Made by a program: the position numbers and the translations under genes
In this document: piece by piece, positions 1 to 64,000 of the stretch
Numbering within the stretch: position 1 is the first letter of the stretch
Layout of the letters: every line of letters begins with the position of its first letter
NCBI GenBank assembly: GCA_027482245.1
Contig: JAIXWG010000053.1
Location: 1 to 64,000, forward strand
From: Acetobacteraceae bacterium
Lineage (GTDB): Bacteria > Pseudomonadota > Alphaproteobacteria > Acetobacterales > Acetobacteraceae
Reading direction: 5' to 3'
DNA: 64,000 bases
The notes under the pieces: generated by a model
Told to the model about the DNA's origin: nothing
What the model saw: the letters and a program-made list of their open reading frames with translations, nothing else
Database searches by the model: none

Positions 1-588
1 CGGCGGCACGGGCGCAGGCGGCGCGGCAACCGGCGGCGGGGGCGGCACGGGTGCAGGCGTCGCGACCGGTGGCGGGGGCGGCACGGGCACGGGTGGCGCG
101 GCAGCCGGTGGGGGCACGGGCCGTGGCGGCGGGGCCACGACCGGTGAGGGCGGCGCCGGCCGGGGCGACTCGGCGGCCGGCGGCGGCACCGGCGTGGGCG
201 GCGGGGCGATCGGCGGCGGCGGGGCGGCCGGGACGATGCCCTCGGCCTCCGCCTCCAGCGCATCGCGCATCCGCCGCGTCATGGCGAGCGTCGTCGCCAC
301 CGGGCGGCCGGGCAGCACGGCGCGGACGCGCACGCGGCCCTCCAGGAAATCACGCGGCGTCAGCGGCGTGGGCGATCGCAGGCGGAAGCCGGGCTTGCCG
401 TCATCCCGCGGGATGTCGGTGGTGCCTTCGGCCAGCACCTCCACGCCCCGCATCAGGCGGATGGTGGGGCGCGCGGCCGGGTCCTGCGGGTCCGCCGCCC
501 AGCCCACCACGATCCGCCCTTCCCGCAGCGCGTCCAGGAAGCCGGCCAGGCCGCGGGAGGGCGGCGGCGGGGGCGCGGCGTCGGACAT
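1..588 (-). CDS. Hypothetical protein with Pro/Ala-rich C-terminal region, partial (runs off left edge)
   Basis: Open minus-strand frame from ATG at 588 (MSDAAPPPPPSRGLAGFLDALREGRIVVGWAADPQDPAARPTIRLMRGVEVLAEG...) into PVPPPPPVA repeats; not in the ORF track because it is truncated. Confidence 0.6.
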   Translation of the reverse strand, partial: MSDAAPPPPPSRGLAGFLDALREGRIVVGWAADPQDPAARPTIRLMRGVEVLAEGTTDIPRDDGKPGFRLRSPTPLTPRDFLEGRVRVRAVLPGRPVATTLAMTRRMRDALEAEAEGIVPAAPPPPIAPPPTPVPPPAAESPRPAPPSPVVAPPPRPVPPPAAAPPVPVPPPPPVATPAPVPPPPPVAAPPAPVPP

Positions 589-597
589 GCGCGGTCC

Positions 598-885
598 TCA
601 GAAGCCGGAGCGGCGAACCGGCTCCACGCCGCCGCCGCGGGTGGCGCCGCGCCGCGTCATGCAGTCCGCATAGGCGCGGTTGACGATCTGCTCCCGCTCC
701 CGCTCCACGCGGTCACGGTTGTTCGGATTCTGGATGTTGATCCGGCCATACATCGCCTGGGCGGCGGGGGTGCGCTCCGCCTCCGCCCGGCATTCCGCCA
801 TGGCGGGGGTGTCGGTCGCGCGTGGCGCGTTGCTGCCGCAGGCCGCGAGGGCGAGCAGGGAAAGGGCGGCGAAAAGGGGCTTCAT
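598..885 (-). CDS. Small putative lipoprotein
   Basis: MKPLFAALSLLALAACGSN lipobox-like signal; 95 aa. Confidence 0.6.
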   Translation of the reverse strand: MKPLFAALSLLALAACGSNAPRATDTPAMAECRAEAERTPAAQAMYGRINIQNPNNRDRVEREREQIVNRAYADCMTRRGATRGGGVEPVRRSGF

Positions 886-1811
886 GCGCCGTGCTCCAGC
901 CAATCCTCGATCAGCCGCCGCGCGATGGAATCGATGCGCGGCAGGGAGAAGCCGTGCGCGGCGGCGTCGCGCATCTCCTCCCGCGTGAACCAGCGGGCGT
1001 CCTGCAGTTCCTCGGGGTCGATGGTGATCGCCTCGGACAGCCCCTCCGCATGGAAGCCCAGCATGATGGAGGCCGGGAAGGGCCAGGGCTGGGAGGAATG
1101 GTAGGCGACGTGGCCGACCTCGACGCCCGTCTCCTCCTTCACCTCGCGCCGCACCGCTTCCTCCAGGCTCTCGCCCGGCTCCACGAAGCCGGCCAGCGTC
1201 GAGTACATCTTCGAGTTCGGGAAGCGGTGGGAATGGCCGAGCAGCGCCTTGTCGCCGCGCACCACCAGCATGATCACGGCCGGGTCGGTGCGCGGGAAGT
1301 GCTGCGCGTTGCAGGCGGTGCAGACCATGACGTTGCCGGCGCTGCGCGGCGCGCATTCGGCGCCGCAGACGCCGCAGAAGCGGTGGCGCGTGCGCCAGTG
1401 CATCAGCCCGCGGGCATGGGCGAGGACCGAGGCCTCCCCCGCCGGCAGCAGGCCCGCGACCTGGCGGAGGTCGGTGAAGCTGCCCATGCCGTCCGGCAGC
1501 AGCGGCAACGGGTCCTCCGCGCCGGAGCAATCCACGGTGAAGACGGGGCGGCCTTCCCAGAAGCCGAGGAAGGCCCAGGGGCCGCCGGCCATGCGCACGG
1601 CCTCCGCCGCGGCGCCGGTCAGCAGCACAGCTTCCGGCTTGCCGGCGTCCACGCCCTTCATCAGGCTGCGGCTGCGCCAGACGGGGGCGAAGAGGGTCTC
1701 GGGATCGGCGAGGGCCTGGGCGATCCAGTCCGCATCGTCCCGCCGGTGGCCGGCGCGATCGAGGGGGCTGCCCGTATAGGCATTGGGACGGCTGGCGGGG
1801 ACGGAGAGCAT
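882..1811 (-). CDS. nudC: NADH pyrophosphatase, NUDIX family (NudC-like)
   Basis: Zn-ribbon FCGVCGAECAPRSAGNVMVCTAC, NUDIX box GFVEPGESLEEAVRREVKEETGVEV; start inferred at MLSVPASRPNAYTG. Confidence 0.88.
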   Translation of the reverse strand: MLSVPASRPNAYTGSPLDRAGHRRDDADWIAQALADPETLFAPVWRSRSLMKGVDAGKPEAVLLTGAAAEAVRMAGGPWAFLGFWEGRPVFTVDCSGAEDPLPLLPDGMGSFTDLRQVAGLLPAGEASVLAHARGLMHWRTRHRFCGVCGAECAPRSAGNVMVCTACNAQHFPRTDPAVIMLVVRGDKALLGHSHRFPNSKMYSTLAGFVEPGESLEEAVRREVKEETGVEVGHVAYHSSQPWPFPASIMLGFHAEGLSEAITIDPEELQDARWFTREEMRDAAAHGFSLPRIDSIARRLIEDWLEHGA

Positions 1812-1930
1812 CGGGCCGACCCTGCCACGCGGCCCGCATGCGGTCCAGGGCGGGTCTTCACCAAGCCGGGGTGTCGCCCTGGCGGCGCGGGGGGCATTGC
1901 CCCGGAGCGCCGGAGCCCCGATATTGGGGG

Positions 1931-2029
1931 CGGAAGGTCGGCGACGGACGTGCTCCTCGCCAACCCGGTCAGGTCCGGAAGGAAGCAGCCGTAACGAGTT
2001 CTCGCGCGGGTCGCCCGCCGGCCTTCCAC
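1931..2029 (+). ncRNA. ffs: Signal recognition particle RNA, small 4.5S type
   Basis: Conserved apical motif GGTCAGGTCCGGAAGGAAGCAGCCGTAACGA flanked by complementary arms (GGAAGGTCGGCGAC.../...GCCCGCCGGCCTTCC); located just before dnaX as in many alphaproteobacteria. Confidence 0.9.
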
Positions 2030-2076
2030 CTGATCCTGGCCCCTTCTCCGGGCGCCCGCTAACCCCGGACAACGCC

Positions 2077-4020
2077 ATGGCCAGCGACATCTTCGGCAAC
2101 CCGCTACCGCCCGAGGCGCCCGAGGATGAGGGGCTGCCCCCGCCCCCGCCGCAGGAAGGGCCCGGGCTGTTCGGGGACCCCGATCCGCCGGCCGCCGCGC
2201 CGCCGCCACCGCCCGCGCCCGTCGCAGCTTCCGGCACGCCCTATCGCGTTCTTGCGCGGAAATACCGGCCGCAGAACTTCGCCGACCTGATCGGGCAGGA
2301 AGCGCTGGTGAAGACATTGAGAAATGCCTTCGCGCAGGGGCGGGTGCACCACGCCTTCATGCTCACGGGCGTCCGCGGCGTCGGCAAGACGACGACGGCC
2401 CGCATCATCGCCCGCGCGCTGAACTGCATCGGCCCCGACGGCACGGGCGGGCCGACGCCCGATCCCTGCGGCGTCTGCGCGGAATGCCGCGCCATCCTGG
2501 CCGACCGGCACCCGGACGTGCAGGAGCTCGACGCCGCCAGCAACAACGGCATCGACGATGTGCGTGAACTGCGGGAGCGCCTGCGCTTCCGCCCTGCCCA
2601 GGGCCGCTTCAAGGTCATCATCCTGGACGAGGTCCACATGATGTCCACGGCCGCGTTCAACGCGCTGCTGAAGACGCTGGAGGAACCGCCACCGGACGTG
2701 AAGTTCATGCTGGCGACGACGGAACTGCGGAAGGTGCCGACCACCATCCTGTCGCGCTGCCAGACCTTCCACCTGCGCCGCGTGCCGCAGGACCAGCTGA
2801 TGGCGCATTTCGAGCGCATCTGCGGGCTGGAGGCGGTGCCGGCGGAGCAGGAGGCGCTGGCCATGGTGGCGCGCGCCGCCGATGGCTCCGTCCGCGACGG
2901 GCTCTCCATCCTCGACCAGGCGATCGCCATGGCGGGCGGCGGCGGCGTGACGGCCGAGGCCGTGGTGGACATGCTGGGCCTGGCGGAACGCGGGCTCGCC
3001 GTGTCGCTGATGGAAGCGCTGATGGCGGGCGATGCGGCGACGGCGCTGTCGCTGTCCGAACAGGCGCATGCGCGCGGCACCGACCCCGGCGTGGTGCTGT
3101 CGGACCTGCTGGAGCTGACGCATCTGCTCAGCCGGATGAAATCCGTGCCCGCGCTGCGGAAGGATCCGGCGCTGCCGGAGGCCGAGCGCGTGCGCGGCGC
3201 GCAGCTGGCCGACCGCCTTTCCATCCCCGTGCTGGCGCGCTGCTGGCAGATGCTGCTGAAGGGGCTGCAGGAGGTCGCGCAGGACGGCGTCGATCGCCGT
3301 GCGGCCGCGGAGATGGTGCTGATCCGCATCGCCCATGTGGCGGAGCTACCGACGCCGGGCGACCTGGTGCGGCGCCTGACGGAACAGGGCGCCGGCGCGC
3401 CTGCGGGCCCCGCCGCACCGCCACCCAATGGGGGCGGGCTGCGGGCGATCGCGGGCGGCGGCGCGGCCGTGGCGGTGGCCCAGGCTGTCGCGGCGCCGGT
3501 GGTGGAAGCCGTGGCGGCGCCCGTGGTGGCGAACTACCGAGACATCGCGGCCCTGGCGCATGGGCGGAAGCCGATGCTGCACGCCCACCTGGTCCACAGC
3601 GTCCATCCCGTGAAGGTCACGCCCGCGCCCGCAGGCGGTACGGCGGGCGGGCGGATCGAGATCCGCGTGAAACCGGACGCACCGCGCGACCTGGCGCAGC
3701 AGATCACCGCGCTGCTGCTGGAATTCACCGGCACGCGCTGGACCGTCGCGCTCTCCAACGCAGAGGGCGAGCCGACGCTGGCCGACCAGGGCCGCGCCGC
3801 CGAATCCGACCGCCGTGCCCTGGCCCGCACCCACCCGCTGGTGCAGGCCGTGCTGGAAGCCTTCCCGGGCGCCACGATCGAGGCGGTTCGTGATGCCAGC
3901 CTCGACAATTACGGGTTGCCACCGCCCTCGGCCTTCGACGACACCGATCCGGGACGCGACTTCGCGCCGCCGGATGCGGAGCCGGCGGGGCTTGATGACG
4001 ACATCTCACCGGAGGATTGA
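2077..4020 (+). CDS. dnaX: DNA polymerase III subunit gamma/tau
   Basis: [30 protein letters not shown], Walker [14 protein letters not shown], Cys4 zinc module, DEVHMMS; start [13 protein letters not shown]. Confidence 0.95.
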
Positions 4021-4028
4021 GCGACGCC

Positions 4029-4355
4029 ATGAAGAACCTCGGCAACATGCTGAAGCAGGCGCAGCAGATGCAGACCCGCATGCAGGAGATGCAGGCGAAG
4101 CTGGAGGCCTCCGAGATGGAGGGCGCTTCCGGCGGCGGGATGGTGAAGGTCCGCCTCTCGGGCAAGGGCGACCTGCGCAAGCTGACCATCGACCCGTCCA
4201 TCATGGATGACCGGGAGGTGCTGGAGGACCTGATCGTCGCCGCCCATGCCGACGCCAAGCAGAAGGTGGAGGCGATGATGGCGGAGGAGATGCAGAAGGC
4301 GACCGCCGGGATGAACATCCCGGGCGGCCTCGGCGGGCTGAAGCTGCCGTTCTGA
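4029..4355 (+). CDS. YbaB/EbfC family nucleoid-associated protein
   Basis: [26 protein letters not shown]...; dnaX-ebfC-recR synteny. Confidence 0.92.
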
Positions 4356-4383
4356 TCCCATCGGTCGCCTTCGGCGCCTCGAT

Positions 4384-4406
4384 GGCATCAGACCGTTTTT
4401 GATGCC
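4384..4406. terminator. Hairpin downstream of ebfC
   Basis: GGCATCA-N9-TGATGCC inverted repeat with T-rich loop. Confidence 0.4.
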
Positions 4407-4420
4407 CTCAAGCGCCGGGC

Positions 4421-4537
4421 GCGGCCTCCGGCCGCTTGGCTCGCCGGACTGCCGGCGGGCCGCAGTCGCGGCCTCGCCCGCCGGTGGCGGGCGCATGAGA
4501 GCTTTCCTCGCATACGCTCTCCCGCCCTGCGGGAGAG
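4421..4537. repeat. Cluster of short perfect palindromes (REP/BIME-like)
   Basis: GCGGCC-TCC-GGCCGC (4421-4435), CGCCCGCC-GGT-GGCGGGCG (4475-4493), CTCTCCCGC-CCT-GCGGGAGAG (4517-4537). Confidence 0.5.
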
Positions 4538-4556
4538 GGAGAAGCAGGCGCCCCCT

Positions 4557-5156
4557 TTGTCACTGCCGAACGATCCCATTGAGCGCCTGATCGCGCTGCT
4601 GGCGCGCACGCCGGGCCTGGGCCGGCGAAGCGCCAGGCGGGCGGTGCTGCGCATGCTGATGAAGCCGCAGGAGACGATGCTGCCGCTGGCGGAAGCGCTG
4701 ACCGCGGCGGCGGAGGCGGTGCGGCCCTGCCAGGTCTGCGGCAACCTCGATGCGCAATCGCCCTGCGGCATCTGCACGGACCCGCGGCGGGACCGGCATT
4801 TGGTCTGCGTGGTGGAGGGCGTGGCCGACCTTTGGGCGCTGGAACGCGCCCATGCCCATCACGGGCTCTACCACGTCCTGGGCGGCACGCTGTCGCCGCT
4901 GGCCGGCATCGGGCCGGAGGAACTCTCCATCCAGCCGCTGCTAAGGCGGGTGGAGCAGGAGGGCGTCAGCGAGGTGATCATCGCCCTGCCCGCCACCGTC
5001 GATGGCACGGCGACGGCGCATTACCTGACGGACCGGCTGAAGCCCGCCGACGTCACGGTGACCAGGCTGGCGCAGGGCGTGCCGATGGGGGGCGCGCTGG
5101 ATGTGCTGGATGAGGGCACGCTGGCGGCGGCGCTCAGGGCGCGGCGGCCGGTGTGA
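4557..5156 (+). CDS. recR: Recombination mediator protein RecR (TTG start)
   Basis: [27 protein letters not shown], Cys4 zinc finger [16 protein letters not shown], Toprim region. Confidence 0.94.
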
Positions 5157-5327
5157 CTTTTTAGTCGCTAAGGGCTTTAGGACGACTAACCCGGTTTAGC
5201 ACCTTTAGCACCGATTTCGGGGGGTGCGGGGCGCGGCGGCGGGGGTGACGGAGGGGAACATAGTACGAACAGGAGGGCTTGGCCAGCGGGAAGTCCGCCG
5301 CCGGCGTGGGAGCCCCCCCTCACCCAA

Positions 5328-5354
5328 CCCTCTCCCCCCGTTGGGGGGAGAGGG
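5328..5354. terminator. Strong palindrome/terminator-like hairpin
   Basis: CCCTCTCCCCCC-GTT-GGGGGGAGAGGG. Confidence 0.5.
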
Positions 5355-5362
5355 CTCGAGCG

Positions 5363-5701
5363 TCAACCCGCCCTGGCGGCCTTGAAGGCGCTGTAGAAGC
5401 CGGTCGGGCGGACGAAGCGGTTCTCCTGCTTCACCAGCAGGCCGCGGGCCGCGCCTTCCTTCAGGTAGGCGCCCCAGGCCGGGTCGGCGGCCATGGCGGT
5501 GCGGCGGCGGTCGCGATCCGCCAGGTCGGCATAGCCCCAGAGGTGGACGACGGTGTTCAGCTCCCCCTCCACCGTCGTGTACCAGCCGAGGCAATTCTCC
5601 AGGTATTTCACCTGCAGCGGCCAGGCCATGGTCTCGTAGAGCGACACGAACTCGGCCAGCTTGCCGGGCGCCGTGGTGTAGATGCGCAGGTCGACGATCA
5701 T
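5363..5701 (-). CDS. NIPSNAP family protein
   Basis: MIVDLRIYTTAPGKLAEFVSLYETMAWPLQVKYLENCLGWYTTVEGELNTVVHLWGYADLADRDRRR. Confidence 0.8.
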   Translation of the reverse strand: MIVDLRIYTTAPGKLAEFVSLYETMAWPLQVKYLENCLGWYTTVEGELNTVVHLWGYADLADRDRRRTAMAADPAWGAYLKEGAARGLLVKQENRFVRPTGFYSAFKAARAG

Positions 5702-5870
5702 CGGGCGGTTCCCCCTGGGGTTGGGCGCGGAGGATCGCCCAGCGCGGCGGGGCGCGGAAGGGGCCCGTGGCTGATCCTGCCACGGAATCGCTGCCACCAG
5801 AGCATCATCCCCCTGCAACGGCCCTGTCATACGGTGCATGTATAGCCCGCACCATCGAAGGGCGGCGGGG

Positions 5871-6698
5871 ATGCTTGAGCTCCAGGGTCTGACACGGCGG
5901 TTCGGATCGGTGACGGCGGTGAACGATGTTCGCCTCTCGATCCCGGACGGCCAGATGGTGGGGGTGATCGGCCGCTCCGGCGCGGGGAAATCCACGCTGC
6001 TGCGGATGATCAACCGCCTGACCGAACCCTCCGAGGGCCGCATCCTGCATGACGGGCGCGACATCACCGCGCTGCGCGGCGCCGCGCTGCGGCGCTGGCG
6101 CACGGACTGCGCCATGATCTTCCAGCAGTTCAACCTGGTGCAGCGGCTGGATGTGCTGACCAACGTCCTGGTCGGCCGGCTGAACCACCGGCCGGGCGTG
6201 ATGGGCACGCTGACCAGCCTGCTCTGCCTGTTCACCGCCGAGGAACGGGCGCTGGCCATCCAGGCGCTGGACCGGTTCGACCTGGCCGACACCGCGCTGC
6301 AGCGCGCCGATACGCTGTCCGGCGGCCAGCAGCAGCGCGTCGCCATCTGCCGCGCCCTGATGCAGGAGCCGAAATTCATCCTGGCCGACGAGCCGATCGC
6401 GAGCCTCGACCCGCGCAACGCGCGGACGGTGATGGAGGCGCTGCGCAAGGTGAACCGGGAGGATGGCATCACGGTGCTGACCAATCTCCATCACCTCGAC
6501 ACCGCCCGCCACTACTGCGACCGGATCGTCGCCATGCAGGCCGGCCGCGTGATGTTCGATGGCCCGCCCGCCGCGCTGACCGGGGAGCGGGTGCGCGAGA
6601 TCTATGGCGTGTCCGAGGACGAGTTCGACGAACAGGCCGAGGAGGCGGTGAAGCCCCAGGCCCAGCGCACGCCGAAGGCCGGTCTCGCGGTCGCCTAA
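5871..6698 (+). CDS. phnC: Phosphonate/phosphite-type ABC transporter ATP-binding protein
   Basis: Walker [16 protein letters not shown], signature [15 protein letters not shown], PhnC-like [12 protein letters not shown]. Confidence 0.88.
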
Positions 6699-6746
6699 CC
6701 GGGCGGCGGGATCGGCGGCGTTCTTCCACCAACCGGAGAGACCCGC

Positions 6747-7712
6747 ATGATCACCCGTCGCCTGATGCTGGCCGCTGCCGCGGCGGCCCCCTTTCCCGCG
6801 CTTGCCCAAGGGCAGGCCCCCGCCATGCCCGCGCCAGGCCGCCGCGCCTGGGCGCAACAGGTCCCCCAGATCCGCATCGGCCTGCTGGGGGGCGAGAACG
6901 AGGCCGACCGGCTCGGCCGCTACGACGCCTATCGCCAGTTGATCGAGACGACCTTCGGCGTGCCCGTGCGCCTCTTCCCGGCCTCCGACTATGCCGGCGT
7001 GATGCAGGCCTTCAGCGCGCGGCAGATCGAGATGTCGAGCATGGGCGCCTCCGCCTATGCCGGCGCCTGGCTCGACACCAACGGCGCGGTGGAGCCGCTC
7101 TTCGTGGCGCGGGAAGCCGATGGCAGCATCGCCTACATCTCCGTCATGGTGGTCCGCGCCGACAGCGGCATCACGAGCCTGGAGGAGCTGCGCGGCAAGT
7201 CGCTCGCCTGGGCGGACCCGAACAGCACCAGCGGCTACCTGGTGCCGCGGAGCGAGCTGCGGGCGGCCGGGATCAACACGGAAAGCGGCCAGTACTTCGC
7301 CCGCACCGGCTTCGGCGGCGGGCATGAACAGGCGGTGGTCGCGGTGATGCAGCGCCAGTATGATGCGGCCGTGACCTGGGCCTCCGGCCAGGGCGACGAA
7401 GCGCAGGGCTTCACCCGCGGCAACCTTCGCGCCATGGTCGAGAAGGGGATGCTGAACATGCGCGACCTGCGGATCATCTGGCGGTCCCGCCCGATCCTGA
7501 ACGGCCCCTGGACCGTCCGGAAGGACCTGCCGGATGCCTTCAAGGCGGACATCACCGCCTTCCACCTGGCGCTGGCGACATCCCACCCGCAGATCTACGC
7601 GCAGGTCGAACGCGGCGGGGGCCTGGGCTATGCCCGGGTGACGCATGAGCAGTTCGAGCCGATCGTGCAGCTGCGCCGCGAGGAAGCGGCCGAGCGTCGC
7701 CGGCGCAGCTAG
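6747..7712 (+). CDS. phnD: Phosphonate/phosphite-type ABC transporter periplasmic binding protein
   Basis: Signal peptide; PhnD-like IRIGLLGGENEADRLGRYDAYRQLIETTFGVPVRLFPASDYAGVMQAF. Confidence 0.86.
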   Translation: MITRRLMLAAAAAAPFPALAQGQAPAMPAPGRRAWAQQVPQIRIGLLGGENEADRLGRYDAYRQLIETTFGVPVRLFPASDYAGVMQAFSARQIEMSSMGASAYAGAWLDTNGAVEPLFVAREADGSIAYISVMVVRADSGITSLEELRGKSLAWADPNSTSGYLVPRSELRAAGINTESGQYFARTGFGGGHEQAVVAVMQRQYDAAVTWASGQGDEAQGFTRGNLRAMVEKGMLNMRDLRIIWRSRPILNGPWTVRKDLPDAFKADITAFHLALATSHPQIYAQVERGGGLGYARVTHEQFEPIVQLRREEAAERRRRS

Positions 7713-7714
7713 GC

Positions 7715-8626
7715 GTGTCCGCGGCGCTCCCCCTTCCCCGCCTTCCCGCCGTCACGCGGATCGAGGCGGATTACCAGGCGGCGCGCCGCGCCCGCCGCAA
7801 CGCCACCCTGCTCTGGGGTGGCGTGCTGCTGGTCTGCATCTACGTCGCGGCGCTGGTGAGCGAGGCCTCCCCCGCCGCGATCCTGGCCGGGCTGCCGCGC
7901 ATCGGCGAGTATTTCTGGCGCACGCTCCCGACCTTCCGCTGGGACGTGTTCTTCGCGAACTGGGAGACGGAGGGCAGCTTCGCCTCCTGGATGTATCGCG
8001 CCGACAAATGGGCCTGGCTGATCTTCGAGACAGCGCAGATGGCCCTGCTGGCGACGCTGGGCGGCACGCTGGCGGCACTCGCCCTGTGCTTCCCGGCGGC
8101 GCGCAACATGGCGCCGAACGCCTGGGTGTACCACCTGTCCCGCCGCTTCCTGGAAGTGTGCCGGACGGTGCCGGAGATCGTCTTCGCGCTGATCTTCGTC
8201 TGGGCCTTCGGGATCGGCCCGCTGGCCGGCATCCTGGCCATCGCCATCCACACCATCGGCGCCAATGGCAAGCTGTTCGCGGAGGTGGTGGAGAATGCGG
8301 AACCGGGGCCGGTGGAGGGCGTGCGCGCCGTCGGCGGCAACTGGTTCCACCGCGCCCGCTTCGGCATCCTGCCGCAGGTCGCGCCCAATTTCCTCAGCTA
8401 CGCCCTGCTGCGCTTCGAAGTGAATGTGCGCGGCGCCAGCGTCATCGGCTTCGTCGGCGCGGGCGGCATCGGGCAGGAACTCTACCAGGTGATCGCCTTC
8501 AACTACTATGAGGAGATCAGCGCCATCGTCGTGCTGATCATCCTGGCCGTCGCGCTGATCGACGTGGTGTCGGAGAAGCTGCGCATGGGGCTGAACGCGG
8601 CCGCCACGCGCGGCAGCAGGGGCTGA
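7715..8626 (+). CDS. phnE: Phosphonate-type ABC transporter permease (GTG start)
   Basis: Multi-TM permease with EAA-like loop; phnCD-phnE operon context. Confidence 0.85.
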   Translation: MSAALPLPRLPAVTRIEADYQAARRARRNATLLWGGVLLVCIYVAALVSEASPAAILAGLPRIGEYFWRTLPTFRWDVFFANWETEGSFASWMYRADKWAWLIFETAQMALLATLGGTLAALALCFPAARNMAPNAWVYHLSRRFLEVCRTVPEIVFALIFVWAFGIGPLAGILAIAIHTIGANGKLFAEVVENAEPGPVEGVRAVGGNWFHRARFGILPQVAPNFLSYALLRFEVNVRGASVIGFVGAGGIGQELYQVIAFNYYEEISAIVVLIILAVALIDVVSEKLRMGLNAAATRGSRG

Positions 8627-8631
8627 CGGCG

Positions 8632-9495
8632 ATGGCGCTGGCACGCCCCACCCCGGAGCAGGTCGCCGCACTCCGCGCCCGCTACCCCCGCGCCTTCGGC
8701 GCCACGCCCGCGACGCGCGCGCTGCGTGCCATCGGCTGGGCGGCGGCGCTGGGCTGGCTGGCCTTCCTGTTCTGGTGGTTCGACATCACGCCCGCCCGGC
8801 TGTGGAACGGGCTGTCGGGCCTTGGCACCATCGTCACGCTGATGATCCCGCCTTCCCCCGGGGAGCAGTGGGAGGAGATCCTGAAGGGCATCGCGGAGAG
8901 CATCGCGATGGCCTTCCTCGGCACGCTGGCGGCCGCGATCATCGCCGTGCCGCTCGGGTTCCTGGGCGCCAACAATGTGGTGACGAATGCGCTGGCGCAT
9001 TTCTCCCTGCGGCGGGTGTTCGATGGCTTCCGCGGCGTGGACCAGCTGATCTGGGCGCTGGCCTATGTGCGCGCCGTGGGCCTGGGCCCGCTGGCGGGCG
9101 TGCTGGCCATCGCGACCGCCGACATCGCCGTGCTGGCCAAGCTGTATGCCGAGGCGATCGAGAATGCGGAGAAGCGCCAGGCGGAGGGGATCGATGCCGT
9201 CGGCGGCAACCGGCTGCTCCGCACCCGCTTCGGGCTGCTGCCGCAGGTACTGCCGGTGATGGTGGCGCAGGCGCTGTATTTCCTCGAGTCCAACACGCGG
9301 TCGGCGGCGATCCTGGGCGTCGTGGGGGCGGGCGGGATCGGGCTGCAGATCGCGGAGCGGATCAAGGTCCGCTACTGGGACGAGGTCGCCTTCATCATCA
9401 TCCTGATGATCCTGGCCGTGGCGCTGATCGATACACTGTCGTCGCGCATCCGCCGCCGCCTGATCGGGGACCGGGACGGCATCGCGAAGCGCTGA
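8632..9495 (+). CDS. phnE: Phosphonate-type ABC transporter permease, second PhnE paralogue
   Basis: NAEKRQAEGIDAVGGNRLLRTRFGLLPQVLPVMVAQALYFLESNTRSAAILGVVGAGGIG. Confidence 0.85.
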   Translation: MALARPTPEQVAALRARYPRAFGATPATRALRAIGWAAALGWLAFLFWWFDITPARLWNGLSGLGTIVTLMIPPSPGEQWEEILKGIAESIAMAFLGTLAAAIIAVPLGFLGANNVVTNALAHFSLRRVFDGFRGVDQLIWALAYVRAVGLGPLAGVLAIATADIAVLAKLYAEAIENAEKRQAEGIDAVGGNRLLRTRFGLLPQVLPVMVAQALYFLESNTRSAAILGVVGAGGIGLQIAERIKVRYWDEVAFIIILMILAVALIDTLSSRIRRRLIGDRDGIAKR

Positions 9496-9540
9496 GAATC
9501 GGCGCGGCAACGGGAGCCGGAGGACCGCGTTGGTCCCGGC

Positions 9541-9822
9541 ATGATCCTGCAACTCGACCCGCCGCTGCCGATGACGACGCCGAAGGGCGAGGGCATCGCG
9601 CATTTCCTCATCGACTATGGGGCGGAGACGCACCTGATGTGGGTCGTCTTCATGGATGCCGACGGGTCCTGCTGGACCGTCCCGAACCCGGAGGTGCGGA
9701 TGGCACCGAACTGGTCCCTGGGACGCCGGCCGCTGCGGGCGCCGCGGGTGCCGGCGCCGGCCAATGAATCACGCATCGATCCGGCCGCGGTGGCGGCTGC
9801 TAATGGCCTGCCGCTGAAATAG
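9541..9822 (+). CDS. Hypothetical protein
   Basis: 93-aa ORF downstream of phnE; MILQLDPPLPMTTPKGEGIAHFLIDYGAETHLMWVVFMDADGSCWTVPNPEVR. Confidence 0.65.
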   Translation: MILQLDPPLPMTTPKGEGIAHFLIDYGAETHLMWVVFMDADGSCWTVPNPEVRMAPNWSLGRRPLRAPRVPAPANESRIDPAAVAAANGLPLK

Positions 9823-10945
9823 CGTCCTCGTACCAGCCGACGTCGAGGGTCGCGACCTCCCCGAACGGCACGCCCTGCCGCGCGGCGTCGCGGATGATGG
9901 GCCAGGAGGTCCAGGGCATGGCCAGCAGCGGCCAGGGGTCGCGCGCCTGCCAGCAGACGTCGCGCGTCGTCACCAGGCGCTTGAGGTTGGCGCCGAAGGG
10001 ACCGCCCTTGAAGAGGGAGAGCTGGGTCTCCGTCAGGCAGGACCAGAATTGCTGCAGCGTCCGTTCCGGCCGGTGGCGGGGTGGCGGCGCGGTCGGGACG
10101 GCGAGGCTTCTCGCGATGTCGGCAGGCTCGAAGAAATGCAGGCCGCTGGTGGTGCGGGGATTGCACTCGATGCCCCAGGGCGTGCCGGCCTGGTCCACGA
10201 TCAGGTCGAAGCTGATGAAGCCGGACCAGTTCGCACGCTCGATGAAGCGCGCCGTCCAGGCCTCGATTGCCGGATGGTCCACGCGTTCGAAGGACACGGC
10301 GACCGATCCCGAGAATTGCGCGCCGCGATAGACGGTGGTGCCGAGCACGCGGCCCTGATGCGCGAGGGAGCAGGTGCTGAACTCCTCGCCCGCGACCAGG
10401 CGCTGGACGAGGTGGGGGTCGGCTTCGCTGGGCAGGGGATCGCCGGCGGCGAGGCGGCGGACGCCGCGGCCGGAGCAGCTATGGACGGGCTTCACCACCA
10501 CCGCGGCGGCGCGCGCCAGCGCCTCGGCTTCCGGCGTGCCGAGCGGCAGGCTCTCCGGCACCGTCACGCCGTAGTCGAGCCCGGCACGGACGAAACCGCC
10601 CTTGTGGTGCAAGGCCAGGACCTGGTCGGGCGGCATGGTGGCGACGCGCGCGCCGGGCGGCAGCAGGGGCGGGAGATGCGCGACATGCATCGTCTCCTCC
10701 GACACCGGCAGGATGAGTTCGGCATGTTCCTCGCGGACGATGCGCGCGAGCGATTCCAGGTAGGCGCGCTTGCCCTGAGCGGGCGCGGGCACGCGGACGG
10801 AGCGCGCGACATCGCGGGAGGAGCCGCAGAGATGGCGCGCGAAGGGCTCCGCCACGACCACGCGCCAGCCGATCGAGGCAAAACCGCGCGCGAGGTCCAG
10901 CGCCTTGGGCAGCCGTCCCAGCGTCAGCACCACCGTCCGCGTCAT
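9800..10945 (-). CDS. ATP-grasp domain protein of unknown specificity
   Basis: MTRTVVLTLGRLPKALDLARGF...VVKPVHSCSGRGVRRL...WGIECNPRTTSGLHFF; overlaps the P450 by 4 bp. Confidence 0.8.
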   Translation of the reverse strand: MTRTVVLTLGRLPKALDLARGFASIGWRVVVAEPFARHLCGSSRDVARSVRVPAPAQGKRAYLESLARIVREEHAELILPVSEETMHVAHLPPLLPPGARVATMPPDQVLALHHKGGFVRAGLDYGVTVPESLPLGTPEAEALARAAAVVVKPVHSCSGRGVRRLAAGDPLPSEADPHLVQRLVAGEEFSTCSLAHQGRVLGTTVYRGAQFSGSVAVSFERVDHPAIEAWTARFIERANWSGFISFDLIVDQAGTPWGIECNPRTTSGLHFFEPADIARSLAVPTAPPPRHRPERTLQQFWSCLTETQLSLFKGGPFGANLKRLVTTRDVCWQARDPWPLLAMPWTSWPIIRDAARQGVPFGEVATLDVGWYEDAISAAGH

Positions 10946-12315
10946 CGCGCGCGCGTCACCCGGCACATGACCTGGCGCGTCGGCCGCGTGGTCAGCCGCG
11001 CGGCGGGGCGGACGGCGCCGGGGTTCTCCACCGTGAAGTCGAAATGGCGGAAGAGCCGCGCGATCAGCAGCGTCGCTTCCACCGTCGCGAAGGCGGCGCC
11101 GGCGCAGATGCGCGGGCCGATGCCGAAGGGGATGTAGGCGCCCTGCGTCAGTTCCGATTTCCGTTCCGGCGTGAAGCGGTCGGGGTCGAAGACGTTGGGG
11201 TCCTTCCAGTAGAGGCGGTGGCGGTGGAGCACCCAGGGCGCCACCATGATCAGCGCGCCGCGCTTCACGCGATACTCGCCGATGCGCGTCGCCTCGTTGG
11301 CCACGCGCGGCAGGAAGGTGATGGGGGGGTAGAGGCGCAGCGTCTCGTTGAAAACGTTGCGCGTGAAGACAAGGCGTTTCGTCTGTTCGAAGGTGATGGG
11401 GCCATCGCCGCAGACGTCGGAGACCTCGGCCCGGATGCGCGCCACGAGTTCCGGGCGCGTGGCCAGCAGATAAAAGCACCAGGTGAGCGCGCTGGCGCTG
11501 GTCTCGTGCCCCGCCAGGAACAGCACGCCGAGCTGGTCGATCAGCTCCTCCCGCGTGAAGGCCTTGCCATCGACATCATGGGCGGCGACGACGGCGCTGG
11601 CGATGTCGTCGAAGCTCTGGCCGGCATCGAGGTGGCTGTCCAGCAGATCACCGAGGCAGCGGCGGATCAGCCGGCAGCTGTCCAGCACCGCCTGGGTCTG
11701 CGGAATCTTCGTCCAGGCGCGATCCATGATGAGGCGGCGGATCTCCACCTGCGCGACGCTGCGCTCGAAGAAGGTGAAGGCGTCGAAGACCTCATGCGCC
11801 ACGGTCGTGGCCAACGAGGTGGAGAAGACGGAGCGGCAGATGATGTCGGCCGTCAGGTGGCTCATGGCGAGGTCGAGCGAGAAGGTCTCCCCGGATTGCG
11901 CCTGGCGGTGCAGTGTCTCCTCATACTCGAGGGCGCCGGCCTCCATGCTGGCGAAGGCGCGGTTCACGCGCATCAAGGTCAGCGCGGGGTCCATCATCGT
12001 GCGCTGGCGCTTCCAGGTGGCGCCGTTGCTGACGAAGATGCTGTCGCCGATCAGCGGCTCCAGCGCATTCACCATCAGGTCCGATTTCGGGAAGATGCCC
12101 TGCGCATCGACCAGCACGTCGCGCACCAGCTTCGGCTCGTTCACGACGACGATGGAGCGGCGCGAATAGCCGAGCGGCCCGATCGGCATGCGGTAGGCCT
12201 CGGCGGGCAGCAGGCCGAGCAGATTGCCCTCCCCCTGCAGCAGTGCGCGGAACAACGAGACGATGGGGGAGCGCGGCGTGGGGTGCGGCGGGATGAAGGG
12301 GGCGGTCATCGACAT
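10942..12315 (-). CDS. Cytochrome P450
   Basis: I-helix FLAGHETSASALTW, ETLRLYPP, heme motif PFGIGPRICAGAAFA. Confidence 0.93.
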   Translation of the reverse strand: MSMTAPFIPPHPTPRSPIVSLFRALLQGEGNLLGLLPAEAYRMPIGPLGYSRRSIVVVNEPKLVRDVLVDAQGIFPKSDLMVNALEPLIGDSIFVSNGATWKRQRTMMDPALTLMRVNRAFASMEAGALEYEETLHRQAQSGETFSLDLAMSHLTADIICRSVFSTSLATTVAHEVFDAFTFFERSVAQVEIRRLIMDRAWTKIPQTQAVLDSCRLIRRCLGDLLDSHLDAGQSFDDIASAVVAAHDVDGKAFTREELIDQLGVLFLAGHETSASALTWCFYLLATRPELVARIRAEVSDVCGDGPITFEQTKRLVFTRNVFNETLRLYPPITFLPRVANEATRIGEYRVKRGALIMVAPWVLHRHRLYWKDPNVFDPDRFTPERKSELTQGAYIPFGIGPRICAGAAFATVEATLLIARLFRHFDFTVENPGAVRPAARLTTRPTRQVMCRVTRAR

Positions 12316-12346
12316 GCCGCACTATCCCTCGCTTTACACCACGAAG

Positions 12347-12364
12347 TGTCAAGTGGCATTGTCA
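12347..12364. promoter_or_regulatory. Degenerate PpsR/CrtJ-like site in divergent promoter (TGT-N12-TCA)
   Basis: TGTCAAGTGGCATTGTCA between P450 and membrane-protein starts; differs from TGT-N12-ACA at one base. Confidence 0.4.
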
Positions 12365-12388
12365 CTTCCGTCATACGGGGAGCGAGGG

Positions 12389-13135
12389 ATGGAGCTGCTG
12401 GTGTTCCATGGCCTCATCGCGGCGCATATCGCCACGGGCAGCACGGGGGCGCTGGCCTTCTGGGTGCCGGTGATCGGGCGCAAGGGCGGCGTGAACCATG
12501 CGCGCTGGGGCAAGGTCTTCACCTACGCCATGTTGGCGACGGGCAGCTTCGCCGTGTGCATGAGCCTGATGACGCTGGCGGACCCCTTCGGCACGCATCC
12601 GCACCTCGCGGATCGGTTCGATGCGAATTTCATCCGCGGGCTGTTCGGCTGGATGATGCTGCACACGGGCATCCTGACGATCAACCTGGCCTGGTATGGC
12701 TGGCTCGCCATCCGCAACAAGGGGCGGCATGCGCTGAACCGGACGCCCCTGAACGTGGCGCTGCAATACGCAGTGATGGCGGCCGCCGTGGCCTGCGCCG
12801 TCGATGGGTGGCTGATCGGGCAGTACCTGATGATCGGCATCGCGGTGGTCGGCGTGGCGACGGGGCTCACGAATCTCTGGTTCATCCACAAGCCGCGCAC
12901 GGAGCGCGCGGACTGGCTGAAGGAGCACATCAAGGCCTTGGTTGGCGCGGGCATCAGCGTCTACACGGCCTTCATGGCCTTCGGATCGGTGCGCGTCTTC
13001 CCCGAATTGGCGCTGCATCCCGGCATGTGGTCGGTGCCGCTGATCGTGGGCCTCGCCATCATCATCTGGCACCGGCTCGACATCGACCGGAAGGCTCGGC
13101 GGGTGCGGGCGCGGCGGGTGGGGGCGGCGGCCTGA
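12389..13135 (+). CDS. Polytopic membrane protein of unknown function, upstream of crtD
   Basis: MELLVFHGLIAAHIATGSTGALAFWVPVIGRKGGVNHARWGKVFTYAM...; 5-bp gap to crtD. Confidence 0.8.
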   Translation: MELLVFHGLIAAHIATGSTGALAFWVPVIGRKGGVNHARWGKVFTYAMLATGSFAVCMSLMTLADPFGTHPHLADRFDANFIRGLFGWMMLHTGILTINLAWYGWLAIRNKGRHALNRTPLNVALQYAVMAAAVACAVDGWLIGQYLMIGIAVVGVATGLTNLWFIHKPRTERADWLKEHIKALVGAGISVYTAFMAFGSVRVFPELALHPGMWSVPLIVGLAIIIWHRLDIDRKARRVRARRVGAAA

Positions 13136-13140
13136 CGACC

Positions 13141-14622
13141 ATGCGCGTGGTGGTGATCGGCGCCGGCATGGGCGGGCTGGCCGCGGCCACGGACCTGGCG
13201 CGGCGCGGCGCGGAGGTCACGGTGCTGGACCGCGCGGCGGCCGAGGGCGGCAAGGCGCGGCACGTGATGGTGGACGGCGCCGGCATCGATGGCGGCCCCA
13301 CCGTCTTCACCATGCGCTGGATCTTTTCGGGTCTCTTCGAGGATTGCGGCCGGCGGATCGAGGATTTTCTCGAGCTGCACGCGGCGGAGACGCTGGCGCG
13401 GCATGCCTGGCGTAGGGGCGGCAGGCTCGACCTGTTTGCCGATGTGGAGCGTAGCGCCGACGCGATCGGGGAGTTCGCCGGCGCCGCCGATGCGCGGGGC
13501 TACAAGGACTTCGTCGCGCGCAGCAGCGACATCTTCGCCACGCTGAAGGACAGCTTCATCGCGGGGCAGCGCCCCTCGCCGCTCGACCTGGTGCGGCGGG
13601 TCGGGCTGTCACGACTTGATGCGCTGTGGCGGACCATGCCCTGGGCGACGATGTGGCAGGCGCTGGGCGGGTACTTCACCGATCCCCGGCTGCGCCAGCT
13701 CTTCGGCCGCTACGCCACCTATTGCGGCTGCTCCCCCTTCCTGGCGCCGGCGACGCTGATGCTGGTGGCGCATGTGGAGCAGGACGGCGTCTGGCTGGTG
13801 AAGGGCGGCATCCGCCGCGTCGCCGCCGCGATCCGCGAACTGGCGGAAAGCCAGGGTGCGCGCTTCCGCTTCGGGGCGGAGGCCGCGGAGATCATCGTCG
13901 AGGGCGGTCGCGTGGTCGGCGTGCGGCTGATGGATGGCGAGCGGATCGAGGCCGATGCCGTCGTCTTCAACGGCGACGCCGCGGCACTCGGCCAGGGGAT
14001 GCTGGGCGAACGTGCGCGGCGCGGGCTGCGGGACACGCCGCGGGCGGCGCGCTCGCTCTCCGCCATCACCTGGTGCGTGAAGGCGCCGACGCAGGGCTTC
14101 CCGCTGACGCATCACAACGTGTTCTTTGCCGAGGACTATGCCGAGGAGTTCGATGCGGTATTCCGCCGGCGGCAGGTAACGGCGGCGCCGACCGTCTATC
14201 TCTGCGCCCAGGATCGCGGCCATGGCGAGGTCGCCGATGGCACGGCGGAGCGCATGCTGCTGCTGGTCAATGCGCCGGCGGATGGCGATCGCGGCGAGCC
14301 CGATCCGCTGGTGCTGCGCGACATCGAAAGCCGCAGCTTCGGCCTGATGCGCGATTGCGGGCTGGAGATCGGACAGGGCCACAGCGTCACGACGACGCCG
14401 GCCGGTTTTCATCAGTTGTTCCCGGGCACGGGCGGCGCGCTGTACGGCCGCGCGAGCCATGGCGCCACGGGCACCTTCGCGCGGCCTGACGCCGCGGGCG
14501 GCGTGCGCGGGCTGTATCTCGCCGGTGGGTCCGTGCATCCCGGCCCGGGCATCCCCATGGCGGCGATGTCCGGGCGACTCGCTGCCGCGAGGCTGCTCGA
14601 GGATTCCGTCAGCCGGCCCTGA
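13141..14622 (+). CDS. crtD: Methoxyneurosporene-type carotenoid 3,4-desaturase
   Basis: FAD-binding VVVIGAGMGGLAAATDLARRGAEVTVLDRAAAEGGKARHV, YLAGGSVHPGPGIPMAAMSGRLAA. Confidence 0.87.
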   Translation: MRVVVIGAGMGGLAAATDLARRGAEVTVLDRAAAEGGKARHVMVDGAGIDGGPTVFTMRWIFSGLFEDCGRRIEDFLELHAAETLARHAWRRGGRLDLFADVERSADAIGEFAGAADARGYKDFVARSSDIFATLKDSFIAGQRPSPLDLVRRVGLSRLDALWRTMPWATMWQALGGYFTDPRLRQLFGRYATYCGCSPFLAPATLMLVAHVEQDGVWLVKGGIRRVAAAIRELAESQGARFRFGAEAAEIIVEGGRVVGVRLMDGERIEADAVVFNGDAAALGQGMLGERARRGLRDTPRAARSLSAITWCVKAPTQGFPLTHHNVFFAEDYAEEFDAVFRRRQVTAAPTVYLCAQDRGHGEVADGTAERMLLLVNAPADGDRGEPDPLVLRDIESRSFGLMRDCGLEIGQGHSVTTTPAGFHQLFPGTGGALYGRASHGATGTFARPDAAGGVRGLYLAGGSVHPGPGIPMAAMSGRLAAARLLEDSVSRP

Positions 14623-16150
14623 CCAGCGTCGCGCCATGCGGCACGACCTGGTCGAGGATCTTGGCGGAACTGACCACACCCGGCACGCCCGCGCCGGGAT
14701 GCGTGCCGGCACCGACCAGGTAAAGGCCGCGCACCTCCTCGCTGACATTGTGCGGGCGGAACCAGGCGGACTGGAACAGCTGTGGCTCCAGCGAGAAGGC
14801 GGCGCCGTTCACCGACAGCAGCCGGTCGCGGAAATCCTGCGGCGTCAGAAGGCGCGACGTTACGATGGAATCGCCGAGCCCCGGCAGCACCGTCTGCTCC
14901 AGCCGCTGCTGGATGGCGGCGCGATAGGGCTCCGCCTGCGTCGCCCAATCCGTCCCGCTGCCGAGATGCGGCACCGGCGAGAGCACGTAGAAGCTGTCGC
15001 AGCCCGGCGGCGCCAGCGACGGGTCCGTCGCCGTCGGCCGGTGCAGGTAGAGCGAGAAATCCTTCGCCAGCCGCTTCCGCTTGAAGATGTCCGCCAGCAG
15101 TTCCCGGTAGCGCGGGCCGAGCACCATGGTGTGGTGATAGACATCGTCGAAGCGACGGTTGGTGCCGAAATACCAGACGAAGAGCGACATGGAGTAGCGC
15201 GTGCGCGCGACCTTCGCGTCCGTCCAGCGCTTCCGCGGATGCTCGCTGAGCAGCTTCGAATAGGTCCAGCCGACATCGGCGTTGGAGACGACGACATCGG
15301 CGGCGATGGTCTCCCCGCCGCGCAGGCGCACACCGGTCGCCTTGCCATCCGCGACGGTGATCTGCTCGACCTCCGCATGGTAGCGCAGGCGGCCGCCCTG
15401 GCCCTCGATCAGCCCGACCAAGCCGTTCACCACCGCGCCCATGCCGCCCATGGCGTAGTGCACGCCGTGCAGACGCTCCAGATGCGCGATCAGGCAGTAA
15501 TAGGCCGTCGTCGTCAGCGGATTGCCGCCGATCAGCAGCGGATGGAAGCTGAAGGCGATGCGCAGCTTGTCGTTGGTGAAGTAGTCGCTGACCTTGCCAT
15601 AGACCGTGCGCCAGCCGCCGAGCTTCATCATGTCCGGCACCGCGGCCAGCAGCGTGGAAAGCTGGTGGAAGGGCTGGTCGGCCAGCTTGGCGAAGGCGAT
15701 GTCGAAGATGCGCTCGCTGACGGCGATGAACCGCTCGAAGCCCGGCAGGTCCTCCGGCGCGATGCGTGCAATCTCGGCGCGCGTGGCATCGAGGTCGGCG
15801 GAGCAGTTCATCACCGTGCCGTCGTCGAAGCGGATCTGGTAGAAGGGGTTCATCGCCCGCAGGTCGAGATCATCCGCCATGCGGCGCCCACACAGCGTCC
15901 AGAGTTCCTCCAGCAGGTAGGGCGCGGTGATGATGGTGGGACCGGCATCGAAGGTGAAGCCGTCCTGCCGGTAGACATAGGCGCGGCCGCCGGGGGCATC
16001 CAGCTTCTCCAGCACCGTCACGCGCCAGCCGCGCGCGCCGAGCCGGATGGCGGCGGCAAGCCCGCCGAAGCCGGAGCCGATGACGATGGCATGCGGGCGC
16101 GGATCCTGCGCGGCCGCGGCCATTCCCTGGAAGGCGATGCCGTCCATCAT
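14609..16150 (-). CDS. crtI: Phytoene desaturase
   Basis: IVIGSGFGGLAAAIRLGARGWRVTVLEKLDAPGGRAYVYRQDGFTFDAGPTIITAPYLLEELW; C-term YLVGAGTHPGAGVPGVVSSAKILD. Confidence 0.93.
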   Translation of the reverse strand: MMDGIAFQGMAAAAQDPRPHAIVIGSGFGGLAAAIRLGARGWRVTVLEKLDAPGGRAYVYRQDGFTFDAGPTIITAPYLLEELWTLCGRRMADDLDLRAMNPFYQIRFDDGTVMNCSADLDATRAEIARIAPEDLPGFERFIAVSERIFDIAFAKLADQPFHQLSTLLAAVPDMMKLGGWRTVYGKVSDYFTNDKLRIAFSFHPLLIGGNPLTTTAYYCLIAHLERLHGVHYAMGGMGAVVNGLVGLIEGQGGRLRYHAEVEQITVADGKATGVRLRGGETIAADVVVSNADVGWTYSKLLSEHPRKRWTDAKVARTRYSMSLFVWYFGTNRRFDDVYHHTMVLGPRYRELLADIFKRKRLAKDFSLYLHRPTATDPSLAPPGCDSFYVLSPVPHLGSGTDWATQAEPYRAAIQQRLEQTVLPGLGDSIVTSRLLTPQDFRDRLLSVNGAAFSLEPQLFQSAWFRPHNVSEEVRGLYLVGAGTHPGAGVPGVVSSAKILDQVVPHGATLVRAG

Positions 16151-16172
16151 GGGGTGCTGTCCTGGAAAGGGT

Positions 16173-16610
16173 TCAGGCGAGGCTGAGGGTCGCCCAGGCG
16201 AGGACGACGTAGCGGGCGGTCTTGGCGATGGCGACCAGCAGCAGGAAGGTGGCGATCGGCTCCTTCAGCACGCCGGCGACGAGCGTCAGCGGATCGCCGA
16301 TGATCGGCGCCCAGCTCATCAGCAGGGACCAGCGGCCCCAGCGATGGTACCAGCCCGTGGCGCGATCCAGCGCGGCGGGCGGCACGGGGAACCAGCGCCG
16401 GTCGCGGAAGCGGTCCACCTGCCGGCCGAGCCACCAGTTGAGCACGGCGCCCAGCGTGTTGCCGATGCTGGCGACCAGCACCAGCAGCCAGGCGGGCGTC
16501 TCGCCCAGCAGCAGCAGGCCGACCAGCACGGGTTCGGATTGCAGGGGCAGCAGGCTGGCCGCGCCGAAGGCGGAGGCAAACAACCCGATCAGTTCGGCCA
16601 GGCGTGTCAT
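16173..16610 (-). CDS. YqaA/SNARE-associated (DedA-like) family membrane protein
   Basis: SEPVLVGLLLLGETPAWLLVLVASIGNTLGAVLNWWLGR...LMSWAPIIGDPLTLVAGVLK. Confidence 0.8.
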   Translation of the reverse strand: MTRLAELIGLFASAFGAASLLPLQSEPVLVGLLLLGETPAWLLVLVASIGNTLGAVLNWWLGRQVDRFRDRRWFPVPPAALDRATGWYHRWGRWSLLMSWAPIIGDPLTLVAGVLKEPIATFLLLVAIAKTARYVVLAWATLSLA

Positions 16611-16652
16611 CGGCCCCGATATGCCCCATCGGCCAAGGGCCCGGAAAGCGCT

Positions 16653-16685
16653 GCGGCCGGCCCCCCGTATCGGGAAGCCGGCCGC
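16653..16685. terminator. Hairpin between pufC and yqaA-like gene
   Basis: GCGGCCGGC-N15-GCCGGCCGC perfect 9-bp arms. Confidence 0.45.
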
Positions 16686-16705
16686 GGCAGGGAAGGCACC
16701 GGTCC

Positions 16706-16732
16706 GGCGCCCGGCCAGCGCGGCCGGGCGCC
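16706..16732 (-). terminator. Terminator-like hairpin at 3' end of puf operon
   Basis: GGCGCCCGGCC-N5-GGCCGGGCGCC perfect 11-bp stem just past the pufC stop; no T tract. Confidence 0.5.
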
Positions 16733-16739
16733 GCGCCGG

Positions 16740-17807
16740 TCATTCGGCTGATGCCGCCCGGGCAGGGCCCGCGCTGATCAGTCGCAGTTCCGGATAGCTG
16801 TCCAGCATCCGCGCACCATAGAAGGGCCGGTTGGCACCCTGGTGGCAGGTGGCGCAGTTCACCTTCAGCGCATCGCCACCCGGGCCCAGGCGCGCACCAT
16901 GCGGGCCATCGGCCGGACCACGCGGATTGGCGGCCCAGAGGGGCTGCAACGGCGTGATGTAGGCGGTGTTGATGTCCCGCACCATGCGGATGCCGTGCCA
17001 TGCCGTCAGCCTGGCCGGCGGGCTGGTTTCCCAGCTCGCGAAGGATCGGCTGTTGTGGCAGTGCGTGCAGTTCACGCCGAGCCCCTCGCTCATCGTCATC
17101 ATGAGCGAATAGGTCCACTCCGCCTGCATCACGTTGGCCACGTTGTGGCCGGGCAGGGAGGAGTTGCTGATCACGCGGATCTCGTTCGCCTGCAGCAGGA
17201 AGGGCGTGAAGGGATCGCCGGGCAGGGAGCTGTCATTGGCTGCCGGCGCGGGGTGGTTCTGGCCACGCTGTGCCTGCAGGCCGGAATGCGGCAGCACCGC
17301 GGTGGCCCACACCTCGGACGGCACCGGCTGTCCGCGGTGGCAGGTGTAGCAGGTGACGCCGACCTGGCCGACATGCGCCGACCAGTCCGTGTTGATGCGC
17401 CGCGTCATCTGCAGCATCCGACGCGCCACGACCTTCGTGTAGACCTCGTCGGAGGCCATGTTCTCAGGGTTGTGGCAGTAGGTGCAGCCCTGGGCCGGCG
17501 CGATCCATTCGGTCATCGCCTGCATGATGCGGCCGAACTGGCCGGCGCTGAGCTCACCGAGAACCTGGACGTTCTCGAAGGTCTCGGACGCCTTCGGGCC
17601 ATCCGCATCGGCGGCGTCCGGCACTTCCGGCAGCCGGTTCGCGGCCACCCGCACCGCCAGGGCGCGGGGGTTGTTGAGATCGTGCATCCCGACGCCGCGG
17701 AAGCCGATCTGCGTGGTCCGGACGGGCGGCCGCTCGAAGCTCAGCAGGAGCACGGCCGCCACGACCAGCCCGGCGACGCCGAGCAGGACCTGGGTGGAGA
17801 ACCTCAT
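16740..17807 (-). CDS. pufC: Photosynthetic reaction centre tetraheme cytochrome c subunit
   Basis: Four CxxCH motifs (CTYCH, CYTCH, CTHCH, CATCH); directly downstream of pufM; start [13 protein letters not shown]. Confidence 0.95.
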
Positions 17808-18784
17808 CGGGGGGCTCCTTGCAGGATCGAGGGATCGGCCACCGGGGCCCAGAGGGCGGGGTAGGACGGCGCGAAGTGCCGATCGACGGCCCAGAGGTAC
17901 CAGTTGTCGACGACGGTGCCGGTCAGGAGGATGCCGATGCCGCCCGTGATGGGGCAGAGGACGGCGAACCACCAGGCCCAGCGGTGGATGCTTTCGAAGC
18001 TGGCGTTGAAGCCCATGCACCAGCGCCAGAACAGGCCACCGCGTTCAGCCGCGGTGCCGCGGTCCAGCACCAGCTCGATCTCACGCTCACCGCCGTAGCG
18101 GCCCAGTGCCAGGATCGTGGCGCCATGCATCGCGAAGAGCAGCGTGGAGCCGTAGAGGAAGACGATCGAGAGCGCGTGGAACGGGTTGTAGAAGAGATTC
18201 CCGTAGCGGATCGAGAAAGCCGCCGTCCAGTCGAGGTGCGGGAAGATGCCGAAGGGCACCGCCTCGCTCCAGGAGCCCATCAGGATCGGGCGGATGAAGC
18301 CCAGCACCAGGTAGAGCCAGATGGCAGCCATGAAGGCCCAGGCGACATGCGTGCCCATGCCGAGCTGCCGGGCCCGGCGATAGGTGCGCGCCCACCAGAG
18401 CAGGATGGACACGGTCAGGAAGAAGCCCGCGACCAGCCACCAGCCACCTTCGCGCAGCGGCGGCATGCGCAGGCCGTATTGCGCCGGCGGCGGTTCGAGC
18501 GCCAGCCAGAACAACTGCCTGATGAACTGGCCGATGTTCCAGTTCACGGAGGCCAGCATGTTCAGACCGATGATCTCGAAGGCGATGAAGCCGAAGAAGA
18601 TCGACAGGATGCCCAGCTGGCCGAGATAGATCGGGCCGACCTGCGCGTCACCGAAATAGCCGAACAGCGTGACGAGGCGGGAGCCACCTTCCCGCGGCAC
18701 ATCGCCGCGGGGAAGCGGGACGCCGGGGTAAGGGGTGGGACCCCTGACCTGCACCCGGGTGAAGAGGTTCTGATATTCGGGCAT
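17804..18784 (-). CDS. pufM: Photosynthetic reaction centre M subunit
   Basis: [15 protein letters not shown]...[17 protein letters not shown]...[29 protein letters not shown]. Confidence 0.97.
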
Positions 18785-18802
18785 GGCTGTTTCCTCCTCG
18801 CC

Positions 18803-19627
18803 TCACTTCCAGATCGGCATGTTAAGCCACCAGCCCCACCATTCGGGCCAGCCACGCGTCCAGAAGGGCCCGCTGATGATGATGCAGACCGCGCTCCAGA
18901 ACCCGGCGGAGAGTGCCAGGAACAGGCCGAGGCGGTGGATGCCCAGCGTGCCGATGGAATAGCCGATCAGGTCGCGGAAGTAGGTGTTCTCATGCTCCGC
19001 CGTCTTCACCGGCTCGCCCTTCGGCGGGTTCAGTGCGGACAGCACCAGGCCACCATGCATCGACAGCGCCAGGACGGTCGTGAAGAAGAAGGTCACGGCC
19101 AGCATGTGCGCGGGGTTGTAGTGGAAATGCAGGTGCTGGTAGCCGACGTTCGACACCCAATCGAGGTGCGACCAGATGCCGTAGGGGAAGCCGTGCCCCC
19201 AGGCGCCCATCAGGATCGGCCGGAATACGACGAGGGTGATATAGGCGAACACCGCGACGCCGTAGGCGATCGGGATGTGGTAGCCCATACCGAGCTTGCG
19301 GGAGATCTCCGCCTGGCGCAGTGCCCAGGACACGAAGGCCCCGCACGCGCAGACCGTGATCGCCTGCCACAGCCCACCTTCCCGCATCGGCGCCAGGCGC
19401 AGGCCATAGGCCAGGTCCGGCGGCGGGATGTTGATGAGCCACGGGTTGAAGGTCCCCTGGATCGACGCCCCCATCAGGATCAGCCCCACACCGATGAAGG
19501 TGAAGAAGGCCGTGGTGATCCCGAAGAAGCCGATCCAGAACGGCCCTATCCAGAAATCGAACAGGTCACCGCCCACCAGGGTGCCCCCGCGGACGCGATA
19601 TTTCCGCTCAAAAGTCAGCATCGCCAT
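18803..19627 (-). CDS. pufL: Photosynthetic reaction centre L subunit
   Basis: [33 protein letters not shown]...[49 protein letters not shown]. Confidence 0.97.
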
Positions 19628-19680
19628 CGCTTGACGCTCCCATCAGGGCGGGACGAGTGCCCGCCGTGCCGTGCCGTCCT

Positions 19681-19723
19681 CGACAGCGGGCGAAGCCCGC
19701 TGTGCTTGCCTCGCCCGCTGTCG
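19681..19723 (-). repeat. pufA-pufL intercistronic hairpin
   Basis: Perfect 13-bp arms CGACAGCGGGCGA / TCGCCCGCTGTCG; alternative local hairpins at 19684-19702 and 19719-19733. Confidence 0.8.
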
Positions 19724-19747
19724 CGGAGCGACACTGGCGCGATCCGC

Positions 19748-19927
19748 CTATCGCCCCACGGGTTGCCCCGGGGTGAAGGTCGGGCTCGTGGCGCACCAGC
19801 CCCAGTGGTCGCAGTAGCGGGGCGAGCTCAGCACCACGATGTGGAGCAGCGCCGCGACCGCGAGGACCGCGACCATCGCGAGGAACAGCGACCGGCGGGG
19901 ATCAACCACCATCCAGATCTTATGCAT
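19748..19927 (-). CDS. pufA: Light-harvesting 1 alpha subunit
   Basis: 59-aa ORF below track cutoff, read manually: MHKIWMVVDPRRSLFLAMVAVLAVAALLHIVVLSSPRYCDHWGWCATSPTFTPGQPVGR; between pufB and pufL. Confidence 0.93.
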   Translation of the reverse strand: MHKIWMVVDPRRSLFLAMVAVLAVAALLHIVVLSSPRYCDHWGWCATSPTFTPGQPVGR

Positions 19928-19955
19928 GGATCTTCTCTCCTTCGTTTCGTCGTGT

Positions 19956-19986
19956 CCGGGCCTTCGGCCGTAAGCCGGTGGCCCGG
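19956..19986 (-). repeat. pufB-pufA intercistronic hairpin
   Basis: CCGGGCC-TT-CGGC-CGTAA-GCCG-GT-GGCCCGG nested inverted repeat. Confidence 0.65.
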
Positions 19987-19993
19987 CTCAGCC

Positions 19994-20173
19994 TCAGAAG
20001 AAGCGCCAATCCGGCGGGACCACGGAGTTGCCGTAAACCAACGGCCGCCACAGCCACGTCAGAATATGCGCGCCCATCGACGCGAAGACGGAGAACGCCC
20101 AGCCCTGGATGAGCAGGCGGTGGATCTCTCGCGCTTCGCCTTCGGTCAGGCCGGTCCTTGAACCTTCGGCCAT
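19994..20173 (-). CDS. pufB: Light-harvesting 1 beta subunit
   Basis: MAEGSRTGLTEGEAREIHRLLIQGWAFSVFASMGAHILTWLWRPLVYG. Confidence 0.95.
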   Translation of the reverse strand: MAEGSRTGLTEGEAREIHRLLIQGWAFSVFASMGAHILTWLWRPLVYGNSVVPPDWRFF

Positions 20174-20336
20174 GATGATGACCTCCAACTTGCCTTTCGG
20201 CCGTTACCGCGCTTTGCCCGCGCGGCAGGGTACGGCGTGGCGGGAAACCGCCATGGCCGACCCGAGGTCCTGGTACCGACGACGAAAGCTGCCGCAGGGT
20301 TGGGGACGACGGGATCGGAAGGACGCAGGGGCATCG

Positions 20337-21848
20337 TCACGCGACGCCCTCCGCAACACTGGCCGCGGCAGGATCGCCGGCGGCTTTGTTCTCGGTGCCG
20401 GCAGCCGGTGGGACGACGGGCGCCTCTCCCAGTGTTGCCAGCACGCGTTCCTGCACGATGCGCGGCTCCCCAGCCTCGCGCGCCGCGCGTTCCACCTGTT
20501 CGCGCAGCCGCTTGGAAGCGGAGATGCGAAGCAGGAAGGGCGCGGCATCCACATGCGCGTCCAGCAGCGCCACCGCATCGTCGTCCCAGGGCTCCGCCTT
20601 CCTGACCGGCGTGGGTTCCACGCGATCGAGGTCGGTGCCGAGGGGCAGGATGTGGAAGAGCGCGTCGAACAACGCGTTGCAGTACTCCTGGATGATGTAG
20701 GTCGCGCCCGCATAGCCCATGAAGGGCGTGCCGGTGGCGCGACGGATGATCGCCCCAGGGAAAGAAGCGGGGATGTAGGCGGCGCGGCTGTGCAGCTCCG
20801 CCGCATACATCCGTTCGTTGAAGCTGCCGAACAGCACCAGCGGCGGCGTCTTCTTCATGGCGTCGCGCACCGCGGCGTTGTCCGGCTTCTCGCCCGCCTT
20901 GCGGCTGAAGGCGAAGGCGCAGGGCACGCCCATTTCCTCACCGAGGAAACGCTTCAGGCCGCGGGTATAGGTATCCGTCGCCACCACCGCGAAGCTGGCG
21001 GTCGCGTAGAAATCCTGGGTGACGCTGCGCCAGAGATCCCAGATCGGCTTGATCGTGGTGTGCTTCTCACGCTCGATGAAGGGCTCGGGATCGAGGCCCG
21101 TCATCTCGCCGAGCTTGCGAAGGAAGTTCGTCGTCGCGAACAGGCCCATCGGCGCGCGCAGCCAGGGGCGTTCAAGCTCCTCGCACAGCTTCTGGCCGAA
21201 TTCGCGGTACATGCAGACGTTGACATCGGCGTCCGGCAGCTTGGCGATGTCATCGACATGGCTTCCCAGCGGGAAGACCAGGTTGACCTCGCAGCCAATG
21301 CCCTCGACCAGGCGACGGATCTCCGAGAGATCCGAGGGCATGTTGAAGGTGCCGTAGATGGGGCCGATGATGTTGACGCGCGGCTTCGGGCCGAGCTTGG
21401 CGTTGCGCGCGCGCATCTTGCGGCCGCGGGCGCCGAATTCCGTCCAGAGCCACATGATGGCGCGGTCGGCGGCCTGCCACTGATCCTCATCGATCGTGCG
21501 GCAGATGAAGCGCTGCAGGTTGCTGCCCTGCGGCGTCACGCCTCCGCCGATCATCTCCGCGATGGAGCCGGTGACGACGACGGCGGGAAGGTCGGGATCC
21601 TGCGTCGCGGCGGCGCGGCGCATGGAGTCCTCGGTGCCGTTCTTGGAGAGGCTGTCCTCATCCAATCCCGTCACGACGATCGGCAACTCATGCGGCGGCA
21701 GCGCGTCCGTGTAGTGCAGGACCGCGGTCACGGGCAGGTTCTCGCAGCCCACCGGGCCGTCGATCACCACGCGCAGGCCACGCACGGCGGAGAAGGCGTA
21801 GATGGCGCCCCAGTAGCCGCCGGCACGATCATGATCGAGGACGAGCAT
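20337..21848 (-). CDS. bchZ: Chlorophyllide reductase subunit Z
   Basis: [62 protein letters not shown]; bchXYZ order. Confidence 0.95.
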
Positions 21849-21852
21849 GGTC

Positions 21853-23379
21853 TTACGTGCCCACCGATTCTTCAGCCTTGGCCTTCGCCAGGCGCAGCTT
21901 GCGCTGGCGGTCGCGGAAGCCGGGCGGATCGACGGGCTTGTCCTTGAAGCCGTAGCCCGCGCCATCCGGCGTGCCGACACCTTCGAAGAAGCTCACCATG
22001 CGGGAGAAGCGTTCGCGCCCCTTGGTCTGCGCCGCGACGATGGCGGCCATGGAGCCGGCACCGGCCGGGCCGAACAGGGGACGGGCGGAGACCATGTTGG
22101 TGAAGTAGAGCGCGGGGATGCCGAGCTCCTTCGCCTTCTGCACCAGCGGCGTGGTGCCAAGCGCCAGATCGGGCTTCGCGTCGCGCATCGCGGCGACGTC
22201 CTGCTCCAGGCTCGCGCGGTACTGCACATGCGTGCCGCGGGCTTCGAGCCACTGGCGGTCCGCCTCGCTCCATTCCGTGCGCGGGCAGGCGGTGCCGACA
22301 TAGGGAACCTCGGCGCCGGCCTCGCTCAGCAGGCGGGCGACCAGCAGCTCGGAGCCTTCGTAGCCGGAGACGGTGACGCGCGCCTTGATGGGGGCATTCG
22401 CCAGCGCCGCACGGATCGCGGGCAGCACGCGCTGCTTCGCCAGATCCACCACGCTGTCGGGGATGCCGGCGGCACGGCCGATGCCGGCGAGCCAGGCCTC
22501 CGTGCCTTCCAGCCCGACGGGGCCAGAACCCACCACGGGCCGGCCGGCCGCGCGGAATTCGCGGATGGAGGCGGTGTAGAAGGGATGCACCGCGGCGGCG
22601 ACTTCGCAGTCCAGCGCCGCGTAGAGGTCGCGCCATTCGCGCGCCGGGGTCTGCGGCGCGAGCGCCAGGCCCATCGGGGCCAGCATGGCGCCGACACCCA
22701 TCGGGTCCGCGGGGAACAGCTCTCCGATCAGCGCGACGGTGCGTTCGCCATCCACCATCTGGCGGGGGCGCGCGACGGGGCCGGATTCGGCCTCGTTACG
22801 GGCGTAGCGCAGCATGGCGCCGGCCAGGACGTCCTTCGCTTCCGCATGGGTCGGCACGCCGAAGCCGGGGACGTCGATGCCGATGATGCGGACGCCGTCG
22901 ATCTGCTTCGGCAGCAGGTCCAGCGGCACGCCCGACGCTGTCGGCACGCAGAGATTGATGATGACGACGGCGTCGTAGTCTTCCGGCTTCGCCGTGGCGT
23001 GCACGGCGTCCCGGATATCCTCGAACAGCTTGCCGGTGACCAGCGTCTCGGAATTGAAGGGCACGTAGCCGACGGTGCGGCGGGCGCCGTAGAAATGGCT
23101 GGTGAAGGTCAGGCCATAGACGCAGCAGGCGCTGCCCGAGAGGATCGTGGCCGTGCGCCGCATGCGCAGCCCGACGCGCAGCGATCCGAAGGCCGGACAC
23201 ATGGATTGCGGCTGGTCATGCGGGCCGCGGGGATAGTCCGCGGCCAGCTTGTCCATCGTCGCCGACTTGCCGGCGGCACGCGCCGCGGCGTCCAGCGTCT
23301 CCCGGCCGCCATGGCAACCGGAACCGCTCGCCCCTGCGGGCGCGGCTTCAGGCACGGCGTTGAGGGGGAGCTGGTCCAT
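21853..23379 (-). CDS. bchY: Chlorophyllide reductase subunit Y
   Basis: [67 protein letters not shown]. Confidence 0.95.
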
Positions 23380-23383
23380 GGGA

Positions 23384-24403
23384 TCAGGCGCCCTCGTAGA
23401 CCACTTCGAGGGACGGCTTGTTCAGCACATCCGCCGCGCACATGTCTTCCATCGTCGCGGGGTTCAGCACCACGCCACGGCCGACCGCATCGCCCTTGAA
23501 CAGGCCGAGCAGCGCGTCATGCGTGAGCGGCTTCGGCCGCAGCGGGGGCGCTTCCGCCACCTGCGTCGCCAGCTGTTCGAAGACGCTGGCCCAGGGGCCA
23601 CCGGGGACGCCGACGATCTCGTAGTTGGCGGACTTCCGGCGGATGTCGTCATCGGCCGGGATGGCGGAGAGGATCGGGATGCCCGCGGCTTCCGCGAAGG
23701 CATGCGCCTCCCCCGTGCCGTCATCCTTGTTGATGACCATGCCGGCCACGCCGACATTGCCGCCGAGCTTCTTGAAGTACTCGACCGCGCTGCAGACGTT
23801 GTTCGCGACGTAGAGCGACTGGAGGTCGTTGGAGCCGACGACGATCACCTTCTGGCACATGTCGCGGGCGATCGGCAGGCCGAAGCCGCCGCAGACCACG
23901 TCACCCAGGAAGTCCAGCAGCACGTAGTCAAAATCCCACTGGTGGAAGCCGAGCTTCTCCAGCAGTTCGAAGCCGTGGATGATGCCGCGGCCGCCGCAGC
24001 CGCGGCCGACTTCCGGGCCACCGAGCTCCATGGCGAAGACGCCGTCGCGCTTGAAGCAGACGTCGCCGATGGCGACGGGCTCGCCGGCCGCCTTCTTCTT
24101 GGACGAGGTCTCGATGATCGTCGGGCAGGAACGGCCACCGAAGAGCAGGCTGGTGGTGTCGGACTTCGGGTCGCAGCCGATCAGCAGCACGCGCTTGCCC
24201 TGCTGGGCCATCATGTAGCTGAGGTTCGCGAGGGTGAAGGACTTGCCGATGCCGCCCTTCCCGTAGATCGCGATGATCTGCGTTTCCTTCTTCGGCGGTG
24301 CGGTGTGCACGGGGTCCGGGCCCTGGTCGGCTTCGGCGCGGAGCGCATCGGCCATGGTGGACTGGGCGGAACGCACGGGCGTGATGGCGGTGGGGCCGTT
24401 CAT
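23384..24403 (-). CDS. bchX: Chlorophyllide reductase iron protein subunit X
   Basis: IIAIYGKGGIGKSFTLANLSYMMAQQGKRVLLIGCDPKSDTTSLLFGG NifH-like. Confidence 0.96.
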   Translation of the reverse strand: MNGPTAITPVRSAQSTMADALRAEADQGPDPVHTAPPKKETQIIAIYGKGGIGKSFTLANLSYMMAQQGKRVLLIGCDPKSDTTSLLFGGRSCPTIIETSSKKKAAGEPVAIGDVCFKRDGVFAMELGGPEVGRGCGGRGIIHGFELLEKLGFHQWDFDYVLLDFLGDVVCGGFGLPIARDMCQKVIVVGSNDLQSLYVANNVCSAVEYFKKLGGNVGVAGMVINKDDGTGEAHAFAEAAGIPILSAIPADDDIRRKSANYEIVGVPGGPWASVFEQLATQVAEAPPLRPKPLTHDALLGLFKGDAVGRGVVLNPATMEDMCAADVLNKPSLEVVYEGA

Positions 24404-25338
24404 TGCGTCTGTCTCCAGTCGAGGATCATCTTGAGGCAGGCGGGGTCGCCGAAGGCCGTGCGATAGGCCTCCGGTGCGGCGGCGGCGTCGCGCGTATGGG
24501 TGATGAGACCTTCGAGGCTGAGCCTGCCGTCGGCGATCAGGTCACGCACGGCGATCAGGTCGGGCTCCCGCCATTCGGCGGCGATGCGGAAGCGGGCTTC
24601 GCGCATGAATGCGGGCGGGAAGGAGAAGCTGATCGGCGCGCTGTAGAAGCCGGCCAGCACGATCTCCCCCTGCGGGGCCAGGCGCTGCACCAGGAGATCC
24701 ATCAGCCCGGCATCGCCGGAGACGTCGCAGATGCAGCGATAGTCACGCTTCGGATCGTCTTCCGGCTGCATGACCTGGTAGCCGATGGCACCATCGGCGC
24801 GGGTCGGGTTCGTCTCCCACACCGTGGGCTTGCCACCGGCCGCGACGACGAGGCGGGCGACGAGGCGACCCAGCACGCCATGGCCGACGATGAGGTCCGG
24901 TAGCACCGCATGCTCCGCGGCGATCGCGTGGCGGGCCGTGGCGGCCAGCGCCATCAGCACGCCATCGGCGCCCAGGCGTTCATCGATGGGCACGGCGCGG
25001 GCGCCGGGCACCACGAGCCGGGCCGCGGCACCACCGAACAGCCCGCGCACCTGGCCGAAGCACTTGGCGCCGGCGACGAAGACGCGTTCGCCGATGCGGC
25101 GATCGGCCCGCAGCCCGACCGCGCTGACGCGGCCCACCGTCTCGTAGCCCGGCACCAGCGGGTAGCCCATGCCGGGGAAGGGCGGCATGCGGCCGGACCA
25201 GAGCAGGCGCTCCGTCCCCGTGCTGATGCCGCTCCACTCCACATCCACCACCACGTCCTCCTCGCCCGGGGGCGAGAGTTCGAGGCGGCTCAGGATGAGG
25301 CGCTCGGGCGCTTCGAGAATGACTGCGACGGTGTCCAC
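24400..25338 (-). CDS. bchC: Hydroxyethyl bacteriochlorophyllide a dehydrogenase (probable GTG start; track ORF extends to 25410)
   Basis: VDTVAVILEAPERLILSRLELSPPGEEDVVVDVEWSGISTGTERLLWSGRMPPFPGMGYPLVPGYE. Confidence 0.93.
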   Translation of the reverse strand: MDTVAVILEAPERLILSRLELSPPGEEDVVVDVEWSGISTGTERLLWSGRMPPFPGMGYPLVPGYETVGRVSAVGLRADRRIGERVFVAGAKCFGQVRGLFGGAAARLVVPGARAVPIDERLGADGVLMALAATARHAIAAEHAVLPDLIVGHGVLGRLVARLVVAAGGKPTVWETNPTRADGAIGYQVMQPEDDPKRDYRCICDVSGDAGLMDLLVQRLAPQGEIVLAGFYSAPISFSFPPAFMREARFRIAAEWREPDLIAVRDLIADGRLSLEGLITHTRDAAAAPEAYRTAFGDPACLKMILDWRQTQ

Positions 25339-25365
25339 TTGGACTGACCGCTCCCTCTGGTTGTT

Positions 25366-25383
25366 TGTCAGGGTAAATTGACG
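25366..25383. promoter_or_regulatory. PpsR/CrtJ-like site upstream of bchC (variant)
   Basis: TGTCAGGGTAAATTGACG, TGT-N12-ACG. Confidence 0.6.
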
Positions 25384-25391
25384 GTGGGCAA

Positions 25392-25409
25392 TGTCAAGCA
25401 ATACTGACA
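25392..25409. promoter_or_regulatory. PpsR/CrtJ-like site upstream of bchC
   Basis: TGTCAAGCAATACTGACA, exact TGT-N12-ACA. Confidence 0.75.
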
Positions 25410-25441
25410 CTCAACCGTCAGGCAATTGCGACGCGCGTCGC

Positions 25442-26581
25442 TCAGGCCACATCGGCCACCAGCACGCGCGTCAGCAGCGGCGTGCCGGTGGGGATGAGGC
25501 GCGAGGAAGCGAAGCCGGCCTCGGCCAGCATGGCCTGCAGCTCCGCGGGCCGGCGCGGGCGGCCACGGCCCATGGCGAGGAGGTAGAAGCCGAAATAGGC
25601 ATCGCCCATCGCCTCCGCCCCCGCCGTGCCGGCCATGGGCTCCGCGACCAGCAGGCGGCCATTCGGGGGCAGCGCGGCGCGCACGCGCTTCAGCAGCCCC
25701 ATCACCACCTCATCGTCATGGTCGTGCAGCACGCGGACCAGGCTGATGAGGTCGGCGCCGGGTGGCAGGTCGTCCGTCGTGAAGTCGCCGCCAAAGGTCT
25801 GGCCGCGGGGCGAAAGGCCCTTCTCCGCGAAGCGCGCGGCGCCGCGGGCGGCGACCGGGGGCAGGTCGAACAGCATCAGGCGCAGCGCGGGCGCGGCGGC
25901 GGCGACATGGGACAGGAAGGCGCCCTCCCCCCCGCCGACATCCAGCAGGACCTGGTGGCGCCGGAAGTCGAAGGCGGCGATCACCTCCTCCGCCACCATG
26001 GGCTGGGAGGCGGCCATGAGGGCGGAGTAGTCCGCGACCCGGTCGGGGGCCAGCGACTCGGGGCTGGCGGCGCCGGAATAGGCCCAGTAGGCCGACAGCG
26101 CATTGCCCCCGCGTTCGCGGCGCAGCATGCCGACGGGATCCGCGAGGTCGGCATAGAGCAGCGCGTGGTGCTCCACCATGGCGGCGATGCCGGGATTGCC
26201 GATCATCGCGGCGCCGAGCGGCCCGAGCGTCCAGAGCCCGTCATCCCGGCGATGGGTCAGCTGCAGGGCCGCGGCGGCGTTGAGGAGGCGCGACGCGCCC
26301 TCCGGCGGCAGCGACAGGCGATGCGCCAGCGCGGCTTCCGCCAGCGGCCCCGATTCGTGCAGCAGGTCGAAGAGCTTGAGGCGCACGCAGGCGAAGAGGA
26401 CCTGCGAATAGACGAAGCCGGCGCAGAGGTCGAAGAGCTGCCCCGCCCGCTTGCGCGCCATGGGGCGCGTCAGCGGGAAGCGGGCCGCCCAGGCGCGGAA
26501 GCGCGGATTGGCGGTGACGCCTTCGCGGAATTCGCGGAAGCGGTCCCGCCAGCCCGGGGAGGCGGCCATGACGTCGGACAT
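25442..26581 (-). CDS. crtF: Hydroxyneurosporene O-methyltransferase
   Basis: SAM-dependent methyltransferase VLLDVGGGEGAFLSHVAAAAPALRLMLFDLPPVAARG; crtE-crtF-bchC context. Confidence 0.9.
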   Translation of the reverse strand: MSDVMAASPGWRDRFREFREGVTANPRFRAWAARFPLTRPMARKRAGQLFDLCAGFVYSQVLFACVRLKLFDLLHESGPLAEAALAHRLSLPPEGASRLLNAAAALQLTHRRDDGLWTLGPLGAAMIGNPGIAAMVEHHALLYADLADPVGMLRRERGGNALSAYWAYSGAASPESLAPDRVADYSALMAASQPMVAEEVIAAFDFRRHQVLLDVGGGEGAFLSHVAAAAPALRLMLFDLPPVAARGAARFAEKGLSPRGQTFGGDFTTDDLPPGADLISLVRVLHDHDDEVVMGLLKRVRAALPPNGRLLVAEPMAGTAGAEAMGDAYFGFYLLAMGRGRPRRPAELQAMLAEAGFASSRLIPTGTPLLTRVLVADVA

Positions 26582-26589
26582 GCCTGGCG

Positions 26590-27468
26590 TCAGGCGGCCA
26601 GCTTCTGCGGCACGAGCCGCCCCGCCTCCTGCAGGATCAGGCCGCGCAGCATGGCCTGGCCGCGGCATTCGGGGATGCTCTCCACCGCATCCTGCGACAG
26701 GCGGCGCAGGCGGGCGACGGCGCCCATCAGGCCGAATTCCGCGACCGCGCTCGGCCGGCCTAGCGCCTTGTCCACGCCGACGGGCTTGCCCAGCGTCGCC
26801 TCATCCTCCACCGCGTCACGCAAATCGTCGGCGACCTGGTAGGCCTCCCCCAGCCGGTCGCCCAGCAGGCGCCAGGCCTCGGGTTCCGCATGGGCGCAGG
26901 CGGCGGCGCCGGCGATGGTGGCGGCGGCGAAGAGGCTGCCGGTCTTCTGCCGCTGGTATTCGGACAGGTCGGCGCGCGGTTCGCATTCCCAGGCCTGGCC
27001 GGCCACGATGCCGAAGGGCACGCCGACGCCATCGCCGACCGCGATCATCAGGGTGCCGAGGCGCTCCGGCGCGCAGGGCGCGGCGCGGGCCAGGGTCTGG
27101 AAGGCCAGGACGATCAGCGCATCGCCAGCCAGCACGCCAAGCGGCTCCCCGAAGGCGCGGTGGACGCTGGGCTTGCCGCGCCGGGTCGCCGCATTGTCGA
27201 AGCAGGGCAGGTCGTCATGCACCAGGCTGGCGCAATGCAGCAGCTCGATCGCCGCGGCGGCGGCGGATGAGAGCGCCGGCTTGTCGTCCCCGCAGGCGGC
27301 GGCGACGGCGAGTGTCAGGCGCGGGCGGATGCGGCCGCCCTTGGGGAAGACGGCGTGCCGAAGGGCCGCGGCCAGGCGGGGCGGCGCGCCCGCGGCCTCC
27401 GCGTAGAGCACCGCATCGGCCAGGCTCGATTCGATGCGCGTCATGGCGTCCATGCGGCTATCCTCCAT
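26590..27468 (-). CDS. crtE: Geranylgeranyl diphosphate synthase
   Basis: ELLHCASLVHDDLPCFDNAATRRGKPSVHRAFGE, second Asp-rich motif QVADDLRDAVED. Confidence 0.93.
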   Translation of the reverse strand: MEDSRMDAMTRIESSLADAVLYAEAAGAPPRLAAALRHAVFPKGGRIRPRLTLAVAAACGDDKPALSSAAAAAIELLHCASLVHDDLPCFDNAATRRGKPSVHRAFGEPLGVLAGDALIVLAFQTLARAAPCAPERLGTLMIAVGDGVGVPFGIVAGQAWECEPRADLSEYQRQKTGSLFAAATIAGAAACAHAEPEAWRLLGDRLGEAYQVADDLRDAVEDEATLGKPVGVDKALGRPSAVAEFGLMGAVARLRRLSQDAVESIPECRGQAMLRGLILQEAGRLVPQKLAA

Positions 27469-27544
27469 GCGTCAACCACCCCGGTGCGGGGCGGCGATGG
27501 GGTCGCGAACAGGCGAGCCGTCATCTTTGCTTGTCAGTTTCTAC

Positions 27545-27562
27545 TGTCAGTCTATCTTGACA
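27545..27562. promoter_or_regulatory. PpsR/CrtJ-like site in crtE/ndh divergent region
   Basis: TGTCAGTCTATCTTGACA, exact TGT-N12-ACA; imperfect TGTCAGTTTCTACTGTCA at 27532-27549. Confidence 0.72.
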
Positions 27563-27619
27563 CCCAAGTCAACGGGTTTCGCCCCGATACCCGACGGCGC
27601 GCCACCGAGGAGCCTTCCC

Positions 27620-28960
27620 ATGGAAGCAGGTGCCAGGGCCGCAGGCGCTGCCGGCGCGCCCCATCGCATCGTCGTGGTGGGGGGTGGGGCGGCGGGGCTG
27701 GAACTCGCCACCCGGCTCGGCGACCGATACCGGGACGGGCGGCGCGCGACCGTCACGCTGGTGGAGAAGGCGCGCACCCATCTCTGGAAGCCGCTGCTGC
27801 ATGCCGTCGCCGCCGGCAGCATGGACCGCGCGCAACATGAGCTGAACTACCTGGCCCAGGCGCATTGGCACCACTTCACCTACCGGTACGGGGAGATGGT
27901 GGGGCTGGACCGTGCGGCGAAGGCGATCGAGCTGGGTGCCATGCTGGACGATGAGGGGCGGGAGATCACGCCCGCGTCGCGGCTGGGCTACGACACGCTG
28001 ATCATGGCGGTCGGCAGCGTGACGAATGATTTCGGCACGCCCGGCGCCGCGCGCCACGCCATCCCGCTGGAGACGCCGGAACAGGCCAGCCGCTTCAACC
28101 GCCGCCTGGTGAATGCGTGCCTCCGCGCCAATGCGCAGGAGGAGCCGGTGCGGCCGGGCCAGCTGCACATCGCCATCATCGGCGCCGGCGCGACGGGCAC
28201 GGAACTGGCGGCGGAGCTGCACCGGACGGTGCGCGCCGTGGTCGCCTACGGGCTCGACCGCATCAGGCCGGAACAGGACATCCGCATCGTGCTGGTGGAG
28301 GCCGCGCCACGCATCCTGCCCGCGCTGCCGGAGCGGATCTCGGAGGCCACGACCAGGCTGCTGGAGCAGATGGGCGTGGAGGTGAAGACCGGCACGCGCG
28401 TCGCCGAGGTGCGCGCGGATGGCGTGGTCTTCGCCGATGGCGCGCTGCTGCCGGCGGAGCTCGTCGTCTGGTCCGCGGGGGTGAAGGGGCCGGACTTCCT
28501 GAAGGACCTCGGCGGGCTCGAAACCAACCGCATCAACCAGATCGTCGTGCAGCCCACGCTGCAATCGACGCGCGACCCTGCCGTCTTCGCGATCGGCGAC
28601 TGCGCCGCCTGCCCGCGCGGCGAAGGCGCCTGGGTGCCGCCGCGGGCGCAGGCGGCGCACCAGCAGGCGGCCCACCTGTTCACGCAGATCGACACCATCA
28701 TCGCGGGCGGCACGCCGGCGCCCTTCGTCTATCGCGACTTCGGCTCGCTGGTCTCCCTCGGCAAATACAGCACCGTCGGCAGCCTGATGGGTTTCCTCGT
28801 CGGCAAGTCGATGTTCATCGAGGGCTATTTTGCCCGTCTCATGTACCGGTCGCTCTACAAGATGCACCAAACGGCGCTGCATGGCAGCGCGCCGACGCTG
28901 TGGCGGACGCTGGCCGGGCTGGTCAGCCAGCGGGCGGAGCCGGGTGTGAAGCTGCATTGA
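27620..28960 (+). CDS. ndh: Type II NADH dehydrogenase (NDH-2), FAD-dependent
   Basis: HRIVVVGGGAAGLELATRLGDRY...IAIIGAGATGTELAAEL...VFAIGDCAACP. Confidence 0.9.
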   Translation: MEAGARAAGAAGAPHRIVVVGGGAAGLELATRLGDRYRDGRRATVTLVEKARTHLWKPLLHAVAAGSMDRAQHELNYLAQAHWHHFTYRYGEMVGLDRAAKAIELGAMLDDEGREITPASRLGYDTLIMAVGSVTNDFGTPGAARHAIPLETPEQASRFNRRLVNACLRANAQEEPVRPGQLHIAIIGAGATGTELAAELHRTVRAVVAYGLDRIRPEQDIRIVLVEAAPRILPALPERISEATTRLLEQMGVEVKTGTRVAEVRADGVVFADGALLPAELVVWSAGVKGPDFLKDLGGLETNRINQIVVQPTLQSTRDPAVFAIGDCAACPRGEGAWVPPRAQAAHQQAAHLFTQIDTIIAGGTPAPFVYRDFGSLVSLGKYSTVGSLMGFLVGKSMFIEGYFARLMYRSLYKMHQTALHGSAPTLWRTLAGLVSQRAEPGVKLH

Positions 28961-29084
28961 CGGCGATCACGGCGGGTTGAACGAGCCCCGCCGCGATTCA
29001 CGCCAATCTCAGCCATGCGGGGTCCCTGGCCGGTGACCCGCCGGCAGCGGGCCGTCCGCGCAACCCTCCCCGGAGGATCACGCG

Positions 29085-29876
29085 ATGGCTGAGGCTTGGA
29101 CCACGGCGACGGCATCGATGGTGGCCGATCGCCCTGACGTGCGTCGGATCGGGATGGAGGCGCTCGGCACCGCGCTCAGGCGCGGCTGGGCGGATTTCGT
29201 CGCAGCGCCGACGCAGTTGATGTTCCTCTGCGTGCTGTATCCGCTGATCGGGCTGCTGGCGGGCACGCTGGCGGCGGGCGGGAATGCGATGCACCTGCTC
29301 TACCCCATGGCGGCCGGCTTCGCGCTGGTCGGGCCCGTCGCGGCGCTCGGGCTGTATGAGATCAGCCGGCGGCGGGAACGCGGGCAGCCGGCGGGGTGGC
29401 GCAACGTCTTCGACGTGCTGCGGTCCCCGGCCATCGGCAGCATCACGGGGCTGGCGCTGCTGCTGGCGGCCATCTTCCTTGCCTGGCTCTGGGTGGCGCA
29501 CATGATCTTCGCGGCGACCATCGGCACGCTGCCCGCGGATCCAGGTGATGCGATGCGGGTGGTGTTCGGCACGGCGGAGGGCCATCGGCTCCTGCTCTGG
29601 GGCAATCTGGCGGGGCTTGGCTTCGCGCTGGCCGTGCTGGTGCTGACGGCGGTGTCCTTCCCCATGCTGCTGGACCGCGATGGCGGCCTGGCGCAGGCGG
29701 TCGGCGCCTCGCTCCGCGCCTTCGCGATGAATCCGGTGCCGATGCTGGGCTGGGGCCTGGTGGTGGCCGTCGTGTTGCTGCTGGGGTCGCTGCCGCTGTT
29801 CATCGGCCTCGCCGTCGCGCTGCCGGTGCTGGGGCATGCGACCTGGCACCTGTATCGGATGGTGGTCGAGGCGTAG
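29085..29876 (+). CDS. DUF2189-like integral membrane protein
   Basis: Polytopic; RRGWADFVAAPTQLMFLCVLYPLIGLLAG...LLDRDGGLAQAVGASLRAFAMNPVPMLGWG. Confidence 0.8.
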   Translation: MAEAWTTATASMVADRPDVRRIGMEALGTALRRGWADFVAAPTQLMFLCVLYPLIGLLAGTLAAGGNAMHLLYPMAAGFALVGPVAALGLYEISRRRERGQPAGWRNVFDVLRSPAIGSITGLALLLAAIFLAWLWVAHMIFAATIGTLPADPGDAMRVVFGTAEGHRLLLWGNLAGLGFALAVLVLTAVSFPMLLDRDGGLAQAVGASLRAFAMNPVPMLGWGLVVAVVLLLGSLPLFIGLAVALPVLGHATWHLYRMVVEA

Positions 29877-29934
29877 AGTGCGATCGCCTGAGGCGGAATC
29901 GCCGAAAGGCGTGAATCGCGCGTCAAAACAGAAG

Positions 29935-29980
29935 CCTAGAGTCTGTCAGGCGCTTCTGCCCGCGCCTGACAGGCTCTAGG
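29935..29980. terminator. Bidirectional terminator-type hairpin between convergent genes
   Basis: CCTAGAGTCTGTCAGGCGC-N8-GCGCCTGACAGGCTCTAGG, 19-bp stem with one G-T wobble. Confidence 0.8.
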
Positions 29981-29981
29981 G

Positions 29982-30584
29982 CTACCAGCGGACCTCGAAG
30001 ATGCAGGAGGAGGCGCCCATGGCGGTGCATTGGGTTTCCTCCACCTGCGCTTCGGCGTTGATGAGGGCGCGGAACAGCGTGCCGAAGGTGGCGGTGTAGA
30101 AGTCGCAGACCGGCTGTTCGGCGGGGCCCGCGAGGGCGATGGGCCCGCCCGCGATCTCCAGCACCAGCGGATTGCCGGGCCGCGCGCTGAAGCGGCCGCT
30201 GCCCGCGAAGGTCCAGGCGTGGCGGGCGATGGCCGCGACCAGCAGCCGCGCCGCGAGGGGCGCGGGCAGCGCGCGCATCAGCCATTGCGCCACCTTCGGG
30301 ATGCGATGCGCCAGCAGGTACTGCCCCGTCAGCATCCCCGCGCGCCGCGCGAGCTGCGTGGCGTGGGCGGTGCCCAGCGCATCCCGCGCCGCGCGGTGCA
30401 GCAGCGTCACCTCCCGCTCCGGCACCATCGCCGCGGGCGGCCGGTCGAGATAGGCTTCCTCGCCCGCCGCAGCGAAGATCGCCCGGGTGCGCGCATCCCC
30501 GATGGAGTTGCGCATGGCTTCCGCCATGCGGGTGATGGCGTTGGGGCCGATGCGGCCACCAGCCATCGCGGCCCCGCCATCCAT
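29982..30584 (-). CDS. bchJ: BchJ, 4-vinyl reductase domain protein
   Basis: IGPNAITRMAEAMRNSIGDARTRAIFAAAG...CTAMGASSCIFEVRW; directly downstream of bchE. Confidence 0.88.
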   Translation of the reverse strand: MDGGAAMAGGRIGPNAITRMAEAMRNSIGDARTRAIFAAAGEEAYLDRPPAAMVPEREVTLLHRAARDALGTAHATQLARRAGMLTGQYLLAHRIPKVAQWLMRALPAPLAARLLVAAIARHAWTFAGSGRFSARPGNPLVLEIAGGPIALAGPAEQPVCDFYTATFGTLFRALINAEAQVEETQCTAMGASSCIFEVRW

Positions 30585-30588
30585 CGCG

Positions 30589-32301
30589 CTATTCCCGCGA
30601 CGCGGACCGGACGGATTCCGGCAGCTGCTGCGTGCCGCCGCCGCAGGCCTTCATCCGTGGTGAATCCTCGTCCTCCAGCTGTTCCTTGCCGCCGCCGCAG
30701 GCCATCGCGGCGGTCGCCGCGTGGGTGGTACCGGCGGCATTGGCGGCGGGCAGCTTCACCTTCGGCCGGTGCATCGTCTTCCACATGGCGTTGTGCGGGA
30801 TGGCGACGGGGTTGCGCGCGGCCAGCGTCCGGCTTTCGTCGAAGTGGAAGTCGACATTCTTCTTCGACTGCGGCCCCCAGTAGCCGACCTTGCCGAGGTC
30901 GTAGAAGGTCCGCTGGAAGCCCGACTTGAGGAAGGCCTTGAGGCAGCCGACCAGGTAGCTGCGGCGTCGCTTGTCCCTCTCCCAGGGATAACCGAGGAAG
31001 GCCTTGCGCATGTAGAAGCGCCGGTAGTTCGCCATGGTGCGATCGAGCAGCGTCGCGCGGTCCATCGCATCCGGCTTCATGATCGGCGTGACGAAATTGT
31101 ACTTGGAGAAGTCGAAGACCTCGACCTTGTCGCCGAGTTCCTGGAACAGGTCGCTGAAGGGCCAGGGCGTGTACATGGCCCAGTTCGCCATGTCCGGATT
31201 CCAGTCCAGCGCCATGCGGTAGGTTTCCTCGAGCGTCTCCACCGTCTCGTTCTCGAGGCCCACGATGAACTGTGCCTCGGTCACGATGCCCGCTTCGCGC
31301 AGCAGCTGGATGGCGCGCTTGTTCTGCGCGACCGTCGTTTCCTTGTTGAAGCGGTCGAGCTTCAGCTGGGCGGCGGCTTCCGTGCCGAGCGAGACATGGA
31401 CGAGGCCCGCCTGGCGGTAGAAGGGCAGCAGCGCCTCGTCGCGGAGGATGTCGGTGACGCGGGTGTTGATGCCCCACTGCACCTTCTCGGGCAGGCCGCG
31501 GGCGATCATCTCCTCGCAGAACTGGATGAACTTCTTCTTGTGGATGGTCGGCTCCTCATCGGCCAGGATGAAGAAGCCGACCTCATGGTCGCGGACCAGC
31601 GTCTCGATCTCGTCCACCACCTTCTTCGGGTCGCGCACGCGGTAGTCGCGCCAGAACTTCCACTGGCTGCAGAAGGAACAGGTGAAGGGGCAGCCGCGCG
31701 CCATGTTGGGGATGGCGACGCGCTTGCCGGTCGGGATGTAGATGTACTTCTTCCAGTCGAGGATGCCCCAATCCGGCTGGATCAGGTCGAGATCCGCGAT
31801 GGGCTTGGCGGCGGGCGTCGCGGTGACCTTGCCGTCATCGAGATAGGCGATGCCCTTCACCGTGCCGCGTTCCGTGGCCCAGACGCCGCGGTCGATGCAG
31901 CGCACCAGGTCGAGCAGCACCTGCTCCCCTTCCCCGCGCACGACGGCGTCGATCCAGGGTGCTTCCGTCAGCACCTGCGGATACATGAAGGTGCCATGGA
32001 TGCCGCCCAGCACCGTGACGGCGTTGGGGCAGCATTCCTTCGCCAACTTCAGCAGCGACTCGGCGGCGTAGATCGCGGGGGTGATGGCGGTGGCGCCGAC
32101 CAGGTCCGGCTGCAGCAGGCGCAGCGCATCGCGCACCTGGTCATCCGTCATGTGGTCCGTCATCGCGTCGATGAAGGTGACGTCGGTGTAGCCGGCGTTC
32201 TTCAGATAGCCCGCGAGGTAGGCGACCCAGGCCGGCGGCCAGTTGCCCGCGATCTCGGCACCGCCGGAGTGGTAGTTCGGATGGACCAGGACAATGCGCA
32301 T
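30589..32301 (-). CDS. bchE: Mg-protoporphyrin IX monomethyl ester anaerobic oxidative cyclase
   Basis: Cobalamin-binding N-term; radical [33 protein letters not shown]. Confidence 0.95.
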
Positions 32302-32360
32302 CGACGCCTCCCACCGTTGGCCGGCGGGCGAAGTCTGGCGCAGGGGAAGTTCATTCGGCC

Positions 32361-32374
32361 TTGATGTGTGTCAA
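32361..32374. promoter_or_regulatory. FNR-type site candidate upstream of bchE
   Basis: TTGATGTGTGTCAA; 9/10 match to TTGAT-N4-ATCAA. Confidence 0.5.
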
Positions 32375-32386
32375 TCCAGAATGACA
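32369..32386. promoter_or_regulatory. PpsR/CrtJ-like site upstream of bchE
   Basis: TGTCAATCCAGAATGACA, exact TGT-N12-ACA. Confidence 0.75.
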
Positions 32387-32396
32387 CGCACGCGCG

Positions 32397-33416
32397 TCAG
32401 CGCGCGTAATGGCCGGGATCGTGGTCCACGCGGTCGAAGAGCTCGACCGCCCAGGCGATGCGGTCCGGCAGGCGCTTCGGCGCGACGCGATCATTCGGCG
32501 CCGGCGTGGCGGTGACGGCATCGACGAGGAAACGCGTGGCGGGCAAGGGCGGCGCTACATCGCGCGCGGGGCGCAGCGCCAGCGCCGACATGCTGCGCGC
32601 CAGCAGCCAGGCCTTGCGGCGGCCGGAGACGGTGGCGCGGCGGCTGACGGAATCGAGGCCCTGGCGTTCGACCGCGCGGCCGATTTCCGCATAGACATGG
32701 CGCGCCGCGCCGATGCCCGCGCGGCAATCCCGCGGCAGCAGCGGGATGCCCTGCTCCGCGCGGTCATAGAGCGCGTCCGCGGCATCGAGGAGCCGCTGTA
32801 CGACGCGGCCGAGGGCGGGGGTGAAGACGGGATCGGCCAGGAAGTCGGCGGGGTTCACACCTTCCTGCCGCATCCAGTCGAGCGGGAGGTAGAGCCTTCC
32901 GTTGCGCGCATCCTCGCCAACGTCGCGCGCGATGTTGGTCAGCTGCATGGCGACGCCGAGGTCACAGGCCCGCGCCATGGCGACGGGATCGCGCACGCCC
33001 ATCAGCAGCGTCATCATCGCGCCGACCGCGGCGGCGACGCGCGCGGCGTAGTCCTGCAGCGCGGGAAGGTCGCGGTAGTGCCGCCCCTCCGCATCCCAGG
33101 CGAAGCCTTCCAGCAGCGCTTCCGGCAGCACGCGCGGGATACCGAAGGCCGTGACCACGCCGGCAAAGGCGCGATCCGCGGCATGGGCCTGCGGGCGCCC
33201 CGCATAGATATCGTCGAGCCGGCGATAGAGGCCATCGAGCGCGTCCTGCATCGCCACGGCCTCATCGATCGCGTCATCGGCGACGCGGCAGAAGGCGTAG
33301 AGCGCGGCGGCGGGATCGGCGATGCGCGCGGGCAGCAGCAGCGAGGCGGCGCGAAAGGATTTCGACCCGCCGGAGAGCAGCCGGTGGCAGACGGCAAGGT
33401 CCTCGGCGTTCGTCAT
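32397..33416 (-). CDS. crtB: Phytoene synthase
   Basis: YAFCRVADDAIDEA; MQLTNIARDVGEDARNGRLYLPLDWM. Confidence 0.95.
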   Translation of the reverse strand: MTNAEDLAVCHRLLSGGSKSFRAASLLLPARIADPAAALYAFCRVADDAIDEAVAMQDALDGLYRRLDDIYAGRPQAHAADRAFAGVVTAFGIPRVLPEALLEGFAWDAEGRHYRDLPALQDYAARVAAAVGAMMTLLMGVRDPVAMARACDLGVAMQLTNIARDVGEDARNGRLYLPLDWMRQEGVNPADFLADPVFTPALGRVVQRLLDAADALYDRAEQGIPLLPRDCRAGIGAARHVYAEIGRAVERQGLDSVSRRATVSGRRKAWLLARSMSALALRPARDVAPPLPATRFLVDAVTATPAPNDRVAPKRLPDRIAWAVELFDRVDHDPGHYAR

Positions 33417-33480
33417 GTCGGACCTCCCTGCCACCGGGGCAGGCTAACGCGCGGAACGGCGGGAAGCGAGCGTGAAACGG

Positions 33481-34350
33481 TCATGCGCCCGCCTCCGCCA
33501 GGATGATGGCGGCGGCCTGGTCGGGCGCTTCCTCGTGCGCGAGGTGGCCGAGCCCGGGCAGCGTGACGATGCGGGCGGCGGGCAGGCGGGCGCGAACGCG
33601 ATCCGCCTGCGCGGGCGGCACGGCGCGGTCCCTGGCGCCCACCACCAGCACCAGGCGTGACGCCAGGCGCGGCAGGTCCCGCAGCAGCGGCACCAGGTCC
33701 CAGTTCGCCATCATGCCGAGCGCCGCCGCGAGGTGGCCGGAGAAGCGGAAGAGCCGCGCGTAGTAGTCGACGCCCTGCGCGTCGATCCGGCTGCCCGTGT
33801 CCGTCAGCAGCCGCTCCGCCACGGCCTTGTCGGCAGCGCGCCAGGCAAACAGGCTCGGCACGAAGGGCAGGCCGACCAGCAGCCGCGCGGTGCGCGTGAA
33901 GAAGGCGGCGTGCTGGTCGCCGAGCGGCTGCAGCGCGCCGTTCAGGCTGATGATGGCGGCGGGCGCGATGCGCTGGTCCAGCGCCATGCGGAGCAGGATC
34001 GCCGCACCGGCGGAATGCCCCGCGGCGATGGCGGGCTTCACCTGCATCACCTGCAGCAGCGCGCCGACACTCGCGGCCATCCCGGGCAGGGACTGCCGCG
34101 CGCCCGTCACGGGTTGGGTGAAGCCATGGCCGGGCAGGTCCGGCGCGACGACGGTGAAATGCTCCGCCAGCAGCGGCATCAGGGCGCGCCAGGAATGGGT
34201 CGCGGCGGCGGTGCCGTGCAGCAGCAGCAGCACGGGCCCCTGCCCCATCACCTGCACATGCCAGCGCAAGCCTGCCGCCTGCACGAAGCGGCTGGCCTGG
34301 CGGTTGGGCCAGTCCCGCCCCTCGCGGTCCCATGCCGGATACTGCGCCAT
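33481..34350 (-). CDS. bchO: BchO, alpha/beta hydrolase-fold protein
   Basis: LLLLHGTAAATHSW...AGHSAGAAILLRMAL; bchI-bchD-bchO order. Confidence 0.9.
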   Translation of the reverse strand: MAQYPAWDREGRDWPNRQASRFVQAAGLRWHVQVMGQGPVLLLLHGTAAATHSWRALMPLLAEHFTVVAPDLPGHGFTQPVTGARQSLPGMAASVGALLQVMQVKPAIAAGHSAGAAILLRMALDQRIAPAAIISLNGALQPLGDQHAAFFTRTARLLVGLPFVPSLFAWRAADKAVAERLLTDTGSRIDAQGVDYYARLFRFSGHLAAALGMMANWDLVPLLRDLPRLASRLVLVVGARDRAVPPAQADRVRARLPAARIVTLPGLGHLAHEEAPDQAAAIILAEAGA

Positions 34351-34356
34351 GGCGCG

Positions 34357-36135
34357 TCACGCCGCGCCGCGGGTGGCGGTGACGGCGGCCGAGAGTTTGC
34401 CCGAGTCCGCCGCCGGCAGCGCGAGGTAGCGGGCGCCCATCGCGGTCGCCATCTGCTTGGCGAAGGGGGCGGGGCGGGGCGCGGTGTCCACCAGCAGGGC
34501 GGAGATCCCGGCAAGGCGCACGGGGATGGCGGCGGAGAGCGCATCGGCCTCCGCCTGCGGCCGGCCCGGCGTGCCGGCGCGGGAGATGTTGGCCCTGCCG
34601 TCGGTCAGCAGGATCATCAGCGGCGTGCGGCCGCGGCGCTGTTCCTCCGCCGCCAGCGCCATGGCGGCATCGAGGCCCCGGGCCAGCGGCGTCGCGCCGC
34701 CACCCGGCAGCCCGGCCAGGCTGCGCTTGGCGCGGACGAGGGAATTGGTCGGCGGCAGCAGCAATTCCGCCACCGTGCCGCGGAAGGCCACCACCGCCAC
34801 GCGGTCGCGACGGACGTAGCAATCCGCCAGCAGCATCTCCACCGCGCCCTTCGCCTCCGCCAGGCGATGCAGGGCGGCGGAGCCGGAGGCGTCCACGACG
34901 AAGATGGCCGTCGTCTCCGTGTGCTGCTGGAAGCGCATCAGGCGGATGTCGTCGCGCTTCACCAGGATGCGCGGCCCCGGCCGCCCGCCGCGTTCGCGCA
35001 GGCGGAGCGGCTGCCAGGGCGCCGCGCTCCGCAGCGTCTCCACGATCGATAGCCGCGCACCGTCCCGCAGCGCGCCGGCACGGGTGCCGATGGGGCGGCC
35101 GCGCAGCTGCGACTTGCGGCGCTGGCCTTCCCGCCCCTGCGCGCCGGCGCTGCGCCGCGCGGCGTTGCGGGCATCGGCGCCAAGCGCTGCCAGCAGGCCG
35201 GAGGGCAGCGCGGCCTGGGTCGCGGCCAGCAGCATTTCCTGCAGCGCCTGCGGGTCCGGCCCGCCCTCCGGCTTCTGGTCGGCGCTGTTCTCGGCGTCCG
35301 GCGGCGGGGGCTCGGGCGGGGGCGGCTCGGGGGGCGCGTCTTCCTGCGCCGGCAGGCGGGTCGCGCGGTGGCCATAGACGAGGCGCGCAGCGAGGCCCGC
35401 ATCCTCCGGCCCGACCTCTCCGCGCCCGGCCAGGGCGGCGGCGGCGCGGGCGGCGCGCAGCGCCAGCAGGGGCGCGCGGGCGCTGTCGATGCCGAAGGCC
35501 AGCGCCGCGGCGACCAGCGCCTCCAGCGTCGCCTCGGGCACGGCCACCTCGGCCAGCCGCGCGCGGGCGGCGGCGATGGCGGCGCGGTCCGGCACCGGCC
35601 AGCGCAGCACGGCCTGCTGCGGCAATTCATCGAGCGCCAGGCGGAAGGCGAGGCGTTCCAGCAGCGCCGGCGGTGGCTGTTCCTCCTCCGCCGCACCCTC
35701 ATCCAGCGCCACCACGCCGATGCGGGCGGGGATGGTCACGCCGAGGCCGTCGCGCTGGACCGCAACCTCCCCGGCATCGAGCACGGCGGCGATCTTGGCG
35801 GCGGTCGCGCTGTCCATCCGCTCCGCCATCGCGGCCAGCACCAGGCCGCCATGGGCGTCGGCCAGCACGCCGCGTTCCACCACGGGGCGGCCGGCGCTGA
35901 GCGTCGCGGTCAGGTCGAGGCCGCCGAGCAGGCGGCTATCCGGCACGCCGGTCGGCAGGCGCTTCAGCGGCACGCCTTCCGGCAGCGCCACGCGCAGCAG
36001 GCCGAGCCAGCGATCCCGGGGAAACCCCGGCGCACAGCGCAGCGCGGCACCGCCGAGGCCGACGGGATCCACGGCCAGCAGAAGCGCGGCGCGGGCCGCA
36101 TCCTCGGCCGGCGGGTGGCCCGCCGCCTCCGTCAC
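34357..36135 (-). CDS. bchD: Magnesium chelatase subunit D
   Basis: vWA domain TAIFVVDASGSAALHRLAEAKGAVEMLLADCYVRRDRVAVVAFRG; Pro-rich linker. Confidence 0.95.
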   Translation of the reverse strand: MTEAAGHPPAEDAARAALLLAVDPVGLGGAALRCAPGFPRDRWLGLLRVALPEGVPLKRLPTGVPDSRLLGGLDLTATLSAGRPVVERGVLADAHGGLVLAAMAERMDSATAAKIAAVLDAGEVAVQRDGLGVTIPARIGVVALDEGAAEEEQPPPALLERLAFRLALDELPQQAVLRWPVPDRAAIAAARARLAEVAVPEATLEALVAAALAFGIDSARAPLLALRAARAAAALAGRGEVGPEDAGLAARLVYGHRATRLPAQEDAPPEPPPPEPPPPDAENSADQKPEGGPDPQALQEMLLAATQAALPSGLLAALGADARNAARRSAGAQGREGQRRKSQLRGRPIGTRAGALRDGARLSIVETLRSAAPWQPLRLRERGGRPGPRILVKRDDIRLMRFQQHTETTAIFVVDASGSAALHRLAEAKGAVEMLLADCYVRRDRVAVVAFRGTVAELLLPPTNSLVRAKRSLAGLPGGGATPLARGLDAAMALAAEEQRRGRTPLMILLTDGRANISRAGTPGRPQAEADALSAAIPVRLAGISALLVDTAPRPAPFAKQMATAMGARYLALPAADSGKLSAAVTATRGAA

Positions 36136-37199
36136 GCGCCGAACACTTCCGTCAGCGCGCGTTCGACGCGGGTGGTGGCCACGGCCTCGTCCAGCGGGTT
36201 GCGGCGGAGGCGATGGCGGAGCGCGGGCGCGGCGATGCGGCGGAGATGGGCGAGTCCTACCTCCCGGTCACCCTCCAGCGCCGCCAGCGCGCGGGCAGCG
36301 CGGATCAGCGTGAGCTCGCCGCGGAGCCCGTCGGTGCCGAGCGCCAGGCAGAGCCGGGCCGCATTCTCCACCGTCGCGTCGGGGACGGTGATGCGCGGCA
36401 GCAGGCGGCGGGCAGCCAGGATCTTCTTGCGCGTCGCCTGCGCGGCGCGGTGCCAGCGATCGACGAAGCCCTCGGGGTCATGCTCGAAGGAATCGCGGCG
36501 GCGCACCACCTCGACCCGCGTCGGCAGGTCGGTGGGGGTGCGGACCTCGACGCTCAGGCCGAAGCGGTCCAGCAGCTGCGGGCGCAGCTCGCCCTCCTCC
36601 GGGTTGCCGGAGCCGATCAGGACGAAGCGCGCGGGGTGGCGGATGCTGATGCCCTCGCGCTCCACGACATTCTCGCCGGAGGCCGCGACATCGAGCAGGA
36701 GGTCCACCAAATGGTCCTCCAGCAGGTTCACCTCATCGATGTAGAGGAAGCCGCGATGGGCGCGGGCGAGGAGCCCCGGCTCGAAGGCCTTCACGCCCTC
36801 GGCCAGCGCACGCTCGATGTCGAGCGCGCCGGCCACGCGATCCTCCGTGGCGCCGAGCGGCAGGTCCACGACGGGTACGGGCACGGTCTGCACCGGCGGC
36901 GCGGTCAGGCCGCGGCAATGGGTGCAGTCCCGCGCGGGCTTCGCGGGATCACAGCCGAAGCGGCAGCCGGCCACGACCTCCATCGGCGGCAGCAGGGCGG
37001 CGAGCGCCCGCACCGCGGTGGACTTGCCGGTGCCGCGGTCGCCGAAGACCAGCACGCCGCCGACGGAGCCATCCACCGCGGCGATCAGCAGGGCGAGCTT
37101 CATCTCGTCCTGCCCCACGATGGCGTCGAAGGGGAAGACGGGCTTCCCCGAAGGCGCCGCCGGCGCGAAACGACGGCGCCGCGCCGCGGTGCTCGTCAT
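36132..37199 (-). CDS. bchI: Magnesium chelatase ATPase subunit I
   Basis: Walker A VFGDRGTGKSTAVRALAALLPP; VDLPLGATEDRVAGALDIERAL. Confidence 0.95.
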   Translation of the reverse strand: MTSTAARRRRFAPAAPSGKPVFPFDAIVGQDEMKLALLIAAVDGSVGGVLVFGDRGTGKSTAVRALAALLPPMEVVAGCRFGCDPAKPARDCTHCRGLTAPPVQTVPVPVVDLPLGATEDRVAGALDIERALAEGVKAFEPGLLARAHRGFLYIDEVNLLEDHLVDLLLDVAASGENVVEREGISIRHPARFVLIGSGNPEEGELRPQLLDRFGLSVEVRTPTDLPTRVEVVRRRDSFEHDPEGFVDRWHRAAQATRKKILAARRLLPRITVPDATVENAARLCLALGTDGLRGELTLIRAARALAALEGDREVGLAHLRRIAAPALRHRLRRNPLDEAVATTRVERALTEVFGA

Positions 37200-37243
37200 C
37201 GTCCCCTCGCCCTTGGCGGGAAGGGTGCCTGGCGCCTGGTCCA

Positions 37244-38455
37244 TCAGGCGGCCCGCCTGAGGCTGAATTGCGACCAGACGGCGGAGAGGCTGGCGACCAG
37301 GTGGTCCATGTCCGCATCGCTGTGGACGGGGCCGGGCGTGATGCGCAGCCGTTCCGTGCCGCGCGGCACGGTCGGGTAGTTGATGGGCTGGACGTAGACG
37401 CCGTGCTCATCCAGCAGGATGTCGCTGATCGCCTTGCAGACCACGGGATCGCCGACCATCACGGGGACGATGTGGCTGGGGTTGTCGAGATGCGGCACCC
37501 CGATCGTATCCAGCCGCTTCCGCAGCGTGGCGGCGCGCTCGTGCAGCCGCTCCCGCTCCACATTGGAAACCATCAGGTGCTCGATGCTCGCCCGCGCGCC
37601 GGCGGCGACGGCCGGCGGCAGGGCGGTGGAGAAGATGAAGCCGGAGGCATAGCTGCGGACGAAGTCGCACATGGCGTTGCTGCCGGCGATGTAGCCGCCG
37701 ATGACGCCGAAGGCCTTCGCCAGCGTGCCCTCGATGACCGTCAGGCGGTGGGATACGCCGTCACGATCCGTGATGCCGCCGCCATGCGCGCCGTAGAGGC
37801 CGACGCCATGCACCTCGTCGCAATAGGTCATGGCGCCGTACTTCTCCGCCACATCGCAGATCGCGGCGATCGGGGCGATGTCGCCATCCATGGAATAGAC
37901 GCTCTCGAACGCCACGAGCTTGGGGCAGGAGGGATCGAGTTCGGACAGGACGCGCTCCAGATCCTCCACGTCGTTGTGGCGGAACATGCGGCGCTGCGCG
38001 CGGCTGTGGCGCATGCCCTCGATCATCGAGGCGTGGTTCATCTCATCGGACACGATGACGCAGCCGGGCATGCGGGAGGCGAGGGTGGAGAGCGAGGCCC
38101 AGTTGGACATGTAGCCGCTGTTGAACAGCAGCGCGTCCTCCGTCCCGTGCAGGGTGGCGAGCGCCCGTTCCAGCAGGACGTGTTCGTGGTTGGTGCCGGA
38201 GATGTTGCGCGTGCCGCCGGCGCCCGCGCCGTAGCGATCCAGCGCCGCATGCATCGCGGCCAGCACCTTCGGATGCTGCCCCATGCCGAGATAGTCGTTG
38301 GAGCACCAGACCGTCACTTCCGATGTGCGACCATTTCGGTGCCGGATGGCCTTCGGAAAGTCGCCGGCCTGGCGTTCGATGTCGGCGAAGACGCGGTAGC
38401 GGCCCTCGCGCCGGAGGCCATCGAGCTGGGCGCGGAAGAAGGACTCGTAGTTCAT
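37244..38455 (-). CDS. hemA: 5-aminolevulinate synthase
   Basis: [31 protein letters not shown]...[18 protein letters not shown]...[17 protein letters not shown]. Confidence 0.96.
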
Positions 38456-38558
38456 CTCGGACCCCCCATGGCCGGTCTGGCAGCCGCCGGGAACCGCCCC
38501 GGCGGGTTAGTCTTCCGCGCAGCCTGCCAGGGGCCTGGCGCCCTGGCCTTGCGCGGCA

Positions 38559-39374
38559 TCAAGCCACGGGCGCGGGCGTGGGCCGCCCTTCCCGTGCCGC
38601 AGCCCCTTGGGCGGCGGAGCGGGAGGCAAGCCCCCAGCGCCACAGCGCATCCGCGGGCACCGGCAGCACCATGAACCAGTGCTCCAGCAGCCCCAGCGCG
38701 ACGAGGCTCGCCAGCAGCGAATACCCCGCCACCTCATGCGGCGTTGCCCCCGCCGAGGCCGCCTTCATCGACAGCAGCACGCAGGCCGCGGTGCCGGCGA
38801 TGACCGAGACCGGGAACAGCGCGTTCATCCGCCGCCGGCGGAAGAAGCTTTCGAGATAGCGCAGATGGTCGGGAAGGAAAGCCTCCGCCAGGTTGCGCAC
38901 CCCGAGATAGACGTTGAGCTTGGCGCTCTGCCGCATCACCCAGAAGGCGATGAAGGTCCAGAAACCAACCTGGTTCGGGCCACCCCAGCTGGCCGCCAGG
39001 ATCAGCAGCGCGCCGGCGATGATCGCCAGTTCGTGCCACAGGATCGCCGCCAGCGCCGCGCGCAGCCGGACCCAGCCGGTGGCGCCGGGCGGGCAGGCCA
39101 GGCGGGACGGGCCCGTGACCATGCCGGTCAGGAAGGCCGTCTCGATCCAGCCCCAGACCAGCACGCCGCAGACGAAGCCGAGATAGGCGCCCTGCGTCGT
39201 CGTGTCCCAGGCCGTGGCATGCAGGCCCGCGAGGCCCGCCAGCGCCAGGGTGCTGGCGCCGAGCATGGTCCACCGGAAGGTCTCCTGCCGGAGGCCATCC
39301 AGGTAGAGGATCACGCCCGTGCTGAACCACCAGAGGAACAGGGTGAACAGCGCGGGCAGTCCATGCTCCGCCAT
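38559..39374 (-). CDS. puhE: PuhE photosynthetic complex assembly protein
   Basis: LPALFTLFLWWFSTGVILYLDGL...NVYLGVRNLAEAFLPDHLRYLESFFRRRRMN; acsF-puhE-hemA context. Confidence 0.93.
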   Translation of the reverse strand: MAEHGLPALFTLFLWWFSTGVILYLDGLRQETFRWTMLGASTLALAGLAGLHATAWDTTTQGAYLGFVCGVLVWGWIETAFLTGMVTGPSRLACPPGATGWVRLRAALAAILWHELAIIAGALLILAASWGGPNQVGFWTFIAFWVMRQSAKLNVYLGVRNLAEAFLPDHLRYLESFFRRRRMNALFPVSVIAGTAACVLLSMKAASAGATPHEVAGYSLLASLVALGLLEHWFMVLPVPADALWRWGLASRSAAQGAAAREGRPTPAPVA

Positions 39375-39389
39375 GGCGATTCGCCCCGC

Positions 39390-40496
39390 CTACCAGGCCG
39401 GCGCCAGCCGGGCATCGTCCGGCAGGGCGTGGCGCCTGGGCTTCAGGAAATACAGGCGCGCGAAGCTGGCGGCCGCCGCGGCCGACAGGCCGATGCGCTT
39501 GATGCCGCCGACCACGCCGCCCTGCCGCTTCGCCTCGCCCAGCGCATCCGCGATCTTCCGCAGGCGTTCAAGGCCGCGGAGGAAGGACGGGTTGTCGATG
39601 TCGAGGGTGGCGGGGAAGACCTGGCGGCAGATCTCCTCCGTGATGCGGAAGACCTTCATGTCGTAGTCCGTCGGCGTCATGCCGAGCGCCTTGTGGAATT
39701 CCGGCCGCGCATGGTCCCGCACATACATGGTGGCGAAGACGGCGAGCTGGAAGAATCGCACCCAATAGGTGTTGAAACCATGAAGAAGGTGCGGGTTGGC
39801 GCGCATCAGCAGGGCGAAGGCCTCGCCATGCCGGAACTCGTCATTGCACCAGTTCTCGAACCACTTGAAGATCGGGTGGAAGCGCAGCTCCGGGTGCCGT
39901 TCGAACTGGCGGAAGATGGTGATGTAGCGGGCGTAGCCGATCTTCTCGCTGAGGTAGGTGGCGTAGAAGATAAACTTCGGCTGGAAGTAGTGATACTTCT
40001 TCGCCTTGGTCAGGAAGCCGAGATCGACGCCGACGCCGAGGTCCTTCAGCGCATCGTTGATGAAGCCGGCATGCCGGCTTTCGTCCCGCGCCATGACACT
40101 GAAGATATCCTTCATGTCGGGATTCGTGACGCGCTTCTTGATCTCGGCGTAGAGCACGCAGCCCGAGAACTCCGCGGTCACGGAGCTGACCAGGAATTCC
40201 AGCAGCTCCTTCTGCAGCGGCTCCGGCAGCGACTTCAGGTCGAAGGCGTCGAATTCCGCGGTGCGGGTGAAGTGGCCGCGATTCGGGTCGGCGTGGAACT
40301 CGGCCATCATCTCGTCCCACTGCTTGCGCACGGGCTCGATGCTGATGTTGTCCATCGCGTCGAAATCGGTGGTGTAGAAGCGGGGCGAGAGCACCGTCTC
40401 CGTCAGCGCCATGCGCGTCGCGACGCCATCGGCGTCAGGGCGGCCGCCCGGCGTCATTCCGTTGGGTGTCAGGCCATTCGGGGGAAGCGAGTCCAT
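39390..40496 (-). CDS. acsF: Mg-protoporphyrin IX monomethyl ester aerobic oxidative cyclase
   Basis: Diiron motifs [31 protein letters not shown]. Confidence 0.96.
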
Positions 40497-40816
40497 CACG
40501 CCACCTCCTTCGGTTCGAATCCGCAGTGGTACAGCTCGGTCAGCTCGAAGATCGCCACCCATTGCGTCCAGAAGCGCTGGAAGGCGTTGGCGCGGATGAC
40601 GGTCGCGCTCGTCTCGAAGGTGTAGCGTTCGCCGAATTCCACGCGGCCGGTCGTACCGTGCACGATCACCTGGTCGCCGGGATTGAGGAACACGTTCTCC
40701 GGCACCGCATAGGCGTGGAAGCTGTCGGCGGTGCGTTCGATATCCACTGAACAGGGCACTTCGAGGGTTTCATTCCCACCGAAGATCGCCCGGCCCACTC
40801 CCCAGTGGCCGTTCAT
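40496..40816 (-). CDS. Hypothetical protein between puhC and acsF
   Basis: 106 aa; overlaps both neighbours by a few bp: [54 protein letters not shown]. Confidence 0.85.
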
Positions 40817-41262
40817 CTCTGGTTCTCCTTGGTTGACAGGAAGCGTGCGAAGGCTTCGGCATTGGTCGTGCCGTAGGCGGCGAGGTCCAGCCGCGTGCGG
40901 GTTGCGGGATCTTCCAGCGTCAGCCGGCCATCGGACCAGCCGGTGAGGCGGAAGGGAGCTTCCTGGCCGATGCCGCCGATGCGGCGTTCCCGGACCAGGC
41001 CACGCAGCGCGCCGCGGATGAAGCCATCCTCGCCAGGCGCCAGTTCGCCGATCGCCTGGCCACTGCGCGCATCGGTCACGATAACGCCGCCATCGGCGCG
41101 ATCGGTGAAGAGGAGGTCGCGCTGCGCGGAAACCTCCCCCTGGTACTGCACGCCACCGCCAATGGGCGGCGCCGTGGTCAGCGCAAGCGTGGCCGCGATG
41201 AGCAGCGCCGCGCCGAGGATCGGCCCCTTGCCGGAAAGCGGATGCCGGACTGCCTGTGTCAT
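40813..41262 (-). CDS. puhC: Photosynthetic complex assembly protein PuhC
   Basis: Single N-terminal TM; RDLLFTDRADGGVIVTDARSGQAIGELAPGEDGFIRGALRGLVRERR. Confidence 0.9.
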   Translation of the reverse strand: MTQAVRHPLSGKGPILGAALLIAATLALTTAPPIGGGVQYQGEVSAQRDLLFTDRADGGVIVTDARSGQAIGELAPGEDGFIRGALRGLVRERRIGGIGQEAPFRLTGWSDGRLTLEDPATRTRLDLAAYGTTNAEAFARFLSTKENQR

Positions 41263-41278
41263 GCGCCTTCCTCCCCTC

Positions 41279-41953
41279 TCAGGCCAGGGCCGCGGCGCCG
41301 GGGCGCGCGGTCTGGCGGTTGCCGCCGGCCGCCATCGCGGGGACCGGCATCGCGGCATGGGCGGCCAGCGCCCGGGCCAGGATCTGCGCGGCCTGTTCCG
41401 CATCGGCCAGCGCCCGCAGTGTGGGCTCCGGCCGCGCAACACGGAAGCTTTTCGTGTGGGGCCAGATCGCAATCCAGGCGACGCGGTGCGGCGTGGCCAG
41501 CACCATGCTGATGTCGCCCGTGCCATCGGCGTGCTTCACCAGCCCCGCGCTCTGCATCAGGGCGAAGGGCAGGCTGATGGTCATGGGCAGCGCGACACCG
41601 ACGCGCATCACGACCCGGCGGTTGGTGATGGTGTAGAGAGACGTCTTCGCGGCCAGCATCGCGAAGCCCGCCAGCAGCGCGATGGGCACCGCGCCCACCA
41701 CCAGCATCAGCAGGCCGCCGAGCGCCGCATCCGCGGTAGAGGCACCTTCCGCCGCCATCGCCGTGCCACGCAGGACGCCGATGAGCGCGAAGTAGAGGGC
41801 GAGGCCGCGCAGATGCAGCGCCCGCCTGGCGATGCCGCCCCAGCGGGGGGCACCCTGCCAGAGGATCACCTCCCCTTCCGGCAGCATGGCCGGGAGGCCC
41901 GGAACGGGCTCCCCGTCATGCTCGAAGATGGGCAGCTTCGCCGTGTTGCTCAT
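41279..41953 (-). CDS. puhB: Photosynthetic complex assembly protein PuhB
   Basis: LPEGEVILWQGAPRWGGIARRALHLRGLALYFALIG...YTITNRRVVMRVGVALPMTISLPF. Confidence 0.93.
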   Translation of the reverse strand: MSNTAKLPIFEHDGEPVPGLPAMLPEGEVILWQGAPRWGGIARRALHLRGLALYFALIGVLRGTAMAAEGASTADAALGGLLMLVVGAVPIALLAGFAMLAAKTSLYTITNRRVVMRVGVALPMTISLPFALMQSAGLVKHADGTGDISMVLATPHRVAWIAIWPHTKSFRVARPEPTLRALADAEQAAQILARALAAHAAMPVPAMAAGGNRQTARPGAAALA

Positions 41954-42717
41954 ACGAAGGGCCCGATCCGGTCCGGCGTCGCGTACATGTGGCCGCCACC
42001 GAAATAGGCCGCGACCTTGTCTTCCTCGAGCAGCGTGATCTGCTCCGGATGCTTGATGCCGGGCGCGTCGGCCAGCTGCTCCGCCGTGACGGAGACGACG
42101 CGGACGACGCCATTGCCGTTCACCGTCGCCAGGAACATCGGCACCAGCACGCGGCGATCGCTGCCCGTCGTCTCCACCTCGAGGTAGCGGAGGATGTATT
42201 CGGACTTGTCCACCCAAAGATCGACCACCACGCCGGCGATCTTGCCATCCAGCGTACGGACCGGCTTGCCGCGCGGATCGGGGCAGTCCTCATTCACCGC
42301 CCAGCCCGGCGCGGCGCGCAGCGGCACGATCTTCGGCACGTTGTCGTCGAAGGTCATGTCCGGCACGTCGGCGCGATGCGCCCAGGAAGCGGGGCCGACG
42401 CCGTCCTTCATGGGGTTGCCCGTCGGGATGACCGGCGCGCCCGGATACGGATCGGCTGAGACCACGACGTCGCTGATGTCACGCTCCGCTTCCCGCGGCG
42501 GGATGTGCTCGGGATGCGCCAGCTTGAAGACCTTGAGGTCCGGCACGCCCGGGAAGCCCTGGATCGGCGCGCGGAGCGGCTTGTCCGGCCGGTCGGAGAT
42601 CAGCGGATAGCCTTCCCGCTTCCCTTCACGGTGGAGCCACAGCACCAGCCCCGTGAAGAAGGCGAAGAAGACATAGAGCGACATCGCGGCGATGTCGAAA
42701 TTGACGGGCGTGGACAT
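41950..42717 (-). CDS. puhA: Photosynthetic reaction centre H subunit
   Basis: LYVFFAFFTGLVLWLHREGKREGYPLISDRPDK...GKIAGVVVDLWVDKSEYILRYLEVE. Confidence 0.96.
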   Translation of the reverse strand: MSTPVNFDIAAMSLYVFFAFFTGLVLWLHREGKREGYPLISDRPDKPLRAPIQGFPGVPDLKVFKLAHPEHIPPREAERDISDVVVSADPYPGAPVIPTGNPMKDGVGPASWAHRADVPDMTFDDNVPKIVPLRAAPGWAVNEDCPDPRGKPVRTLDGKIAGVVVDLWVDKSEYILRYLEVETTGSDRRVLVPMFLATVNGNGVVRVVSVTAEQLADAPGIKHPEQITLLEEDKVAAYFGGGHMYATPDRIGPFV

Positions 42718-42748
42718 GCGGCCTCCGCTTCCTTGGCTACGGTTCGGG

Positions 42749-44184
42749 TTACACGGGCGCGGGGCCGGCGATGCCGGTACCGCCTTGCCGCTGCACGACC
42801 GCCTGGTGCTGCCTGCGCACCAGGGGGCCGACGACGGCGAGAGTGACGAAGAGCAGCGCGATCTCGATGAGATAGACGCCGACATAGCCGGTGGCGGGGC
42901 CGGTGAAGCCATCGCCCAGCGCGCCGGATTCCGCGAGCGCGGAGACCGCATCGCGAAGCCCGCCGCCGAAGGCCATGGCGCAGCCGGCCGCGGTCGCCTG
43001 AACGGCGCCCCAGACGCCGAGCGCCAGGCCCGTCTGTTCCGCCGGCGCGGCGGCCATGCAGGCCGTCAGCGTCGCATGGCCGAAGAGCCCCGCGCCGAAG
43101 CCGATCAGCGCGACCCCCATGGCGAAGACGGCGGTGGTGGAGAAGGGAGCGGCGAGCACGATCAGCGTGAAGCCCGCGATGCCGAACAACCCGCCATGCG
43201 CCGCGACCATATGCGCATCGGTCCCCTGGCTGAGCCGCCGCGCGGCGCGGAGGAAGCCGCAGACCGCGGCCGCCGCCAGGCCCGCGGACAACGCCGTGGT
43301 GCCGCCGACGGACAGCCCGAGGATCTGCCCGCCATAGGGCTCCAGCAGCACGTCCTGCATCGCGAAGCCCGCGGTGCCGAGGCCGGCGCCGAGCAGGCGG
43401 CGATTCCAGGGCCCGGTGCGGCGCAGCATGCGGAAGCTCTCCAGGAAGCCCGGCTCCTCCTCATCCGTCTGCGCGGTGCGGGAGGGGTCGCGCGCTTCCT
43501 GCTGCCAGGCCGCGACGAAGTTCAGGATCAGCGTCAGCGCGGCGGAGCCCTGCACCACCTGGATCAGCCGGAGCTGCGAAAAATCCGCCAGCAGCGCGCC
43601 GAAGATCAGGCCCGCCAGCACCATCCCGAACAGCTGCATCGCGGAGAGCATGGCGACGACGTTGGGCTGCTGGTCGCGCGGCGACAGGTCCGTCGCCAGC
43701 GCCAGGCCGACCGTCTGCACCATGTGCATCCCCGCGCCCGTCATCAGGAAGGCGATGGCGGCCGCCAGCTGCCCCGCCCAGGGATCGGCCCAGGTATCGC
43801 CCGACAGGACCAGCAGGGCGAAGGGCATCATGGCGAGCCCGCCGAACTGGATGGTGGTGCCGAGCCAGAGATAGGGCACGCGCTTCCAGCCCAGCACCGA
43901 TTTGTAGTTGTCCGACCGGAAGCCGATCAGGGCGCGCAGCGGCGCGAAGACCAGCGGCAGCGCGACCATGCTGGCCACCAGCCAGGCCGGCACCTTCAGC
44001 TCCACGATCATCACGCGGTTCAGCGTGCCAACCAGCAGGATCGCGGCCATGCCGCAAGAGATCTGGAACAGCGACAGGCGCAGCAACCGCGACATCGGCA
44101 GGCGATCCGACGTCGCGCTCGCGAAGGGCAGCATATGCGGCCCGATGCCCTGCCAGAGGCGGATGACGCGGCCGGGTTTCGTGC

Positions 44185-44188
<4 letters not shown>
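42749..44188 (-). CDS. lhaA: LhaA, PucC-family light-harvesting complex assembly protein
   Basis: MFS-like; LRLSLFQISCGMAAILLVGTLNRVMIVELKVPAWLVASMVALPLVFAPLRALIGFRSD. Confidence 0.93.
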
Positions 44189-49398
<5,210 letters not shown>

Positions 49399-49425
49399 GG
49401 TGCCCCCTGCGTGTGTGGTCGAATG

Positions 49426-51060
49426 TCACCTCGAGTAATGCGCCTTGGCATCGTACAGCGTCTCGAGCGTGATGGTCCCGATCCCGCGTTCCTGCGCGAA
49501 CCGTTCGGTGTTGCGACGCGCCTTGCCGCGGACGAAGAAGGGAATCTTCTTCAGCTCCTTCTCGGCATCGGCACCCCAGGCGACCGCCAGCGTGCCGGTA
49601 ACGGCAGCAGAGGGGTCGCCCGCGGCAGCGTGGGGAGTCACTGCCGCGGGCGCGGGCAGGGGCTGCGCGGCGGGCGCTGCCTCCTTACCCAGCTCGGACG
49701 GCGCGCCATGCCCGGGGCGGGGCATGGCATGCCCGCCGAGGTGCGAAGGGGACACGCCGTCGTTGAACTCGAAATCCTCCCGGAACATGCCGAGGAGGTG
49801 CTCCTCCAGCCCCATCATCAGGGGGTGGACCCAGGTGTCGAACAGCACGTTCGCACCCTCGATCCCCATCTGCGGCGAATGCCGGGCGGGGAAATCCTGC
49901 ACATGCACGGGGGCGGAAATGACAGCGCAGGGAATGCCGAGCCGCTTGGCGACATGGCGTTCCATCTGCGTGCCCAGCACCAGTTCGGGCTGCAGCGCCG
50001 CGATCTGCTGCTCCACTTCCAGGTAGTCGTCGGTGATCAGCGGCTCCACACCGTGCGTCGCGGCGGCGGCGCGGATATCTCGCCCGAATTCGCGGGAATA
50101 GCTGCCGAGGCCGACGACCTGGAAGCCGAGTTCCTGGGAGGCGACCCGCGCGGCGGCGATGGCATGCGTCGCGTCGCCGAAGATGAAGACGCGCTTGTTG
50201 GTGAGGTAGGTGCTGTCCACCGAGCGCGAATACCAGGGCAGGCGCAGCGTGCCGTTCGCGGTGGTGGCCGGCACGCCGGCGATCTGCGCGACTTCCGCCA
50301 CGAAGTCGCGCGTGGCGCCGACGCCGATCGGGACAATGGTCGTGAAAGGCTGGCCGAAGCTGCGCTTGAGCCAGGACGCCGCCTGCCCCGCCACTTCCGA
50401 GTAGAGCACGACGTTGAAGTCGGCATCGCCGAGCCGCGCAAGGTCCGCCGGCGTCGCGCCCATCGGCGCGATGACGTTCACCTCGATGCCCAGCGTCTCC
50501 AGCAGCCGCTCCACTTCCGGCACGTCGTCGCGGTGACGGAAGCCGAGGGCGGTCGGGCCGAGGATGTTGCAGCGGGGCACGGCGCCGCGGACGCGCCTGG
50601 TGCCGGGCGGGGGCACATGCGGACCCGCGCAGGCGCGGACCAGCTGATAGAAGGTCTCCGAAGCGCCCCAGTTTTCCTTCCGCTGATAAGCGGGGAGCTC
50701 CAGGGGAACGACCGGAATGGGCAGGCCGAGCGTCTTGGCCAGGCCGCCCGGATCATCCTGGATAAGCTCCGCCGTGCAGCTGGCACCGACCAGCATCGCC
50801 TGCGGGCGGAAGCGCTCATAGGCGTCCAGCACCGCGTCGCGGAACAGGTTGGCGGTATCGCCACCGAGATCCTGCGCCTGGAAGGTGGTGTAGGTGACGG
50901 GCGGGCGCTTCGACCGGCGCTCGATCATGGTGAACAGCAGGTCGGCGTAGGTATCGCCCTGCGGCGCGTGCAGGACGTAGTGCACGCCCTCCATCGCGGT
51001 GGCGATGCGCATGGCCCCGATATGGGGCGGGCCTTCATAGGTCCAGACGGCGAGCTGCAT
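49426..51060 (-). CDS. bchB: Light-independent protochlorophyllide reductase subunit B
   Basis: [49 protein letters not shown]. Confidence 0.97.
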
Positions 51061-51064
51061 GGCG

Positions 51065-52941
<1,877 letters not shown>

Positions 52942-53130
52942 TGCTTGACAACCCTCCGTCAAAGGCGGTCCGTTGGCCGTTCAAGGCCGCCACTGCCCCT
53001 GCATGGCGACCGACGAGGGAAGGAAGAGCCGAGAAAGCTTGCGCCTGCTGGCCCCAAGGGCCGGAAACCGCGCATTTCTTTCTCTCCCACTCGTGCTTGT
53101 TCAGGGAGGCTAGAAGCCCGGACCTCACAG

Positions 53131-53148
53131 TGTCAAGCGAGATTGACG
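53131..53148. promoter_or_regulatory. PpsR/CrtJ-like variant in bchF/ppaA divergent region
   Basis: TGTCAAGCGAGATTGACG, TGT-N12-ACG. Confidence 0.5.
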
Positions 53149-53240
53149 TAAATCGCGATTGACATGGAGGGGCGGCGCGGTTGAAGTGTCAGCACGGGAG
53201 CAGGGCGATGTCGCCGAAGCCCAGTACCACGGGAAGCGCC

Positions 53241-54170
53241 ATGAGCGAGGTCAGCACACAGGCCAAGGAGGGTGGGGCGTCAGGCTCCGCGGGCCTGTCG
53301 CGCGACCAGGCCGGCGACGGCGACCGACAAAGCCCGCAGGCCAGCCCGCGGGCACCCCCGCGGCAGGCCAAGCCCCCGGGCGGCGAGCGGCGGCGCGTGG
53401 CGCTGCTGGCCCGGACGCTGGAGACGGAGGTGATCCCCCGTCTCGTCCTCGCGAGGCGCGAGGCGAACTCCCCCGCTTATATCGACACACCCGGCGGCGC
53501 GTTCCCGCAGGCCGAGGATATTTCCGTCGTCGCCGGCCTGGCGATGACCGGCGACCTCTCCGGTGCCCTTTCCTACATCAGCGGCCTTCGTGCCCGCGGC
53601 ATGCCGCTGGAGATGGTCTACCTGCAGCTGCTCGCCCCGGTGGCGCGGCGGCTCGGTGAGCTGTGGGAACAGGACCGCTGCGACTTCACGGCGGTGACCG
53701 TCGGCCTCTGTTGCCTGCAGCAGGTGGTGCTGGAGAACAGCCCCGCCTTCCAGCCGCGCATCGGCCGGGCGGATGTGGATCGTCGCATCCTGCTGGCGCC
53801 GGTGCCGGGCGAACAGCACAGCTTCGGGCTGCTGATGGTCGGCGAATTCTTCCGCCGCCAGGGCTGGGACGTGACGTCCGGCAGCGGCACCACGACCAAG
53901 GAGCTGGCCGCCATGGTGCGGCGGCAATGGTTCGCCGCGGTGGGCTTCTCGCTCGCCTGCGAGGACAGGCTGGAGGTTCTGGCCACGACGATCCGGGAGG
54001 TCCGCAGGGCCTCGCGGAATCCGCAGATCGGTGTGCTCGTCGGCGGGCGGGTGTTCATCGATCGGCCGGAGCTGGCGGCGCTGGTTGGCGCCGATGCCAC
54101 GGCGCCGGACGGGCAGCAGGCGGCGCTGAAGGCGGAAACGCTTCTGGCGCTGCTGATGCGGGAAGCTTGA
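53241..54170 (+). CDS. PpaA/AerR-type cobalamin-binding regulator of photosynthesis genes
   Basis: B12-binding-like EQHSFGLLMVGEFFRRQGWDV; adjacent to ppsR; Pro-rich N-term. Confidence 0.88.
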   Translation: MSEVSTQAKEGGASGSAGLSRDQAGDGDRQSPQASPRAPPRQAKPPGGERRRVALLARTLETEVIPRLVLARREANSPAYIDTPGGAFPQAEDISVVAGLAMTGDLSGALSYISGLRARGMPLEMVYLQLLAPVARRLGELWEQDRCDFTAVTVGLCCLQQVVLENSPAFQPRIGRADVDRRILLAPVPGEQHSFGLLMVGEFFRRQGWDVTSGSGTTTKELAAMVRRQWFAAVGFSLACEDRLEVLATTIREVRRASRNPQIGVLVGGRVFIDRPELAALVGADATAPDGQQAALKAETLLALLMREA

Positions 54171-54195
54171 CCGGCCGGAAGGTTGGCCGGTTTTT
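54170..54195 (+). terminator. Intrinsic terminator after ppaA/aerR
   Basis: ACCGGCC-GGAAGGTT-GGCCGGT followed by TTTT. Confidence 0.75.
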
Positions 54196-54275
54196 ATGCA
54201 TTGGATCAGTAGGTTGACGACCACTGAGGGGTGGGTTGAGAAGGGGGGCCCCTGGGATGAAGGACGGGATGCCTC

Positions 54276-55703
54276 GTGAAATCGTTCAATGCCCCACGGA
54301 CGTCGCTCGGTCAGCTCGATGCGGATGCAACCGCGGGCTTGATCGCGGCCGCGGCGGACATCGCGCTCGTGCTTGACGAGACCGGGGCGATTCGCGACCT
54401 GGCCTTCAGCAGCGAGGAACTCGCGCGCGAGTTCGATACGCATGAAGGCTGGCTCGGCCGCCCCTGGGCCGACACCGTGGCCAAGGACAGCCGGCCCAAG
54501 GTGGATGCGATGCTGGAACAGCCGCCGGCGCGCGAAGCGCCGCGCTGGCGCCATGTGAACCAGCTCTCCGCCCGCGGCACCTCCATCCCCCTGCTCTGTT
54601 CCGTGGCGCCGATCGGCAGCCAGGGCCGACGCGTCGTCTTCGGGCGGGACCTCCGCCCCGTCTCCCAGCTGCAGCAGCGGCTGGTCGAGGTCCAGCAATC
54701 CATGGAGCGGGACTATTCCCGCCTCCGCCAGGCGGAAACGCGCTACCGCCTGCTGTTCCAGATGTCGGTGGACCCGGTGCTGATCCTGGACGCCGAGTCG
54801 CAACGGATCATGGAGGCCAATCCCTCCGCCCAGCGCCTGTTTGGCCGCACCGCGCGCCGGATGCCGGGGCGCGTGCTGTCCGATGTCTTCGCGCCGGAGG
54901 ATCGCGCCGCGGTGCAGGCGCTGCTGGCCACCGTCCGCAGCGCGGGGCGCGGTGACGACGTGCGGGCGCGGCTGGCGGAGGGGGCGCAGGATGTCCTCGT
55001 CTCCGCCTCCACCTTCCGGCAGGAAGGCGGGCTGCTCTTCCTGGTGCGCTTCACCGTCGCCGGCGATGCAGGCCAGGCGCTGATGCTGCCGGAGGCCAAG
55101 ACCAAGCTGCTGAAGGTGGTGGAGGTGGTGCCGGACGCCTTCGTCGTCACCGACAGCGCCGCCCGCATCCTGACCGCGAACGCCGCCTTCCTCGACATGG
55201 CGCAGGTGACGACCGAGGAGCAGGCGCGCGGCGAGCCGCTGGACCGCTGGCTCGGCCGGCAGGGCGTGGAGGTGGAGGTGCTGCTGTCCACGCTCCGCAG
55301 CCGCGGCTCCGTCCGGCTCTATGCCTCGACCCTGCGCGGCGAGCTGGGCGGGCAGTCGGAGGTCGAGATCTCCGCCGTCTCCGTGATGAATGGCGGCCAG
55401 CCCTGCTTCGGCTTCGCGATCCGCGACATCGGCCCGCGGCTGCGCCCGCCGGTGCGCGCGCAGGAAGGCGCGACACGGTCCGTCGAGCAGCTGACGGAGC
55501 TCATCGGCCGCGTGCCGCTGAAGGACCTGGTGCGGGAAGCCACCGACGCCATCGAACGGCTGTGCATCGAGGCCGCGCTGGAACTCACCGGCGACAACCG
55601 CGCCTCGGCGGCGGAGATGCTGGGGCTGTCGCGGCAGTCGCTCTACGTGAAGCTGCGGCGCTACGGGCTTGGCGATCTGGCGGCGGATGAGGGGCAGGAC
55701 TGA
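54276..55703 (+). CDS. ppsR: PpsR/CrtJ transcriptional repressor (GTG start)
   Basis: PAS domains and Fis-type HTH IERLCIEAALELTGDNRASAAEMLGLSRQSLYVKLRRYGL. Confidence 0.95.
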   Translation: MKSFNAPRTSLGQLDADATAGLIAAAADIALVLDETGAIRDLAFSSEELAREFDTHEGWLGRPWADTVAKDSRPKVDAMLEQPPAREAPRWRHVNQLSARGTSIPLLCSVAPIGSQGRRVVFGRDLRPVSQLQQRLVEVQQSMERDYSRLRQAETRYRLLFQMSVDPVLILDAESQRIMEANPSAQRLFGRTARRMPGRVLSDVFAPEDRAAVQALLATVRSAGRGDDVRARLAEGAQDVLVSASTFRQEGGLLFLVRFTVAGDAGQALMLPEAKTKLLKVVEVVPDAFVVTDSAARILTANAAFLDMAQVTTEEQARGEPLDRWLGRQGVEVEVLLSTLRSRGSVRLYASTLRGELGGQSEVEISAVSVMNGGQPCFGFAIRDIGPRLRPPVRAQEGATRSVEQLTELIGRVPLKDLVREATDAIERLCIEAALELTGDNRASAAEMLGLSRQSLYVKLRRYGLGDLAADEGQD

Positions 55704-55706
55704 CCC

Positions 55707-56618
55707 ATGCCGAGCGGGACCGACATCGCAGGACGTATGGCCGGGCAGCGGTTGCAGCCCTCGGCGGTGCTGGAACTGCTGAAGCCGGTCACGTGGTTCC
55801 CGCCCATGTGGGCCTTCGCCTGCGGCGCGGTGGCATCGGGCGCGACCTTCCTCGATGTCTATCCGCTGATCGCACTCGGCATCCTGCTGGCGGGGCCGAT
55901 GGTCTGCGGCATGAGCCAGGCGGTGAATGACTGGTTCGACCGGCATGTCGACGCGATCAACGAGCCGCAGCGGCCGATTCCCTCGGGCCGCATGCCGGGA
56001 CGGAGCGGGCTGTACGTCGCCATCGGCTGGACCTTCGCATCGCTGCTGGTCGGTGCGGCGCTCGGGCCCTGGGGCTTCGCCGCGACGGTGCTCGCGGTGG
56101 TCATGGCCTGGATCTATTCCGCGCCGCCGCTGCGCCTGAAGCAGAATGGCTGGTGGGGCAACCTGGCCTGCGGGATGAGCTACGAGACCCTGCCCTGGAT
56201 CACCGCGACGGCGGTGCTGTCCGGCGGCGCGCCGGATCCGAAGGTGGTGGTTGTTGCCGTGCTCTACGGGCTCGGCGCGCACGGCATCATGACGCTGAAC
56301 GACTTCAAGTCGATCGAGGGCGACACGCGCTTCGGCCTGCGGTCCCTGCCCGTGATCCTGGGGGCGGAGCGCGCGGCCAAGGTGGCCTGCCTGTTCATGG
56401 CGGCGCCGCAGGCGGTGGTGGTGGCGCTGCTGCTGGCCTGGGGCGCGCCGCTGCAGGCGGCGATGGTCGCGGGCGTGCTGGTGGCGCAGGGTCTGCTGAT
56501 GCGCAAGTTGCTGCGCGATCCGCGGGGCCTGGCGCCCTGGTACAACGGCACGGGCATCACGCTCTACGTGTCGGGCATGATGGTGTCGGCGGTGGCGCTG
56601 TCGGGAGGTCTCCCGTGA
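55707..56618 (+). CDS. bchG: Bacteriochlorophyll synthase (geranylgeranyl transferase)
   Basis: UbiA-like MSQAVNDWFDRHVDAINEPQRPIPSGRMPGRSGLYVA...YSAPPLRLKQNGWWGNLACGMSYETLPW. Confidence 0.96.
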   Translation: MPSGTDIAGRMAGQRLQPSAVLELLKPVTWFPPMWAFACGAVASGATFLDVYPLIALGILLAGPMVCGMSQAVNDWFDRHVDAINEPQRPIPSGRMPGRSGLYVAIGWTFASLLVGAALGPWGFAATVLAVVMAWIYSAPPLRLKQNGWWGNLACGMSYETLPWITATAVLSGGAPDPKVVVVAVLYGLGAHGIMTLNDFKSIEGDTRFGLRSLPVILGAERAAKVACLFMAAPQAVVVALLLAWGAPLQAAMVAGVLVAQGLLMRKLLRDPRGLAPWYNGTGITLYVSGMMVSAVALSGGLP

Positions 56619-57958
56619 ACCCGCTGCCGCCGCTCGGCTGGCTTGGCATCCTGCGTCTCGGCCTGGTGCAGACGGCGCTGGGTGCGATCGTCGTGCTGAC
56701 GACGGCGGCGCTGAACCGCGTGATGGTGGTGGAACACGCCCTGCCGGCGACGCTGCCGGGCGTGCTGGTGGCGCTGCACTACGCCGTGCAGATGCTGCGG
56801 CCGAGGCTCGGCCATGGGTCGGACCAGGGCGGGCGGCGCACGCCCTGGATCATCGGCGGCATGGCGGTGCTGGGGCTGGGCGGCGTGCTGGCGGCGGTGG
56901 CGACGGCCTGGATGGGCACGGCACTGGTGCCGGGCATCGCGCTGGCCGTGCTGGCCTTCCTGCTGGTGGGCGTGGGCGTGGGCGCGGCGGGGACCTCACT
57001 GCTCGTGCTGCTGGCGGCGCGGGTCGCGCCGGCGCGGCGGCCGGCGGCGGCCTCGCTGGTCTGGATCATGATGATCGCGGGCTTCGTGGTCACGACGGCG
57101 ATCTCCGGCCGGCTGCTGGACCCCTATTCCGGGATGCGGCTGGTGACGGTCGCCGCGGGCGTCTCCGTGCTCGCCTTCCTGCTGGCGCTGCTGGCGGTGG
57201 CGGGGATCGAGGGTCCGAGCCCGGCGCGGCGCGCCGCCGAGCAGGCGACGCAGGCGCCCTTCATGGTGGCGCTGAAGCAGGTCTGGGCGGAGCCCGAGGC
57301 GCGGCAATTCACCATCTTCGTCTTCGTCTCCATGCTGGCCTACAGCGCGCAGGACCTGATCCTGGAGCCCTTCGCCGGCACCGTCTTCGGCATGACGCTC
57401 GGCGAGACGACGCGGCTTTCCTCCATGCAGCATGGCGGCGTTCTGGCGGGGATGATCGTCATCGCCATCGTCGGCAGCCTGTCGGGCGGCCGGGTGGCGG
57501 TGCTGCGCGGCTGGATCATCGGCGGCTGCCTGGCGGCGGCAGCGCTGCTCGCCACTCTGGCGGGCGCAGGGATGGCGGGGCTCGGCTTCCCGATCCGGGA
57601 GGCCTTCTTCGCGCTCGGCGTCGCCAATGGCGCCTTCGCCGCGGCGGCCATCGCCTCGATGATGCAACTCGTCTCTCGCGGGCGGGATGGGCGCGAAGGC
57701 GTGCGGATGGGGATGTTCGGCGCGGCGCAGGCGATCGCCTTCGGTGCGGGCGGGCTGGCCGGCACGGTGGTGCTGGACCTCGGGCGGCTGGTCACGGGCA
57801 GCGCGGGCGGCGGCTACGTCACCGTCTTCGTGGCGGATGGGCTGCTGTTCCTGGCCTCCGCCGCGCTGGCCATGCGCATCGGGCGGCCGGCAACGGAAAA
57901 CTCACAGCATTACGCTTCCATCAACGGCCGCGACGCGCGGCTGGCGAATGGCGACTGA
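56615..57958 (+). CDS. BCH2/PucC-family transporter between bchG and bchP (GTG start)
   Basis: LGILRLGLVQTALGAIVVLTTAALNRVMVVEHALPATLPGVLVALHYAVQMLRPRLGHGSDQGGRRTPWI. Confidence 0.9.
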   Translation: MNPLPPLGWLGILRLGLVQTALGAIVVLTTAALNRVMVVEHALPATLPGVLVALHYAVQMLRPRLGHGSDQGGRRTPWIIGGMAVLGLGGVLAAVATAWMGTALVPGIALAVLAFLLVGVGVGAAGTSLLVLLAARVAPARRPAAASLVWIMMIAGFVVTTAISGRLLDPYSGMRLVTVAAGVSVLAFLLALLAVAGIEGPSPARRAAEQATQAPFMVALKQVWAEPEARQFTIFVFVSMLAYSAQDLILEPFAGTVFGMTLGETTRLSSMQHGGVLAGMIVIAIVGSLSGGRVAVLRGWIIGGCLAAAALLATLAGAGMAGLGFPIREAFFALGVANGAFAAAAIASMMQLVSRGRDGREGVRMGMFGAAQAIAFGAGGLAGTVVLDLGRLVTGSAGGGYVTVFVADGLLFLASAALAMRIGRPATENSQHYASINGRDARLANGD

Positions 57959-57966
57959 ACGGAAGG

Positions 57967-59178
57967 ATGACCTCCATGGACAGCGCCGGAATCTTCGATG
58001 TGGTGGTGGTGGGCGGCGGGCCCGCGGGCGCCACGGCCGCACATGACCTGGCGCGGCAGGGCCGCACGGTCGCGTTGCTGGACAAGGCGGGGCGCATCAA
58101 GCCCTGCGGCGGGGCCATCCCACCCCGCGCCATCCGGGACTTCGACATCCCGAACCACCTCATCGTCGCCCGTATCAACGCCGCGCGCATGATCTCCCCC
58201 ACCGACAAGGAGGTGGACATGCCGGTGGAGAATGGCTTCGTCGGCATGGTGGACCGCGACGTCTTCGACGAGTTCCTGCGCGTCCGCGCGGCGGAAGCGG
58301 GCGCGGAGCGCCTGACCGGGACATTCGAGGCGGTGGAGCGTGACGCCGATGGCGTCACCGTCGTGACCTGGACGCCGAAGGGTGCGCCGGACGGCACCAC
58401 GCCGCTCCGGCTGCGCACGCGCTGCGTGATCGGTGCCGATGGCGCGCGCAGCCAGGTGGGCAAGCAGACCGTGCCTGGCGCCGAGAAGATCCCCTGCGTC
58501 TTCGCCTACCACGAGATCGTGGAGGCGCCGAAGGGCGACCAGATCGCGAAGTATGACGGGCAGCGCTGCGACGTCGTCTACAACGGCCGCTTCTCGCCCG
58601 ATTTCTACAGCTGGATCTTCCCGCACGGGGACAAGGTCTCCATCGGCACGGGCTCGGCGCACAAAGGCTTCTCGCTGCGCGGGTCGGTCGGCGAGCTGCG
58701 AGCGGCGACGGGGATGGACCAGCTGAAGACCATCCGCCGCGAAGGCGCGCCCATCCCGCTGAAGCCGCTGAAGAAGTGGGACAACGGCCGCGACGTGGTG
58801 CTGGCCGGCGATGCGGCGGGCGTCGTCGCGCCGGCATCCGGCGAGGGCATCTACTACGCCATGCTGTGCGGGCGGCTGGCCGCCGATGCGGCGGCGGAAT
58901 TCGTCGCCACCGGCGATGCGCGGGCACTGGCCGGCGCGCGCAAGCGCTTCATGAAGGCGCATGGCCGCGTCTTCTGGATCCTCGGGATCATGCAGTACTT
59001 CTGGTACTCCTCCGACAAGCGGCGGGAGAAGTTCGTCAAGATCTGCCAGGACAAGGACGTGCAGCGTCTGACCTGGGAATCCTACATGAACAAGGAACTC
59101 GTGCGCCGCGACCCGCTGGCGCATGTGCGGATCTTCTTCAAGGACCTCGCGCATCTGTTCGGCTTCGCCCGGGCATGA
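57967..59178 (+). CDS. bchP: Geranylgeranyl reductase
   Basis: FDVVVVGGGPAGATAAHDLARQGRTVALLDKAGRIKPCGGAIPPRAIRDFDIPNHLIVARI. Confidence 0.95.
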   Translation: MTSMDSAGIFDVVVVGGGPAGATAAHDLARQGRTVALLDKAGRIKPCGGAIPPRAIRDFDIPNHLIVARINAARMISPTDKEVDMPVENGFVGMVDRDVFDEFLRVRAAEAGAERLTGTFEAVERDADGVTVVTWTPKGAPDGTTPLRLRTRCVIGADGARSQVGKQTVPGAEKIPCVFAYHEIVEAPKGDQIAKYDGQRCDVVYNGRFSPDFYSWIFPHGDKVSIGTGSAHKGFSLRGSVGELRAATGMDQLKTIRREGAPIPLKPLKKWDNGRDVVLAGDAAGVVAPASGEGIYYAMLCGRLAADAAAEFVATGDARALAGARKRFMKAHGRVFWILGIMQYFWYSSDKRREKFVKICQDKDVQRLTWESYMNKELVRRDPLAHVRIFFKDLAHLFGFARA

Positions 59179-59218
59179 CGCACCTCCCCTTCCTCCCCGC
59201 GCGCGGAGACGCCTGAGC

Positions 59219-60259
59219 ATGCTGCTGTCATCGCTTGACCAGACCACTGAAGGCCACCGCCATCGCGGTGCCATGCACGGGCATTCGCCGCATCAGCGCC
59301 AGTCCACGCGCACGCTGCCGCTCAAGGTCGGCACCCGCGGGTCACCGCTCGCGCTGTGGCAGACGCGGCATTTCCTCGGCCTCATCACCAAGGTCTGCCC
59401 GCTGCTGCGGGAGGTGAAGGCCTTCGAGGAATGCGTCATCGCCACCAGCGGCGACAAGATCCAGGACAAGCGCCTGGCCGATATCGGCGGCAAGGGTCTC
59501 TTCGCGAAGGAGATCCATGAGGCGCTGCTGGATGGCCGCGTGGACTTCGCCGTGCACAGCATGAAGGACCTGGAGACGGAGCTGCCGCCCGGCATTGTGC
59601 TGGCCTGCGCCCTGAAGCGGGAGGACAGCCGCGACGCCATCGTCGTCGGGCCCGACTGCGCCGGCGTGACGCGCGACGATCCCTATGCCTGCCTGCCGAA
59701 GGGCGCGCTGATCGGCACCGCCTCCGTCCGCCGGCAGAGCCAGCTGCTGCATGCGCGGCCCGACCTGCAGGTGGAGATCATCCGCGGCAGCGTTCAGTCG
59801 CGCCTGTCCAAGGTGCGGGCGGAAGGCGGGCCGCAGGCGTCGCTGCTCGCCATCGCCGGCCTGAAGCGGCTGGAGATGGAGCATGAGGCCGCGGTGGTGC
59901 TGGATGCGGAGACGATGGTGCCGGCGGCCTGCCAGGGCATTGTCGGCGTCACCGTCCGCGCCGATGACGTGGAACTGCGCGAACTGCTGTCCGCCATCGA
60001 GGATAGCGATGCCGCTTCCGTCAGCGCGGCGGAGCGGGCGCTGCTGGGCACGCTGGACGGGTCCTGCCGCACGCCGATCGGCGGCCATGCGCAGGTGATG
60101 CCGGACGGGCAGCTGCTGCTGACCGGCCTCGTCGCACGGGCGGACGGGTCCTTCCTGCTGAAGCGGAAGCTCTGGGGCGCGCGGGCGGATGCGGCGATGC
60201 TGGGGCGTGAGTTGGGCGAAAGTCTCCGGCGGGACAGCCCGGCCGACATCTTCGGCTGA
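59219..60259 (+). CDS. hemC: Hydroxymethylbilane synthase (start could also be 59273)
   Basis: LKVGTRGSPLALWQTRHFL...DKIQDKRLADIGGKGLFAKEIHEALLDGRVDFAVHSMKDLETELPPG...AACQGIVGV. Confidence 0.94.
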   Translation: MLLSSLDQTTEGHRHRGAMHGHSPHQRQSTRTLPLKVGTRGSPLALWQTRHFLGLITKVCPLLREVKAFEECVIATSGDKIQDKRLADIGGKGLFAKEIHEALLDGRVDFAVHSMKDLETELPPGIVLACALKREDSRDAIVVGPDCAGVTRDDPYACLPKGALIGTASVRRQSQLLHARPDLQVEIIRGSVQSRLSKVRAEGGPQASLLAIAGLKRLEMEHEAAVVLDAETMVPAACQGIVGVTVRADDVELRELLSAIEDSDAASVSAAERALLGTLDGSCRTPIGGHAQVMPDGQLLLTGLVARADGSFLLKRKLWGARADAAMLGRELGESLRRDSPADIFG

Positions 60260-60262
60260 CGC

Positions 60263-60529
60263 TCAACGTCGCAGGCGGAGCCAGACATCCAGCAGATGGG
60301 CGGCGAAGGCGGCGGTGAGCGCCATCGCCACCCAGCGCCACCCCGCACCGACCAGCGCGGCGCGGAGCGCCAGAACCAGCGCCACGCCGGGCAGGGCCAG
60401 GCCAAGCACCGCGGCGGGCGCCAGGCCCCGCCCCGTGCGGCGATGCCAGAGCGTCAGCAGCAGCGCCTCCAGCGCCAGGACCACCAGCACCAGGTCCGCG
60501 ACCCGGCCGCTTGCGAAAAACTCGGCCAT
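60263..60529 (-). CDS. Small hypothetical membrane protein
   Basis: 88 aa, two to three hydrophobic segments; convergent with hemC. Confidence 0.6.
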   Translation of the reverse strand: MAEFFASGRVADLVLVVLALEALLLTLWHRRTGRGLAPAAVLGLALPGVALVLALRAALVGAGWRWVAMALTAAFAAHLLDVWLRLRR

Positions 60530-60758
60530 TCATCCGTCCCCTGCCCCGACCCGGCAAACCCAACGCAAACGTAACGCGGGCGCGCGCAACCTGTAGGCAG
60601 TTTCATGCGCTGGGAGGGTTGCGCCAACCGGCGCTGGCGCCACCTTGCGCCGGGCGGGAAAGAGGCCATAAGCGTTGAGGCTTGTTGCACCCGCGTCGCG
60701 GCTGGCTGACTTGCGGCGGGGCCGTATGGACGAGACACGTTCAAGGAGGATCGCTCGA

Positions 60759-61133
60759 ATGCGACGTCTGACTCTGGCCATGGTGACGGTCCTTGCCGTC
60801 GCACCCTTCGCCGCCCAGGCGCAGGATGCCGCCGCCGGCGGCCGCGTGTTCAACCAGTGCCGCGCCTGCCACACCATCGACGCCGGCGGCCGCAACGGCG
60901 TGGGCCCGAACCTGCACGGCATCGTCGGCCGTCCGGCTGGGTCCATCGAGGGCTTCCGCTACTCCGCCAACATGCAGGAGTGGCGCCAGGGCCAGACCTG
61001 GACCGAGGAGAATCTGCGCCGCTACATCACCAACCCGAAGGAAGTCCTGCCGCGCGGCAGCATGTCCTTCCCGGGCCTGCGGAACGAGCAGCAGCTGAAC
61101 GACCTGATCGCGTATCTGAAGACCCAGAGCTGA
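60759..61133 (+). CDS. Soluble c-type cytochrome (c2/c550-like)
   Basis: Signal peptide; heme motif NQCRACHTIDAGGRNGVGPNLHGIVGRPAG, Met region PRGSMSFPGL. Confidence 0.88.
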   Translation: MRRLTLAMVTVLAVAPFAAQAQDAAAGGRVFNQCRACHTIDAGGRNGVGPNLHGIVGRPAGSIEGFRYSANMQEWRQGQTWTEENLRRYITNPKEVLPRGSMSFPGLRNEQQLNDLIAYLKTQS

Positions 61134-61182
61134 CCAGGCTGGGCTAAGGCATCGGGCGGCCGGGCTGACCGGCCGCCCCCCT

Positions 61183-62040
61183 TTACCGGATCGCCGCCGG
61201 CAGGCCTTCCCAGGCATCCTCCACCGAAAGCGGCCGCGGCATCATTCCCTGCTCCGTGCAGTAGCGGATCGCCAGCGCCAGGGCGGGCCGCAGCGATTCG
61301 CGCGTGTGCATGCGCGCACCGGACGCGGCGAGCATCCGCATCAATTCCACGACCAGTTCGGGGCGGGCCTCCGCGATATCCCGCGCGACCACGACCAGGT
61401 GGTTGACGGGGATGAAGCCGTGAGCTTGGCGAAACTGCTCGCCAGCGGCTTCCGGGTCCGGGAAGACGGTGCGGAGGCCGGAGGGCAGGTCATTGCCGAA
61501 GATGCCGGCAGCGGCCTCGCCGGATCGTGTCATCGCCAGCAGGTCCTGGCCCGGCCCGCCGCGCGTCACCCAGGGTGGATCCATGAATTCGGGGACATGC
61601 GCGTCCTCGAAGGTCGTCCAGCGCTGGGCGTCGGCGCGGATGCCGTGGAACTCCGCCAGGCTGCCGCGCAGCCACATGCCCGTGGTCTGGCTGTAGGCGC
61701 GCACCGCGATGTGGGCGCCGGCCAGGTCGGCGGGGCCGCGCACCGGGCCATCCACCGCCGTCAGCAGCGCCGATTCCTGCGCGCGTTCCGCGAGCACCAC
61801 GGGCAGCAGCACCATCGGCTTCCCATAGGCCTTGGCCATCAGGAAGGTGGCGATCGCCATCTCGCTGACCTGGAAGGCCGCCTGGCGCACCATGGCCGGG
61901 AAGGCCTTGCTGGGTGGCGTGTGGCGGATGTTGTCGAGCGCGAGAAGGTCCGACCCCACGCGGCCGCCCAGCAGCGCGGCGGTTTCGGGATAGGCGCCGA
62001 TGGCGGCGCGAAGCGTCGTGACGGGCAAGGCGATCCTCAT
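61183..62040 (-). CDS. Substrate-binding/4,5-dihydroxyphthalate decarboxylase-like protein
   Basis: Type-2 periplasmic-binding-like fold sequence: LKALDNIRHT-type region LLALDNIRHTPPSKAFPAMVRQAAFQVSEMAIATFLMAKAYGKPMVLLPVVL. Confidence 0.6.
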   Translation of the reverse strand: MRIALPVTTLRAAIGAYPETAALLGGRVGSDLLALDNIRHTPPSKAFPAMVRQAAFQVSEMAIATFLMAKAYGKPMVLLPVVLAERAQESALLTAVDGPVRGPADLAGAHIAVRAYSQTTGMWLRGSLAEFHGIRADAQRWTTFEDAHVPEFMDPPWVTRGGPGQDLLAMTRSGEAAAGIFGNDLPSGLRTVFPDPEAAGEQFRQAHGFIPVNHLVVVARDIAEARPELVVELMRMLAASGARMHTRESLRPALALAIRYCTEQGMMPRPLSVEDAWEGLPAAIR

Positions 62041-62089
62041 CGCCGCCCGGCGGGCCGGGCGGCGTTCGTGCGGTGACGGCAGTCGCGGT

Positions 62090-62887
62090 TCAGTCGCGGT
62101 AGGACGGGTCCAGCCGGTCCAGCTTCCGCAGCAGCCCCGGCCATTCCATCACGCCATAGGGGCGGCGCGTGCCGGGCTGGTAGTTGTTCCAGGTGGCATC
62201 CACCACGGCCTGCGGCACTTCCACCAGCTTCTGCCCCGTCGCCTGCGCCGCCAGCTGCGCGCGGCAGGAGAGTTCGAGCCGGTGCATGGCGTTGAAGGCC
62301 TCCCCCACCGTGCGGCCGATGGTCAGCAGCCCGTGGTTGCGCAGGATCAGCGCGTTGTTGTCGCCGAGGTCGCGGACCAGCCTCTCCTGCATCTCCAGGT
62401 CCAGCACCACGCCTTCGTAGTCGTGGTAGCCGATCCTGGCGAAGCGCATGGAGGTCTGGTTCATCGGCAGCAGCCCGCATTCCAGCGAGGAGACCGCCAT
62501 GCCCGGCCAGGTATGAGTGTGGATGACGCAGGCGATGTCGTGCTTCGCCTCATGGATCGCGCCATGGATGACGAAGCCCGCGCGATTCACGCCGTAGGAG
62601 AGGCCGCCCGGGAAGTCGGGCTTCGCGAGGACGTTGCCGTGCACGTCGATCTTCACGAGCGACGACGCCGTGATCTCCTCGTAGAGCATGCCATAGGCAT
62701 TGATGAGGAAGGCGCCTTCCTCGCCCGGCACACGGACGGAAATGTGGTTCGCCGCCATGTCGGACATGCCGTAGAGGTCGATCAGCCGGTAGCAGGCGGC
62801 GAGGTCGATGCGGGCCTGCCATTCCTCCGGGGAGACGCGGTCCCGCATGGAGGGGATCTGGAAGCGTTCGGCGGCGCTGTCGGGCAT
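62090..62887 (-). CDS. Class II aldolase/adducin family protein
   Basis: MAANHISVRVPGEEGAFLINAYGMLYEEITASSLVKID...ACVIHTHTWPGMAVSSL...ILRNHGLLTIGRTVGEAF. Confidence 0.88.
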   Translation of the reverse strand: MPDSAAERFQIPSMRDRVSPEEWQARIDLAACYRLIDLYGMSDMAANHISVRVPGEEGAFLINAYGMLYEEITASSLVKIDVHGNVLAKPDFPGGLSYGVNRAGFVIHGAIHEAKHDIACVIHTHTWPGMAVSSLECGLLPMNQTSMRFARIGYHDYEGVVLDLEMQERLVRDLGDNNALILRNHGLLTIGRTVGEAFNAMHRLELSCRAQLAAQATGQKLVEVPQAVVDATWNNYQPGTRRPYGVMEWPGLLRKLDRLDPSYRD

Positions 62888-62934
62888 GGGGCGGTTCCCT
62901 CGTGATCTGTTCGGGTGTTGCGCCGGAGGCGCAC

Positions 62935-63903
62935 TTACTCAGGGGTTGCGCCGGAGGCGCGGACGATCGCGGACCAGCGGCGGATCTCATGGGCGATGAA
63001 GGCGCCGAAAGCCTCCGGGCCATTGCCCACGGGGTCGGCGCCCTGCTCGATCATGGTGCGTTCGATGGCGGGGACGCGCAATGCCGCATGGCAATCCTCC
63101 GCCACCTTGCGGACGATCTCGGGCGGCGTGCGCGCCGGCGCCACCATGCCGAACCAGGAGGAGGCGTCGAATTCGGGGTAGCCGAGTTCGACCATCGTCG
63201 GCACCTCCGGGTTCGACCGCGACCGCTGGGTGGACGACACCGCCAGAGGCCGCAGCCGCCCGCCGCGGATCTGCTCCATGACCGAGGGGATGGTCGCGAA
63301 CATGAAGTCGAGCCGGCCGGAAAGCAGGTCGTTCAGCGCGACGGCGCCCCGATAGGGCACGTGCTCCGTCCGGATGCCCGCCATCTGGTCCAGCATGACG
63401 CCGGAGAGGTGGGAGGAGGTGCCGACGCCGGTGGAGCCGTAGGAGAGCTGCCCCGGCCGCCGCTTCGCCTCCGCCACCAGCCCCGCGACGTCCCGCGCGG
63501 GGTGGTTCGGCGCGACGACCAGGATGTTCGGCACGCCCGCCAGCAGCGTGACCGGCGCCAGGTCCCGCAGCGTGTCATAGGGCATGTTGCGCACGAGGGA
63601 CTGGTTCACCGCCAGCGGCCCGACGGAGCCCACCATCAGCGTATAGCCATCGGGGGCGGAGCGGACGACGTGTTCGGTGCCGATATTGCCGCCGGCACCC
63701 GGGCGGTTGTCGATGACGACGGACTGGCCCCACGCCTCCGCCAGGTGGGCGCCGAGCAGGCGGGCGATGATGTCGGTGGTGCCGCCGGCGGTGAAGGCGA
63801 CGACGATGCGGACGGGCCGGTTCGGCCAGGGGGCCTGGGCCAGGGCAAGGCCCGGGGCCGCCAGCAGGGGCAGGGCGAGGCAGGCGCGCCGCGCGATCGT
63901 CAT
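62935..63903 (-). CDS. TctC/Bug-family tripartite tricarboxylate transporter substrate-binding protein
   Basis: WPNRPVRIVVAFTAGGTTDIIARLLGAHLAEAWGQSVVIDNRPGAGGNIGTEHVVRSAPDGYTLM. Confidence 0.93.
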   Translation of the reverse strand: MTIARRACLALPLLAAPGLALAQAPWPNRPVRIVVAFTAGGTTDIIARLLGAHLAEAWGQSVVIDNRPGAGGNIGTEHVVRSAPDGYTLMVGSVGPLAVNQSLVRNMPYDTLRDLAPVTLLAGVPNILVVAPNHPARDVAGLVAEAKRRPGQLSYGSTGVGTSSHLSGVMLDQMAGIRTEHVPYRGAVALNDLLSGRLDFMFATIPSVMEQIRGGRLRPLAVSSTQRSRSNPEVPTMVELGYPEFDASSWFGMVAPARTPPEIVRKVAEDCHAALRVPAIERTMIEQGADPVGNGPEAFGAFIAHEIRRWSAIVRASGATPE

Positions 63904-64000
63904 GGTCGTTCCATTCTCCCGTCGGGCGGTCGTGCTGCCGCCTCCTTCAAGCCGCGCATCCTGGCCCCGGGCAGCCCATGCGACAAATGGAAAGAATGCG

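Follow-up and report, generated by a model that had tools for sequence, protein, structure and literature searches.

A divergent cytochrome P450, ATP-grasp and membrane-protein gene triad as a probable carotenoid-tailoring module of aerobic anoxygenic phototrophs

What are a cytochrome P450 and an ATP-grasp enzyme doing beside the carotenoid genes of a phototroph? The question is raised by the first 64,000 nucleotides of contig JAIXWG010000053.1 (assembly GCA_027482245.1, Acetobacteraceae bacterium), the whole stretch of DNA that was analysed and that we call the window. A first-pass annotation had proposed that the two genes are an accessory module acting on a carotenoid, a quinone or some other photosynthesis-linked metabolite. 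From gene conservation and neighbourhood we consider it probable that the two, together with a divergently transcribed membrane-protein gene, serve aerobic anoxygenic phototrophs as a carotenoid-tailoring module; quinones and bacteriochlorophyll appear unlikely as targets.

Architecture of the triad and its gene products

The P450 gene (10942-12315, minus strand; 457 aa) is followed by the ATP-grasp gene (9800-10945, minus strand; 381 aa, with its ATG at 10945 and its stop at 9800) as the second gene of the operon. Their ORF coordinates bear out the 4-bp overlap described in the first-pass annotation: the P450 stop and the ATP-grasp start share an ATGA (10942-10945, minus strand), which is likely to couple their translation. 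In 63 of the 65 relatives measured the two genes either overlap by 1-8 bases or lie no more than 13 bases apart, and in 42 of the 65 the spacing is exactly -4. Across a gap of 73 bp, the short intergenic region over which the pair had correctly been said to diverge from a membrane protein/crtD operon, lies the gene of MEM248, a membrane protein of 248 aa (12389-13135, plus strand). Homologous loci show the unit to be a divergent triad, MEM248 facing P450 and ATP-grasp; the pair recognised earlier stands, but this third constant partner had been overlooked. All three are maintained proteins, since their dN/dS values against close relatives (0.10-0.32) indicate purifying selection. Clustering of all ORFs gave no further partner gene at the frequency of the triad, though it was swamped by the antisense ORFs of GC-rich DNA. 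Past MEM248 the window continues with crtD (1-hydroxycarotenoid 3,4-desaturase; 13141-14622, plus strand; NF045637, 654 bits, cut-off 580), crtI (phytoene desaturase, a frequent neighbour of the triad; 14609-16150, minus strand), a VTT-domain membrane protein of 145 aa (16173-16610, minus strand) between crtI and pufC, and pufCML. The VTT-domain gene is kept beside crtI in 17 of 41 loci. At the opposite end a phnCDE-like transporter operon (5838-9495, plus strand) stops just by the ATP-grasp gene, a position that it holds only in the closest Falsiroseomonas relatives. Inside the photosynthesis cluster, an NDH-2-like pyridine nucleotide-disulphide oxidoreductase gene (27569-28960, plus strand) adjoins crtE.

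The divergent promoter holds an operator-like element of the form TGACA-N8-TGACA, TGTCAAGTGGCATTGTCA (12347-12364, no strand assigned), with one mismatch to TGTC-N10-GACA. The earlier description of this element as PpsR-like survives in part: it ends in TCA and so lacks the strict TGT-N12-ACA palindrome of PpsR/CrtJ, but it is conserved beyond chance, because the best site agrees at 9/10 positions with TGTCA-N8-TGACA in 52 of 67 loci and a mere 0.6% of dinucleotide shuffles reach 9. The Novosphingobium loci do have strict TGT-N12-ACA sites in this intergenic region. In reverse, read towards the P450, the element is TGACAATGCCACTTGACA, whose TTGACA half can serve as a -35 box in that direction; downstream of this half most relatives have TGTAAAG. 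Control of the candidate element by PpsR is plausible. Elsewhere in the window TGT-N12-ACA palindromes, more numerous than expected by chance, lie at 25392, 27545, 32369 and 52933, near bchC, crtE, bchE/crtB and bchF; the first three are perfect TGTCA-N8-TGACA and fall inside the photosynthesis cluster.

On its score to PF00067 (246.6 bits, cut-off 22.8; E=6e-73) and its motifs, the larger enzyme is a cytochrome P450; the I-helix A-G-x-E-T (AGHETS), ExxR (ETLR) and the haem-cysteine signature FxxGxxxCxG (FGIGPRICAG) are all intact, as had been reported. In a profile search its best relative in the PDB was LUT5/CYP97A3 (222 bits, E=8e-65), a distant one in a database that samples P450s thinly; as a pointer to a carotenoid substrate the relationship is suggestive. 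The second enzyme is a member of the ATP-grasp superfamily by score, fold, and conserved lysine and E-x-N-x-R residues. It scores 31.2 bits against PF02655 (ATP-grasp_3; cut-off 23.2) and matches NF005315 (PRK06849) over its full length at 216.1 bits, short of the equivalog cut-off of 406; it appears to represent a distinct clade related to PRK06849. Residues K115, K152, D247, E260, N262 and R264 are invariant in 47 sequences, and so is the ECNPR stretch with its E-x-N-x-R residues. The AlphaFold model (pLDDT 93) resembles the CPSase-like, PurK, L-amino-acid ligase and PylC folds, a likeness that does not specify the substrate, and a search of solved structures gave no match with the sequence and weak generic ones with the profile. 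Characterised ligases of this fold generally act via an acyl-phosphate intermediate; non-amide products are also made by ATP-grasp enzymes. Sampling across the class for the ATP-grasp turned up no more than the window's genome and two distant relatives, both in operons of another kind. A PRK06849-type ATP-grasp gene recurs in four loci (L211, L212, L213, L214) in an operon with KASIII, NAD-dependent epimerase-like, MBL hydrolase and F390-synthetase-like genes, joined additionally by a Rieske or GNAT protein.

MEM248 is predicted to have seven helices (structure model pLDDT 91), and its fold had no PDB match at E<=0.001. The window protein itself matched no Pfam family, PF10067 (DUF2306; gathering cut-off 31.6 bits) included; weak matches to PF10067 were obtained for 29 of 42 orthologues, and MEM248 orthologues have a KGG..H and an H..GA..TAF-like pattern in common with relatives that pass the cut-off, which suggests a remote relationship to DUF2306. 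Looser homologues (ca. 40% identity) lie directly 3' of pufC in several Sphingomonadaceae (L255-L260, L262, L264, L265) and other remote ones in housekeeping loci, so the superfamily is broader than the module. No P450 of the window type was recognisable near either kind of homologue, and we have accordingly toned down the idea that MEM248 proteins are partners of P450s only.

Distribution and linkage to carotenoid genes

Among 150 genomes of the window's family (Acetobacteraceae), 11 carry an ATP-grasp orthologue (57-63% identical), each adjoining a P450 orthologue (67-75% identical), and MEM248 and the P450 are found in the same 13 genomes (Fisher p=5e-19, a descriptive value that ignores shared ancestry). 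The genomes G103 and G109 have the P450 (56% identical) and MEM248 and lack the ATP-grasp gene; the proposed oxidation and ligation are therefore separable, and oxidation can by implication stand alone. PufLM is present in 52 of the 150 genomes and in 10 of the 11 with the triad; the exception is an assembly of 80% completeness in which a bchO-like fragment shares the contig of the triad. Since 40 of the 52 PufLM-bearing members have no triad gene at all, the triad is optional for phototrophy; the full set occurs in 10 of the 52, in line with the earlier placement of the pair outside the canonical photosynthesis gene cluster set.

The GTDB species genomes were scanned with the ATP-grasp alignment by means of conserved peptides of the window's clade, and the best 80 of 229 loci were kept, so that remote ATP-grasp members are under-sampled. 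These best 80 loci come from Falsiroseomonas, Roseomonas-type genera, Roseococcus, Rubritepida, Paracraurococcus, Dankookia, Plastoroseomonas and others, and further from Novosphingobium, Sphingomonas, Rhabdaerophilum, a Beijerinckiaceae MAG and a Steroidobacteraceae MAG (the names of some MAGs should be taken with care). Where these loci extend far enough upstream (63 of the best 80), the divergent triad is recovered by strict matches in 62 and by ORF coordinates in the remaining one (L172). The order MEM248 / P450-ATP-grasp is common to Acetobacteraceae, Sphingomonadaceae, Rhizobiales-type genomes and the Steroidobacteraceae MAG. The optional character of the triad among phototrophs would suit genes that share no function and became neighbours by chance, or were recently inserted by lateral transfer at the edge of the cluster; this explanation is contradicted by the conservation of order and sequence (the arrangement persists in several taxonomic orders at 55-75% identity, under the dN/dS values given above), and its probability is negligible.

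The first-pass annotation had called for a survey of the neighbourhoods against pufLM, and its outcome favours a link to phototrophy, since the pair does not sit mostly in non-phototrophs or in unrelated surroundings: PufLM was found in 43 of the 47 host genomes searched (from the best 80 of 229 loci), and the four without it are metagenome-assembled. A carotenoid gene lies within 5 kb of the triad in all 52 loci that have both flanks (again from the best 80 of 229), and bch or puf genes are visible in only 30 of these. The linkage to the photosynthesis cluster noted earlier thus holds in that the triad often lies near bch/puf, but several genomes carry it on another contig, still beside crt genes: in Plastoroseomonas arctica (G028) and in G141 triad and puf are on different contigs, and the triad adjoins crtD or crtI. 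The Novosphingobium triad adjoins crtI and crtB; a CrtI that is 69-80% identical stands by the triad in most Acetobacteraceae loci, and crtD adjoins MEM248 in most loci, a usual, not invariant, neighbour. G109 has crtD, crtC and P450 in this order on one strand, with MEM248 adjoining, and the GTG start of its P450 falls within the crtC stop (GTGA, a 4-base overlap). Of all single observations, this overlap in our view speaks most strongly for a C40 substrate of the CrtC/CrtD type, and the neighbourhoods together suggest that the triad is tied primarily to carotenoid genes and less to the photosynthesis gene cluster.

This pattern bears on the alternative that the P450 and the ATP-grasp enzyme act on a quinone, a bacteriochlorophyll intermediate or another non-carotenoid compound and have only their regulation in common with photosynthesis genes. 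In many hosts the triad does lie in or near the photosynthesis gene cluster, and its promoter element resembles PpsR sites; triads unlinked from bch/puf nevertheless stay with crt genes, and in G109 the P450 overlaps crtC itself, so we hold this alternative to be improbable. Among the targets first proposed, crt linkage thus favours the carotenoid, at the expense of quinones and other metabolites. The window's genome has a second carotenoid locus (C48:994-7982, L209) with crtC, a crtD paralogue, and PpsR-like, phytochrome-like and haem-oxygenase-like genes; the paralogue is 57% identical to the crtD2 of a relative and scores 504 bits to NF045637, below the cut-off. In several relatives crtC and crtD2 adjoin the triad.

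Proposed chemistry and its significance

For the carotenoid-tailoring module we infer the substrate, the order of reactions, the ligation partner, the role of MEM248 and the control by PpsR from the genomic evidence above. The most likely substrate would be a C40 carotenoid of the spirilloxanthin series, supplied by CrtI/CrtB/CrtC/CrtD, which the P450 would oxidise so that it carries a hydroxyl, aldehyde or carboxyl group, either in an end group or on a methyl. This step would require MEM248, which might, e.g., bind the pigment within the membrane or present it to the enzyme. Where present, the ATP-grasp enzyme would turn a carboxylate into an acyl phosphate and join a small nucleophile to it, such as an amine or amino acid; the pigment would thereby become more polar. 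The complete oxidise-then-ligate chemistry is a tentative proposal, less likely to be right than wrong. Its specific form is put forward with similar caution: the P450 may make an acyclic C40 carotenoid carboxylate to which the ATP-grasp enzyme adds an amine or amino acid, the product being an amide-linked polar carotenoid and the DUF2306-like protein an obligate P450 partner, which would be a previously undescribed step. To our knowledge, ATP-dependent ligation is not an established carotenoid-tailoring reaction. In open-licence papers we found no report of the module or of a P450 and an ATP-grasp enzyme with a carotenoid or photosynthesis gene cluster, and nothing relevant on DUF2306 with a carotenoid.

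It is also conceivable, if rather unlikely, that the P450 and MEM248 are the carotenoid enzyme and that the ATP-grasp enzyme has its role elsewhere, e.g. in conjugating a breakdown product or a lipid. The P450 and MEM248 do occur without it in G103 and G109, and its distant relatives sit in KASIII/F390-synthetase-like/MBL operons that have no P450; against this, the spacing between the two genes is tight in 63 of 65 loci, and every ATP-grasp orthologue in the family sample of 150 genomes is accompanied by the P450.

Roseococcus thiosulfatophilus offers a further alternative, since its strain RB-3 carries the module (L171) and a C30 carotenedioate and its diglucosyl ester are reported for this species (PMC12654162): the module might make such a polar C30 carotene-dioate or its esters. 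RB-3 and the window's genome, however, both keep a C30-type desaturase/oxidase pair apart from the module, on a different contig, and three other module hosts (G084, G148, G074) have no close C30 pair. The known C30 pigments therefore do not need the module, and we consider this alternative very unlikely. The C30-like cluster of the window's genome (C37:125785-131128; L210:7756-13128) comprises two CrtI-family genes in tandem, accompanied by acyltransferase-like and glycosyltransferase-like genes; the second CrtI-family gene has close copies in 8 of 13 genomes checked. A blue-shifted LH1 (856 nm) is listed for R. thiosulfatophilus and Paracraurococcus ruber (PMC12654162). Both are triad hosts, a coincidence that is only a lead to a link with the module.

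If the triad does tailor a carotenoid, phototrophs of a widespread group would have a branch of carotenoid chemistry that is so far undescribed; their carotenoids, abundant and in part polar, are poorly tied to genes. Cultured hosts (Roseococcus, Rubritepida, Falsiroseomonas, Paracraurococcus, Novosphingobium) and the natural variants with and without the ATP-grasp gene make the idea directly testable.

Comparison with known systems

The triad sits among the carotenoid genes (crtBCDEFI) of the canonical photosynthesis gene cluster and is kept in phototrophs, but, unlike them, it is optional; the relevant parts of two reports (PMC3176799, PMC12654162) name genes of aerobic phototroph clusters, and the triad is not among them. 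In Methylobacterium a glycosyltransferase and an acyltransferase act on a C30 dioic acid (PMC10448405). The C37 cluster resembles these Methylobacterium genes (PMC10448405), which like the triad, as proposed here, tailor a carotenoid to a polar product; where hosts have such a cluster, it is separate from the triad. MEM248 shares with the DUF2306 family the sequence pattern given above, and differs in its length of about 250 aa, its seven helices and the constant position of its close orthologue group beside the P450. The relatives seen for the PRK06849 family lie in small biosynthetic operons with KASIII, MBL, F390-synthetase-like and Rieske genes and, in contrast to the window's gene, have no P450 beside them. 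The closest solved-structure relatives of the window P450, the plant CYP97 enzymes (LUT5/CYP97A3), are known to act on carotenoids; CYP97 hydroxylates ring carotenes in plastids, whereas the window P450 adjoins genes of the acyclic pathway (crtC, crtD) and, unlike CYP97, is paired with an ATP-grasp enzyme and a membrane protein.
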